From: Gallionellaceae bacterium
GTDB lineage: Bacteria > Pseudomonadota > Gammaproteobacteria > Burkholderiales > Gallionellaceae
Length of the DNA stretch: 64,000 nt
Reading direction: 5' to 3'
Assembly: GCA_004297065.1 (NCBI GenBank)
Contig: SCUU01000140.1
Span: 1 to 64,000 of the forward strand
Made by a program: the position numbers and the translations under genes. Shown here piece after piece: positions 1-64,000 of the stretch. Position 1 is the first letter of the stretch, and each line of letters starts with the position of its first letter. The notes under the pieces were generated by a model. That model was not told the DNA's origin and did not search any database. It was given only the letters and a program-made list of their open reading frames with translations.

Positions 1-129
1 GCTGTCCAGCTCGCGCAAAGCCTGATTGAGTATCTCGCGGATGGCTATCAGCGGATGATCGGCAGGGATGTAATCCGCCGTCTGTTTCACCACAAACAAG
101 CTTTCCTGAGTAATGTCGGCACCTCGCAT
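1..129 (-). mobile_element. IS5/IS1182-type transposase, N-terminal part (continues beyond the window)
   Basis: Reverse-strand reading from ATG at 129: MRGADITQESLFVVKQTADYIPADHPLIAIREILNQALRELDS, open to the edge; resembles DUF772-type transposase N-termini (MRG..xxxLFxxxxxxDxxPxDHPLRxIR). Confidence 0.75.
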
Positions 130-243
130 ATCGCATCCTGCTTTCGTTTTAATTCGTCTCCACCATTAACGTATGTCCCTTGGTTTTGTGGACACGCTTG
201 GGGGATAAATTCAACAAACTGCTAGCGACTAACGACTGTTTTT

Positions 244-2178
244 TTACTTCTTGTCTTTGACTTCGGTGAACTCGGCATCAACCACGTTGTCGTCGTGAGG
301 CTTCTGTTCTCCGGCATGCTGCGCACCGCCTTCGGCACCTGCGGCTTGTGCCTTGGCTTGCTCGGCGGCGTACATCTTTTCGCCCAGCTTCTGCGCGGCG
401 GTGGACAGTGCTTCGGCCTTGGCGGTGATGGCGTCTTTGTCGTCGCCCTTCACCACGCCTTCCGCATCCTTCAATGCAGTCTCAATGGCAGACTTTTCAT
501 CCGCAGACAGTTGCTCGCCGTATTCCTTCAACGATTTTTGCGTGGAGTGGATCAGCGCGTCCAACTGGTTGCGCGCGGTGACAAGCTCCATCGCTTTGTG
601 GTCTTCATCCGCGTGGGCCTCCGCATCCGCCACCATGCGCTGGATTTCGGCTTCGGACAAACCGGAACTGGCCTGAATCTTGATCTTGTTCTCCTTGCCG
701 GTGGCTTTATCCTTCGCCGACACATGCAGGATGCCGTTCGCGTCGATATCGAAGGTCACTTCGATCTGCGGCATGCCGCGCGGTGCGGGCGGGATGTCGG
801 ACAGGTTGAACTGGCCCAGGCTCTTGTTGCCGGAAGCCACTTCACGCTCGCCCTGCAGCACGTGGATGGTCACGGCGTTCTGGTTATCGTCGGCGGTGGA
901 GAACACTTGCGAGGCCTTGGTCGGGATGGTGGTATTTTTCTTGATGAGCTTGGTCATCACGCCGCCCATGGTCTCGATACCCAGCGACAACGGAGTCACG
1001 TCCAGCAGCAGCACGTCCTTCACTTCGCCTTGCAACACGCCGCCTTGGATGGAAGCGCCCACCGCCACGGCTTCGTCCGGGTTCACGTCCTTGCGCGGCT
1101 CTTTGCCGAAGAACTCTTTGACCTTCTCCTGCACCTTGGGCATACGGGTCTGACCGCCGACCAGAATCACGTCGGCGATGTCGGAAGTGGAAACGCCCGC
1201 ATCCTTCATCGCGATCTTGCAGGGCTCGATGGTGCGTTGGATCAGGTCTTCCACGATGCTTTCCAGCTTGGCGCGGGTGATCTTCACGGCCAGGTGTTTC
1301 GGGCCGGTCGCATCGGCGGTGATGTAAGGCAGGTTCACTTCGGTCTGCTGTGCGGAAGACAGTTCGATCTTGGCTTTTTCCGCCGCGTCTTTCAGGCGTT
1401 GCAGCGCCAGCATGTCCTTCTTCAGGTCGATGCCGGTTTCTTTCTTGAATTCTTCCACCAGATGCTCGATCACGCGCATGTCGAAGTCTTCGCCGCCGAG
1501 GAAAGTGTCGCCGTTGGTGGACATCACCTCGAACTGGTGTTCGCCGTCGATCTCGGAAATGTCGATGATGGAGATGTCGAAGGTGCCGCCGCCCAAATCG
1601 TACACCGCGATCTTGCGGTCGCCTTCCTGTTTATCCAGACCGAAAGCCAGTGCGGCCGCAGTCGGTTCGTTGATGATGCGCTTCACATCCAGACCGGCGA
1701 TACGCCCCGCATCTTTGGTGGCTTGGCGCTGGCTGTCGTTGAAGTAAGCCGGAACGGTGATGACGGCCTCGGTGACTTCTTCGCCCAGATAGTCCTCGGC
1801 GGTCTTCTTCATCTTGATGAGCACTTGCGCGGAGATTTCCGGCGCGGAAATGTCCTTGTCGCGCACCTTCACCCATGCGTCGCCGTTCTTGGCCTTGACG
1901 ATGGAATAGGGAACCATGGCGATGTCTTTTTGCACCATCGGCTCTTCAAAACGGCGACCGATCAGGCGCTTCACGCCGTACAGGGTGTTCTTCGGGTTGG
2001 TCACGGCCTGACGCTTGGCGGCTGCGCCGACCAGGATTTCGCCGTCTTCCATGTAAGCGATGATGGACGGAGTGGTGCGCGCGCCCTCGGCGTTCTCGAT
2101 CACCTTGGGCTTGCCGTTTTCCATCACGGACACGCAAGAGTTGGTGGTGCCCAAGTCAATACCGATAATCTTTCCCAT
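244..2178 (-). CDS. dnaK: Molecular chaperone DnaK (Hsp70)
   Basis: [38 protein letters not shown]...; full-length 644 aa Hsp70 signatures. Confidence 0.99.
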
Positions 2179-2270
2179 GATGCTTTCCTTTCAGTTGAAT
2201 TCGTAAAAGTTTGAATGCTGTTATTGCCTTACCGCACTACATTAGGGCGGCAGTAGATATTTCAAGTGTT

Positions 2271-2347
2271 TCCCCTCCCTCAATCCCTCCCCCGGAGGGA
2301 GAGGGAGGTTTGGCCCTTCTCCCTCCGGGGAAGGGTTGGGAAGGGGG
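2271..2347. repeat. GC-rich double-hairpin palindromic repeat, intergenic copy (grpE-dnaK)
   Basis: tcccctccctcaatccctcccccggagggagagggagg...cttctccctccggggaagggttgggaaggggg; two hairpins within an outer stem. Confidence 0.8.
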
Positions 2348-2899
2348 TTATTTTCCCTTCGCCACCATCACCAGCGCAGGACGCAACACGCGCTCGTTCA
2401 AGGTGTAGCCGCGCTGCATGACGGTCACCACGGTATTGGCTTCCTGCTCGCTCTCCACCATGCCGATGGCCTGATGTTTATGCGCGTCGAATTTCTCCCC
2501 AGTAGGATTGATTTCCTTGATGTTGAACTTCTCGAATACGCTGGAAAGCTGCTTCAGCGTCAGTTCCATGCCGCTCTTGAAGCTTTCCACGCTGGCGGTT
2601 TCCACGGCCAGACCGGCTTGCAGGCTGTCCATCACCGCCAGCATCTCGTTGGAAAAACGCTCGACGGCGAATTTTTGCGCCTTGCTGATGTCCTCTTGCG
2701 CGCGGCGGCGAATGTTTTCGCCCTCGGCCTTGGCGCGCAGCCAGGCGTCGTGGTGTTCTTGTGCCTTAAGTTCCGCCTGTTTGAGCATTTCTTCCATGCT
2801 GGGCATGACCTCCGGTGCTGCTTGTTGTCCTTGTGGCTCGGCAGCGTCTGTTGCGGGGTTTTGCGGCTTGTTTTCAACTTGTTCCATGTATCTCTCCAA
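2348..2899 (-). CDS. grpE: Nucleotide exchange factor GrpE
   Basis: 183 aa with GrpE core ([39 protein letters not shown]); adjacent to dnaK. Confidence 0.97.
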
Positions 2900-2916
2900 T
2901 TTATCGACCTCCCGCA

Positions 2917-2943
2917 GGTGGGGGTGACCATTGGATTTTCAAG
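2917..2943 (-). promoter_or_regulatory. Putative sigma32 (RpoH) heat-shock promoter of grpE-dnaK
   Basis: Reverse strand: CCCTTGAAA-ATCCAATGGTCA-CCCCACCT, matching CTTGAA N13 CCCCAT-like consensus upstream of grpE. Confidence 0.7.
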
Positions 2944-3008
2944 GGCAAATGCTAAAAATATTTAGGTGTGAGGTGGTGGAAATCGCTGGCGACTAAATTG
3001 GCCTCGGC

Positions 3009-3014
3009 TATAAT
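3009..3014 (+). promoter_or_regulatory. Probable -10 element of the tRNA-Leu promoter
   Basis: Perfect TATAAT 35 bp upstream of the tRNA; the -35 is weak. Confidence 0.5.
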
Positions 3015-3048
3015 GCGCGCCCTCTCTTGTTTGACGAGGGAATGGAAT

Positions 3049-3133
3049 GCCCCGGTGGCGGAATTGGTAGACGCACCAGATTTAGGTTCTGGCGCCGCGA
3101 GGCGTGGAAGTTCGAGTCTTCTCCGGGGCACCA
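3049..3133 (+). tRNA. tRNA-Leu (anticodon UAG)
   Basis: GCCCCGG acceptor, anticodon arm CCAGA-TTTAGGT-TCTGG, long variable arm, T-arm GGAAGTTCGAGTCTTC, encoded CCA. Confidence 0.96.
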
Positions 3134-3139
3134 ATCAAT

Positions 3140-3176
3140 ATGAAAATGGGCACTAGTATTTGGTGCCCATTTTCAT
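3140..3176 (+). terminator. Hairpin downstream of tRNA-Leu
   Basis: 14-bp inverted repeat ATGAAAATGGGCAC ... GTGCCCATTTTCAT directly after the tRNA. Confidence 0.7.
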
Positions 3177-3287
3177 TACGTCCCAGCTTGGGCGATTTGG
3201 GTAGAAAGCAAATGGCATCCCTCGCGGATAAGGGGCCGGACGGTCGCCGCTGGTATTCATTACGCAGTATCTTTCTGGTGAATTTGC

Positions 3288-4403
3288 ATGCGTATCCATC
3301 CCCTGATTTTTTTGTTGCTGGGCCTGTATGCCGTTACCGATGCGCAAGGACGTACCTTTGTGGCCGAAGGTTCCGATTCTGGCGCGGGCGTCGGTGCTCG
3401 ATACATTGCGCTCGGTGGTGCCGGCGCGGCAATCAGTAATGATGTCTATGCGGCCTATTCGAATCCTGCTGGATTGGCTGAATTGGAGGGCGTGGAGATA
3501 GCGGCCTCGCGCCAACTCAATGCAATACTTCAATTGGTTAGTTTTGCGGGCATGGCCGCGCGTTTGCCGCTGGATGCCAGTTGGGGATTCAAGGCAACAA
3601 TGGCCGGGGTCTATTACCCGCGCATGCATGCCCGAGCTTCGGGGGCATTTCGTGATAATGAGGTGGAGAGCATTTTTTTGCGTTATTTGCTGCCGGGTTT
3701 GCCCGGCACTTTTGATGGCGAGATCGACAGCAAGACCAAGGTCTATCGGATTGCGCTGGGATTGGGCCCCGCGAACTCCGATGTATGGTCCATCGGTTTC
3801 AACGTTGACAAGATCGATTGCCGGACGAATTACTGTGGCGTGCATGCCACTTCCAATGGATATACGACAGCGTCGGGCGGGGCTACAGCAACAAGCTATG
3901 GAGCGGGCTTCAAATATCGGCCATTGCCTGCACTCACCCTGGCTGGTGCAGTCAGTGATGTGAGCACCCGTCTCAATGTAGATGTGACAACCACCGATGA
4001 TGCGGGCACGCGGATTAATACATACCGGATTTTGTTTCCAATGAAAATGCTGTTTGGTGCAGCATACCGTTTTAGTTCTTCATTACAAGCTACGGGTGAT
4101 TACGAAATCTTTCGGGGAACATATGGCAACAATGATATTGACTGGCGATTCTTGCGCATGGGAGCAGAGGTGGCCCACTCTGAGGCGTTTATGTCGCGGT
4201 TTGGCGCAATCGTCCCGGTGGTGATCCGGTCTTCACGAATCAAGGAAGGTTCGTTGCCGTTTCCTTTTTCTCCAACGATTGGGTTGGGATACCGGCAAAA
4301 ACATTTTAGGGCGGATGTGGCGGTTTACGCACATTCCCTGATGAGTTTGCATCAAGGCGGTGTTTCACCTGCGGCTGATCTGAGCATCACGCTGAATTTT
4401 TAG
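3288..4403 (+). CDS. Outer-membrane beta-barrel protein (PorV/OMPP1-like)
   Basis: Signal peptide, GARYIALGGAGAAISNDVYAAYSNPAGLA motif, C-terminal SITLNF. Confidence 0.6.
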   Translation: MRIHPLIFLLLGLYAVTDAQGRTFVAEGSDSGAGVGARYIALGGAGAAISNDVYAAYSNPAGLAELEGVEIAASRQLNAILQLVSFAGMAARLPLDASWGFKATMAGVYYPRMHARASGAFRDNEVESIFLRYLLPGLPGTFDGEIDSKTKVYRIALGLGPANSDVWSIGFNVDKIDCRTNYCGVHATSNGYTTASGGATATSYGAGFKYRPLPALTLAGAVSDVSTRLNVDVTTTDDAGTRINTYRILFPMKMLFGAAYRFSSSLQATGDYEIFRGTYGNNDIDWRFLRMGAEVAHSEAFMSRFGAIVPVVIRSSRIKEGSLPFPFSPTIGLGYRQKHFRADVAVYAHSLMSLHQGGVSPAADLSITLNF

Positions 4404-4530
4404 AGGTGCCCATATTTTTACAGGTGGTATTAATGCCGCCATTAACTTGCCCGCAAACCGTCCATCCCCGGATTGCTCTGTTCCGGCGCACCGCGGCGTT
4501 GCAATGTTGCTGCGCGTTAATTCCCGCAAC

Positions 4531-5000
4531 TCATCCGGCGGTCACTTCAGCTAAAATCACCACATAATTCTTCCCGTATTTCTTCGCGCACTTGGGGCAG
4601 GTGGTGTAGTAGAAATACAGTTTGCGCGGCTGCTTGCCCTGTGCCGCGACGTAGGCGTTCATCGCGTTTATCCAGAGTCGCATGTTTTTGTAGGGGCCCT
4701 CGAATACCTTGCTCAGGAAGGTGCCGGAGAGTGTGGCCATGCGCGCACCGGGGATGTCTTTGCCGGTTTCGATATACACGTCCGCGCCCCACAGGGAGTT
4801 TTCATCGGTGAGGATGATGCGCGTGGCGGTGGCGGCACCGGCGGCTTCGGCCACGCGGGTGGCGCGCGTCATGACCGCGCCGTAATTCAGCGGGATGTGG
4901 ATGAAGCTGGTGACGCGGTCTTGCAGGAATTTCTTGTCTTTCCAGACGATGGTTTTTTCATCCCAAAGTTCGGGGTTGAAGCGGGGGCAGCATTCTTCGC

Positions 5001-5004
<4 letters not shown>
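4531..5004 (-). CDS. Conserved protein with N-terminal CCPRF and C-terminal [10 protein letters not shown] cysteine motifs
   Basis: Start at MSEECCPRF (5004); overlaps the copA stop. Confidence 0.7.
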
Positions 5005-7274
<2,270 letters not shown>

Positions 7275-7400
7275 TTTATCCGCAATGCAACATGAAATTG
7301 AGAGGGTGTCCGATATTATGCGCTCACAGGAGACGCGACAAGCGCTAGCTTTTTGAGAGTCAAAAAATTGAAGGCAGGGTTTTCGCGATAAGCTAACTGA

Positions 7401-7419
7401 CCTCCGGCAAAGCCGGGGG
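7401..7419. repeat. Short REP-like hairpin
   Basis: cctccggc-aaa-gccggggg. Confidence 0.4.
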
Positions 7420-7497
7420 TTGACCTCTCTGAATTACCTTGAGCAAAACGGGGTTTCCTGTTTCAATCCCTGCCCATTGCGAAATACGGGAGCAAGC

Positions 7498-8379
7498 ATG
7501 GGGCAGGCAAGCATCGGCATCATCGGCGGCAGCGGTGTGTACGACATCGGGGGGCTTACGAACAAGCGTTGGGAGAAGGTCGGGTCGCCGTTCGGCGCAC
7601 CCTCCGACGAACTGCTGTTCGGCGAACTCAACGGTGTGAAGCTGGCGTTCCTGCCGCGCCATGGGCGCGGCCACAAGATACCTCCATCCGAGATCAACTT
7701 CCGCGCCAACATCGACGTGCTCAAGCGTGTCGGCGCGAGCGATGTCATCTCGGTCAGCGCGGTCGGTTCCTTGCGCGAACATCTGTCTCCCGGCACCTTC
7801 GTTATCGTCGATCAATTCATCGACCGCACCTTTGCGCGAGAGAAATCCTTTTTCGGCAGCGGCTTGGTGGCGCACGTCTCAATGGCGCATCCGGTGTGCA
7901 AGCGGCTGGGCGACCACATCGAACACGCCGCGAAAGAAGCGGGCATCAACGCGCTGCGCGGCGGAACTTATTTGGTCATGGAAGGCCCGCAGTTTTCCAG
8001 TCTGGCAGAGTCCGAGTTGTATCGCCAGTGGGGCTGCGACGTGATCGGCATGACCAACATGCCCGAAGCCAAGCTCGCGCGCGAAGCCGAACTGTGCTAT
8101 GCCACCGTGGCCATGGTCACCGACTACGACTGCTGGCATCCGGGGCACGAGCATGTGACCGTGGAGCAGATCGTCAAAGTGCTGCTGGCCAATGCCGACA
8201 AAGCCAAGAACCTGGTGAAGCATCTCGTGCCGCATGTTGGCAACGATGCCAAGGCCTGCGATTGCGGCTGCCGCGCGGCGCTGCAACACGCGCTGATTAC
8301 GGCGTCCGAAGCACGCGATGCCGAGTTGACTCGGAAGCTGCAAGCCATCGCTGGGCGAGTGTTAAATCAAACAACTTGA
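7498..8379 (+). CDS. mtnP: S-methyl-5'-thioadenosine/thioinosine phosphorylase
   Basis: MGQASIGIIGGSGVYDIGGL; PNP/MTAP family motifs (EGPQFSSLAES, GMTNMPEAKLAREAE). Confidence 0.92.
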   Translation: MGQASIGIIGGSGVYDIGGLTNKRWEKVGSPFGAPSDELLFGELNGVKLAFLPRHGRGHKIPPSEINFRANIDVLKRVGASDVISVSAVGSLREHLSPGTFVIVDQFIDRTFAREKSFFGSGLVAHVSMAHPVCKRLGDHIEHAAKEAGINALRGGTYLVMEGPQFSSLAESELYRQWGCDVIGMTNMPEAKLAREAELCYATVAMVTDYDCWHPGHEHVTVEQIVKVLLANADKAKNLVKHLVPHVGNDAKACDCGCRAALQHALITASEARDAELTRKLQAIAGRVLNQTT

Positions 8380-8384
8380 TCTAT

Positions 8385-8459
8385 CCGCAGATTACACAGA
8401 TTGACGCCGATTAAATACAAACCCAACACAAAATCTGTGTGAATCTGCGCAATCTGTGG
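8385..8459. repeat. CAGATTACA-type inverted repeat (intergenic)
   Basis: ccgcagattacacagattgacgccgatt paired with aatctgtgtgaatctgcgcaatctgtgg, 22/28 matches by eye. Confidence 0.7.
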
Positions 8460-8487
8460 GCAAACGACCTTGAATGAAAGTTTAGTT

Positions 8488-9126
8488 ATGACCGAACAGA
8501 TATTACGTCAACAACTGTTAGCCACCTCGCGCCGCATGGTCGAACTCGGCCTTAATCGCGGCACAGCGGGCAACGCCTCGGTGCGTTGCGGCAAGAGCAT
8601 CCTCATCACCCCGTCTGCCGTGCCGGTCGCCGAGATGAGCGAGCAGGACATGGTGCTGCTCGCCTCCGACGGTAAGGTGCTGCAAGGCCGCAAACCCTCC
8701 AGTGAATGGCGCTTCCACCGCGACATTCTCGATGCCCGTCCAGAGATCGGCGCGGTGCTGCACATGCACTCCACCTTCGCTACCACCATCGCCTGTCTAG
8801 GTAAAGACGTGCCCGCCGTGCACTACCACATCGCCATCGCGGGTGGCGACAGCATACGTTGCACACCGTACACCATCTTCGGCGAACAGAACCTTTCCGA
8901 CCTCGCGCTGGAAGCCCTGCGCGACCGCAAGGCCTGCCTGCTCGGCAACCACGGCATGATCGCGCTGGGTCGTGACCTAAACGAAGCGCTGTCCGTCGCG
9001 CAGGAAGTCGAATACCTATGCGAGCTCTACTGGCGCTCCCAGCAGGCGGGCGAACCGCAGATACTCAGCGCGCAGCAGATGCATGAGGTGAAGCAGAAGT
9101 TCGTGGAGTACAAGAAGCGCAGCTAA
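8488..9126 (+). CDS. Class II aldolase/adducin family protein
   Basis: [41 protein letters not shown]. Confidence 0.88.
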
Positions 9127-9148
9127 TGAAATTGGCGAAACGCAACGG

Positions 9149-9225
9149 CCTCACCCTCAATCCCTCCCCCAGCGGGGGAGAGAAGTAAAGCCCTTCTCCC
9201 CCGGGAGAAGGGTTGGGATGAGGGA
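9149..9225. repeat. Palindromic repeat, intergenic copy upstream of apt
   Basis: cctcaccctcaatccctcccccagcgggggagag...cttctcccccgggagaagggttgggatgaggg. Confidence 0.85.
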
Positions 9226-9265
9226 GCAATTGAGAATTAACCAATACAGTAATCAGGAAGCCACC

Positions 9266-9793
9266 ATGCCCATCAAATCAAAAATCCGCACCGTCCCCCA
9301 TTACCCGAAACAGGGCATCCAGTTCCGTGACATCACCACCTTGCTCAAAGACCCGGAAGGTTTTCGTGCCACGGTGGACGAGCTGGTACGGCGATATAAA
9401 GACGTGAAGATAGACAAGATCGCGGGCATCGAATCGCGCGGCTTCATCCTCGGCGCACCGCTGGCGTATGCGCTGGGCAAAGGCTTCGTGCCTATCCGCA
9501 AAAAAGGCAAGCTGCCAGCGGAAACCATAGGCCACGACTATGCGCTTGAATACGGCACCGACCGCATCGAAATCCACACCGACGCTATTGAGAAGGGCGA
9601 AAAGATATTACTGGTGGACGACCTCATTGCCACCGGCGGCACAGCCGAAGCCGCCTGCGTACTGATCGAAAAGATGGGCGGCAAGATCGTCGAATGCTGC
9701 TTCATCATCGACCTGCCGGACATCGGCGGTCGTGCGCGCTTGGAAAAGCACGGGCAGAAGGTGTTTGCGCTGTGTGAGTTTGAGGGCGACTAA
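9266..9793 (+). CDS. apt: Adenine phosphoribosyltransferase
   Basis: [47 protein letters not shown] loop. Confidence 0.96.
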
Positions 9794-9825
9794 CGCTGCT
9801 TGACGCTATACGTCAAAGACGGATA

Positions 9826-10158
9826 ATGCCCGCCATGCTCACCGTCGTTGAAACCGAAGATTTCGAGAAGCTCTGGCCGTTGTATTGGACAGAGAAAGAG
9901 CATGATGCCTTTGCATTGTTCATCGCAGAAAATCCCGATGCGGGAGATGTGGTCAGAGGTTCGGGCGGCGTACGCAAAGTGCGCTGGTCTCGTTCCGGTT
10001 CGGGCAAGTCGGGTGGTGTAAGGGTCATCTATTTCAACCGTCTGGCGAACGGAGAAATCTGGCTGATTTTCATGTATGCCAAAAGCAAACGGGATTCGAT
10101 AGATGGAAGCGTATTGAAGGAGCTAAAAAATGAAATCGAAAAAACCATTGAGCGATAA
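9826..10158 (+). CDS. RelE/HigB-type toxin
   Basis: GVRKVRWSRSGSGKSGGVRVIYFNR...IWLIFMYAKSKRDSI. Confidence 0.85.
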   Translation: MPAMLTVVETEDFEKLWPLYWTEKEHDAFALFIAENPDAGDVVRGSGGVRKVRWSRSGSGKSGGVRVIYFNRLANGEIWLIFMYAKSKRDSIDGSVLKELKNEIEKTIER

Positions 10159-10438
10159 AGAGCTGGAGGCATTCGAAGCCTCGCGCGACATGGGTAAAGC
10201 GCTGCTGAAATCGGCGCGTCAGATGGTCGCCAGAAAAGGGAAGGTCGTGCTGTCCCCTGTTATTTCTGCACGAACAAAATCAGGTCTTTCGCAAGCCGAG
10301 TTCGCCAAGTTGCTGGGCGTATCCGTGCGCACCCTGCAAGAGTGGGAACAGGGCCGCAGACAACCCAGCGGCGCGGCAAAGACATTGATAGGCATTGCGG
10401 AACGCAGGCCGGATGTGTTGAAAGAGGCGGCGGCATAA
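10130..10438 (+). CDS. XRE/HigA-type antitoxin
   Basis: HTH ARTKSGLSQAEFAKLLGVSVRTLQEWEQGRRQPSGAAKTL; overlaps the toxin ORF. Confidence 0.87.
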   Translation: MKSKKPLSDKELEAFEASRDMGKALLKSARQMVARKGKVVLSPVISARTKSGLSQAEFAKLLGVSVRTLQEWEQGRRQPSGAAKTLIGIAERRPDVLKEAAA

Positions 10439-10539
10439 TGACTGTTTTCATCAACGACCTGCCGGACATTGGCGGGCACGAGCGGCTGGAGACGCTTGGG
10501 CAGAAGGTATTTGCGTTGTGTGAGTTTGATGGGGGCTAA
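10438..10539 (+). pseudogene. Duplicated 3' fragment of apt
   Basis: [33 protein letters not shown] versus apt C-terminus [30 protein letters not shown]. Confidence 0.9.
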
Positions 10540-10543
10540 CTGA

Positions 10544-11071
10544 GTGGAGCAAATTGAGCCCCTTAAAGAACTAAATGAAAGAGCGGTTGGAGATAGGTTC
10601 ATTGAATGGTTCAACGCTCAACATGGTCTGAGTTATTCTTTTTCGAGACGAGCAGGAGAAGCTCCCGATTTGGTTTATGCGTTACCTGACGCGGGCGAGC
10701 TCTTTATTGAGGTAACTTCTGCGTATTATGGGGAAGAATATGCCAAATTCATTTGGGGTGGGGTAAGAGGTTCAGAAAATTCAAGTTTGGTATCAACTGA
10801 CGCTGGTGATCTCGATAAGAAAATTGTGTTGGATGTTGTAAGGGCAGTTCAAAAGAAAAGTATGAAACGCTATGGGAAACACTGCATTTTGGTAGTTGAC
10901 ATCACTTCGTTCTGGACGTCTCCCGAAGTATTTTCCAATTTATTGAAACAGTTTCCAACTCCAGAAAATATCTTTGCGGGAATCTATATTCATGGGCGTT
11001 TTTCTATTTTCCATGTGCCTCAAAGCTATTGCATGATTCCAATAAAACTATACGAACCAATAACAAATTAG
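10544..11071 (+). CDS. Hypothetical protein, possible PD-(D/E)XK-like nuclease
   Basis: GEAPDLVYALPDAGELFIEVTSAYY resembles a degenerate PD...E-x-[KT] core; AT-richer than its flanks. Confidence 0.5.
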   Translation: MEQIEPLKELNERAVGDRFIEWFNAQHGLSYSFSRRAGEAPDLVYALPDAGELFIEVTSAYYGEEYAKFIWGGVRGSENSSLVSTDAGDLDKKIVLDVVRAVQKKSMKRYGKHCILVVDITSFWTSPEVFSNLLKQFPTPENIFAGIYIHGRFSIFHVPQSYCMIPIKLYEPITN

Positions 11072-11083
11072 GAATTTGTAGAA

Positions 11084-12217
11084 ATGAAAATCGAAACCCT
11101 GCGCTGGGCGCACAACAAACTGGAGGTGATCGACCAGCGCATCCTTCCCTCATCATTTGAATACTTGAGCTATGACTCTGCCGCTGCGGTGGCGGAGGGC
11201 ATACGCAGTATGGTGGTGCGCGGCGCGCCGGCCATCGGTGTGGTGGCTGCTTATGGGGTGGCGCTGGAGGCGTTGCGGTTGTCTGGCAATCTCAAACCCA
11301 TCCCCCCTCTAGCTCCCCCCTTGAAGGGGGGAGAACCTGTCGCGGAGGCCGCATCGCTCCCTCCCTTTCAAGGGGAGGGCCGGGGTGGGGATGGGTTTAA
11401 CTCAGGCATGGAAGCCGGTTTTACCGTGCTGGCTGCCAGCCGCCCGACTGCGGTGAATCTGTTCTGGGCGTTGCAGCGCATGCGCGAGGTTTGGGAAAGC
11501 GTCTCAACCCAAACGCCGCAACAGATTGCGCAGCGCCTGCTGGCCGAGGCGCACGAGATTCGGACCGAAGACATCCGCATCAACAAGGCGATGGGCGCGA
11601 ACGGTGCGGCCTTGCTGAAAGACGGGGCGCGGGTGTTGACGCACTGCAATGCGGGGGCGCTGGCGACGGCGGGGTGGGGCACGGCGCTGGGGGTGTTCCG
11701 TTCGGCGGTGGAGGCGGGTAAGCGGATATCGGTGATTGCCGACGAGACGCGCCCCTTCCTGCAAGGTGCGCGTCTGACGGCGTGGGAGATGGTGCAGGAG
11801 AACATCTCGGTGACGCTGATTACCGACAATATGGCGGGTTACATGATGGCGCAGGGCGAGATCGACGCGGTGGTGGTGGGAACGGATCGCGTGGCGGCCA
11901 ATGGCGATGTGGCGAACAAGATCGGCACCTACATGGTGGCAGTGCTGGCCAGGCGGCACAATATCCCGTTCTATGTGGCATGCCCGCTTTCGACCATTGA
12001 CCTCAATGTTGCCACGGGCAAGGACATTCCTATTGAGGAGCGTTCTGCCGATGAGGTGAAGGGCTTCCGCGCCACGCACTGGGCGGCGGAGGGCGTGCAG
12101 ATACGCAACCCGTCGTTTGACGTGACACCCGCCGAGTTGGTGACGGGGCTGATTACCGAGCGCGGCGTGGTGTTGCAGCCGGATGCGGAGAAGCTGCGGC
12201 GGTTGTTTGCCCAATAA
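11084..12217 (+). CDS. mtnA: S-methyl-5-thioribose-1-phosphate isomerase with repeat-derived insertion
   Basis: MVVRGAPAIGVVAAYG, LTHCNAGALATAGWGTALG, VGTDRVAANGDVANKIGTY. Confidence 0.95.
   Translation: MKIETLRWAHNKLEVIDQRILPSSFEYLSYDSAAAVAEGIRSMVVRGAPAIGVVAAYGVALEALRLSGNLKPIPPLAPPLKGGEPVAEAASLPPFQGEGRGGDGFNSGMEAGFTVLAASRPTAVNLFWALQRMREVWESVSTQTPQQIAQRLLAEAHEIRTEDIRINKAMGANGAALLKDGARVLTHCNAGALATAGWGTALGVFRSAVEAGKRISVIADETRPFLQGARLTAWEMVQENISVTLITDNMAGYMMAQGEIDAVVVGTDRVAANGDVANKIGTYMVAVLARRHNIPFYVACPLSTIDLNVATGKDIPIEERSADEVKGFRATHWAAEGVQIRNPSFDVTPAELVTGLITERGVVLQPDAEKLRRLFAQ
11293..11398. repeat. Palindromic repeat inserted in frame in mtnA
   Basis: aaacccatcccccc...ccccccttgaaggggggag...ccctttcaaggggagggccggggtggggatgggttt; encodes PIPPLAPPLKGGEPVAEAASLPPFQGEGRGGDG. 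Confidence 0.9.
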
Positions 12218-12272
12218 AAAGTGCCGCATGCGTTAAAATGCCACCTCGTTTCTCCGGCGCTTTCCCTGACCT

Positions 12273-13565
12273 ATGCTTGAAATCATCCTGATCGTTGCGG
12301 CGGCTCTCACGCTGGTTTTGCTGTCCGTGATGTTTGTGATACTGCGCAGTCTGCCCGCGCAGTCTGCCCGTGTTCTGGAACAACAGCATCGCGCCATGCT
12401 CACCGACTTGCACGACGGCTTGAACAAGCAGGGTGACCGCCTCATTGCGGCGCAAGCCGCAGAGTCGGAGCGCCTGCGTGCAGCGGTGGGCGAGGAGTTG
12501 CGCGCCACGCGCGATGCGATGCACGCGCTGCAAGCCAAGCAGGATGAGTTGCGCAGTGAAATGCTTTCCAAGACGCTGGAAAAACTGGCGGAGCAGGGGC
12601 GTGCCGATCAGGAGCTGATTCAGAGTTCTTTCCGCAATGCCACACAACATTTGGCGACCAGTATCGAAGCCTTGTCCAAGACCGTGGACGGACGGCTGGA
12701 GCAGATCGGCGGCAAGGTGAACGAGCGCCTGGACGAGGGCTTCAAGAAGACCAACGAAACTTTTGTGAGCGTGATGGCGCGGCTGGCGACCATCGACGAG
12801 GCGCAGAAAAAGATCGACGGGCTGACCACCAACGTGGTGAGCTTGCAGGAGCTGTTGGGCGACAAGCGTTCGCGCGGCGCATTCGGCGAGGTGCAGTTGG
12901 AAGGCTTGGTGCGCAACATCCTGTCGCCGCAGGCTTACGAGATGCAGTACACGCTGCCGAACGGGACGCGTGCCGACTGCGTGCTGAAGCTGCCGGAACC
13001 GACGGGCATGGTGGCGGTGGATTCCAAATTCCCGCTGGAAAATTATCACCGCATGTTCGACGCGGCGAGTCCCGCCGAGAAACTGCTGGCCGAGAAACAA
13101 TTCAAGGCCGACATCAAAAAGCATGTGGACGATATCAGCAGCAAATACATCATCGCCGAGGTTACATCCGACGGCGCGGTGATGTTCATTCCCGCCGAGG
13201 CGGTGTTCGCCGAAATCCATGCGCACCATTCCGATGTGGTGGATTACGCCATGCAGCGCCGAGTGTGGATCGTGTCGCCGACCACGCTGATGGCCGTGCT
13301 GAACACGGCGCGCGCGGTGATGAAGGATGTGGAAACGCGCAAGCAGGTACACATCATCAAGGACGAGTTGGGCAAGCTGGGCCGTGAATTCGGGCGCTTC
13401 GACGAGCGTATGAAAAAGCTCGCAGACCATATCCGCCAAGCGCACGAAGACGCCAGGGATGTGCAGGTCACCAGCGAAAAAATTTCCAAACGCTTCATCA
13501 GCATCGAGCGGGTGGAACTCGATGCTGTGCCCGCGCATCCGGCTGTACTGGAAAACAGTTTATGA
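12273..13565 (+). CDS. rmuC: DNA recombination protein RmuC
   Basis: RGAFGEVQLEGLVRNIL, VDSKFPLENYHR, RVWIVSPTTLMAVLNT. Confidence 0.95.
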   Translation: MLEIILIVAAALTLVLLSVMFVILRSLPAQSARVLEQQHRAMLTDLHDGLNKQGDRLIAAQAAESERLRAAVGEELRATRDAMHALQAKQDELRSEMLSKTLEKLAEQGRADQELIQSSFRNATQHLATSIEALSKTVDGRLEQIGGKVNERLDEGFKKTNETFVSVMARLATIDEAQKKIDGLTTNVVSLQELLGDKRSRGAFGEVQLEGLVRNILSPQAYEMQYTLPNGTRADCVLKLPEPTGMVAVDSKFPLENYHRMFDAASPAEKLLAEKQFKADIKKHVDDISSKYIIAEVTSDGAVMFIPAEAVFAEIHAHHSDVVDYAMQRRVWIVSPTTLMAVLNTARAVMKDVETRKQVHIIKDELGKLGREFGRFDERMKKLADHIRQAHEDARDVQVTSEKISKRFISIERVELDAVPAHPAVLENSL

Positions 13566-13793
13566 GGAAGATGATCCGTTATTTGGAAAGAGATATGTGG
13601 ATGACACATTGCAGGGGTCAAGCGCTAGGATAGTCTATTTGAACACAGCTTATACATGGTGCGCTTCAGTCCTATGCGGAGCTTTTAGAGCGATCGGCGC
13701 CGCGAGATAAAGTCGAGCAGCTAGTAAAACGACTCGACATTAAATCTGGCAAAAAATGATGTGTGGTGCCCTTGTTATAGCCGGAGCTAAATA

Positions 13794-14210
13794 ATGCAAG
13801 ATATGCGTTGGAAGCAGCGTTTCAATAATTACCTCAAGGCACTCCAGCCGCTGGATGAGGCGTCTGCATTGGCGCAAACACGCGTGCTGTCAAAGCTGGA
13901 ACAACAAGGCTCGATACAAAGCTTTGAGTTCACCCACGAACTGGCGTGGAATGTGTTTAAAGATTACCTCTCGGACAAAGGCATCAGCGGGCTAATCGGA
14001 TCCAAAGATGCAACCCGCAGCGCATTCAAAAATGGACTCATTACGGATGGTGATGCTTGGATGGCCATGATTGCCGACCGCAATTTGTCCTCGCACACTT
14101 ACGATCAGGAGACCGCGCAAGCCATTGCCACGCATATTTTGCAGCAGTATTACCCGGCTTTTAAAAACATGGCCGACAAATTCTCAGTGTTTTACCAATA
14201 CGCGGACTGA
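13794..14210 (+). CDS. HepT-like nucleotidyltransferase-substrate-binding (HEPN) protein
   Basis: HI0074-family features; HEPN motif DRNLSSHTYD. Confidence 0.88.
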   Translation: MQDMRWKQRFNNYLKALQPLDEASALAQTRVLSKLEQQGSIQSFEFTHELAWNVFKDYLSDKGISGLIGSKDATRSAFKNGLITDGDAWMAMIADRNLSSHTYDQETAQAIATHILQQYYPAFKNMADKFSVFYQYAD

Positions 14211-14520
14211 TGGATTACGGCTTACCCCCCGCTACGGTTGTACGCATTCAGGAAGTTCTGTCACGCTTCCCGAATGTTAACAAAGCTGTTTTATACGGCT
14301 CGCGTGCCACGGGGGCGTATAAAACCGGATCGGACATTGACCGCACCTTGCATAGCGACACATTGGCGATGCAAAACCTCGCAGCCATTTCATCCGAACT
14401 GGACGATTTGCTGTTGCCATACACCATCGACCTTTCACTTTTTCCATGCTGAACAATGCGGATTTGCGCGAACATATTGGACGAGTGGGCAAGGTTTTTT
14501 ATGTGCGAAAGACAAACTGA
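14210..14520 (+). pseudogene. MNT-type nucleotidyltransferase (MntA-like), frameshifted near the 3' end
   Basis: [15 protein letters not shown] active-site motif; frame ends at 14452, but another frame continues [24 protein letters not shown] (14446-14520). Confidence 0.82.
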
Positions 14521-14555
14521 ACACATGCAGTATTTGGATTATTGTTAAAATAACT

Positions 14556-16028
<1,473 letters not shown>

Positions 16029-16844
16029 TGAGCGAGTTGGGCGAAATCCAGACGACAAGATCATCATAAGCGGGAGTTTGATCGTGGCTCACAAACACCT
16101 TGTCTTCATAGCTGTTCGGGCTTCCTGTGGGGTTGGCATACGGACTTGCGTTAGCCAACTCGTCAGCCGAGCCGTTGCCGAAATTTCCGTTTGTTCCCGT
16201 TGAATAAATGACTGCCGGAGCGGTGGTGGTGAGCGAAGTGGCAGAGCCGCACCATGGCGAGCCGGCCATTGCTTGGGAAGGGGATAGCGGGTTGGGCGAA
16301 CTGGCGCAAACGGTTAAATCCGGTTTCAGGTTGGCAAAACTTCCCGAAGCCTGCACTGCCGCTTGAATCGCGCCGGGTGCGGTGAATGTAAAAATATTGG
16401 GTGTTGACGTGACGGTGGTGACTGCGTACCGGACTGGATTGTTCCATCCGTCCAATATATATCCTTGCGAACTGATCGGGGTCATGCCCAAGGTCGCGCC
16501 GGGTAAATAGCCATTGAAAGGATATTTGCAGCGACCGTGCGACGGGATAGGCGAGACTACTTCGGTGCCGCACGCGGCGGGGGTGGTGTTGGTGCAGAAA
16601 CTTTCCTGGCCGTTGCTTGTGCTACTGGCCGGGCAAGGTAATCTGCCGTTGGCCATTACAAAGCCAATCAGCGCTTCTTTGGCCTCATCCAGTTGTTTTC
16701 TTGTGCCCCGAATGTGCCGGGTTTCCATTTGTCCCGAAATCATGGGTAGCAATCCGCCGATCAGCGCGCCGACGATGGCCAGCACAATCGCCATTTCCAG
16801 CAGGGAAAATCCTTTTGTAAATCTGTGGCCGGTGAGCGAGCGCA

Positions 16845-18269
16845 TCATTGGAAAACAATAGTGTCGTTAAAGCTCGAAGAAAAACTTTGCGGCGAAAAAA
16901 CGGCGGGCTCGCTGGGCGGTGAGTTGTACACGGTTGGATTGGGGGACTCCAAATAGTTGCTGAGCGTCCCTTTGTGAATATTGGCGGTTGTGGCGTTAGT
17001 GCTGTAACGATTTTGTCCGGGCAACATCTTTCCGGAGACTATGACAACGAACTTCTTGTCGGCAGACGAGGTTGGCGGGTTAACGGTCAGGCAGGTGCCG
17101 CCATTGGTGCAAATATTCGGTGGCAGCGGGTCGGGAGGAGCGGCGGGTTTGTAGGCAGCGGCCAGTGCGTAAAACACCATTTCCTTCCAATTGATCCACC
17201 AGCCGCTTTCTGTATTGTTGTTGTGTGTATTGCATGTTGGCCCCCACTGCGCGGTCATGTTTCCGCCGCTGTCGTTGCCGGTATCGGGAAAGGAGCTGGG
17301 CACGCGCCCGAACAGGTGCCCGCTTTTGTCCTGGTAACTGGGGGCGCTGCTTGTTTTGATGGGGGCGGACCAAGGCAGATGCCCGTTGTTTTGCGGATCG
17401 TTTGCATACTCTGCCAAACACTGCCGGACTTCTGCCGCCACACGTTTTTGAATTGCGGACATGATGTTACTTTGGGAGATGACCAGCAGTTGGTCGTTTA
17501 GGACGACGTTGCCGGCACTGTCTTTTATTCTTCCCCGGATAAAACCATCCGTGGTTGAGCTGTCAATAAAACTCTGGTTGTCGTGAGTTGCGCCGTTCAC
17601 GGTGGCGATATCGAGATAATTCATCGCGTTATTCTGATTGGCGCTGCCGCGATCCTGCATGGTGCCACCCTGGCGAGTGAGGGCTTCGCCGGGAGAGATG
17701 ACGAGCGCCACCGCTCCCGTGCCGGCGCTTCCGGCGTCATTGAGTTTGTCGCCCTCCGGCGAGAACACGGTAATTGTTCCAAGCGCATCACTGTTTAAAC
17801 ATCCTGCACCGGCGGTGGTGCATACCGTTCGTGCATTGTTTTTGAAATTGTTCGAAACTGCGTACCAGAGGCGCTCGCCGCTGCTGTCGCGCAAATCCGG
17901 CAGTCCCAAGGTTTTCCAAGGCAGACGACCGAGGCGCGAGTTTTGTCCCGTGCTGCCGGAAGCATTGCCGCAGACGTTTTCCGCGATGCCGTCATTGTTG
18001 CTGTCCGGGCAGGGCAGATCGCCGGGCCGCGCACAGTTGGAGCCGGTACAGCCGTTGTTGAGCCGAACCGTTACGGCGAAAGCAACGAGCGCCTCTTTCG
18101 CTTGAACTAGATTCGCGGCGGTAATTTTGTCGCGCTCTATCGAGGCGGCGGGCTTGCTTAATGAGCCAACGACGAAAGCAAGCGACCCCATCACGATAAT
18201 GAGCAGCATGATCAGAAGCGCCACGCCGCGCTGCGTTTTCGGGGGGCAGCATCGTTGTACGTTTCCCAT
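16845..18269 (-). CDS. Large pilus/pseudopilus assembly protein (PilX/MshP-like N-terminus)
   Basis: QRGVALLIMLLIIVMGSLAFVVGSL; QAKEALVAFAV...GDLPCPDSNNDG. Confidence 0.7.
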   Translation of the reverse strand: MGNVQRCCPPKTQRGVALLIMLLIIVMGSLAFVVGSLSKPAASIERDKITAANLVQAKEALVAFAVTVRLNNGCTGSNCARPGDLPCPDSNNDGIAENVCGNASGSTGQNSRLGRLPWKTLGLPDLRDSSGERLWYAVSNNFKNNARTVCTTAGAGCLNSDALGTITVFSPEGDKLNDAGSAGTGAVALVISPGEALTRQGGTMQDRGSANQNNAMNYLDIATVNGATHDNQSFIDSSTTDGFIRGRIKDSAGNVVLNDQLLVISQSNIMSAIQKRVAAEVRQCLAEYANDPQNNGHLPWSAPIKTSSAPSYQDKSGHLFGRVPSSFPDTGNDSGGNMTAQWGPTCNTHNNNTESGWWINWKEMVFYALAAAYKPAAPPDPLPPNICTNGGTCLTVNPPTSSADKKFVVIVSGKMLPGQNRYSTNATTANIHKGTLSNYLESPNPTVYNSPPSEPAVFSPQSFSSSFNDTIVFQ

Positions 18270-18665
18270 TCAGCCATCCTCCTCTCGCTGTTTTTTCCGG
18301 GTGCCGGGGATGCCGGACGGTCGCGCCGCGCGATCGACCACAATGCGCTGTCCCACGCGGACTTCAACCGATTTGTTCTTTCCCGGCAAAGGAATCGAGA
18401 CGCTGCCGGGGTGGGCACCGGGGCCGAGTTTTTGGGGTTTGCCGTTGATCCACACAATGCGGCTGCCGTCGCTGCGCTGGATGATGCCATTGACGGTGAC
18501 AACGGATTGCGGGCTTCCGTCATCGGCGGCATTGGCCAGTTGCGTTTTTTGCCGCTCCAATTGCGCGCGATCGGCGGGCGAGAAGAACAGGCGTCCCAGC
18601 ACTTCGGCTGGTGCGTGCGCGGGCAGGCCGAGCATGAGGAGCAAGAGAATTCGCGTCAGATTCAT
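18270..18665 (-). CDS. MshK-like secreted pilus biogenesis protein
   Basis: Signal peptide; VTVNGIIQRSDGSRIVWINGKPQ; position in Msh-like operon; ATG overlaps the previous stop. Confidence 0.6.
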   Translation of the reverse strand: MNLTRILLLLMLGLPAHAPAEVLGRLFFSPADRAQLERQKTQLANAADDGSPQSVVTVNGIIQRSDGSRIVWINGKPQKLGPGAHPGSVSIPLPGKNKSVEVRVGQRIVVDRAARPSGIPGTRKKQREEDG

Positions 18666-19279
18666 GGTGCATCCCCGCTCTTGAGAGTGATCCAGCCGCC
18701 GCTGCATTCGGCCTTGAGTTGCGGGACAAAGCTTGCTCCGGCGAGCGGTGAGCCCGCGCTGTCGGGGCGGTTCAGCGTGCAGTGGTCGACGACAAACCAG
18801 CCTTTTATTTCTTCACGCAGGGACTGAAAAAATTTCACCAATTGCATTTCGTGCAACAGATCCATCTGTAGCGTGACACCGCTCATGCTGATTTCAAAAT
18901 TGCCGGATACCAAAGGCGGGTTGGGCGCGTAAGATTGCTGCGGCGCGATGGTGTATTTGAAATCCATGACGTGATGCTGCTGGCGCAGTTTCTCCAATCC
19001 TTCCATCCAGTCCAGCCGCTGTTCGCCGCCGATGATTTTGTGGTCCACCAGCGCTGCGTATTCCAGCGCGTAGGTGGACATGTTTTCCAGGTCGTTTTGC
19101 GCGGCGGCAAGTTTGTTGCGTGCGTCGATGACCTGTTTTTGCGCGTTTTGCCGGTCTTCGAGTGCGGAGGTGTCGTATTCGTCGCCCATCCATATCGCGC
19201 TGCCGCCCATAAGCAGGCTGAGCATGAAAGCGAGCAGGCTCCATTTGATATGCGGCAGGTCGGATTTGGAGAAGTTCAT
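18662..19279 (-). CDS. MshJ/PilO-like protein
   Basis: Single N-terminal TM plus coiled coil; locus synteny. Confidence 0.65.
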   Translation of the reverse strand: MNFSKSDLPHIKWSLLAFMLSLLMGGSAIWMGDEYDTSALEDRQNAQKQVIDARNKLAAAQNDLENMSTYALEYAALVDHKIIGGEQRLDWMEGLEKLRQQHHVMDFKYTIAPQQSYAPNPPLVSGNFEISMSGVTLQMDLLHEMQLVKFFQSLREEIKGWFVVDHCTLNRPDSAGSPLAGASFVPQLKAECSGGWITLKSGDAP

Positions 19280-20766
19280 CCGGTATGCCTCCAGACGAGT
19301 TTCAGCGTGAATTGCGCCGACTTTTCCGGGCTCTGCATGTCGCCGCTGACGCTGCCTTTGGGGCTGATGTCCAGCGGCATTTTTTCTGCGCTGACAGCGT
19401 AGCCGTGTTGCTGCAACGCTTGTTGGAAGCCGTCAAGGTAGGTCAGGGCGCTGCGGTAGTCGCTGCCGAAGTCGAGCAGTTCGCCGTCGAAGAGGATGAC
19501 TTGCGCGGGGTAGCTCGACGGTGCGGCATCGGCAGCGCTGGTTTGCCATGCGATTTTGCCGGGACGGATGCGGGTGAATTTATCCAACACATCGCTCAGG
19601 CCGAGCAGTATTTCCTCGGGGGGCGAGAAATAATTGTCGAACTTGCGCATCAGGCTCACCGCCGTTTTCATGTCGGCGGCGGGAATGGTGGTGGCGGGGA
19701 ATCTGCGCTGGGTGTCTTCGGCACTGCGCGTCAACTGTGCGGCTTGGGCAAGCAAGGGGGCGGTTTCGGATGCGTAGTCGCGTCCCTGCCAGAAAGAGAT
19801 GCCGCCCCATAATGCGCCGATCAGGGTGATGACGGCCGCGAGCACGTACAGTATCCAGCGCAACTGCCACAGCAGGTAGTAATGCGTGTGCATCGGGCTG
19901 GCGTAATTGCTGACGGGCGGATTGGCGGCCAGCAGGTGCAGGAACAGTTGTGTGGCGTCGGAATCCTGATAGGTGTTTTTGGCGCTGATGCCGTTGCCGA
20001 GCGTCTGGATGTCCAGATAAGAGTAGCGCAAGCCGGGGTCGCTCTTCAGGTGCGCTTGCAGTACCTGCTTGTCGTCGCTATGGCAAATGATGTACACGTC
20101 CAGCACTTCGCCGGGGGGCGGCAGGCTCAGGCTTTTGAGGTATTGCCGGGTGCGCGGCGTTTCGGTGGCGACGGATGCGCTGAACGGCGTGTTGCCGCCG
20201 TTGACCGGGGTCAGGCGCGAGAAGTGCAGGCGCTTTTTGTTGAAATAGGTCTGGCGCAGGCCGGCATGTTTTTCCCACGACAGCAGCAGTACGTGGTCGG
20301 AGTCGATGTTTTTGAGCAACGGCGTGCTGATGTTCGGCAGGGAGTGGATGCCGATGAGCGGGATGCTATTGGTGAGCAGCGTGTCCAGCCAGGGCGAGAT
20401 GCGCTGCGGGTTGGTGAGCGCGGAGAACAGCATTTCGTCGTCGCGCCGTCCCCAGGTCTGGCGATGCAATACTTTGGCTTGGCGGAACAGGGTGTTGCGG
20501 TAGTACTGTCCGAACTTGCGCTCGATGAGGTCGCGCCGGTTCGGACCGATCAGATGCGGGACGGATTCCTGGCGGAAATCTTCCTCGATGACGTCCACCA
20601 GCAGATAGGCGGGGGCGCGGTGGTGTTGCAGGTAATCCGAAAATTGTTCGCGCCCGTCGGAGTCGTTGGTGAAACAGTGCGCTTCCGATAGTTTGCCGCC
20701 GTTCCAGGCATAAGCCTGGAAGTGGTCGGCGCTCAGGAAGAGCAGGGTTCTGCCGGTCAGGTTCAT
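19276..20766 (-). CDS. MshI-like pilus assembly protein (PilM/PilN-like fusion)
   Basis: 496 aa with central TM (LRWILYVLAAVITLIGALWGGISFW); locus synteny. Confidence 0.65.
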   Translation of the reverse strand: MNLTGRTLLFLSADHFQAYAWNGGKLSEAHCFTNDSDGREQFSDYLQHHRAPAYLLVDVIEEDFRQESVPHLIGPNRRDLIERKFGQYYRNTLFRQAKVLHRQTWGRRDDEMLFSALTNPQRISPWLDTLLTNSIPLIGIHSLPNISTPLLKNIDSDHVLLLSWEKHAGLRQTYFNKKRLHFSRLTPVNGGNTPFSASVATETPRTRQYLKSLSLPPPGEVLDVYIICHSDDKQVLQAHLKSDPGLRYSYLDIQTLGNGISAKNTYQDSDATQLFLHLLAANPPVSNYASPMHTHYYLLWQLRWILYVLAAVITLIGALWGGISFWQGRDYASETAPLLAQAAQLTRSAEDTQRRFPATTIPAADMKTAVSLMRKFDNYFSPPEEILLGLSDVLDKFTRIRPGKIAWQTSAADAAPSSYPAQVILFDGELLDFGSDYRSALTYLDGFQQALQQHGYAVSAEKMPLDISPKGSVSGDMQSPEKSAQFTLKLVWRHTG

Positions 20767-20773
20767 GGGAAGC

Positions 20774-21976
20774 TCACATTTTCACCTTGCTGATGAGGTC
20801 GTAAATCGGCGACAGCACCGACAACATCACCCAACCCAGCAGCGCGCCGAGGATGATGGTCATGGCGGGTTCGATCAGCACTTGTACTTTTTTGATGGAG
20901 TCCTTGACGTCGCGGTCGTAGAAGTAGCTCACGTTGAGCAGCGCCCGGTCGAGCTGCCCGGTCGCTTCGCCCACCTTGAGCATGCGCACCACCAGCGGCG
21001 GGAATATGCCGGCCTTCTCGAAACTCTGGGCGAGGTTTTTGCCGGACTCGATTTCGTGCATCACCTCTTGCAGACTTTTTGAGATGACCTGGTTGTTGGC
21101 GAGATCGCGCGAGTTGGCGATGCAGTCCAAGATACTGATGCCGGAGCCGTACATCATGGCGAAGGTGTTGGCGAAACGCGCGAGGATGATCTTGCGCAAT
21201 ACCGGGCCGGTCGGCCAGATGTGCAGCTTGAGGTTGTCGGCGTGGTATTGCAGGCCGGAATTGAATTTGAGCGCGCCTTTGTAGATGCCGGACAGGACTA
21301 AGGGCGAGGCAAGAATGGCCCACCAGTAGTTTACGAAGATGGAAGAAACCGCGATCAGCAGGCGCGTCTGGAACGGAATTTCCTGTCCCATGCCTTTGAT
21401 GAAACTCACCAGTTGCGGCACGAGGTAGATCATCAGGAAGAAGGTGATGGCGATCACCATCGTGCCGACGAAGGCGGGCAGCATCAGCATGTTCTTGGTC
21501 TGCGACGCCATTTCGTCCTGCCATTTCAACGACTCGGTGAGGTGCCGGAACACGTCGGGCAGCTTGCCGCTTTCCTCGCCCGCATGGGTCAGGTTGACGG
21601 TGATCTTGTCGAAGGCGTTGGGGTGCTGCGCCATGGCTTGCGAGAGCTTCTTTCCGTTCTGGAGGGATTCCACCAGACTGGCGATGATTTCGCGGAATAC
21701 GAGGTCTTCCATGCTGTCGCGCAGGTCGGCCAGGCATTCGAGCAGCGGGACGCCGGCGCGGGTGAGTTGGTCGAGGTTGAAGAAAAAAGTGATGAGGCCG
21801 ACGCGTTTGATTTTCGGGCCGCCGAACGACGATACGTTCTCTTCTTCCTTGGCGCTGATGAGATCGAGCCCGGCGCGTTTGAGCCGCAGTTCGAGATCGA
21901 TCAGGTTGGCCGCATCCTGCAGGCCTTTGGCGCTTTTGCCTTGGCTGTCGATTGCCTTGTACGAATACATCGCCAC
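20774..21976 (-). CDS. Type II secretion/type IV pilus inner-membrane protein (GspF/PilC/MshG)
   Basis: GspF family: YKAIDSQGKSAKG, THAGEESGKLPDVFRHL, VGEATGQLDRALLNVS. Confidence 0.93.
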   Translation of the reverse strand: MAMYSYKAIDSQGKSAKGLQDAANLIDLELRLKRAGLDLISAKEEENVSSFGGPKIKRVGLITFFFNLDQLTRAGVPLLECLADLRDSMEDLVFREIIASLVESLQNGKKLSQAMAQHPNAFDKITVNLTHAGEESGKLPDVFRHLTESLKWQDEMASQTKNMLMLPAFVGTMVIAITFFLMIYLVPQLVSFIKGMGQEIPFQTRLLIAVSSIFVNYWWAILASPLVLSGIYKGALKFNSGLQYHADNLKLHIWPTGPVLRKIILARFANTFAMMYGSGISILDCIANSRDLANNQVISKSLQEVMHEIESGKNLAQSFEKAGIFPPLVVRMLKVGEATGQLDRALLNVSYFYDRDVKDSIKKVQVLIEPAMTIILGALLGWVMLSVLSPIYDLISKVKM

Positions 21977-21988
21977 GCCGGTATCCTT

Positions 21989-23695
21989 TTACGAGCGGTC
22001 GGTCAGGTCGACGACGCGGGATACTTCGGCGATGGAGGTGCAGCCCTGGATGATGCGGCGTATGCCGTCCTGCGCCAGCGGACGGAAGCCTTTTTCCAGC
22101 GCGGTGTGTTTCAGATCGCGGATGCTGGCGCGGCGCGAGATGAGGTCGTCGATGTCGCTATCCATTTTGAATATTTCCATGATCGCGCGGCGGCCTTTGT
22201 AGCCCTGGTGGTTGCACAGGTCGCATCCTGCGGCGCGATAGAGGGTGGTGTCGTCGTCATGGCGCAAGCCGAGTATCTTGCGTTCGCTGCCGTCGGGGCG
22301 GTAGCCGTATTTGCAGTGCGGGCACAGGATGCGGATCAGGCGCTGCGCCACGATACCGATGATGTTGCCCGCCATGATGTCGGGCAGGATGCCGATGTCC
22401 AATAAACGCGGGATCGCACCGATGGCGGAGTTGGTGTGCAGCGTGGAGTAGACCTGGTGGCCTGTCATGGCGGCGCGGAATGCCATCTCGGCGGTGGGGT
22501 GGTCGCGGATTTCGCCGACGAGGATGATGTCCGGATCCTGGCGCATCATGGAGCGGATACCGCTGGCGAAGTCCAGCTTGGTGGCTTCGTTGACCGAGCT
22601 CTGGCGGATCAGCGGAATGGGGTATTCCACCGGGTCTTCCAGCGTCATGATATTCACCCCTTCGGTGTTTACGTGGTTCAGCAGCGAATACAGCGTGGTT
22701 GTTTTGCCGCTGCCGGTCGGGCCGGTGACAAGCACGATGCCTTCCGGTTTGGCGATGATGGTGCGCAGCGTGTTGAGCGCGATGTCGTCGAGCCCGATCC
22801 GGTCGATCGCCACGATGCCTTTTTGACGATCCAGAATACGCAGCACGAGATTTTCGCCGTGGGTGGTGGGGTGCGAAGCCACGCGAAAGTCGATGGGGTG
22901 ACCGGACAGGCGCAGGGAGATGCGCCCGTCCTGCGGCGCGCGCGTCTCGGCGATGTTCATGCCGCTCATCACCTTCAGGCGCACGACCATCGCCGGCCAG
23001 AAGCTCCTGTGCAGGCTGCGTACCTGGCGCAGCACGCCGTCCACGCGGTAGCGGATGCGCAGGAAGCTGTTCTCGGGTTCGAAGTGGATGTCGGATGCGC
23101 CTTGCTGCACGGCCTCGGTGAGCAGCGCGTCGATCAGGCGTACCACCGGTTGGCTGAATTCGTTGACGCCGGTTTGCGGCGACTGGTGCTCCATTTCGCC
23201 CGGCTCGATTTCGTGCAGGATGCCGTCGATGGAAAGCTCGAAGCCGTAGTACTGGTCGATGGCGCGCAGGATGTCGGATTCGCTGGCGAGCTGGGTGACG
23301 AGGCGGTATTCGTCTTTGAGCAGCGCGCGCACCTGGTCTAGCGCGATGATGTTGTCCGGGTCGGCAATGGCCAGCGTCAGATTTTTATTGGACGCATCCA
23401 CCGACAGCGGCAGCAACTGGTGGCGGCGCGCGATGTCTTTGGGAATGAAGGAGACGGCAGCCGGATCGATAATGACGGTGGAAAGATCGACGCTTTCCTG
23501 TCCCAGGTTTTCCGACAGCACATCGCGGATGGTGGCTTCGGAGAGGAAGCCCAGGCGCACCAACAGGCGCCCCAGCGGCTGCGGCGATTTGCTTTGTTCT
23601 TGGACGGCAATGCGCAACTGGTCTTCGCTGATGACGCCTTTTGCGATCAGTAACTGTCCGATGGGCTGCTGGGTTTGGTGTAGCGGCGCGGCCAT
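21989..23695 (-). CDS. GspE/PilB/MshE-type secretion ATPase
   Basis: GPTGSGKTTTLYSLL Walker A, EDPVEYPI, RQDPDIILVGEIRD, CPHCKYGYRP, N-terminal MshEN domain. Confidence 0.95.
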   Translation of the reverse strand: MAAPLHQTQQPIGQLLIAKGVISEDQLRIAVQEQSKSPQPLGRLLVRLGFLSEATIRDVLSENLGQESVDLSTVIIDPAAVSFIPKDIARRHQLLPLSVDASNKNLTLAIADPDNIIALDQVRALLKDEYRLVTQLASESDILRAIDQYYGFELSIDGILHEIEPGEMEHQSPQTGVNEFSQPVVRLIDALLTEAVQQGASDIHFEPENSFLRIRYRVDGVLRQVRSLHRSFWPAMVVRLKVMSGMNIAETRAPQDGRISLRLSGHPIDFRVASHPTTHGENLVLRILDRQKGIVAIDRIGLDDIALNTLRTIIAKPEGIVLVTGPTGSGKTTTLYSLLNHVNTEGVNIMTLEDPVEYPIPLIRQSSVNEATKLDFASGIRSMMRQDPDIILVGEIRDHPTAEMAFRAAMTGHQVYSTLHTNSAIGAIPRLLDIGILPDIMAGNIIGIVAQRLIRILCPHCKYGYRPDGSERKILGLRHDDDTTLYRAAGCDLCNHQGYKGRRAIMEIFKMDSDIDDLISRRASIRDLKHTALEKGFRPLAQDGIRRIIQGCTSIAEVSRVVDLTDRS

Positions 23696-23757
23696 GTTGC
23701 TCCTTATTGCGCTCCGGTATGACGGTCTATTGGATTGAACACAATTTGAACCATCAT

Positions 23758-24921
23758 CTAGCGGGCGGCAGCGTTGAGTTCGTTCAAACGTTTTTGCGCT
23801 TGCTCGCGGCTAAAACCGGAATTGCCCGCAGTGTCGAACTGTACGGCTTGCTGATAATACCTTGCTGCTTTGCGTTGTCCCAGATGATCCAGGCTGATCG
23901 CTAAATTGAAAGCGAACAGGGCATTGGTCGGCTCCGCTGCCAGCGCATTGAAATAAGCCTGTTGCGCATCGGACCAGCGCGACTGCTCTGCGTACTGGTT
24001 TCCCAGCGCAAAATGCAGGGCCGCTGCATCCGGTTGCTGTGCGATGAGTTGCTTGAGATGGCTTTCTTTGGTGGCGTGGTCGGCGGTGCCGAAGCCGGAA
24101 AGACCGGCATGCGCGACAGGGTCGCGCGGATCGAGCATCAGCACCTGGCGGTAATAATGCAAGGCGGTGTCATCCTGTCCCCGCTGTTGGGCGATGGCGG
24201 CCAGACCCAGCAAGGCGTCGCGGTTCTTGGGGTCTTTGGACAGCGCTTCGCGATAACGCTGCCATGCCATGGCGTAATCGCCGCTCTGGTAGGCCCGGTA
24301 GGCGCTGTTCAAAACCGGATCGATCGAGTCGGGTTCCTGCTGGTGCTGGATGTCCAGCGGCTTGGCACGAGCTTTGGCCGTTTTTGTCGGGCGTGCGGCC
24401 GGTTTTTTCGTCACGGGTTTGTCGCTGCGAGGTGTCGCAACGGGAGGTTGTCCGGCTTCGGCCACGGTCGGTGCTGCCTCGGGAGCCGGCTGTAGCGGAA
24501 CCAGCGCAGGCGTTGCCACCACCACAGGTTGCGCTGGTATGCTGATCGGGGCGGGAGTGGCAACGGGCGTGGTGGCGTGGTGGGAGGGGCGTTGATTGGG
24601 CGGGGTGATTTCGAGATAGACGTAGAAACCGCCCCCCGCTGCAAACAGGCCACCGGCTATCAGCGCGATGGGGACGATGCCCGGTCGCTGCCGCTTTTTG
24701 GCGGGGGCTTTCTTTGCGGCGAACAAATTTTCTCCGGCAGCGCGCGTAGCGCTAGCTTTGCCGGGCGACTGCATGGAGGATTGGGCATGATGGGGGGCAT
24801 CGATTTGAGCGCCGGCTTGGCGTGACGACACGGGAGCATCTTCCAATTGCATGTTCGCAAGCCCGGTCGATTTGGGCTCGGCCTCCCCGGATTTTTTTAG
24901 CGCGTCGAGTAGCAAGCTCAT
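23758..24921 (-). CDS. TPR protein, MshN-like
   Basis: N-terminal MSLLLDALKKSGEA, TM segment, TPR repeats. Confidence 0.75.
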   Translation of the reverse strand: MSLLLDALKKSGEAEPKSTGLANMQLEDAPVSSRQAGAQIDAPHHAQSSMQSPGKASATRAAGENLFAAKKAPAKKRQRPGIVPIALIAGGLFAAGGGFYVYLEITPPNQRPSHHATTPVATPAPISIPAQPVVVATPALVPLQPAPEAAPTVAEAGQPPVATPRSDKPVTKKPAARPTKTAKARAKPLDIQHQQEPDSIDPVLNSAYRAYQSGDYAMAWQRYREALSKDPKNRDALLGLAAIAQQRGQDDTALHYYRQVLMLDPRDPVAHAGLSGFGTADHATKESHLKQLIAQQPDAAALHFALGNQYAEQSRWSDAQQAYFNALAAEPTNALFAFNLAISLDHLGQRKAARYYQQAVQFDTAGNSGFSREQAQKRLNELNAAAR

Positions 24922-26738
24922 GGCTTCCGCTTGTCCTGAGGTTCGTTTTTGGCCGCGGTGTTGTTGAAGAAGTCGGCGTTCGGCAAGTTGTTGCGGAACG
25001 CGCTGTAATCCCCGTCAATGCCGGCTTCCTTGATAACCATCGGGCGCAGGAAAATGACCAACTCCGATTTCACGTTTTTGTCGTTGCGATATTTGAACAG
25101 GTTGCCCACGTAAGGGAGGTGCCCCAACAGCGGAACTTCATCGGCCTGATTGTTGATTTCGTCCTGCATCAAACCGCCCATGACGGCGATCTGGTTGTTG
25201 TCGATTTTCAGCACGGATTCCATTTCGCGCGTCTGAGTTTGCGGAATCTGGCTGACTACCCCGGCTTTGGCCAGATCGGGATTGGGGTCGTTGACGAAGC
25301 CGAACAGGCGCGTGATGGACGGGCGCATATTCAGCAGCACGCTGTCGTTCTCGTTGATCTGGGGAGTGACGCTCATGGTAAATCCCACGGGCACACTATT
25401 GGATGTGGTGCTGTAGGTCGTGACCGCGGGTGCTCCGCCCGTGGAAGACACGGTGGTGGCATTGATCGTGAAATAAACGTAGTTATCCACCACGCGCAGC
25501 ATCGCGGTCTGGTTGTTCATCACGCTCAGTTTCGGGCTGGACAGGACTTTCACTTTGCCGAACGATTCCATCATTTTGACGGAAGCCGCGAGCGCGCCCA
25601 GACTGGAAGTAGGATTTGCATAATCCAGCGTGAAGATGCTGCCGGTGTTGGCCGCAGTTAAAGTGCCGGCACCGACCTGGCTGAACTGGAAGCCATTTGT
25701 CCCGGCGCGCAGGTTGGACCAGTTGATGCCTTGCTGGTATTGCTCGCTCAAACGCACTTCCACGATGGTGGCCTCGATCAGCACCTGGCGGCGCGAACTG
25801 GCCATGATCTGGGAAACGAACTCCTGAATTTTCTCGTGTTGTCTGGCCGTGGCGCGCACGGTGATGATGCCGTTTTCCGGGTTGGAGATGACCGATGCCG
25901 CTTCGCGGAAAGTGTTGCGGCGCGTGACTGTGGTTCCCTCGCCCTCTATGGTCGCGGCATTCGGGCTGTTCTCGATGCCGCCTTTGGCAACGACTTGTTT
26001 TTTGCCGCTGGCGGCAGGTTGCACGCCCGTGCCGGTGGTGCTGGTGTTATTGTTTTGCTGCACGAAAGTTTCGCTGGAGCCCTCCGGCAATATCTTGTCG
26101 GTCTCGCGCAGGATGTCCTTGATGTTCGATTCCAGACGTTCCCAGAAATGATTCTTCGATGAGTTCTTGATCGACAATTGCGAATTGTTTCCGCTGGAAC
26201 TGGCTCCGCCGACCGCCCCCGCCCCGACTTGAGTGGCATTGGAGATGCCGCCCTCCGAGTCGCGCGTCATGTTTACATAGTCGATCTTGTAGGCTTTCAG
26301 GTACGGCGAATCGGGCATGACGATGAGGTTGCCATTTTCCAACTCGTAGCGCATGTCGACTTGCTTGGAAATGCGATTGAGTATTTGCGGCAAGGTCTGG
26401 TTGATGGCGTTGAGCGTGACGTTGCCTTGCACGCCGGGATTGATGTCGAGGTTGATCTTGGCGTCGCGCGCCAGGGCAAACAGTATTTCTTGCGCGGAGA
26501 CGTTGGTTACGACGACGCTGTAAGTTTCGACCTTGGTGCCGGGTTTGGGGGCGGGAAGCGGGACGGCGCGTTTGTTGGCTTGCGGTATGTCGCTGCTATT
26601 TTGCGGCGGCGTGACATCCTTCAACTGAATATGTTTGTCGGACGGTTTGAGCGGCTGTGTGCTGGCGGGCGGCTTTACTTCGCTACATGCGGCGAGAAAA
26701 ATAAAACTTGAGCACAGCAATACATGATGTAACTTCAT
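24918..26738 (-). CDS. Secretin, MshL/PilQ-like lipoprotein
   Basis: Lipobox SFIFLAACSE; secretin core VGFTMSVTPQINENDSVLLNMRPSITR, PLLGHLPYVGNLFKYR. Confidence 0.92.
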   Translation of the reverse strand: MKLHHVLLCSSFIFLAACSEVKPPASTQPLKPSDKHIQLKDVTPPQNSSDIPQANKRAVPLPAPKPGTKVETYSVVVTNVSAQEILFALARDAKINLDINPGVQGNVTLNAINQTLPQILNRISKQVDMRYELENGNLIVMPDSPYLKAYKIDYVNMTRDSEGGISNATQVGAGAVGGASSSGNNSQLSIKNSSKNHFWERLESNIKDILRETDKILPEGSSETFVQQNNNTSTTGTGVQPAASGKKQVVAKGGIENSPNAATIEGEGTTVTRRNTFREAASVISNPENGIITVRATARQHEKIQEFVSQIMASSRRQVLIEATIVEVRLSEQYQQGINWSNLRAGTNGFQFSQVGAGTLTAANTGSIFTLDYANPTSSLGALAASVKMMESFGKVKVLSSPKLSVMNNQTAMLRVVDNYVYFTINATTVSSTGGAPAVTTYSTTSNSVPVGFTMSVTPQINENDSVLLNMRPSITRLFGFVNDPNPDLAKAGVVSQIPQTQTREMESVLKIDNNQIAVMGGLMQDEINNQADEVPLLGHLPYVGNLFKYRNDKNVKSELVIFLRPMVIKEAGIDGDYSAFRNNLPNADFFNNTAAKNEPQDKRKP

Positions 26739-26794
26739 CCCCGCCCCTTTTTTATCTGGGTTCGAACGTAACATCTCCATCCGACCGGGGCAAT

Positions 26795-26822
26795 ATGCCA
26801 TTTGGCCTATGCCATTTGGCCT
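26795..26822. repeat. Tandem 14-bp repeat (2x ATGCCATTTGGCCT), each with a GCCA-TT-TGGC palindrome
   Basis: Exact tandem duplication in the mshM-mshL intergenic region. Confidence 0.85.
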
Positions 26823-26861
26823 AGTGTGCGCATTTTCAAGCAGTTAATCCACTCGGCGGGG

Positions 26862-28244
26862 TCAATAGTTATCCAGTTCATGCAGCGTTGGGGCGAAGGC
26901 ATCCTTGTAGCGTTTAGGGAGGTTTTGCATTCCTGCACGCGCAGCTTCGCTATTGGCGTAGGTGCCGTACAGTACGCGGAAGCTTTCTTTGCCGTTGATC
27001 TTGATAGGCACTATGTATATTTCGGACAATTTTCCCAAGCTCTTGGCTCGGCTCAAAAAGCGCTCTATGCGTGCCGGGCGGGCATCTTCGGTATAGAACA
27101 ATTGGATGCTGATGCCGCCTTTGCCGATTTGGGCAAGCATGGTCTTGGTGGCGTCCAGTCTTTGTTCCAGGAATGGGCTGTATGTATGTTTGCCTTCTTC
27201 CGTCTTGGGAGGGATGGGTTTTGTGCTGCCGGTCGCCACAACGGGGGTCACGTTGTCTGACGCTGGCATGGCGATTACGGCGGGAGCAGATGAGGGCTGT
27301 ATGGCAGATGCGCTGTCAACAGCTTTGGGTGCGGCCTCCGTTTTGCCGAGCAGCCAGCCTGCGCCGGCGAGCATTATTGCCAACAGCGTTGTGCTTCCGG
27401 CCATAACGGCATTATTGCGGTTGAGCCAGGATTTGTTGGGCGAGAGTTCGCTGTCGCGAATCGCGGCCTGCACATGCTTGGCCTCGATGTTGTGGGTGTT
27501 TTCCACAAAGGCGGCGAGCAGGGATTTGTCCGCCAGTATGTTGACGCGGCGCATGAGGCCGTTGGACGCTTTGCCGATCAGGCTCACGGCGGCGGGCGAG
27601 AAAATGTCCGGGCCGTGATAGCCGGCAGCGCGCATGCGAAACATCAGGTACGACTCGATGACTTTCTTCGACAGCGGCTGCATGCTGAAGTGATGCACGA
27701 TACGATCTTTCAACTGGCGCATGTTGGCTTGTTCCAGTTTCTCGTCCAGCTCGGGTTGCCCGAACAGCACGATTTGGATCAGTTTGTGTTTGCCGACTTG
27801 CAGGTTGTAGAGCAGGCGCAGTTCTTCGAGTGTATCCAGCGGCATGGCATGCGCTTCGTCCACCAGTACCACGCAACGTTCGCCCTGGTTGTGTTTGGCG
27901 ACCAGGTGGTTGTGCAGGTTTTGCAGCAATACGCTGACGCGTTGGCCTTCCGGGTCCAGCTCTAGGCCGTCGGCGATGGCGTAGAGCAATTCGTCGCGCG
28001 ACAGGCTGGGGTTGGCGAGATAGATGGCTTTGATGTTGGTGGGCAGGCGATCCAGCAGCATGCGGCACAACATGGTTTTGCCGCTGCCGACTTCGCCGCT
28101 GATCTTGATGATGCCTTCGCTATCGGTGATGGCGTAAATCAGCGCGTCGAGTATCTCGCCGCGATTGGCGCCGGAGAAAAAAAATTCGGTAACAGGAGTG
28201 ATTTTGAACGGAGGTTCGGTCAGGCCAAAATGTTCGAGATACAT
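26862..28244 (-). CDS. ExeA/MshM-like AAA ATPase with C-terminal SPOR-like region
   Basis: MYLEHFGLTEPPFKITP, GEVGSGKTMLCRMLL, VVLVDEAHAM. Confidence 0.9.
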   Translation of the reverse strand: MYLEHFGLTEPPFKITPVTEFFFSGANRGEILDALIYAITDSEGIIKISGEVGSGKTMLCRMLLDRLPTNIKAIYLANPSLSRDELLYAIADGLELDPEGQRVSVLLQNLHNHLVAKHNQGERCVVLVDEAHAMPLDTLEELRLLYNLQVGKHKLIQIVLFGQPELDEKLEQANMRQLKDRIVHHFSMQPLSKKVIESYLMFRMRAAGYHGPDIFSPAAVSLIGKASNGLMRRVNILADKSLLAAFVENTHNIEAKHVQAAIRDSELSPNKSWLNRNNAVMAGSTTLLAIMLAGAGWLLGKTEAAPKAVDSASAIQPSSAPAVIAMPASDNVTPVVATGSTKPIPPKTEEGKHTYSPFLEQRLDATKTMLAQIGKGGISIQLFYTEDARPARIERFLSRAKSLGKLSEIYIVPIKINGKESFRVLYGTYANSEAARAGMQNLPKRYKDAFAPTLHELDNY

Positions 28245-28255
28245 CTGAATCCTCT

Positions 28256-29686
28256 CTATTGTTTTTTTTGTGCTTTGTGCTTCTGTAGCGCTTCCATGCG
28301 GCTGTATAAGGTGGTGCGGGCGATGCCGAGCAGTTTCGCTGCCTCGCTGATGTTGCCGCGCGTCATATCCATGGCGATGTCGATGTGGCGGTTAGTATAG
28401 TCCATCAGGTGCTCATCCAGATTGAATGTCCCGCGCTCCATGGCGAAGCGGACATCGGTCATCGGGCCGGTCGCGGAAGCGTCCGCATTGGAATGCGCCA
28501 AATCCAGTTCGGCTTCCAATTGGGGGGCATTGACGTTCAGGCCCGGATATTTGGTGCAGAGCCGGATGACGATATTGCGCAATTCCCGGGTGTTGCCGGG
28601 AAAGGTATAGCTGTCCCACAATTTTTCCGCTCCCGCGGCCAGGCGGAAGGGAGGCCTGTGTGCTCGTGTGGCGTAGTGCTCGCGGAAGTGGTCGAGCAAC
28701 AGGAATTTGTCGGCACCCAAGGTACGCAGCGGCGGTACCTGTACGGTGAAGATGCTCAGGCGATGGTAGAGGTCGATGCGGAACTTGCCGTCGCGCACGC
28801 ACGCTTTTAAATCGCGGTTGGTTGCCGTGATGATGCGCGCATGGCTCTTGCGCGTGGTCGTTTCGCCGACACGCTGGAACTCGCCGTTTTCCAATACGCG
28901 CAACAGCTTGGCCTGTAATTCCAGCGGGAGTTCGCCGATTTCATCCAGAAATAAAGTGCCGGCACCGGCTTCTTCGAAGAACCCGGCTTGCGATGCGGTG
29001 GCACCGGTAAACGCGCCTTTGATGTGGCCAAAAAATGCGGATTCGAGCAAGTGGGGAGAGATGGCGGCACAGCTGCAAACGATATAGGGCGCAGAACGGT
29101 TGCTGCTCAGGTTTTGCAGCGTGGCCGCGACCAGTTCTTTGCCGCTGCCCGATTCGCCTTCGATGAGCACGGGGAACGGGGACGTGGCGTACAACTCGAT
29201 CTGGCGGCGCATGGCCTGCATGGGCGGGCTGTTCCCGATGGAGCCGGGCGCGTTTTTGTTCGGGGTCGTGCCGGGGGGGCGTTCGTCGAGTTGTATGCGT
29301 AAGGCGCTGTGCAACTGCGCCTTGATCGTCTCGGGCGAGCATGGCTTGGCGACGAATTCGATCGCGCCTAAAGCGCGCGCATGTCTGGCGTTGGCCCGGT
29401 CATCCTGCCCGGATAAAGCGATCACCTTAACCAGCGGCGAATGCGCGAGCAATTCGGCAATGAGGCGGAAGCCTTCTTCCGGGCGATGCGGCGTCGGGGG
29501 CAAACCCAGATCGACCAGCGCCAACTGCGGCGGGAGGCTCATATTGCGCAACAGGCGGATGGCGTGGGCGCGATCTTCCGCCAGATGGATGTCGAATTCG
29601 TCGGCGAGTACCAGACGCAGGGTGTCGCGGATGAGAGGGTCGTCATCCACGATGAACAGCGAGGGGAGATTTGCGCGACTATTCAA
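28256..29686 (-). CDS. Sigma54-dependent response regulator (PrsR-like; start uncertain)
   Basis: REC domain LFIVDDDPLIRDTL; GESGSGKELVAATLQNLS; GAFTGA; GTLFLDEIGELP; Fis-type HTH at the C-terminus. No nearby ATG; TTG at 29686 proposed. Confidence 0.88.
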   Translation of the reverse strand: MNSRANLPSLFIVDDDPLIRDTLRLVLADEFDIHLAEDRAHAIRLLRNMSLPPQLALVDLGLPPTPHRPEEGFRLIAELLAHSPLVKVIALSGQDDRANARHARALGAIEFVAKPCSPETIKAQLHSALRIQLDERPPGTTPNKNAPGSIGNSPPMQAMRRQIELYATSPFPVLIEGESGSGKELVAATLQNLSSNRSAPYIVCSCAAISPHLLESAFFGHIKGAFTGATASQAGFFEEAGAGTLFLDEIGELPLELQAKLLRVLENGEFQRVGETTTRKSHARIITATNRDLKACVRDGKFRIDLYHRLSIFTVQVPPLRTLGADKFLLLDHFREHYATRAHRPPFRLAAGAEKLWDSYTFPGNTRELRNIVIRLCTKYPGLNVNAPQLEAELDLAHSNADASATGPMTDVRFAMERGTFNLDEHLMDYTNRHIDIAMDMTRGNISEAAKLLGIARTTLYSRMEALQKHKAQKKQ

Positions 29687-29782
29687 TGTGTTTATGCCGC
29701 CAGCAAGACTTTTGATGGCGCGCAGAATAGCCTGCAGTCGCCGTGAGCTCAAGTGCGCGTCGCGTGCGCATTGACCTGCCGC

Positions 29783-30633
29783 GTCAACGCAAAATAGAAA
29801 TGTTCCCTTTGCGCCCTCACGGGAGTAGAGCGGGGACTGATTTGAGGGCACGCTTCCACGGATGGGGCGCTGGCTGAGGTCGCGGTCGGGCTTGCCGCCG
29901 TTGTACCCGCCCCCCGACACGGGGATGCGGTATTTTGTCGCCCAATGCCGCATCGATCTGCCGCGCCTCATCGAACGCTTTGAACGGTCGGATTTCCGTG
30001 TCGCGCTCGGCAAAGATGCCATCGGTCGCTACAGGGTGCCCCCGGACAGATGCAAGCCCGAACATAGGCGTGCGGCCCATCCAGATAGGCTTGCGGGGTT
30101 TCGGCGTGTGAGGCGGGCGGCCATCACCCGGCTGGCCGCATCGCCGATAAAGGCGACCGGGGTACAGCGCGGGCCGCGCCCTTCAAACCGGTCGCGCGGG
30201 CTGCCGTCGATTTGCACCAGTTCGCCCAATCTCGGGCGACGCGGGCGCGGTGGATGGGGCTTGGCCGCACGCCACAGCCCACCTTCGACCATCCATTGCC
30301 GCAAGGTCGCGCGCGAAAGCGGGAAGCCACCCTGTTGCAGATACTCCGCCGCCAGTGTCGGGCCAAAGTCTGGATAGCGGGTGCGCGGGCGTTCGGGCGT
30401 CCGCCCCTCGAAGACCGCATCGGGCTTGTGATTTGACGGCTGGCCGCGTCGTTCGCTCACCGGCCCGGCAGCCCCCCGGCCCGGAATGCCCGCACCGGTC
30501 GCCGCACAACTTCAAGCCGCGCCAGCCCCGTTTTGTCCATCGTAATGCCCACTTCCTTCATCTCGCCCCCGCTTAAAAATCAAAGGGGATATCTCTACTT
30601 TGCAGAAAGGGGACATTGCAATCTTGCGTTTAC
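29783..30633 (-). mobile_element. Decayed insertion sequence (ISNCY-like) with ~25 bp terminal inverted repeats
   Basis: Transposase fragments (DFGPTLAAEYL, LVQIDGSPRDRFEGRGPRCTPVAFIGDAASRVMAARL). Ends gtcaacgcaaaatagaaatgttccc (29783-29807) and ggggacattgcaatcttgcgtttac (30609-30633) are imperfect inverted repeats. Confidence 0.82.
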
Positions 30634-30789
30634 AGCCTGTAGGCATAGGGCTGACGCGGTAGTTTTATTGCTTTATCCTCGAATTGACGCACGCAGGTTG
30701 CGCTCCCATAATCCGTGCGACTTCGCCGTGAGCGTCAGGCTTCGAAAAGAGAGCCGGTTGCGCAGTCGGCGGACATAACGGAGAGCGGT

Positions 30790-31203
30790 ATGACAAAATT
30801 TTGCCTGGGTTGCGCGATGCTATTCGCAATGTTTAGCGGGAATGCGGGGGCGGAAGCCGAGGCAGAGACATGGATCGTGAATGCGGGCCCGTCCCCACAC
30901 GCGTGCAATCCTTACGGCGGAGTCACGCGGGAATATGGCGATGGGGCGGTGCGCGCGTTCGTGACTGGCGGATTGGGTTCGATATTCATCGGCGGCGGTG
31001 TGGCGTGGTACATGAACCCCGATCGTACCGGGCTGACCGCTGTTGCGACGGGCGGGTTGTTGGGCTGGCAAGTGGCGCTGGCCGGGCAAATCCCGCTGGA
31101 TGAGGCGAGGCGCTGGATGCTTAGCGGGGGAGTCAGTTACGGTTTGTTTTTCATCCAGTACCAGGGTTTTCTGCCGGTGCTGGCGCTGGAATACCGTTTG
31201 TAG
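30790..31203 (+). CDS. Small exported/membrane protein, unknown function
   Basis: MTKFCLGCAMLFAMFSGNAGAEAEAET signal peptide; C-terminal LALEYRL. Confidence 0.55.
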   Translation: MTKFCLGCAMLFAMFSGNAGAEAEAETWIVNAGPSPHACNPYGGVTREYGDGAVRAFVTGGLGSIFIGGGVAWYMNPDRTGLTAVATGGLLGWQVALAGQIPLDEARRWMLSGGVSYGLFFIQYQGFLPVLALEYRL

Positions 31204-31269
31204 GCAGTGCCGGATAATTGACGCATCCCGGCATGCGATAATCCGGCCATCTCGAGTCGGGGCTACATC

Positions 31270-32790
31270 ATGTCCAATATCCAGCAGCAAGATTTCGTCG
31301 ACAGCATCGCCGACGCGCTACAGTTCATCTCCTATTACCACCCGCAGGACTACGTGCAGGTGCTGGCCGAGGCTTACCGGCGCGAGCAATCGCCCGCCGC
31401 GAAGGACGCGATGGCGCAGATACTCACCAATTCGCGCATGTGCGCTCTGGGCAAACGCCCCATCTGCCAGGACACCGGCATCGTGGTCGCTTTCGTGAAG
31501 GTGGGTATGGACGTGCGCTGGGCGGATGCTTCGATGAGCATCACCGACATGGTGAATGCGGGAGTGCGAAAAGCCTATTTGTTGCCGGACAACGTGCTGC
31601 GCGCCTCCATCGTGGCCGACCCGGCGGGGCGGCGCAAAAACACCGGAGACAACACGCCCGCCGTGGTGCATTACGAACTGGTGCCCGGCGACAAAGTGGA
31701 GGTGGACATCGCGGCCAAGGGCGGCGGGTCGGAGAATAAATCGCGCTTTGCCATGCTCAACCCCAGCGACGACATCGTGGAATGGGTGGTGGATCAATTG
31801 CCCGGCATGGGCGCTGGCTGGTGTCCGCCGGGGCAGCTCGGCATCGGCATCGGCGGCACGGCGGAGAAGGCCATGCTGCTCGCCAAGCAAGCCTTGATGC
31901 AGCCCATCACCATGACCGAACTCAAGGCCAGGGGGGCTGCGAACCGCATCGAGGAATTGCGCATCGAAATCTATGACCGCGTGAATGCATTGGGTATAGG
32001 CGCGCAGGGGCTGGGCGGGCTTACCACCATCCTTGATGTGAGCATACTCGATTACCCCACGCATGCCGCCTCCAAACCTGTCGCACTGATTCCCAACTGC
32101 GCGGCCACGCGCCACGTGCATTTCGCGCTGGACGGCAGCGGCGCGGCCAGCTTCGAGCCGCCCAAGATCGAGGACTACCCCGATGTGCACTGGCAGCCCG
32201 CACCCGATGCGCGCCGCGTGAGCCTAGATAGCGTCACCCGCGCCGACATCGCGCAGTGGCAGCCGGGCGAAACGCTGCTGCTCTCCGGCAAGCTGCTCAC
32301 CGGGCGCGACGCCGCGCACAAGCGCATGGTGGATATGCTGGCGAAGGGCGAAAAGCTGCCGGTGGATTTCACAGGCCGCTTCATCTACTACGTCGGCCCG
32401 GTCGATCCGGTGCGCGACGAAGTGGTTGGCCCCGCCGGCCCCACCACCGCCACGCGCATGGACAAATTCACCGACAGCATGCTGGAGATGACCGGACTCA
32501 TCGGCATGATAGGCAAGGCCGAACGCGGCAAGACCGGCATCGAGGCCATCAAGAAACATGGCGCGGTGTACCTCATCGCCATCGGCGGTGCGGCCTACCT
32601 CGTCGCCAAGGCCATCAAACAGGCGCGCGTGGCCGCCTTCGCCGATTTGGGCATGGAAGCGATCTACGAGTTCGAAGTGCAGGATATGCCCGTCACCGTG
32701 GCGGTGGATACGCAGGGGCGGTCGGTGCATGAGATGGGGCCGAAGGAGTGGCAGAGGAGGATTGCGGGGATACCGGTGAAAGTGGTGTGA
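31270..32790 (+). CDS. Fumarate hydratase class I
   Basis: RPICQDTGIVVAFVKVGMDV; YYVGPVDPVRDEVVGPAGPTTATRMDKF. Confidence 0.95.
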   Translation: MSNIQQQDFVDSIADALQFISYYHPQDYVQVLAEAYRREQSPAAKDAMAQILTNSRMCALGKRPICQDTGIVVAFVKVGMDVRWADASMSITDMVNAGVRKAYLLPDNVLRASIVADPAGRRKNTGDNTPAVVHYELVPGDKVEVDIAAKGGGSENKSRFAMLNPSDDIVEWVVDQLPGMGAGWCPPGQLGIGIGGTAEKAMLLAKQALMQPITMTELKARGAANRIEELRIEIYDRVNALGIGAQGLGGLTTILDVSILDYPTHAASKPVALIPNCAATRHVHFALDGSGAASFEPPKIEDYPDVHWQPAPDARRVSLDSVTRADIAQWQPGETLLLSGKLLTGRDAAHKRMVDMLAKGEKLPVDFTGRFIYYVGPVDPVRDEVVGPAGPTTATRMDKFTDSMLEMTGLIGMIGKAERGKTGIEAIKKHGAVYLIAIGGAAYLVAKAIKQARVAAFADLGMEAIYEFEVQDMPVTVAVDTQGRSVHEMGPKEWQRRIAGIPVKVV

Positions 32791-32821
32791 AAGAAAAGTC
32801 TAATTAAGGAGCGGAATAGGC

Positions 32822-33364
32822 ATGACTACTACTGACTTCCTGAAATTTGTCCCAAAGCCCATTGAGGCGATCGGCTTCAGAGCAGGTGACGGGCCAAATG
32901 TCCACTTCACATTTGCAATCATTCAGAGAACAACTGCGCTACGCGCATACAACAACTTTGGTAAAGGTCGTGACTGGATGGAAGAGCTTGCGACTGCATA
33001 TGTTGTTGCCCTAGCTACACGCTCGGCGGACACTCAACTTATGAAGCTTATCCAAAATGATTTGGTAGCTACAGTGTCGACTAGTTGTGGTCAGTGCAAA
33101 GATGCCAGCATCGGTCTAAATGTAATTAGAGGAAGGTTATTCCCCACTTTGAAGGAGCTACGGGAGCATGCCAATAAGCTTGTGCACCACCTCGACGATT
33201 CGATGAACAAAGGAGTTTCAGAACTGAATGTTGAAGGTGTGTTTAGTTATTGCCATCATCTATTTCAAGAAAACGCTGATGCACTTTTTGGTTTTATTCC
33301 AAACCCTACCGGATTGTTCCCGGAAGTGAAGTGTAGGAAATGCAGTTCGCGTACGGCGCAATAA
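32822..33364 (+). CDS. Hypothetical protein, possibly AbiU2/HEPN-like
   Basis: 180 aa; C-terminal helix ELREHANKLVHHLDDSM. Confidence 0.45.
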   Translation: MTTTDFLKFVPKPIEAIGFRAGDGPNVHFTFAIIQRTTALRAYNNFGKGRDWMEELATAYVVALATRSADTQLMKLIQNDLVATVSTSCGQCKDASIGLNVIRGRLFPTLKELREHANKLVHHLDDSMNKGVSELNVEGVFSYCHHLFQENADALFGFIPNPTGLFPEVKCRKCSSRTAQ

Positions 33365-33388
33365 CCAGCGGGCATTGCGCCGCATGGA

Positions 33389-33950
33389 TTCAACGCAAAA
33401 CCGTCGGGGGTAGCCCGACAGCTAGTCACTTTTTCTTGTCTCGCTAAGAAAAAGTAACCCAAAAGAAGGCGACCCCAGCTTGCCGCCCCTTCGGGGTTTC
33501 CTCGATTATTCGCAAACAAGCGGGGCTGCGGAACTCGCGCTGCGCGCTCAGACAGTCCTCGCCTAAACCCCCGCTTGTTTGCGAATAATCGAGGCGGCGC
33601 ACAGGGGAGGGGAAGTCAAAAGCGGTTTTGTGTGGGCACAAGTGCCCACGCCTTTTTTGTTGGCAGGTGAGCGCAACGCGCTCACCGCAAGGCCGCAGGC
33701 CTTGGGATTTTGTCTTTGACTCTTTATTCCCCTGTGTGCCGCCGAGTAGCGGAAAACGGTCAGGGGTAGTCGGCGAGGACTGTCTGAGCGCGCAGCGCGA
33801 GTTCCGCAGCCGCCTGACCGTTTGAGCAACGCAGGGAACCCACGAAGTGGGCGGCGCGCTGGGGTCGCCTTTTCTTGGGTTACTTTCTTTTTGGCGAAGC
33901 AAAAGAAAGTAACTTGCTGTCGGGCAACCCCCGACGGTTTTGCTTTGAAT
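33389..33950. repeat. ~560 bp giant nested inverted-repeat element
   Basis: Outer arms caaaaccgtcgggggtagcccgacag / ctgtcgggcaacccccgacggttttg; 39-bp arms gctgcggaactcgcgctgcgcgctcagacagtcctcgcc and its complement; internal 26-bp perfect IR 33500-33525/33569-33594. Confidence 0.92.
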
Positions 33951-34074
33951 GCAGCGCGCAGAGTGCAGAAGAGTAACAAGCAATCCCTTCCATGGATTTA
34001 TCCCCGCTTTTCGACTATCATGCGCCCCTGTCTTCGGGCGGTTTTCAGCCCGTGAGACGCAGATTTCAAGAATT

Positions 34075-34170
34075 GGCGGGTCTCCCCGCATTACAGCGCA
34101 GTGAACCTGGTCAGGTCCGGAAGGAAGCAGCCACAGCTGATGTCTGTAAGTGCCGGGGGTAAGGCTCGCC
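34075..34170 (+). ncRNA. ffs: 4.5S/SRP RNA
   Basis: Conserved core ggtcaggtccggaaggaagcagccac; closing stem ggcgggtc/ggctcgcc; immediately upstream of dnaX. Confidence 0.93.
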
Positions 34171-34213
34171 TCCTTATTTATCGAGGGTGTCACACTCGAC
34201 GGAGGCTGGGGGT

Positions 34214-35821
34214 ATGTCAGCGACTTCAGTATTAGCACGCAAATGGCGTCCCCGGAGCTTCGCCCAACTGGCGGGGCAGGAGCACGTGGTGCAGGCGCTG
34301 ACCAACGCGCTGACGCAGAATCGCCTGCATCATGCTTACCTTTTCACCGGCACGCGCGGCGTGGGCAAAACCACCATCGCGCGCATCTTCGCCAAATCCC
34401 TGAATTGTGAATCCGGCATCACGGCCACGCCTTGCGGCGTGTGCGGTGCCTGCAAAGAAATCGACAGCGGGCGTTTTGTTGACCTGATCGAGCTGGACGC
34501 GGCGTCCAACACCCAGGTGGACAACATGCGCGAGTTGCTGGAGAGCGCGCTGTACGCGCCGACCAGCGGACGCTTCAAGGTCTATATCATCGACGAAGTT
34601 CACATGCTGTCGAAGTCGGCGTTCAACGCGATGTTGAAGACGCTGGAAGAGCCGCCGTCGCATGTGAAGTTCATCCTCGCCACCACCGATCCGCAAAAAA
34701 TCCCCGTCACCGTGCTGTCGCGCTGCTTGCAATTCAATCTGAAGCAGATGCCGCCCGCGCTGATTGTGGGGCGCCTGCAATACGTGCTGGGCGAAGAGAA
34801 TATCCCGTTCGAGAACGGCGCATTGAGTCTGGTGGCGCGCGCGGCCCAAGGCAGCATGCGCGATGCGCTGAGTCTGATGGATCAGGCCATCGCCTACTCC
34901 TCCGGCAAGGTGGACGAGGCGCTGGTGCGCACCATGCTGGGGGCTATCGACCAAGGCTATCTATTCGATCTGCTGCAATTGCTGCGTGCGGGCGATGGCG
35001 CAGGGCTGTTGCGCATCGCCGACGACATGGCGTTGCGCAGCATCGCGTTCGGGGCGGCATTGCAGGATTTGGCCACGCTGTTGCACCGCATCGCGCTGGC
35101 GCAAACGATTCCGAACGCGATTGCGGATGACGAGCCGGAGCGCGCGCGCCTGCTGGAGCTGGCGCAGCAGTACACGCCGGAAGAAATCCAGTTGAATTAC
35201 CAGATCGCCATTCACGGGCGCAACGAGATTGATCTCGCGCCGGACGAGTACGCCGGGTTCACCATGACGCTGTTGCGCATGCTGGCGTTTGCGCCGCAGG
35301 CGGCGGGCGCTGCCGCGCCGGTGGCTAAGGTGCCGCCGGGCCAGGCTTATGCCGCGCCGCAGCCGGCAACCGCGATGCCCATTGCCGAAGCGCGCGCTGC
35401 CGTGGCGCAGGAGTCCGTTCCCGTTAAATACGCTGGCGGCACGCCGGATTGGAACACGCTGCTGGCGCAATTGAATCTGTCTGGTATGGCGCGCGAGTTG
35501 GCGAAGCACAGCGTGCTGGGGAGTTTTGCCGGGGGACGGTTGGTGCTGAATCTTGCGCCGCAGCACAAACAGTTGCAGAGCAACAAAATGGCGCAGGACA
35601 AATTGCAGGCGGCATTGAGCGATTACTTTGCGCAGCCGGTCAGGCTGGTGGTGGAATTAAGCGCGTCGAATGTCGTGGCTACGCCTGCTGCCGTCGAGCA
35701 GGAGGAAAAACGTACACGCCAGCAGCAGGCGGAAGAGGCGATCAAGCAGGATGCATTTGTGCGCGAGGCGCAGGCGGTGCTGGGCGCGCAGATCGTGGAA
35801 AGTTCAATCAAACCCGTGTAA
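34214..35821 (+). CDS. dnaX: DNA polymerase III subunits gamma/tau
   Basis: [44 protein letters not shown]. Confidence 0.97.
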
Positions 35822-35844
35822 CAGTAAACTGGAGGAAGCGGCAA

Positions 35845-36162
35845 ATGATGAAGGGCGGATTGGCCGGGCTGATGAAGCAGGCGCAACAGATGCAAGCCAA
35901 CATGAAGAAGGCGCAAGAGGAGCTGGCGACCGTTGAGGTGGAAGGCCAGTCGGGTTCGGGCATGGTCAAAGTGACCATGACTTGCGCGCATGAAGTGCGC
36001 CGCGTGAATTTGGATCAGAGCGTGCTGGACGACAAGGAAATGCTGGAAGACCTGATCGTGGCGGCACTGAACGATGCGAACAAAAAAGCGGCTGAAACTT
36101 CGCAGAAACGCATGAGCGGCTTTACCGCGAGCCTGCCGCCGGGCATGAGTTTGCCGTTTTGA
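35845..36162 (+). CDS. ybaB: YbaB/EbfC nucleoid-associated protein
   Basis: [27 protein letters not shown]. Confidence 0.95.
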
Positions 36163-36197
36163 AAAATTTGATCCGTGGCTAATTGGCTTTTGCATAA

Positions 36198-36797
36198 ATG
36201 AACACCCCCTCCAGTCTGGAAGATCTGATTAAGGCTTTACGCTGTCTGCCCGGTGTCGGGCCAAAGTCCGCGCAGCGTATGGCCTACCACCTGTTGCAAC
36301 GCGACCGGCAGGGTGCCCTGCACTTGGCGCATTCGCTGGATCACGCGGTTGAGAGCGTCAGGCATTGCGCCAAGTGCAACAATTTTTCCGAAGAAGAAAT
36401 TTGTGTCTTGTGCCGCTCGGCGCGGCGCGAGACGAATTTGCTCTGCGTGGTGGAGATGCCGTCGGACATGCTGATGATGGAGCAGGCGCAATGCTACCGC
36501 GGCATGTATTTTGTATTGATGGGGCGCCTGTCGCCGCTGGACGGTGTGGGCGCGCGGGAATTGCCGCTGGAGCGTTTGCTCGGGCGCGCGCAGGAACTGG
36601 CGTGCGAGGTGATCCTGGCGACGAATTTTACGGTCGAGGGAGAAGCCACTGCGCATTACCTGGCCACGTTGCTGCGCGCGCAAGGAATCAAGGTTTCGCG
36701 TATTGCCCGCGGCTTGCCCGTGGGCGGCGAATTGGAGCATGTGGATAGCGGGACGTTGGCGCAAGCGGTGCTGGAAAGGCGGGTGGTGACGGAATGA
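36198..36797 (+). CDS. recR: Recombination protein RecR
   Basis: [24 protein letters not shown]; Cys4 zinc motif; TOPRIM. Confidence 0.97.
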
Positions 36798-37753
36798 GCG
36801 ATCAACAAGAAATGCAAGAGCCTCAGGGCGAGCGTTTGCAAAAAATACTGGCGCAAGCGGGCGTCGGTTCGCGCCGCGAAATGGAAGAGTGGATCGTTGC
36901 CGGACGCGTGACGCTTAATGGCGAAGTGGCGACGTTGGGCATGCGTGCCGTCGCGGGAGATATGGTGTGCGCCGACAAGCGCGTAATACATGTCAAAGGC
37001 CAGGCGGCGCAAGGCTTACCGCGCGTGTTGCTGTACCACAAGCAAGAAGGTGAGATCGTCAGCCGCGCCGACCCGAAAAGCCGCAGCAGTGTGTTCGACA
37101 ACCTGCCCAAGCTGCGTGGGCAAAAATGGATCGCCATCGGGCGGCTGGATTTTAATACCAGCGGCTTGCTGATTTTTACTACCTCCGGGGAACTGGCGAA
37201 CCGTTTGATGCATCCGCGCTTCGAGGTCGAGCGCGAGTATGCGGTGCGCGTGCAGGGCGGGATGACGCCGGAGCAGATGAAGCAGATGACGCGCGAAGGT
37301 ATCGAACTGGAGGACGGCGTGGTCAAGTTTTCCAAACTGAGTGACGAGGGCGGCGAAGGCTTCAATCATTGGTACCGCATCGTCATCAAGGAAGGGCGCA
37401 ACCGCGAAGTGCGGCGCACTTTCGAGGCGCTGGGCTTGACGGTCAGCCGTTTGATGCGTGTGCGTTTCGGTATCGTCAACCTGCCGCCAAGCATCAAGCG
37501 CGGCAAGATGGCCGAACTGGGTGAGGGCGAGGTGAAAATGATTTTGGACTGGGTCGGGCTAGCGTCGGAGGCGTTCGAGCAACCGGAACCGGCAAAAGTA
37601 GAACGCCCTCGCCCGGGTAGCAAGCCAAGCAAAGAAAAAGAGCCGGGAGAAGCGAAGATGCCGGTAGCACGCAAAACAGCCGGTCGGCGCGGACAAGTAG
37701 ATATGTCGCGCGCACGCGCGCACCGGAAAATTAAAACTGGCGCGAAGTCATAA
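36794..37753 (+). CDS. rluB: 23S rRNA pseudouridine synthase RluB-type
   Basis: S4 domain; [26 protein letters not shown]. Confidence 0.93.
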
Positions 37754-37833
37754 CTGTCGTTAAAATTCGCGAGGTTAAGCAGGATTCTTGAATAATGCGG
37801 CAATTTGCGAGAGCGAGTATCGGATAAGGTCGA

Positions 37834-39111
37834 ATGGAAGAGCGGGGCAATAAGACCATCATATGTAGCGTATTTTTTTTGGATATTGTCGAATATTCAA
37901 AAAAATCCGTTTCAGGGCAAATTTCCCTGAAAGAGCGCTTTAACGCCTTCTTATCCACCGCTATCCGCGATGTGCCGATCAATGATCGCATTATTCTGGA
38001 TACCGGGGATGGTGCGGCGATCAGTTTTTTGGGCGATGTCGAGGATGCGTTGCGTGCCGCGCTCAGTATGCGCAGCAGCCTGTTGAGCGAGGATGGTCTC
38101 AAAGATCCGCCTTTGCTGGTGCGCATGGGGGTGAATCTCGGTCCGGTCCGTTTGGTGAAAGACATCAACGGGCAGCCCAATATTGTGGGAGACGGAATTA
38201 ATGTGGCGCAACGCGTGATGGGGTTTGCCGCCCCAGGGCAGATACTAGTATCGCGCTCATATTACGATGCGGCTTCGCGCTTGTCGCAAGAATATGCCGG
38301 AATGTTCCATTTCGAGGGGTCGCGCACCGATAAACACGTGCGTGAGCATGAGGTATACGCGATCGGTCATCCCGGTGAATTGGCGTCAGCCCAGCAAGCC
38401 GGTCAGAAGTCCGCGACAAGATTATCTGCGGCATGGGGTGAATTCCGCGCGAAGAGCAAGGCGCACTGGGATGCATTGCTGGTTAAACATAACGAACTGG
38501 CCGCTTATGTTCGCGAGACGTTCAATCAGGCATCCGGCAAGCAGAAAGCGCTGTATGCCGGGCTGGTGACAGTGCCGTTTTTGTTGATATTGCTGTTGGT
38601 GGTCAAGTTGGCGCACAAGCAGGAAGCGCCGCCCAATGTGTTACCCAAGAATGCCGAGGTGTCTGCGCCTGCAAAAGTTGCCGGGACTCAATCGGGCGTG
38701 CAAGTTGCGACGGCCGCCCCCGTTGCGGCAACGGGGGCGGCAAAATCTGTGGTGCCGGCTTCCGAATTGAAAACGAAGGCGCAGTCAAAGAAAGAGGCGC
38801 AGAAAAAAACTGCTGAAAAGAAAGAGGCTGCAAAAAAAGAGACCTCAAAGAAAGACAAAAAAGATCATAAGGGCAAGGCAACGGGGCAGGCGAGCGGGGA
38901 GCCAGGGGTGCTTGCCTTGACGATTAAGCCATGGGGCGAGGTGTATCTGGATGGTAAAATGCAAGGCGTGAGTCCTCCTGTGACTAAACTTCAGGTTTCG
39001 GCAGGGGAGCACGTCATTGAGATACGCAATACAACGTTCCCTGCATATAAGCAGTCCATTAAAATCAAGGCCGGCGATAAAACGAGCATTAATTATAAAT
39101 TTGCCAATTAG
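37834..39111 (+). CDS. Adenylate/guanylate cyclase-homology protein with TM, Lys-rich linker and PEGA domain
   Basis: SVFFLDIVEYSKKS...ILDTGDGAAISFLGD...VRMGVNLGPV; TM VPFLLILLLVVKLA; C-terminal GEVYLDGKMQGVSPPVTKLQVSAGEHVIEIRN. Confidence 0.88.
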   Translation: MEERGNKTIICSVFFLDIVEYSKKSVSGQISLKERFNAFLSTAIRDVPINDRIILDTGDGAAISFLGDVEDALRAALSMRSSLLSEDGLKDPPLLVRMGVNLGPVRLVKDINGQPNIVGDGINVAQRVMGFAAPGQILVSRSYYDAASRLSQEYAGMFHFEGSRTDKHVREHEVYAIGHPGELASAQQAGQKSATRLSAAWGEFRAKSKAHWDALLVKHNELAAYVRETFNQASGKQKALYAGLVTVPFLLILLLVVKLAHKQEAPPNVLPKNAEVSAPAKVAGTQSGVQVATAAPVAATGAAKSVVPASELKTKAQSKKEAQKKTAEKKEAAKKETSKKDKKDHKGKATGQASGEPGVLALTIKPWGEVYLDGKMQGVSPPVTKLQVSAGEHVIEIRNTTFPAYKQSIKIKAGDKTSINYKFAN

Positions 39112-39134
39112 CCGATTGCATAGGAGACCTAATC

Positions 39135-39539
39135 TTGGATAGCAGCAAAAATATTTTTCTGGTGTGCTGGTGTGTGCTGGTGTTGGGCGGTTGCAGCACG
39201 GTGCTTTCTTGCGACGATGGCCGCGATGTCAGATGGTTCAGTAGTCCGACCGAGCATATGCTGAACAACGGCATCAAGAGTTATGAGGACGGGAATTATG
39301 CGGTGTCCATGACGACTTTGCAGGAGCTGATAGACAATAAAGAGGCCGCGAATAGCCAGCGGGTCGAGGCTTACAAGTATATGGCGTTCATGCATTGTCT
39401 CTCCGCAAGGGAAAAAATGTGCCGCGATTCATTCAAGAAAGCTCTCGAAATCGACGTGGGTTTCAACTTGAGTCCGGCTGAAGCCGGTCATCCTGTATGG
39501 GGGCCGGTATTCAACAGCGTGAAAAAGACTGCAAAATAA
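39135..39539 (+). CDS. TssQ-like lipoprotein
   Basis: Lipobox LVLGGCS; GIKSYEDGNYAVSMTTLQ...HPVWGPVFNSVK. Confidence 0.7.
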   Translation: MDSSKNIFLVCWCVLVLGGCSTVLSCDDGRDVRWFSSPTEHMLNNGIKSYEDGNYAVSMTTLQELIDNKEAANSQRVEAYKYMAFMHCLSAREKMCRDSFKKALEIDVGFNLSPAEAGHPVWGPVFNSVKKTAK

Positions 39540-39557
39540 CTTCTTGTTCGTGTAGCC

Positions 39558-40814
39558 ATGATCAGCCAGTTAGGGCGCTATGAAATTGTCTCCGAGCTCG
39601 GGCAAGGGGCGATGGGGGTCGTGTATAAAGCGACCGACCCGCTGATTGATCGCGTCGTTGCGATCAAGACCATCAATCTGGGGCTGGCCCAGGAAGAAAA
39701 GGAAGAGTACGAGGCCCGCTTCTACCAGGAAGCCAAAGCCGCAGGACGCCTGAGCCATCCCAATATCGTCACCGTCTACGATGTGGGGAAAAGCGGGGAT
39801 GTGGCTTATATCGCCATGGAGTTTTTGCAAGGCCGCGAAGTGCGCGACATGCTCAACGATGGGCGGGCGCTGCCTGTTGAGCAGGTTTTGGATATCGTGT
39901 CGCAAGTGGCTCTGGGTCTGGCTTATGCGCATGAGCATGGCATCGTACATCGGGATGTGAAGCCGTCCAATATCATGGTGATACGCGATGGGCATGTAAA
40001 GATCACCGATTTCGGCATTGCGCGGATGGAGTCGGCTGCCGTGCGCACGCAGACCGGCATGGTGCTAGGCTCACCCAAGTACATGTCTCCCGAGCAGGTT
40101 ATGGGAAAACTCATCGATCAGCGCTCGGACATTTTCTCTCTGGGGGTGATGTTGTATGAGATGCTGACGGGCAAAGCCCCATTCGTGGGCGAAAACGTCA
40201 ACGCCATCATGTATCAAACGCTGAATGGCGTTCCCCCTCCTCCCGGTACCGTCAATCCGGCAGTGCCTGACATGCTCAATTTCATTGTGGCCAAGGCGCT
40301 GGCGAAGGGTTTGGATGATCGTTACCAGAATGCCAAGGATATGGCGAATGATTTGCGCGCGTGTCGAGACACCTTGCCCCGCCAGTCGGTCTCTGTTGCT
40401 GTCCCCGCCAAATCGCCTGCATTGAGCAGTGCTGTCTTGTCTGATGCAACGCCTGTTGTGCCGCGCGTGGATGAAAGCGAAGAGTCCAAGCCGGTTCCGA
40501 CCCTTGGGCTGTCGGCGGCCTTCGACTCGTTTGGTGCGACCATGCGCTTGGCTGCAATGACCGCAAGCAGTGAGGATGTTGAAGAGCTATCCAAGACATT
40601 CAAGATGGCTCGTCCCAGTATGGAAGATATTAATCGTGCGGCACCGCAATCCCTCCCATCAAAGCCGGGCGCTCTTGTTGAGGCCAAGCCTGCTGCATCT
40701 CGAAAAGCCCAAGCAGTACCGGCAGATGCGCCCTCATCCAAAAAAGGGGGCGGGCTGCTGATTGCCATCGTTGTCATAGTGATTATCGGACTTGTCTTCA
40801 CCCTGCTGCGCTAG
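39558..40814 (+). CDS. Serine/threonine protein kinase with C-terminal TM
   Basis: LGQGAMGVVYKATD, IVHRDVKPSNIMV, ITDFGIARM, LGSPKYMSPEQV. Confidence 0.96.
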   Translation: MISQLGRYEIVSELGQGAMGVVYKATDPLIDRVVAIKTINLGLAQEEKEEYEARFYQEAKAAGRLSHPNIVTVYDVGKSGDVAYIAMEFLQGREVRDMLNDGRALPVEQVLDIVSQVALGLAYAHEHGIVHRDVKPSNIMVIRDGHVKITDFGIARMESAAVRTQTGMVLGSPKYMSPEQVMGKLIDQRSDIFSLGVMLYEMLTGKAPFVGENVNAIMYQTLNGVPPPPGTVNPAVPDMLNFIVAKALAKGLDDRYQNAKDMANDLRACRDTLPRQSVSVAVPAKSPALSSAVLSDATPVVPRVDESEESKPVPTLGLSAAFDSFGATMRLAAMTASSEDVEELSKTFKMARPSMEDINRAAPQSLPSKPGALVEAKPAASRKAQAVPADAPSSKKGGGLLIAIVVIVIIGLVFTLLR

Positions 40815-40847
40815 CCGCATACGTCACCGATTTTGAGTGTGGCGACC

Positions 40848-41276
40848 ATGCGGCGACACTTTGCGTTTCACCCCTCGAATGCCTTGACCCTGTTGCTCGT
40901 GTGCGCGCACGCTATTGTGGCGGGCGCATTTTTCTCCGTTCCGATTTCCAGAACAGCGCTGTCCCTGACGCTCGCCGCATTGTTTTGCAGCATGGCTTAT
41001 TACGTGCTGCGCGATGCGAGATTGAAGTTGGACGCCGCCTGGGTTGCGTTGAGATTGGAAGGCGACCGGGTCGTACTGGTCAACCGTAAAGGCGAAGAGT
41101 CGGCGGGCAAGCTGTTACGCGGCAGTGTGGTCATGCCGCATCTTGTGATTTTGAATATGGGCATCAATGGGCAGCGTCGCAGGTGCAATGTCGTACTCAT
41201 GTCGGACAGCATGGATGCAGAGTCTTTTCGCCAACTGCGTGTCGCATTGAAGTGGGGGGCGATACCTACTGCTTAA
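40848..41276 (+). CDS. YgfX-like membrane protein
   Basis: Two TM helices then a basic domain; position beside nadB/rpoE. Confidence 0.55.
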
Positions 41277-42852
41277 AATTGGGCGGCGCGAGGACGGTGG
41301 AAGAGGCTTGCGGAAGCATATCGGGATAATCCTTGCTGAAATGCAAGCCGCGGCTTTCGTGGCGCGATAGTGCGCTCTGTACGATCAGGTCGGCAGTGAG
41401 GACAAGATTGCGCAGTTCAAGCAAGTCTGCGGTGACATGGAAATTGCGGTAGTACTCGTTGATTTCTTCGTGGAGCAAGCGAATGCGGTGCTGCGCGCGT
41501 TCCAAGCGTTTGGTGGTGCGGACTATGCCGACATAGTCCCACATGAAGCGGCGCAGCTCATCCCAGTTATGCGAAATCACCACGGCCTCGTCGGCGTCGG
41601 TCACTTGGCTTTCATCCCAATGCGGCAAGGAAAGAATAGCGCCGGGCGGTTTGCGCAGAATATCCTGGGCGGCGGATTCGGCATAAACCAGGCATTCCAG
41701 CAGCGAATTGCTGGCCAGGCGATTCGCCCCATGCAAGCCTGTGTAAGAGGTTTCGCCGATCGCATAAAGATTCTCAATGTCGGTGCGGCCTTGTTGATCC
41801 ACCAGCAGGCCGCCACAGGTGAAATGTACGGAGGGAACCACCGGGATAGGCTGGCGCGCAATATTTATTCCAAGTGCCATGCAGCGGCGATAAATGGTCG
41901 GGAAGTGTTCCTGCAAAAATTCTACGGGCTGGTGGGATATGTCCAGATAAACGCAATCCAGCCCACGTTTTTTCATTTCGAAGTCGATGGCACGCGCGAC
42001 TACATCGCGCGGTGCCAACTCCGCGCGCTCATCATGCCACGGCATGAAGCGAGTGCCGTCGGGCAGTTTCAAAATGCCGCCTTCGCCGCGTACGGCTTCG
42101 CTGATAAGGAAGGATTTTTCATGCGGATGGTAGAGGCCGGTCGGATGGAATTGGATGAACTCCATGTTGGACACGCGGCAACCGGCGCGCCAACCCATCG
42201 CGATACCGTCGCCCGTTGCGGTATCGGGATTGGTGGTGTACAGATAGACTTTGCCGGCCCCGCCCGTAGCCAGGACGGTGTTGCGCGCCGCAATCGTAAT
42301 AATTTCGTCGCTTAGGCTGTTTAACGCATAAGCTCCGTAGCAGCGATTATCGGCACGGCCTAATTTGTGGCCGGTGATCAGATCGATCGCGATGTACTGC
42401 TCCAATAGGGTGATATTGGGGTGAGCGCGCACCTTGGCGGCGATGGTTTCCTGTACGGTCAAACCGGTGGCATCGGCGGCATGGATAATGCGGCGATGGC
42501 TATGTCCCCCCTCGCGCGTCAGGTGGTAATGGTTGTCATTGTGGTTGTCGCGTGTGAAGGGCACTCCCTGCCGGATGAGCCAAGCTATTGCTGCGGCACC
42601 ATTCTCTACCACGAAACGTGTGGTTTTCGGATCGCAAAGTCCCGCGCCTGCAATGTGCGTATCCTGGATATGTTTGTCGAACGAATCGTCGGGCGACAAA
42701 ACAGCGGCGATACCGCCCTGTGCCCATGCGCTCGCACCTTCGAGCATGGATTTCTTGGTGATGACGGCAATTTTTTGCCGCACGGCAAGCTTCAGCGCCA
42801 GTGATAGCCCCGCCAGACCGCTGCCGATAATGAGGGTATCGAATTTCAACAC
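41266..42852 (-). CDS. nadB: L-aspartate oxidase
   Basis: [53 protein letters not shown]. Confidence 0.97.
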
Positions 42853-43054
42853 GCCGATTGAATTGAGTGGTTATGCATTGGTCGAACTATAGCAAATATG
42901 GGGGGCGCGTCCCGATAAAGAGGTGGGAATTATATGAACTAAATTTGCATCCGATTGTCCATGTGCCTGTTGCGGTCAACATGACCTGCCGCTCATGGTG
43001 CAGTCCGGTTATACTAGCCAGTCACGTGCAATGCTGTGAAATAAGGGCTAGGGA

Positions 43055-43654
43055 ATGGGTGACCGGGAAGTCGATCAACAGTTGGTGGAGCGTGCGCAGA
43101 GCGGCGACAAGCACGCGTTCGAGCTGTTGGTGGCCAAATATCAGCGCAGACTGGGGCGTCTGATTTCGCGCTTTGTGCGCGACAGCGCCGAAGCCGAGGA
43201 CGTGACTCAGGATGCCTTCATCAAGGCGTACCGGGCGTTGCCGGCTTTCCGCGGGGATAGCGCGTTTTATACCTGGCTGTACCGGATCGGCATCAATACG
43301 GCCAAGAATCATTTGCTGGCTTTGGGGCGGCGCGCGCCGACGAGCACGCATTTCGATTCCGACGAGGCCGAGGAGTTCGAAGAGGCTGCCTTGTTGCATG
43401 AAGTGGCAACACCCGAGAACGAGTTGATGAGCAAGCAAGTGGTCGATGTGGTGAATGCGTCGCTACAGCAACTTCCCGATGATTTGCGTATGGCGCTAAC
43501 CCTGCGCGAGATAGAGGGGTTGAGTTACGAGGAGATCGCGGCGGTGATGAATTGCCCGATCGGTACCGTGAGGTCGAGGATATTCCGGGCGCGCGAGGCA
43601 GTCGCGGTGAATTTGCGCCCGTTGTTGGGCACTAACGACAATCAGAGGTGGTAA
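43055..43654 (+). CDS. rpoE: RNA polymerase sigma-E factor (AlgU/RpoE)
   Basis: FVRDSAEAEDVTQDAFIKAYRALPAFRGDSAFYTWLYRI. Confidence 0.97.
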   Translation: MGDREVDQQLVERAQSGDKHAFELLVAKYQRRLGRLISRFVRDSAEAEDVTQDAFIKAYRALPAFRGDSAFYTWLYRIGINTAKNHLLALGRRAPTSTHFDSDEAEEFEEAALLHEVATPENELMSKQVVDVVNASLQQLPDDLRMALTLREIEGLSYEEIAAVMNCPIGTVRSRIFRAREAVAVNLRPLLGTNDNQRW

Positions 43655-43656
43655 AT

Positions 43657-44145
43657 ATGAAACATGACATATCCGCATTGATGGATGGCGAGTTGTTCGA
43701 GGATGAGGCCGTAGCGCTGCTCAATAAACTGAAGAAAGATACGCACTCGCAACGCGAGTGGCAGACCTACCATTTAATCGGCGACGCCTTGCGCCAGCCG
43801 GATCATGTTGGCAAAGACATCAGTGCGGCTTTCCGTGAACGTTTGCAAGCCGAACCCACCGTGTTCGCGCCGCGCCGCCGGGCAACGCAAAGGGCGCGCT
43901 ATTTCGCATTTTCTGCGGCAGCATCCGTGATGGCGCTGGCCTTGGTGGCATGGCTGTCGATGCAGGCGGGGAGCGAGCCCGCACCCCAGATAGCCTCCGT
44001 TCAGCAGCAAACCCCGGTTCGTCCCGCCAGCTTTCCCTCTACCAACAGCGTCAACGATTATCTGATGGCGCATCAGGAATTTTCTCCCAGTGCGGATGTG
44101 CAAGGCGCAGCGTCGTACATCCACACTGTCTCGGAAGAGCGATAA
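43657..44145 (+). CDS. rseA: Anti-sigma-E factor RseA/MucA
   Basis: MKHDISALMDGELFEDEAVALLNKLKKD; single TM. Confidence 0.9.
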   Translation: MKHDISALMDGELFEDEAVALLNKLKKDTHSQREWQTYHLIGDALRQPDHVGKDISAAFRERLQAEPTVFAPRRRATQRARYFAFSAAASVMALALVAWLSMQAGSEPAPQIASVQQQTPVRPASFPSTNSVNDYLMAHQEFSPSADVQGAASYIHTVSEER

Positions 44146-44156
44146 GGCGAGCACGC

Positions 44157-45143
44157 ATGTACCGGAGCGTTAGAGTGTTGTCGTTTCTGATACTGCTTAT
44201 CTGCGGGCAAAGCGCGTTGGCCGATCCGCCGCGTCGCGACGATGCGGGCTGGCTGGAAACCATGGCGTTTGCCGCGCATCAAACCGACTACAGCGGTACT
44301 TTCGTCTATCAGGATGGAATGGGCGGGCATGTTGCAGTATCGCGCATCACGCACATTTCGGATGCGGATGGCGAACACGAGAGGTTGGAGGGCTTGAACG
44401 GGGCGCGCCGCGAGATCGTCAGCAGCAATAATCGAGTGTGGCTTTTTCTGGGTGATCGCAAGGTCAGGATCGAGAGACGGCAGGGCGGGAGAACTTTTCC
44501 CGCCTTGCTGCCGGAGCAAATCTCGATCCTCAAAGAGAATTACCTGATCAAGCAAGCGGAAGAAGATCGGGTCGCGGGGTTTCATGTGCATGCCGTCGTG
44601 TTTCAACCCAAGGATAACTTGCGCTACACCCACAAAATGTGGGCGCATAACGAGTCCGGCTTGTTGCTAAAGGCGGTTGTGCTGGACGAGCGCGCGCGCA
44701 TCATCGAACAATATGCTTTTACCCAATTGACGCTGGGCGGAAGCGTCGATCGTTCGTGGATAGAGCCGGAGAAATCGGCACAGTCGGTATCCAAGAAAAG
44801 CGGGATCGCCCCGCCGGTCAAATCCGATACCGAGTTCAAAATGACAGATTGGCAGATTGATGCGCTGCCGGTCGGGTTCAAAAAAATCATGGAAGTTTGC
44901 CGTCCCATGCGCGACAAGACGAAGCCTGTGACGCATCTGGTATTTTCCGACGGGCTCGCGGGAATCTCGGTTTTTATCGAGGACGTCGGTGGGCGGGAAG
45001 ATGTGAACTCCGGTTTGTCCAGTCAGGGTGCCGTTCAGGTCTACAGCCGGGTTAGCGGGGATAAATTGATTACCGTAGTAGGCGAGGTGCCGCCGCGTAC
45101 CGTTATCCAGGTGGCAGAGTCTGTTCGTTACGCAGGACCATAA
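44157..45143 (+). CDS. mucB: Sigma-E regulatory protein MucB/RseB
   Basis: Signal peptide; AAHQTDYSGTFVYQDG...RITHISDADGEHERLEGLNG. Confidence 0.92.
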   Translation: MYRSVRVLSFLILLICGQSALADPPRRDDAGWLETMAFAAHQTDYSGTFVYQDGMGGHVAVSRITHISDADGEHERLEGLNGARREIVSSNNRVWLFLGDRKVRIERRQGGRTFPALLPEQISILKENYLIKQAEEDRVAGFHVHAVVFQPKDNLRYTHKMWAHNESGLLLKAVVLDERARIIEQYAFTQLTLGGSVDRSWIEPEKSAQSVSKKSGIAPPVKSDTEFKMTDWQIDALPVGFKKIMEVCRPMRDKTKPVTHLVFSDGLAGISVFIEDVGGREDVNSGLSSQGAVQVYSRVSGDKLITVVGEVPPRTVIQVAESVRYAGP

Positions 45144-45145
45144 TT

Positions 45146-45589
45146 ATGTTAGAGACGCGCGCCATTGTTATTCATGTGCGGGGCAAGGACGCCTTGGTCG
45201 AGGCCAAAGGCGGTGTGGGTTGCGGCAACTGCAACAGCGAAACGGGTTGCGGCAGCGGCAAACTGTCGCAATTGTTTTGCGGCAAACCGCGCCAGTTCAA
45301 GGTGCATAACGAAGCCAATGCCGCTGTCGGCGACGAGGTGCAGATCACCTTGCCGGATGGCGTCTTGTTGCGCAGTTCGATGTTGATGTACGTAGTGCCG
45401 CTTTCCTTGCTGCTGAGCGGCGGCATGCTGGGGGCGCATTGGGGTAGCGATGCGGCAAGCCGCGACGGATACGCCGCAATCGGGGCACTGTGCGGTTTGG
45501 TAGGCGGTTTTTTGCTGGCGAAATGGCTGTCCAGATACCAGAGGGTGTCGGCTGTGGCGCGGCCAATTGCGCGGTCGCCGTCGGATTGA
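45146..45589 (+). CDS. rseC: RseC/MucC family protein
   Basis: GCGNCNSETGCGSGKLSQLF, two TM helices. Confidence 0.92.
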   Translation: MLETRAIVIHVRGKDALVEAKGGVGCGNCNSETGCGSGKLSQLFCGKPRQFKVHNEANAAVGDEVQITLPDGVLLRSSMLMYVVPLSLLLSGGMLGAHWGSDAASRDGYAAIGALCGLVGGFLLAKWLSRYQRVSAVARPIARSPSD

Positions 45590-45657
45590 CTTGAAATGCC
45601 GCAATGCTATCCCTATTGATCCGGCGTCAATTATCCGTGATAGGCGGCGCGATCAAG

Positions 45658-45750
45658 TCCTCCCCCTTCAAGGGGGAGGTTAGGTGGGGGATGGGCTATG
45701 GCCGGTATTCACCCATCCCCACCCCAACCCTCCCCTTGAAGGGGAGGGAG
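45658..45750. repeat. Palindromic repeat, tail-to-tail half-unit arrangement, intergenic
   Basis: tcctcccccttcaagggggaggttaggtgggggatggg-ctatggccggtattca-cccatccccaccccaaccctccccttgaaggggaggg. Confidence 0.88.
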
Positions 45751-45830
45751 TGGTTAACCGTAAACTCACGGTTAAATCGTGCCGAATCTATAGGTTGGCT
45801 TGATCTTGATTACAAACTAAAGGAGAGAGA

Positions 45831-47231
45831 ATGTTGAAGAAGTATTTTTTCATCGCGTTGTTCGGTCTCTTTGCGCACACTCTGGAGGCCAAAGAGCTCC
45901 CCGATTTTACCGATCTGGTCGAAAAGCAGGGCACCGCAGTGGTGAATGTCAGTACCACCCAGATCATACGCAATACCCAAGCTTTTCCGGGTATGCCCAA
46001 TTTGCCAGAGGGCGATCCGTTCTACGAGTTTTTCCGTCGTTTTTCCCCGCAGATGCCGCGCGAACAGGAGTCCCAGTCTTTGGGTTCGGGCTTCATTATC
46101 AGCGCGGACGGCTACATCCTGACCAATGCCCATGTGGTCGATAGTGCGGACAAAATCACCGTGCGCCTGACGGATAAGCGCGAATTCAAGGCCAAAGTCA
46201 TCGGTGCGGATAAGCGTACCGATGTTGCTTTGCTCAAAATCGAGGCAAGCAACTTGCCCAAGGTATCCCAGGGCGATCCCGCTTTGCTGAAAGTCGGGGA
46301 GTGGGTGCTGGCCATAGGCTCGCCGTTCGGTTTCGACAGCAGCGTGACGGCGGGAATCGTGAGCGCCAAGGGGCGTTCCTTGTCGCAGGAAAATTTCGTC
46401 CCCTTCATTCAAACCGATGTGGCCATCAATCCGGGCAACTCCGGCGGGCCGCTGTTCAACATGAAAGGCGAGGTCGTCGGCATCAATTCGCAGATATACA
46501 GCCGTTCCGGCGGCTATATGGGGCTCTCCTTCGCGATCCCCATCGATGTCGCGATGGAGGTGGTCAACCAGTTGCGTGCAACAGGCAAGGTGACGCGCGG
46601 ACGCATCGGTGTGGTGATACAGGAAGTAACGCGCGAACTGGCGGATTCTTTCGGTCTGAGCAAACCCGCGGGTGCGTTAATCTCGAATGTGGAAAAAGGT
46701 GGCCCGGCGGACAAGGCCGGTATTCAGGCCAGCGATGTGATCCTGAAGTTCGACGGCAAGGTCGTGACCGCTTCGCACGACTTGCCGCGCATCGTGGCCG
46801 CCACGCATCCCGGCAGCAAAGTTGCCGTGCAACTCTGGCGCAAAGGCGAAACGCGCGAAGTGACCCTGATTGTAGGCGAGATTGCCGACGACAGCCGCAT
46901 CGCGCAACGCAGCGGTAAAAACGGCGGCAACGCCGCACCGGCTACCGAAAGCAGCGAGCGGCTCGGTTTGACCTTGTCCGAACTGACCGGCGAGCAGAAA
47001 GCCGAGCTGCAAGTGGATGGCGGGTTGCTGGTAGAGGATGCCAAAGGTGTTGCTGCACGCAGCGACTTGCATCGCGGCGATGTGATCCTGGCGATAGGCA
47101 ATCTGGCGATCAGGTCGCTGGAGCAATTCAATGAGGTGCTGAAGCAAATTCCCAAGGGGCGCAATGTGGCATTGCTGGTGCGCCGTGGCGATGTCACCTC
47201 ATACCTGGCCATCAAGCTGGACGAAAAATAG
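45831..47231 (+). CDS. DegP/DegQ/MucD-type periplasmic serine protease
   Basis: GSGFIISADGYILTNAHVV; NPGNSGGPLFN; two PDZ domains. Confidence 0.95.
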   Translation: MLKKYFFIALFGLFAHTLEAKELPDFTDLVEKQGTAVVNVSTTQIIRNTQAFPGMPNLPEGDPFYEFFRRFSPQMPREQESQSLGSGFIISADGYILTNAHVVDSADKITVRLTDKREFKAKVIGADKRTDVALLKIEASNLPKVSQGDPALLKVGEWVLAIGSPFGFDSSVTAGIVSAKGRSLSQENFVPFIQTDVAINPGNSGGPLFNMKGEVVGINSQIYSRSGGYMGLSFAIPIDVAMEVVNQLRATGKVTRGRIGVVIQEVTRELADSFGLSKPAGALISNVEKGGPADKAGIQASDVILKFDGKVVTASHDLPRIVAATHPGSKVAVQLWRKGETREVTLIVGEIADDSRIAQRSGKNGGNAAPATESSERLGLTLSELTGEQKAELQVDGGLLVEDAKGVAARSDLHRGDVILAIGNLAIRSLEQFNEVLKQIPKGRNVALLVRRGDVTSYLAIKLDEK

Positions 47232-47353
47232 GCGGAACCGGGCAGTTCTCCACTCCGTCAGTACAGCGTATCCCGCCAAAATCGGCTAGAATCCGCGCCT
47301 TGCGAATTCCCGTCTATTTGGGCGGGATGCGTTTTTTGTCAGACAGATAATTC

Positions 47354-49147
47354 ATGCAACAGATCCGAAATTTTTCCATCATCGCCCACATCGACCACGG
47401 TAAATCCACGCTGGCAGACCGCATCATCCACCTGTGCGGCGGCCTGTCAGACCGCGAGATGGAGGCGCAGGTGCTGGACTCGATGGACATCGAACGCGAG
47501 CGCGGCATCACCATCAAGGCGCAGACCGCGGCGCTGAACTACAAGGCGCGCGACGGTCAGGTCTACAACCTGAACCTCATCGACACGCCGGGGCACGTGG
47601 ACTTTTCCTACGAGGTGTCTCGCTCGCTTTCCGCCTGCGAAGGTGCGCTGTTGGTGGTGGATGCCTCGCAGGGTGTGGAGGCGCAGACCGTGGCCAACTG
47701 CTACACCGCCCTCGATTTGGGCGTGGAAGTGGTGCCCGTGCTGAACAAGATCGACCTGCCTTCGGCCAACCCCGACAACGCGATTGCCGAGATCGAAGAC
47801 GTGATCGGCATAGACGCGCACGATGCGGTGCATTGTTCGGCCAAGACCGGTCTGGGCGTGCAGGATGTGCTGGAATCGCTGATCGCAAAAGTTCCCGCCC
47901 CCAAGGGCGACGTCAATGCACCCCTGCAGGCGCTTATCATCGACTCGTGGTTCGACAACTATGTCGGCGTGGTGATGCTGGTGCGCATCGTCAACGGCAC
48001 GCTCAAGCCCAAGGACAAGATCCTGTTCATGGCGACCGGCGCGCAACATTTAACCGAACACGTCGGCGTGTTCACGCCCAAGTCGCAGGATCGCGAATCG
48101 CTGTCTGCCGGACAGGTCGGCTTTGTCATCGCGGGCATTAAAGAATTGAAAGATGCCAAGGTCGGCGATACGGTCACGCTGGTGGTTAACCCCGCCAGCG
48201 CGCCTTTGCCGGGATTCAAGGAGATTCAGCCGCAGGTGTTTGCGGGACTGTTCCCGGTAGAGTCCAACCAGTACGAGGCGCTGCGCGACTCGCTGGAGAA
48301 GCTCAAGCTGAACGATGCCGCCTTGCAATACGAGCCGGAAGTTTCGCAGGCGCTGGGCTTCGGCTTCCGTTGCGGCTTCCTCGGCCTGCTGCATATGGAA
48401 ATCGTGCAGGAGCGTCTGGAGCGCGAGTTCGATATGGACCTCATCACCACCGCGCCGACGGTGATCTACGAAGTGTTGATGAAGGACGGCTCGGTGCTGA
48501 TGGTGGACAACCCTTCCAAGCTGCCCGATATGTCCAAGGTCGAAGAGGTTCGGGAGCCGATCGTCAACGTCAATCTGTATATGCCGCAGGAATATGTGGG
48601 CGCGGTGATTACGCTGTGTACGCAAAAACGCGGCGTGCAAATCGACATGAGCTACCACGGCAAGCAGGTGCTGCTGAAATATGAAATGCCGATGGGCGAG
48701 ATCGTGCTGGATTTCTTCGACAAGCTGAAATCGGTATCGCGCGGTTACGCCTCGATGGATTACGAGTTCAAGGAATACCGCTCGGCGGATGTGGTCAAGG
48801 TGGATATGCTGATTAACGGCGAGAAGGTGGACGCGCTGTCCATCATCGTGCACCGCGCCAACAGCCAGTATCGCGGGCGCGAAGTGGCCGCCAAGATGCG
48901 CGAACTGATCCCGCGCCAGATGTTCGATGTGGCGATCCAGGCCGCCATCGGCGCGAACATCATCTCGCGCGAGAACGTCAAAGCCCTGCGCAAGAACGTG
49001 TTGGCGAAGTGTTACGGCGGCGACATTTCGCGCAAGCGCAAACTGCTGGAAAAGCAGAAGGCCGGCAAGAAGCGCATGAAACAGGTGGGTAGCGTGGAAA
49101 TTCCGCAGGAGGCATTCCTCGCCATCCTGCGCGTAGACGATAAATAG
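47354..49147 (+). CDS. lepA: Elongation factor 4
   Basis: [25 protein letters not shown]. Confidence 0.99.
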
Positions 49148-49159
49148 ACGGGAACCGAA

Positions 49160-49963
49160 ATGGACTTTGCTTTAATCATGTTTGTGCTGTTGCTGGTGAC
49201 AGGTGGTGTCTGGCTGTTGGATAAATACGTGTTGCAGCCCAAGCGCGCGGCGGAGACTGCCGAGCCCTGGTGGGTGGAATATGCCAAGAGCTTTTTTCCG
49301 GTCATTCTGGCGGTGTTCCTGCTGCGCTCGTTCCTGGTCGAGCCGTTCAAGATACCTTCCGGTTCGATGATTCCGACGCTGCAAGTGGGCGATTTTATTC
49401 TGGTGAATAAATTTACCTACGGCATCCGTCTGCCGATTATCAATAAAAAGATTGCGCAGTTGAACGATCCCAAGCGCGGCGACGTGATGGTGTTCCATTA
49501 TCCGGAAAACCCTGCCGTGGACTATATTAAGCGCGTAGTAGGCCTCCCCGGCGATACCGTTACCTACCGCAACAAGAAATTACGGATTAACGGGGCCGAG
49601 CAGATCCAGCAGCGCGAAGGAGATTACAACTATCTCGAGAGCGGTTTGAAGTTCGCCCATACCGAACGTTTCAGCGAGGATTTGAGCGGGCATGCGCATC
49701 CGATTCTGGTGAATCCGGAAATGCCATCTGTGCATATGGCGAGCGTCGCCGAATTTCCGCAGATGGAAAATTGCCGTTACACTCTGGAAGAGGTAAGTTG
49801 CAAGGTGCCGGAGGGGCATTACTTCATGATGGGCGACAACCGCGACAACAGCCGCGACAGCCGTTACTGGGGGTTCGTGCCCGACAACATGATCGTGGGC
49901 AAAGCCTTTTTTATCTGGATGAATTTCGGCGACATAAAGCGCATTGGTTTATCGGTTAACTGA
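49160..49963 (+). CDS. lepB: Signal peptidase I
   Basis: PSGSMIPTLQVGDFILVNKF; GDNRDNSRDSRYWGFVP. Confidence 0.97.
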   Translation: MDFALIMFVLLLVTGGVWLLDKYVLQPKRAAETAEPWWVEYAKSFFPVILAVFLLRSFLVEPFKIPSGSMIPTLQVGDFILVNKFTYGIRLPIINKKIAQLNDPKRGDVMVFHYPENPAVDYIKRVVGLPGDTVTYRNKKLRINGAEQIQQREGDYNYLESGLKFAHTERFSEDLSGHAHPILVNPEMPSVHMASVAEFPQMENCRYTLEEVSCKVPEGHYFMMGDNRDNSRDSRYWGFVPDNMIVGKAFFIWMNFGDIKRIGLSVN

Positions 49964-49985
49964 ACAGGCATATTGATAAGGAGCG

Positions 49986-50357
49986 ATGATGGGAGCATTG
50001 GGAAACAAACAGCGCGGCATCGGGTTTGCCGGGCTCATTTTGCTTATTGCGGTCGTGATTTTGATTGCGGTGCTGGGCATGAAACTCGTGCCTGCCTATA
50101 TGCACAATGGGCAAATCGTGCATATATTCCAGGCGATCGCCAGCGATCCCGAGATGCGAAATGCCAGCGTCAAGGATATTCGCGCCTCGTTTGAAAAGCG
50201 GGCGCTGATGGATAACATCAGCGAGATCGGCGCGGAGGATGTCCAGATAGATAAAGAGGGCGGACGCCTTGCCTTGAGTGCGAGCTATCCGGTGAAAATC
50301 CCTGTGGTCGGCAACATCAGCCTGCTGCTCGAATTCAATCCGAGCAGTGCCAAGTAA
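49986..50357 (+). CDS. DUF4845 protein
   Basis: KQRGIGFAGLILLIAVVILIAVLGMKLVPAYM; conserved position lepB-x-rnc. Confidence 0.85.
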   Translation: MMGALGNKQRGIGFAGLILLIAVVILIAVLGMKLVPAYMHNGQIVHIFQAIASDPEMRNASVKDIRASFEKRALMDNISEIGAEDVQIDKEGGRLALSASYPVKIPVVGNISLLLEFNPSSAK

Positions 50358-50365
50358 ATCAGCGC

Positions 50366-51043
50366 ATGAACCGCGAGTCGTTGTGCCGGCAAATCGGCCA
50401 CCAGTTTGCTCGGCCGCAACTGCTGCAAAAAGCGCTGACGCATCGCAGCCATAGCGCGGCGCATTACGAGCGGCTGGAGTTTCTGGGCGACAGCGTATTG
50501 AACTGCGTGATCGCCAAATATCTGTACGAGCAGCACCCGGAATTGCCGGAAGGCGACCTCTCCAGATTGCGTTCCAATCTGGTCAACCAGCAAACCCTGT
50601 GTGCCTTGGCACAAGGTTTGAATCTCGGCGAGCAACTGTTGTTGGGCGAAGGCGAACGCAAAAGTGCCGGCTTCCGCCGCCCGTCCATACTGGCGGATGC
50701 GATGGAGGCCGTATTCGGTGCGGTATTCCTCGACTCTGGATTCGCTGCCGCCGAGCAGGTTGTGCTGCGCCAATATGTGCCGTTCATCGCACGGATGGAC
50801 ATACAGAGTCTGGGCAAAGATGCCAAGACCCAACTGCAAGAGCATTTGCAAGCGCGCAAATTGACCCTGCCCAAATACACCGTGGTCGCCACCCAGGGCG
50901 AGGCGCATGCGCAGGTGTTCGTGATCGAATGCGAGATCGGCCAACTGAAAGTCACCACGCGCGGCGAGGGCAGCAGTCGCCGCATCGCCGAACAAGCCGC
51001 AGCCGAAGCCGCCTATAAACTGCTGAATCAACCCAAACCATGA
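50366..51043 (+). CDS. rnc: Ribonuclease III
   Basis: [16 protein letters not shown]; dsRBD at the C-terminus. Confidence 0.98.
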
Positions 51044-51936
51044 CCGATACCCCACATACCTTCCACAGCGGCTTCATCTCCATCGTAGGCCGCCCCAACG
51101 TCGGCAAATCGACGCTGCTCAACCACCTCATCGGGCAAAAAATCAGCATCACATCGCGCAAAGCGCAGACCACGCGCCACCGCATCACCGGCATCCTCAC
51201 CGAAGAGCAGACGCAATTCGTCTTCGTCGATACGCCGGGCTTCCAGACCCAATATCTGAACACCTTGAACAAGGGACTGAATCGCGTGGTGACCAGCAGC
51301 CTGCGCGACGTGAACGTCGTGTTGTTCGTCATCGAAGCGCGCCACTTTGACGAGCGCGACCGCCAGGTGATGAACCTGTTGCCGACCACCATTCCTGTTA
51401 TTTTGGTTATCAACAAAGTCGATAACATGGAGAACAAAAGCGAGTTGCTGCCCTTCATCGAAGATGTCGCCAAAGAGCGCCACTTTGCCGCCATCGTTCC
51501 GGTGAGCGCCAAGCAGGATAAGCGGCTCGACACCCTGCTGGATGCGATCCGCCCCTACCTGCCGGAAGGCGAAAAAATCTATGCGGAAGACGAAATCACC
51601 GACCGCAACGAACGTTTCCTCGCCGCCGAAATCGTGCGCGAAAAAGTGTTCCGCTTTACCGGCGAGGAACTGCCTTACTCGGTCAGCGTGGTCATCGAGC
51701 AATTCAAACTCGAAGGAAAATTGCGCCGCATCCACGCCGCGATTCTTGTGGATAAAGATGCCCACAAAGCCATGCTCATCGGCGCAAAAGGCGAAAAGCT
51801 CAAAGAGATCGGTACCCAGGCCCGCCTCGATATGGAAAAACTTTTCGACGGCAAAGTCTACCTCGAAGTGTGGGTCAAAGTCCGCAGCGGCTGGGCCGAT
51901 AGCCCGCAGATGCTGAAGAGTTTGGGCTACGAATAA
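51040..51936 (+). CDS. era: GTPase Era
   Basis: [41 protein letters not shown] domain. Confidence 0.98.
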
Positions 51937-51949
51937 GCAAAAAATGTAA

Positions 51950-51976
51950 GCTGGGTTGAGCGTGGCGATACCCGGC
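51950..51976. repeat. Short palindromic repeat at island left junction
   Basis: gctgggt-tgagcgtggcgat-acccggc, imperfect palindrome. Confidence 0.5.
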
Positions 51977-52021
51977 ATTCGAGGCTGTCTCAGGTCAGCA
52001 GGTCAAGGAGTAATTTGCTTC

Positions 52022-55000
52022 ATGTCCCCGCAACAGTTCATCGCAAAGTGGCAAGGCAGCACGCTCAACGAGCGGCAAAGTTACCAAGCGCATTTCGCCG
52101 ACCTGTGTGCCTTGGTCGGTGTCGAGGCACCCACTCCCGCCAGCGCGGATAACTACTGCTACGAGCGCGGCGTTACCAAGACGGGCAGCAAACACGGCTG
52201 GGCGGACGTGTGGAAGCGCGGCCACTTCGCCATCGAATACAAAGCACCGGATCGCAATCTCGATGCCGCGCTCAAACAGCTGATGACCTATGCGCTGGCG
52301 CTGGACAACCCGCCGTTGCTGGTGGTGTGCGACACCCAGATCATCCAGATACACACCCATTTCACCAACGCCCCCAGCGAGATTCACACCATCGCCCTGC
52401 AAGACCTCGACGAACCAAGCAACCTCGACAAGCTGCGCTGGCTTTTCACCGCGCCGGATAAATTTCACCCGCAACGCACCATCGCGCAGATCACCGAAGA
52501 AGCAGCGGGAAAATTCGCCGCCCTCGCGCAATCGTTGAATGCCCGTGACCATGCGCCGCAAGCCGTGGCGCACTTCCTCAACCAATGCCTGTTTTGTCTG
52601 TTTGCTGAAGATGCCGAGTTGTTGCCGGAAAAATTGTTCGAGCGTCTGCTGGATAAAAGCCAGACCGATCCGGCGAAACTTTCTTCGCGCCTCGAAGAGC
52701 TGTTCAACGCCATGCGCAAGGGCGGCGACTTCGCGCTGGAAGACATCCACTGGTTCAATGGTGGTCTGTTCGAAAATATCGAAGTGTTGCCGCTTGCCAC
52801 CAGCGAAATAAAAATCCTGCACGAAGCTGCCAAGCTCGATTGGAGCGGCATCGAACCCTCCATCTTCGGTACCCTGTTCGAGCGCGGTCTCGACCCCAAA
52901 AAACGTTCGCAACTCGGCGCACATTACACCGACCAGCAATCCATCCTGCGCATCATCAACCCCGTGGTGGTCGAGCCGCTCACGGCGGAGTGGGAGGAAG
53001 CGAAACGTATCATCGCCGGGCGCGTGGCGCTGTACGAGAAGGGTGGCAAAGGCTCCAAGATCGCCATGCAGGAAGCGCAGGGCGCATTCATCACCTACCT
53101 CGAACGGCTCAAAAACTTCAAAGTGCTCGACCCCGCCTGCGGCAGCGGCAACTTCCTCTACCTTGCCCTGCGCGTGCTGAAAGACCTCGAACACAAAGCC
53201 AACCTCGAAGCCGAACAACTCGGCCTGCATCGCCAAGTGAGCATCGAAGTATCTCCCGCCAACGTGCTCGGCATAGAACTCAATCCTTATGCGGCGGAAC
53301 TGGCGCGCGTCACCGTGTGGATCGGTGAGATCCAGTGGATGCTCAAGAACGGCTACCCCATCCGCACCAGCCCCATCCTGCAAGCGCTCGACCACATCGA
53401 GAATCGGGATGCGGTGCTTGTATTCCCTCACCCTAACCCTCTCCCGGCGGGAGAGGGAACTGACTCCCCTCGCCCTCTGGGAGAGGGGCAGGGGGTGAGG
53501 GTTGCCGACTGGCCGACCGTCGATGCCATCATCGGCAACCCGCCATTCTTGGGCGGCAGCAAGATGTTGCGCGAACTGGGCGACGATTACGTTCATGCGC
53601 TGCGTGTTGAATATGAGGGGCGCGTGCCGGGCGGTGCAGACCTCGTGACGTACTGGTTTGAAAAGGCGCGCGCGCAGATCGAAGCGGGAAAATGCCAGCG
53701 TGCCGGATTGGTTGCCACCAACTCGATACGCGGCGGCTCAAATCAAGAAGTGCTGGCGAAAATCTGCGACTCCGCGCACATCTTCAACGCGTGGAGCGAC
53801 GAAGAATGGATCAACGAAGGCGCAGCAGTACGTGTATCGCTGGTGTGTTTTGGCTCCCTCGCCCAACGGGAGATAACCAGCGACTTGCCCGCTGGCGGGC
53901 TTAGTCGAATGGCTAGTAGTTCCATCAGGGCGGGGGGTGAGGGCATCACTCTCAACGGAGCACCCGTCACCACCATCCATGCCGACCTCACCGCAGGCGA
54001 AGGTCTGAATCTCACACAAGCCAAGCCGCTCAAAGAAAATGCTGGAATCTGTTTTATGGGGGCATCGAAGAAAGGTGCATTCGATATTGAAGGTGACTTG
54101 GCGCGGCAATGGCTCAAGCTGCCGAATCCGAACGGTCGATCAAATAGTGACGTACTCAAGCCTTTATGGAACGGGCTGGATGTGGCGCGCCGTCCACGCG
54201 ATGGCTGGATTGTTGATTTTGGCACGACGATGAGCGAGGCAGATGCGGCGTTATATGAAGTGCCGTTTAGCTACGTGCAACAGCACGTCAAACCGGAACG
54301 CGAAAAAAACAATCGCGAGGCTTACCGGAAATATTGGTGGCGTCACGCCGAAGCTCGGCCTGGAATGCGAAAAGCTTTAGCTGGCTTGCCGCGCTACATT
54401 GCTACTCCAGAAGTAGCCAAGCACCGTATTTTCGTATGGATGGATAAAAGTATTCTGCCAGACCAGAAGCTTTATGCCATTGCTCATTCCGACGACACCT
54501 CTTTCGGCATCCTTCATTCGCGCTTTCACGAACTCTGGGCGCTGGCGGTTTGTTCTTGGCATGGTGCTGGCAATGACCCGCGCTACACACCGACCACCAC
54601 CTTCGAGACCTTTCCTTTTCCAGAAGGAATGACACCGACGGATGCCACGTCCCTCGCCCGACCTGTCGGCCACCCTCTCCCGCAAGCGGGAGAAGGGCTG
54701 GGGGTGAGGGGTGGTGAGATTGCCACCGCTGCGAAGAAGCTGAACGAACTCCGCAACAACTGGCTCAATCCGCCCGAATGGACAGATTGGGTGCGTACAC
54801 CCGAAGAAGAAAAAGCAGGCTATCCACTACGCCCCATCGCCAAAGCTCGCCCTCTCCCCAACCCTCTCCCGCAAGCGGGCGAGGGAGCAAACGCGGAAGG
54901 CAATTTAACTTTTGCTGCCGACCTAAAGAAACGCACCCTCACCAACCTCTACAACCAGCGCCCCGCATGGCTAGACAACGCCCACAAGACCCTAGATGCC

Positions 55001-55108
55001 GCCGTCGCCAAAGCCTACGGCTGGAACGACTACACCCTCGACATGCCCGATGAAGAGATATTGCGGCGGTTATTGGCGTTGAATCTGGCGCGCGCCTCAT
55101 CTCTTTAG
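52022..55108 (+). CDS. Single-chain Type IIL/IIG (MmeI-like) restriction-modification enzyme with several repeat-derived insertions
   Basis: PD-(D/E)XK core GWADVWKRGHFAIEYKAPDRNLDAA; MTase motifs VLDPACGSGNFLYLALRVL and DAIIGNPPFLGGSKM. Confidence 0.9.
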   Translation: MSPQQFIAKWQGSTLNERQSYQAHFADLCALVGVEAPTPASADNYCYERGVTKTGSKHGWADVWKRGHFAIEYKAPDRNLDAALKQLMTYALALDNPPLLVVCDTQIIQIHTHFTNAPSEIHTIALQDLDEPSNLDKLRWLFTAPDKFHPQRTIAQITEEAAGKFAALAQSLNARDHAPQAVAHFLNQCLFCLFAEDAELLPEKLFERLLDKSQTDPAKLSSRLEELFNAMRKGGDFALEDIHWFNGGLFENIEVLPLATSEIKILHEAAKLDWSGIEPSIFGTLFERGLDPKKRSQLGAHYTDQQSILRIINPVVVEPLTAEWEEAKRIIAGRVALYEKGGKGSKIAMQEAQGAFITYLERLKNFKVLDPACGSGNFLYLALRVLKDLEHKANLEAEQLGLHRQVSIEVSPANVLGIELNPYAAELARVTVWIGEIQWMLKNGYPIRTSPILQALDHIENRDAVLVFPHPNPLPAGEGTDSPRPLGEGQGVRVADWPTVDAIIGNPPFLGGSKMLRELGDDYVHALRVEYEGRVPGGADLVTYWFEKARAQIEAGKCQRAGLVATNSIRGGSNQEVLAKICDSAHIFNAWSDEEWINEGAAVRVSLVCFGSLAQREITSDLPAGGLSRMASSSIRAGGEGITLNGAPVTTIHADLTAGEGLNLTQAKPLKENAGICFMGASKKGAFDIEGDLARQWLKLPNPNGRSNSDVLKPLWNGLDVARRPRDGWIVDFGTTMSEADAALYEVPFSYVQQHVKPEREKNNREAYRKYWWRHAEARPGMRKALAGLPRYIATPEVAKHRIFVWMDKSILPDQKLYAIAHSDDTSFGILHSRFHELWALAVCSWHGAGNDPRYTPTTTFETFPFPEGMTPTDATSLARPVGHPLPQAGEGLGVRGGEIATAAKKLNELRNNWLNPPEWTDWVRTPEEEKAGYPLRPIAKARPLPNPLPQAGEGANAEGNLTFAADLKKRTLTNLYNQRPAWLDNAHKTLDAAVAKAYGWNDYTLDMPDEEILRRLLALNLARASSL
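53425..53501. repeat. Palindromic repeat in frame in RM gene (copy 1)
   Basis: ccctcaccctaaccctctcccggcgggagaggg...cctctgggagaggggcagggggtgagg; encodes PHPNPLPAGEGTDSPRPLGEGQGVR. Confidence 0.9.
53853..53943. repeat. Diverged repeat-like segment in RM gene (copy 2)
   Basis: ctccctcgcccaacgggag...tccatcagggcggggggtgaggg; degenerate. Confidence 0.5.
54650..54711. repeat. Palindromic repeat in frame in RM gene (copy 3)
   Basis: ccaccctctcccgcaagcgggagaagggctgggggtgagggg; encodes HPLPQAGEGLGVRG. Confidence 0.88.
54849..54888. repeat. Palindromic half-unit in frame in RM gene (copy 4)
   Basis: gccctctccccaaccctctcccgcaagcgggcgagggagc; encodes LPNPLPQAGEGA. Confidence 0.85.
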
Positions 55109-55120
55109 AGAGAATTTTCA

Positions 55121-56746
55121 ATGTCCAGCAGTGGTTCATTAATGAGGTTACGCCAAGGCAACGAGGGTGAATTTCTAAACTGGCTGGAGAAGTTGGGATT
55201 GAAGGATTTTCTGCATCATTACCCGGTACGTCGGCTTGTCGAGTGGGGGTGGTTAAGTCCGCAATCCCGCGTGATATTCCCGGAGAGTTTTTTCTTGGAA
55301 GAAGATGAACCCCCTTCCTTTGAAAGTCGTCGTCGCTCAGACTTGAAAGGTGAGCAACTACTATGGGATTCGTCTTGGTTTGTCGGTGAGAGTGAGCCTT
55401 TATGGTTCCTTGATCCTTTCTTTCGACCGGGCGACAAGGAAGGGCAAGTATTGTTTGGGAAAGACTCAGCAGGAGCTTTGCCCGCAGTGCCAGAGCCTTT
55501 CATGCACCCAGACGGAGTTGAAGTCATTCCCTTTGTGGACTACTTCTTTCACTGGCAGGGATATGCATTGATTGATGTGATTCGTACTGCTGATACTTTC
55601 GGGCCGATATTACATACACCGGACTTGAAAGAACGCCTGGCCTTCATCGAAGAGGTGCGTTCAGAAAGATTGGCCGAGTGGAATCCGGAAGAAATTTTAA
55701 CCTTGCCCACTCGCTGGGGCGGACTATCAGAGCCCATGACATGGCTGTCGCACTACCGTGATTTACGTGATGCCATCCCTTTGCATAACGCAGACAGCAA
55801 TCTACTACGCAAGGGGGCATTGGAGTTGGCTGCCTACCTTGGGGTGACAGAAGAGAAGTTGGCATATGCAGTAAAGGATCAATTGTTGGTGCTGGCGCAA
55901 GATTGGCGACGGGCAAATGATCGGTACTACGAATTGACGCAACGCGCCTATCCCTATTTGCAAGCCGATATTCAAATTGCGATGGAATGGCTGTATTTCC
56001 TAACGGGGAACGAGCTCGATTTCTATTTGGATAAATGGCAATACGACACGATGGGGCAAAGGCAGTGGGCTGAACTTCATGCAGTTCTCGAATATGAGTT
56101 TTTCACCGAACGAAAGTTTTTCATTAAAACTGCACCGAAATATCTCAATGATTACTGCAAGCAATTTGTCGATGAGAGTGGCTTGAATGGTAACAACCTT
56201 GGAATTCTGGTTGATGCCATAAGAAGCACCAACTATCCGTTTGACAGTTTCTTGGGCGCATTCCGGCAAATGCATGAAGAAATGACATACCGGTTCGAGC
56301 ATAAAGGCGGGTTGGATTTTCGTGAACGCAGGCCGCTTGTTTACTACTCGGTGCTGGCGATACGGGCGGAGGGATGTTTGCGGTTCGCTTTGGAGAAGGG
56401 AGGGATGCTTGATTCCATAGAGAATCAGGGGCTGAGCAAGTACATTGAATGTCTGGCTCAGAGGCGAGGGCTAAGCAGTAAAGCCATTGAGCGATTCAGG
56501 GGGAATCTGAATAAGACGAATTTGCATGAGGCAAAGGAATACCCCATCGCATCAATCATGAAACTGAATCTGGGGTTGTCAGAAAAAGAGAATTATTTGG
56601 TTCAGGCATTCTTGAGTTGCGTGGTGGCAAGAAATTATTTTGCACATCATTACTGTTTTGACAAAGAAGTGCGGAAGAGCAAAGAGTCTGGATTCATGTT
56701 GACGGGGATATTGGTGACAGTGCTCTATTTGTTGGATGAGCGATGA
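55121..56746 (+). CDS. Uncharacterised 541-aa protein with C-terminal HEPN-like RxxxxH motif
   Basis: C-terminus FLSCVVARNYFAHHYCFDKEV in a helical context; 12 nt after the RM gene. Confidence 0.75.
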   Translation: MSSSGSLMRLRQGNEGEFLNWLEKLGLKDFLHHYPVRRLVEWGWLSPQSRVIFPESFFLEEDEPPSFESRRRSDLKGEQLLWDSSWFVGESEPLWFLDPFFRPGDKEGQVLFGKDSAGALPAVPEPFMHPDGVEVIPFVDYFFHWQGYALIDVIRTADTFGPILHTPDLKERLAFIEEVRSERLAEWNPEEILTLPTRWGGLSEPMTWLSHYRDLRDAIPLHNADSNLLRKGALELAAYLGVTEEKLAYAVKDQLLVLAQDWRRANDRYYELTQRAYPYLQADIQIAMEWLYFLTGNELDFYLDKWQYDTMGQRQWAELHAVLEYEFFTERKFFIKTAPKYLNDYCKQFVDESGLNGNNLGILVDAIRSTNYPFDSFLGAFRQMHEEMTYRFEHKGGLDFRERRPLVYYSVLAIRAEGCLRFALEKGGMLDSIENQGLSKYIECLAQRRGLSSKAIERFRGNLNKTNLHEAKEYPIASIMKLNLGLSEKENYLVQAFLSCVVARNYFAHHYCFDKEVRKSKESGFMLTGILVTVLYLLDER

Positions 56747-56786
56747 AGCGGCAACGTACCCAAGAAATCCAATTGGAGATGATGGG

Positions 56787-57266
56787 ATGACGGTACAGAT
56801 TACAGATAGTTTGGATATTGAGGGCATGCATGCAATGGTTGCTTGCGATATGTTCATTGAGCTGCATCCGAGAATCGTTAGATTGAGCGACGAGGCGGCA
56901 GAGGAATCTTGTCCAGGAGCTTTATCTACTGCATGTCACCGGGAGTTTTGGGCGAGCTGGGCTATCAAGGGCGGCAAGTTGTATTTGGTCGATGTCATCG
57001 GCAGATTCGTATTGGTCGGTGAAGAGCCGCTGTTCGCGGAATGGTATAGCGGCACTATTCGAGCTGGTGCAGGGAAGATGTTACGTCGTCCTACTATCGG
57101 TTATGGATTGTGCGAGCGAAAAATTGAAATTGAAGTGAAAGATGGCATCGCTCTGCATCAGCGCGAGTGGCGGTTTTATTTATCCGGCAATGTAATACAG
57201 GCACCGCCCGATGCGCCGCCGCCCTATGTTGGGGAGTTGCCCTCTTGGATAAGAAAAAAACAATAA
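56787..57266 (+). CDS. Hypothetical protein (in-frame upstream ATG at 56736 overlaps the previous gene)
   Basis: MTVQITDSLDIEGMHAMVACDMFIELHPR...; GGAG SD upstream. Confidence 0.65.
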   Translation: MTVQITDSLDIEGMHAMVACDMFIELHPRIVRLSDEAAEESCPGALSTACHREFWASWAIKGGKLYLVDVIGRFVLVGEEPLFAEWYSGTIRAGAGKMLRRPTIGYGLCERKIEIEVKDGIALHQREWRFYLSGNVIQAPPDAPPPYVGELPSWIRKKQ

Positions 57267-57342
57267 CGAAGGCGGCCCATTAAGTGAAATACCCCATTAA
57301 GGTGTTGCTACGGGAAATGAAGAAATTTTGCCGAAAGACACA

Positions 57343-57558
57343 ATGAAAATTTTCCTTGGATTTGACTCGGATGAAAATATTGTCTACGCCTTCGGACATG
57401 GCAATATTGATGATGATGACGAAGGCAGTCCGCCGTTTTCGTGCAATATCAAAGCGGGAAAGAAATTCCTCGGACTTTCATTTGATGAGTTAAAAATATT
57501 TGATTGGGTTGAAACGGATGATGATGGAAATTTAATCGGCAAAGGCAAGCGTCTATGA
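57343..57558 (+). CDS. Small acidic hypothetical protein
   Basis: MKIFLGFDSDENIVYAFGHGNIDDDDEGSPPFSCNIKAGKKFLGLSFDELKIFDWVETDDDGNLIGKGKRL. Confidence 0.55.
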   Translation: MKIFLGFDSDENIVYAFGHGNIDDDDEGSPPFSCNIKAGKKFLGLSFDELKIFDWVETDDDGNLIGKGKRL

Positions 57559-57629
57559 TCGTAGAGCGCAATCCTTATCGCGCCGAATGTTAGGTTGAAT
57601 TGGTGTAATCGTCCGATTACAATCTCTCC

Positions 57630-57747
57630 CTGTACACGATCAAGCCGCTCCCTGAATTTAGCCAATGGTTGTTTGGTCTGAAAGATGGCATGACGCATCG
57701 CCGATATTGCCAAGGCCATTAAGCTGGCCGCATCTCTTGAGGAGTGA
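57630..57747 (+). pseudogene. Internally deleted HigB/RelE-type addiction-module killer protein
   Basis: LYTIKPLPEFSQWLFGLKDGMTHRR (frame 1) followed in a shifted frame by ADIAKAIKLAASLEE*, the usual two ends of this toxin family. Confidence 0.8.
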
Positions 57748-57750
57748 ACC

Positions 57751-58056
57751 ATGACCAAAAAAATCAAAATCGCCGACTTGCCTGAATTCGATATTACCGA
57801 GCACCTTGATAGCGAACAGGCGATTGCGGAATACATCACTATCGTGTTGGAAGAGAACGATCCTGCGGCCTTGGCCGATGCGCTGGGGGTTGCGGCGCGT
57901 GCGCGCGGTATGAGTGAGATCGCCAAGCAATCTGGCTTGACTCGCGAGGCGTTGTATAAAGCATTGCGCCCGGATGCGCACCCTCGTTTTGATACGATCA
58001 GCCGGGTGTGTGCGGCATTGGGCGTGAAGCTGGTCGCGCAACCTGTTCATTCGTGA
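57751..58056 (+). CDS. HigA-like addiction module antidote protein
   Basis: LPEFDITEHLDSEQAIAEYITIVLEENDPAALADALGVAARARGMSEIAKQSGLTREALYKAL. Confidence 0.93.
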   Translation: MTKKIKIADLPEFDITEHLDSEQAIAEYITIVLEENDPAALADALGVAARARGMSEIAKQSGLTREALYKALRPDAHPRFDTISRVCAALGVKLVAQPVHS

Positions 58057-58105
58057 GCGGATGTTAGAATCAATCGACGTGTACTTATGTAAACAAGGAG
58101 CAAAC

Positions 58106-58336
58106 ATGCACCCGAATGTCGAACAATTGGCAAAAGAAACAATGGCGCTGGATATTGAAGACAGGGCATTGTTGGCAGGTAAGCTGCTCTTGAGTTTGGA
58201 TGAGCCCACGCCTTCTGAAGTTGAGCGCTTGTGGTTGGATGAGGCAGAGCGTCGTCTTGAAGGTTATCGTGCGGGGCGGGTGCAGGGCATTCCTGCGGAT
58301 GAGGTGTTTCGCCGCGCCATTTCCGAGTTGTCGTGA
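58106..58336 (+). CDS. Putative addiction-module antitoxin (RelB-like, TIGR02574 type)
   Basis: ALDIEDRALLAGKLLLSLDEP...VERLWLDEAERRLEGYRAGRVQGIPADEVFRRA. Confidence 0.9.
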   Translation: MHPNVEQLAKETMALDIEDRALLAGKLLLSLDEPTPSEVERLWLDEAERRLEGYRAGRVQGIPADEVFRRAISELS

Positions 58337-58647
58337 AAATCGAGTTTTTGCCTGAAGCGGATGAGGAACTCCGCGAGGCTGCACGGTATTACGAAAGCGA
58401 AGCTGCGGGAGTTGGGTTGTCGTTTATTGCCGCAGTACATAAAGCGGTGGATGAGATTGCAGAATTGCCTCTGGCTGCTCAAGTGCAACGGGCGGGTATT
58501 CGCAAGAAGGTATTGCGTCATTTTGCCTATAACCTTTTCTACGCACTTGAATCAGACATCATTGTGATTGTTGCAGTAGCGCATCAAAGAAAACGCCCGA
58601 ATTATTGGCGTTCTCGCTTAAAACTTCGTTCGAGCGGTGGGCAATGA
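58333..58647 (+). CDS. ParE/RelE-type toxin
   Basis: MKIEFLPEADEELREAARYYESEAAGVGLSFIAAV; overlaps antitoxin stop (GTG start). Confidence 0.92.
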   Translation: MKIEFLPEADEELREAARYYESEAAGVGLSFIAAVHKAVDEIAELPLAAQVQRAGIRKKVLRHFAYNLFYALESDIIVIVAVAHQRKRPNYWRSRLKLRSSGGQ

Positions 58648-59375
58648 CGTCAGGCAGTAAAAACCGCATACAGGATGAAGTGGCCTTCGTGCTGCACAGC
58701 TACCCCTTCCGCGAGACCAGTCTGGTGCTGGAGGTGTTCAGCCGGCAGCACGGGCGCGTGCCTTTGGTGGCACGCGGTGCGCGCCGTCCGAGGTCGGCGT
58801 TGCGCGGTTTGCTGATGAGCTTTCAGCCGCTGGCTTTGAGCTGGTTCGGCAAACACGAGTTGCGCACTTTGCACAGCGCGGAGTGGCAGGGCGGGCAGCC
58901 GCAGTTGCAGGGGACAGCGCTGATGTGCGGTTTCTATTTGAACGAACTGCTGCTCAATCTCACCGCGCGCGACGATCCGCACGAACACCTGTTCGACTAC
59001 TACCGGCAGACCTTGCAGCGTCTGGTGCACGAAGAAGACCATGCCGCGACCCTGCGCTGTTTTGAAAAACACCTGTTGCAGGAATTGGGTTACGCGCTGC
59101 TGCTGGAGCACGAGGCGGGCAGCAATGCACCTATCGAGGCGGGCAAGCAGTACCGCTACATTCTCGAACGCGGCGCGGTGGAGGATGCGCCGCATGCGCC
59201 GCAGGGCATGCCGATAACTGGCAAAGCCTTGCTGGACATCGCGGCGGACGATTACACTGACGCGCATAGCGCGCGCCAGGGCAAGCAATTGATGCGCATG
59301 TTGCTGAACCATCATCTCGGCGGTGTCGTGCTGCACACGCGGGAACTGATTAAGGACTTGAAGAAATATGATTAA
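58644..59375 (+). CDS. recO: DNA repair protein RecO
   Basis: [41 protein letters not shown]. Confidence 0.96.
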
Positions 59376-60084
59376 ACTCGGGCTGAACATCGACCACGTC
59401 GCCACGTTGCGCCAGGCGCGCGGTGCGCGCTATCCCAATCTGGTGCGCGCCGCGCTGATCTGCGAAGAGGCGGGGGCGGATGCCATCACCATCCACTTGC
59501 GCGAAGACCGCCGCCATATCCAGGATGCCGATGTCGATGTCCTGCGCGGCATGTTGCAGACGCGCATGAACCTCGAATGCGCCGTGACCGGGGAGATGAT
59601 CGCCAACGCCGTGCGCGTGAAGCCGCACGACATTTGCCTCGTGCCGGAAAAACGCGAGGAGCTGACCACCGAAGGCGGGCTGGATGTGGTGAAGTATTTC
59701 GACGCGGTGCAGCACGCCACCAAGCGTTGCACCGAGGCGGGCATCCGCGTTTCGCTGTTCGTCGATGCCGACGAGCGCCAACTGGAAGCCGCGCGGAAAG
59801 CCGGGTCCCCGGTGGTCGAGATACATACGGGCAAATATGCCGATGCCGACAGCGTGCCCGAGCGCGAACATGAACTGGAGCGTATCCGCCGCGCCGCACT
59901 GCATGCCCATGCGTTGGGGCTGCAAGTGAACGCCGGACACGGCCTCAACTACCATAACGTGCGTCCCATCGTCGCCATCCCGCATATCGCCGAACTCAAC
60001 ATCGGCCACGCGGTGATTGCGGAGGCGGTGTTCATCGGTCTGGAGCAGGCGGTGAAAAAGATGAAGGCATTGCTGGTCGCATGA
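59368..60084 (+). CDS. pdxJ: Pyridoxine 5'-phosphate synthase
   Basis: [41 protein letters not shown]. Confidence 0.98.
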
Positions 60085-60464
60085 TCCTCGGCATCGGTAC
60101 TGACATCGTCGCTGTCGCGCGCATCGGAGCGGCGATAGAACGCCACGGGGCGGCATTCGCGCAAAAAATTTTGAGCGCGCAAGAGTTGCCCGAATATGCC
60201 GCGCACACCCATCCTTCGCGCTTCCTGAGCAAACGTTTCGCCGCCAAGGAGGCGCTCGCCAAAGCCACCGGGCAAGGCTTGCGCCATCCGGTGAGCCTGC
60301 AACGCATCAGCGTTACCCATGATGAACTCGGCAAACCCGCTTTTTATTTCGACGAGTTGTTGTCGGTACATTTGCGGCAGCTAGGGGTGACACGCCATCA
60401 TCTGAGCATCAGCGACGAGCGCGATATGGTGGCGGCATTTGTGATTTTGGAAGGAGAGGCGTAA
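60081..60464 (+). CDS. acpS: Holo-[acyl-carrier-protein] synthase
   Basis: [34 protein letters not shown]. Confidence 0.97.
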
Positions 60465-61513
60465 TGGGGATCGGGCCGGTGATGCTGGATGTGGCGGGCA
60501 AGACGCTCGCCGCGGAGGATGAGAAACGATTGCGTCACCCATTGGTGGGCGGGGTGATTTTGTTTGCGCGCAATTACGAATCGCCGCGCCAGCTTGCGGA
60601 GTTGACTGCCGCGATTCGCGCGGTGCGCGCGCCCCCGTTGCTGATCTCGGTCGATCATGAGGGCGGGCGGGTGCAGCGTTTCCGCGAAGGCTTCACCAAG
60701 ATTCCGCCGATGCGCGAGCTGGGCAAAGTGTGGGATGCGCATCCCAAGCAGGCGCGCCATCTGGCGGAGCAGACGGGTTGGGTTCTGGCGGCAGAGTTGC
60801 GCGCGCACGGGGTGGATTTCAGTTTTGCGCCGGTGCTGGATGTGGACTACGGCGCCAGTTCCGTGATCGGCGACCGCGCGTTTCATGCCGAGCCGCAGGC
60901 CATTGCCGAGTTGGCGCACAGCCTGATGGTGGGCATGAGGAAGGCGGGCATGGCCACGGTGGGCAAACATTTTCCCGGGCACGGTTTCGTGCGCGCCGAT
61001 TCGCATCTGGAAATTCCCGTGGACGAGCGCGACTTCGCCGATATCGAAATGTGCGATTTGATCCCGTTCCGGCAGATGGTGGATTTCGGCCTCACGGCGG
61101 TGATGCCCGCGCATGTGATTTATCCCAAGATCGATCCGCAGCCGGCGGGGTTTTCCAAAGTGTGGCTGAAAGACATCCTGCGCGGCCAACTCGGCTTCGA
61201 GGGCTGCATTTTCAGCGACGATCTTTCCATGGAAGGGGCGGCGGTAGCGGGCGGCATCGTGCAGCGCGCGGAAGCGGCATTGCATGCCGGAGCCGATATG
61301 GTGCTGGTATGCAACAAACCGGAGTCGGCAGACGCGCTTTTGAACGGCCTGGTGTGGGACATGTCCGCTACGAGCAAAGCCAGATTGGCGCACATGCGCG
61401 GTCACGCACACCCCGATACGCCGGTGCAGTTGCATGAGAGCGGCGAGTACGTGAAGGCATTGCATGAAATTGCCGGCATCGGTAGCAGTAGCGGAGAGCT
61501 GGCGTTGGTATAA
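60464..61513 (+). CDS. nagZ: Beta-N-acetylhexosaminidase
   Basis: [40 protein letters not shown]. Confidence 0.97.
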
Positions 61514-61543
61514 TCAGCCCATTGCTTCAATCGGTGTCGCGAC

Positions 61544-64000
<2,457 letters not shown>

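Follow-up and report, generated by a model that had tools for sequence, protein, structure and literature searches.

A rare HEPN-type protein family recurrently found beside restriction-type systems: a candidate RNase effector of anti-phage defence

In 2013, at least 16 HEPN clades with gene linkage to R-M operons were described, together with a back-up-suicide hypothesis (PMC3710099). A 2026 survey places HEPN RNases among the auxiliary effectors of BREX and DUF499 systems (PMC12839542), and HEPN effectors are likewise employed by the CoCoNuT McrBC systems (PMC11090510). The idea of an RM-coupled HEPN back-up is already established (PrrC/EcoprrI; PMC3710099; PMC12839542). The Rx4-6H and Ex3[KR] motifs are the main sequence features of HEPN proteins; the arginine of the former is followed by a polar residue, and an insert separates helices 2 and 3 (PMC3710099). 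What is new here is a HEPN-type family unnamed in Pfam, NCBIfam or PADLOC, the unassigned N-terminal region of its members and the breadth of its partners.

The gene lies in the window, that is, the whole 64,000-nt stretch of Gallionellaceae DNA that was analysed (Table 1). Its translation carries the motif FLSCVVARNYFAHHYCFD near the C-terminus of a protein of 541 residues, which has no Pfam or NCBIfam match even at E = 1. Searches against PADLOC and PHROG returned only weak scraps at chance level, and no PADLOC model names the protein. A PADLOC match to mad1 (E 0.009) covers 36 residues outside the HEPN region and was judged to be due to chance.

Table 1. Features of the HEPN-type gene and of the island that carries it (window positions)
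Feature	Position	Strand	Basis
Island of ~6.7 kb between era and recO	51937..58643	.	era-recO spacing in relatives
Type IIG MmeI-like restriction-methyltransferase	51956..55108	+	probable start ATG 52022; same strand as HEPN-type gene
12-nt spacer, SD-like AGAGAG before HEPN-type ATG	55109..55120	+	MmeI-like gene ends 55108
HEPN-type gene, candidate RNase effector	55121..56746	+	intact 541-codon ORF, 541 aa; homologues exist
N-terminal and central region, residues 1-351, candidate sensor	55121..56173	+	no family match
C-terminal HEPN-type domain, residues 373-541	56237..56743	+	AF2 of 352-541 and sub-threshold HEPN_Apea matches
Second HEPN motif Ex3R (E417-R421)	56369..56383	+	E417 invariant in alignment A3
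Rx4H motif RNYFAHH, residues 504-510 (R504, H509)	56630..56650	+	R/A/H kept in motif-independent relatives
176-aa ORF	56736..57266	+	overlaps HEPN-type gene end by 11 nt; no family match
dnstrm_HI1420-type addiction-module antidote	57751..58056	+	PF21716 1.6e-33
Antitoxin (Unstab_antitox)	58061..58336	+	PF09720 8.3e-16
ParE toxin	58333..58647	+	PF05016 6.6e-10

Residues R504, A508 and H509 are all kept in L006, L007, L013, L014 and the Klebsiella protein P0002 (47% to 22% identity), relatives that came from a whole-protein similarity search in which the motif was not used. They represent three of only 27 columns, among 541 residues, that are invariant in this motif-independent set. The fit of the C-terminus to the HEPN Rx4-6H signature, proposed in the initial annotation, is therefore more than chance, and the conservation in homologues, whose lack it had named as refuting, extends down to 22% identity. 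In the most distant relatives the motif reads RQGNAH or RNGKAH. The position following the arginine is polar (N505, or Q in some relatives), as in other Rx4-6H motifs. RNYFAHH was itself one of the two patterns of the genome_contigs scan, so that its invariance in most loci of that scan is in part a product of selection. The Ex3[KR] motif, which played no part in selecting relatives, is present as E417-GCL-R421, takes the form R/TExxxR/K in nearly all relatives and is displaced by about one turn in L013 and L014.

The AlphaFold model of the whole protein is of moderate quality (pLDDT 75, pTM 0.61); that of the C-terminal 190 residues (352-541) is confident (pLDDT 87.5, pTM 0.87). The latter contains helices at about 373-386, 405-426, 488-506 and 521-538, with an insert bearing smaller helices between the second and the third. 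R504 ends the third helix and H509 lies just beyond it. This predicted arrangement fits the canonical HEPN layout. The four-helix fold that had been proposed for verification was not confirmed by Foldseek: searches of PDB and BFVD with the whole model and with the C-terminal domain gave no significant match and no solved HEPN structure at significant level, a few HEPN entries (5yep, 9bj6 AbiV, 5fsh Csm6 and 7ae6) appearing among the insignificant matches. At the sequence level, the profile of the C-terminal domain had no match in PDB. Over the C-terminal region, HEPN_Apea matches L031 (E 0.0032), L030 (E 0.0037) and L033 (E 0.061), all below cut-off; no other Pfam family had matches in more than one of the 19 family members; a weak HEPN_RiboL-PSP match is placed at the same region. 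No member reached the cut-off of a curated HEPN model, and the window protein (P0001) had no match. Taken together, the conserved motif, the second motif, the helical model and the sub-threshold HEPN_Apea matches make it likely, although not proven, that the C-terminal domain is HEPN.

These matches raise the question of ApeA (PF18739), in which a long N-terminal region likewise precedes a HEPN-type domain at the C-terminus, in a defence context. However, the best HEPN_Apea score (18.3 bits) lies under the curated cut-off (24.4 bits), and the N-terminus of ApeA is described as mostly beta whereas that of the present family is largely helical in the model. Membership was rejected on the basis of this cut-off and of an hhalign comparison of alignment A4 with a true HEPN_Apea protein (probability 0.2), a test that is insensitive since A4 also failed to align with the distant relative L013.

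The region upstream of the HEPN-type domain, which the initial annotation could assign to no family, indeed matches none. In the AF2 model it is mostly helical from residue 200, with low confidence at 64-117 and 160-198. The family profile gives a weak match to the archaeal primase subunit PriX (PDB 4wyh, 5of3; hmmsearch E 1.6e-4) spanning residues ~315-380 (window 56060-56260). The hhalign probability for PriX is 78, for a fragment picked from the hmmsearch match and hence not independent of it. From this resemblance, the segment is a possible nucleic-acid-binding module. No Pfam match to an N-terminal ABC ATPase was found in P0001 or across alignment A3. PrrC, which is linked to the type I R-M system EcoprrI, and RloC are HEPN RNases of restriction operons with a proposed second-line role in defence, as members of the present family may be, but both carry N-terminal ABC ATPase domains. 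By the tests run, the 541-aa protein is neither ApeA nor PrrC.

The family is rare and patchily distributed. Relatives occur in 2 of 157 other genomes of the same taxonomic family (47% identity, Nitrotoga-like) and in 3 of 398 genomes of the order, where one copy is truncated and the other two share 24-29% identity; none was found among 368 genomes of the class, among 398 of the phylum or in the phages and viral contigs searched. A relative of 22% identity is carried by 20 Klebsiella/Enterobacter plasmids. A scan of genome_contigs (84,980 species genomes) with the single protein found no relatives, whereas a scan with the alignment identified 24 loci. Most of these belong to Pseudomonadota, methanotrophs and nitrifiers among them; a few come from Thermodesulfobacteriota and one from Latescibacterota. 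Several relatives are broken (L016 at 2845-2847, L023 at ~11340, L026 at ~5185, L012 at 2658-3767) by an in-frame stop at an A tract, by single-base frameshifts or by truncation upstream of the HEPN domain; an IS interrupts some of the Klebsiella copies. Broken copies may reflect a costly gene, phase variation or assembly error; they are compatible with a costly effector.

A restriction-type system adjoins the gene, or has left a scar there, in 9 of the 25 assessable loci. In the window, the MmeI-like gene lies at 12 nt, as had been noted from the sequence. It is a type IIG gene (Pfam MmeI_Mtase 1.5e-30; PADLOC REase_MTase_IIG, 1014 bits), with PF20464, PF20465, PF20473 and PF20466 over cut-off and N-terminal, spacer, MTase and TRD domains in one polypeptide. 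The short spacer with its AGAGAG suggests that the two genes may be co-transcribed. Three in-frame copies of a GC-rich palindromic repeat (CCCTCTCCC...GGGAGAGGG) at 53430-53500, 54665-54710 and 54845-54885 add PLPAGEG/PLPQAGEG peptides to this putative enzyme, one of them between methylase motifs.

The partners at other loci are of several kinds. L016 and L018 have a type I hsdS gene 55 and 42 nt upstream, respectively, and L029 has a type III res gene and PDC-S18, followed by AbiE genes (AbiEii). A BrxC neighbour occurs in L024, with a transposase between it and a 5'-truncated HEPN-family gene; L033 (Thauera butanivorans) has PglX and, with an 8-nt overlap, a DUF1016/PDC-S02 gene; and the order in L028 is a PglZ-like gene, the HEPN-family gene, a DUF1156 methylase and a DrmD-like (SNF2) helicase. 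L024, L033 and the related L028 thus recall the auxiliary HEPN effector genes within or next to BREX and DUF499 (BR) operons (PMC12839542), although the window copy adjoins a type IIG enzyme and not the BREX/BR core genes that L024 and L033 adjoin. The Klebsiella copy follows a coiled-coil AAA ATPase (PDC-M26A match) accompanied by a protein with a PD-(D/E)XK-like motif, an arrangement similar to that of CoCoNuT CnuE, in which HEPN RNases lie beside McrBC-type genes (PMC11090510). However, CnuE has an elongated wHTH before its HEPN domain, none being identified in the 541-aa family, and the Klebsiella neighbours (P0003/P0004) are McrBC-like by eye only. Finally, in L035 (9755-10225) an MmeI-type start (MmeI_N) continues in frame into the final ~45 residues encoded by the HEPN gene. 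This deletion scar implies that the two genes were arranged in the order seen in the window. The neighbours in L016, L018, L024, L028, L029, L033 and L035 were confirmed by PADLOC, Pfam or NCBIfam. A second scar, in L038 (1671-2084), joins a HipA-like start in frame to the same ~45-residue end, and both scars adjoin the same TA pair and a clpB-like gene.

On a 25-sequence tree, seven changes are required to account for the eight intact positives, and well-supported branches force at least four of these changes, indicating that the restriction-type association arose repeatedly. A binomial test gives P of about 2e-5 for 8 of 25, with an assumed background of 5%, and serves as a rough guide only. 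The remaining 16 of the 25 loci, including both nearest relatives (Nitrotoga, 47% identity), have no restriction-type neighbour. Coupling to restriction is therefore recurrent and not obligatory. The recurrent linkage to defence genes expected by the initial annotation is supported, at 9 of 25 loci and across several kinds of system. Its proposal of an RNase coupled to the adjacent restriction enzyme is not supported as formulated, 16 loci having no restriction gene alongside and the partner systems being too different for one guarded subunit.

This bears on a PrrC-like guard mechanism, in which the adjacent restriction enzyme would silence the HEPN protein until phage anti-restriction factors disabled the enzyme and released it, RNA cutting then killing the cell. 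The operonic spacing in the window, the recurring same-strand adjacency to hsdS, PglX/DUF1016 and PglZ/MTase genes and the PrrC precedent (PMC2610378; PMC3710099) are in keeping with such a mechanism, which is possible at single loci. It is nonetheless hard to reconcile with partners that lack a common subunit, with the loci devoid of any partner and with the lack of the ABC ATPase; moreover, PrrC is tied to one type I system, whereas the present family adjoins many kinds or none. As a general explanation, the guard seems unlikely. The loci without a restriction neighbour argue instead for autonomy.

In methanotroph-type genomes, several copies are found among urease or urea-uptake genes or close to them; two copies of the Nitrotoga type are located beside typA. 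In L017, L019 and L022 (methanotroph-type), the gene stands alone within the cluster of urease genes, where a defence gene would not usually be expected. Such solo copies in housekeeping contexts could have a non-defence role. They are compatible with a non-catalytic or housekeeping RNA-binding HEPN-like protein, whose adjacency to restriction genes would be island hitch-hiking, as unrelated cargo gathers in defence islands. Yet the putative catalytic arginine and histidine persist at 22-29% identity, a level at which little else is conserved, and a patchy, rare distribution is untypical of housekeeping genes, so that this explanation appears improbable.

The window copy belongs to an island whose cargo comprises the MmeI-like gene, the HEPN-type gene, the 176-aa ORF and toxin-antitoxin genes. 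The gap from era to recO is about 0-110 nt in 10 of the 13 relatives whose era was fetched, and 6.7 kb in the window. In the same genus, the spacer is about 0.5 kb in L047, and in L048 it holds RelB/YafQ-like TA genes (read by eye) and a second copy of the era 3' end; the region of L046 runs off its contig. The large insert and these differences identify the era-recO spacer as a variable spot accepting defence-type cargo, and the TA genes and duplicated era end of L048 suggest an integration hotspot. The window island is not bounded by direct repeats.

The 176-aa ORF has no Pfam, NCBIfam, PADLOC or PHROG family. Its overlap with the HEPN-type gene, the other TA genes in the same island and the many HEPN proteins that are TA toxins (PMC3710099) could point to a toxin with this ORF as its antitoxin. 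Against this, a homologue of the ORF was sought in 60 relatives and none was found, the surroundings of other copies showed no conserved small partner, and 541 residues far exceed the usual size of TA HEPN toxins. A TA function is thus very improbable, and the ORF was rejected as a conserved partner.

The best reading, to which we assign a probability of roughly 0.6, is that of an autonomous HEPN RNase, an abortive-infection effector with its own N-terminal sensor that is mobile among restriction operons. It fits the long variable N-terminus, the HEPN-type C-terminus and the variety of partners, and such an effector would benefit from the proximity of a first line of defence. The gene would encode a single-protein effector in which the C-terminal HEPN domain, probably dimeric, cleaves RNA, H509 and R504 acting in catalysis, while the N-terminal part of ~350 residues would hold the RNase off and sense infection or damage alone. 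The effector would move as a small module, with restriction, BREX and similar methylation-based operons as frequent targets, and would there provide a second line of defence. RNase activity, dimerisation, N-terminal sensing and anti-phage action are what we infer from sequence, model and gene context. A bolder extension, which we consider doubtful, is that the portable back-up RNase can join at least six DNA-restriction systems that differ in their biochemistry, its N-terminus sensing a feature shared by them, such as DNA-cleavage products or phage anti-restriction proteins, possibly via the PriX-like module.

In general terms, the protein probably serves as a portable second weapon against phages, of a kind that is already known. 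Among the leading candidates for a back-up that takes over once restriction has been overcome are HEPN RNases, of which, to our knowledge, only PrrC has had the link to its restriction system worked out. A rare family that recurs next to type I, IIG, III, BREX and McrBC-like genes, as well as alone, represents a natural comparison set of the same effector with and without different partners. Whether a back-up effector is tied to a restriction enzyme or independent of it thereby becomes directly testable.
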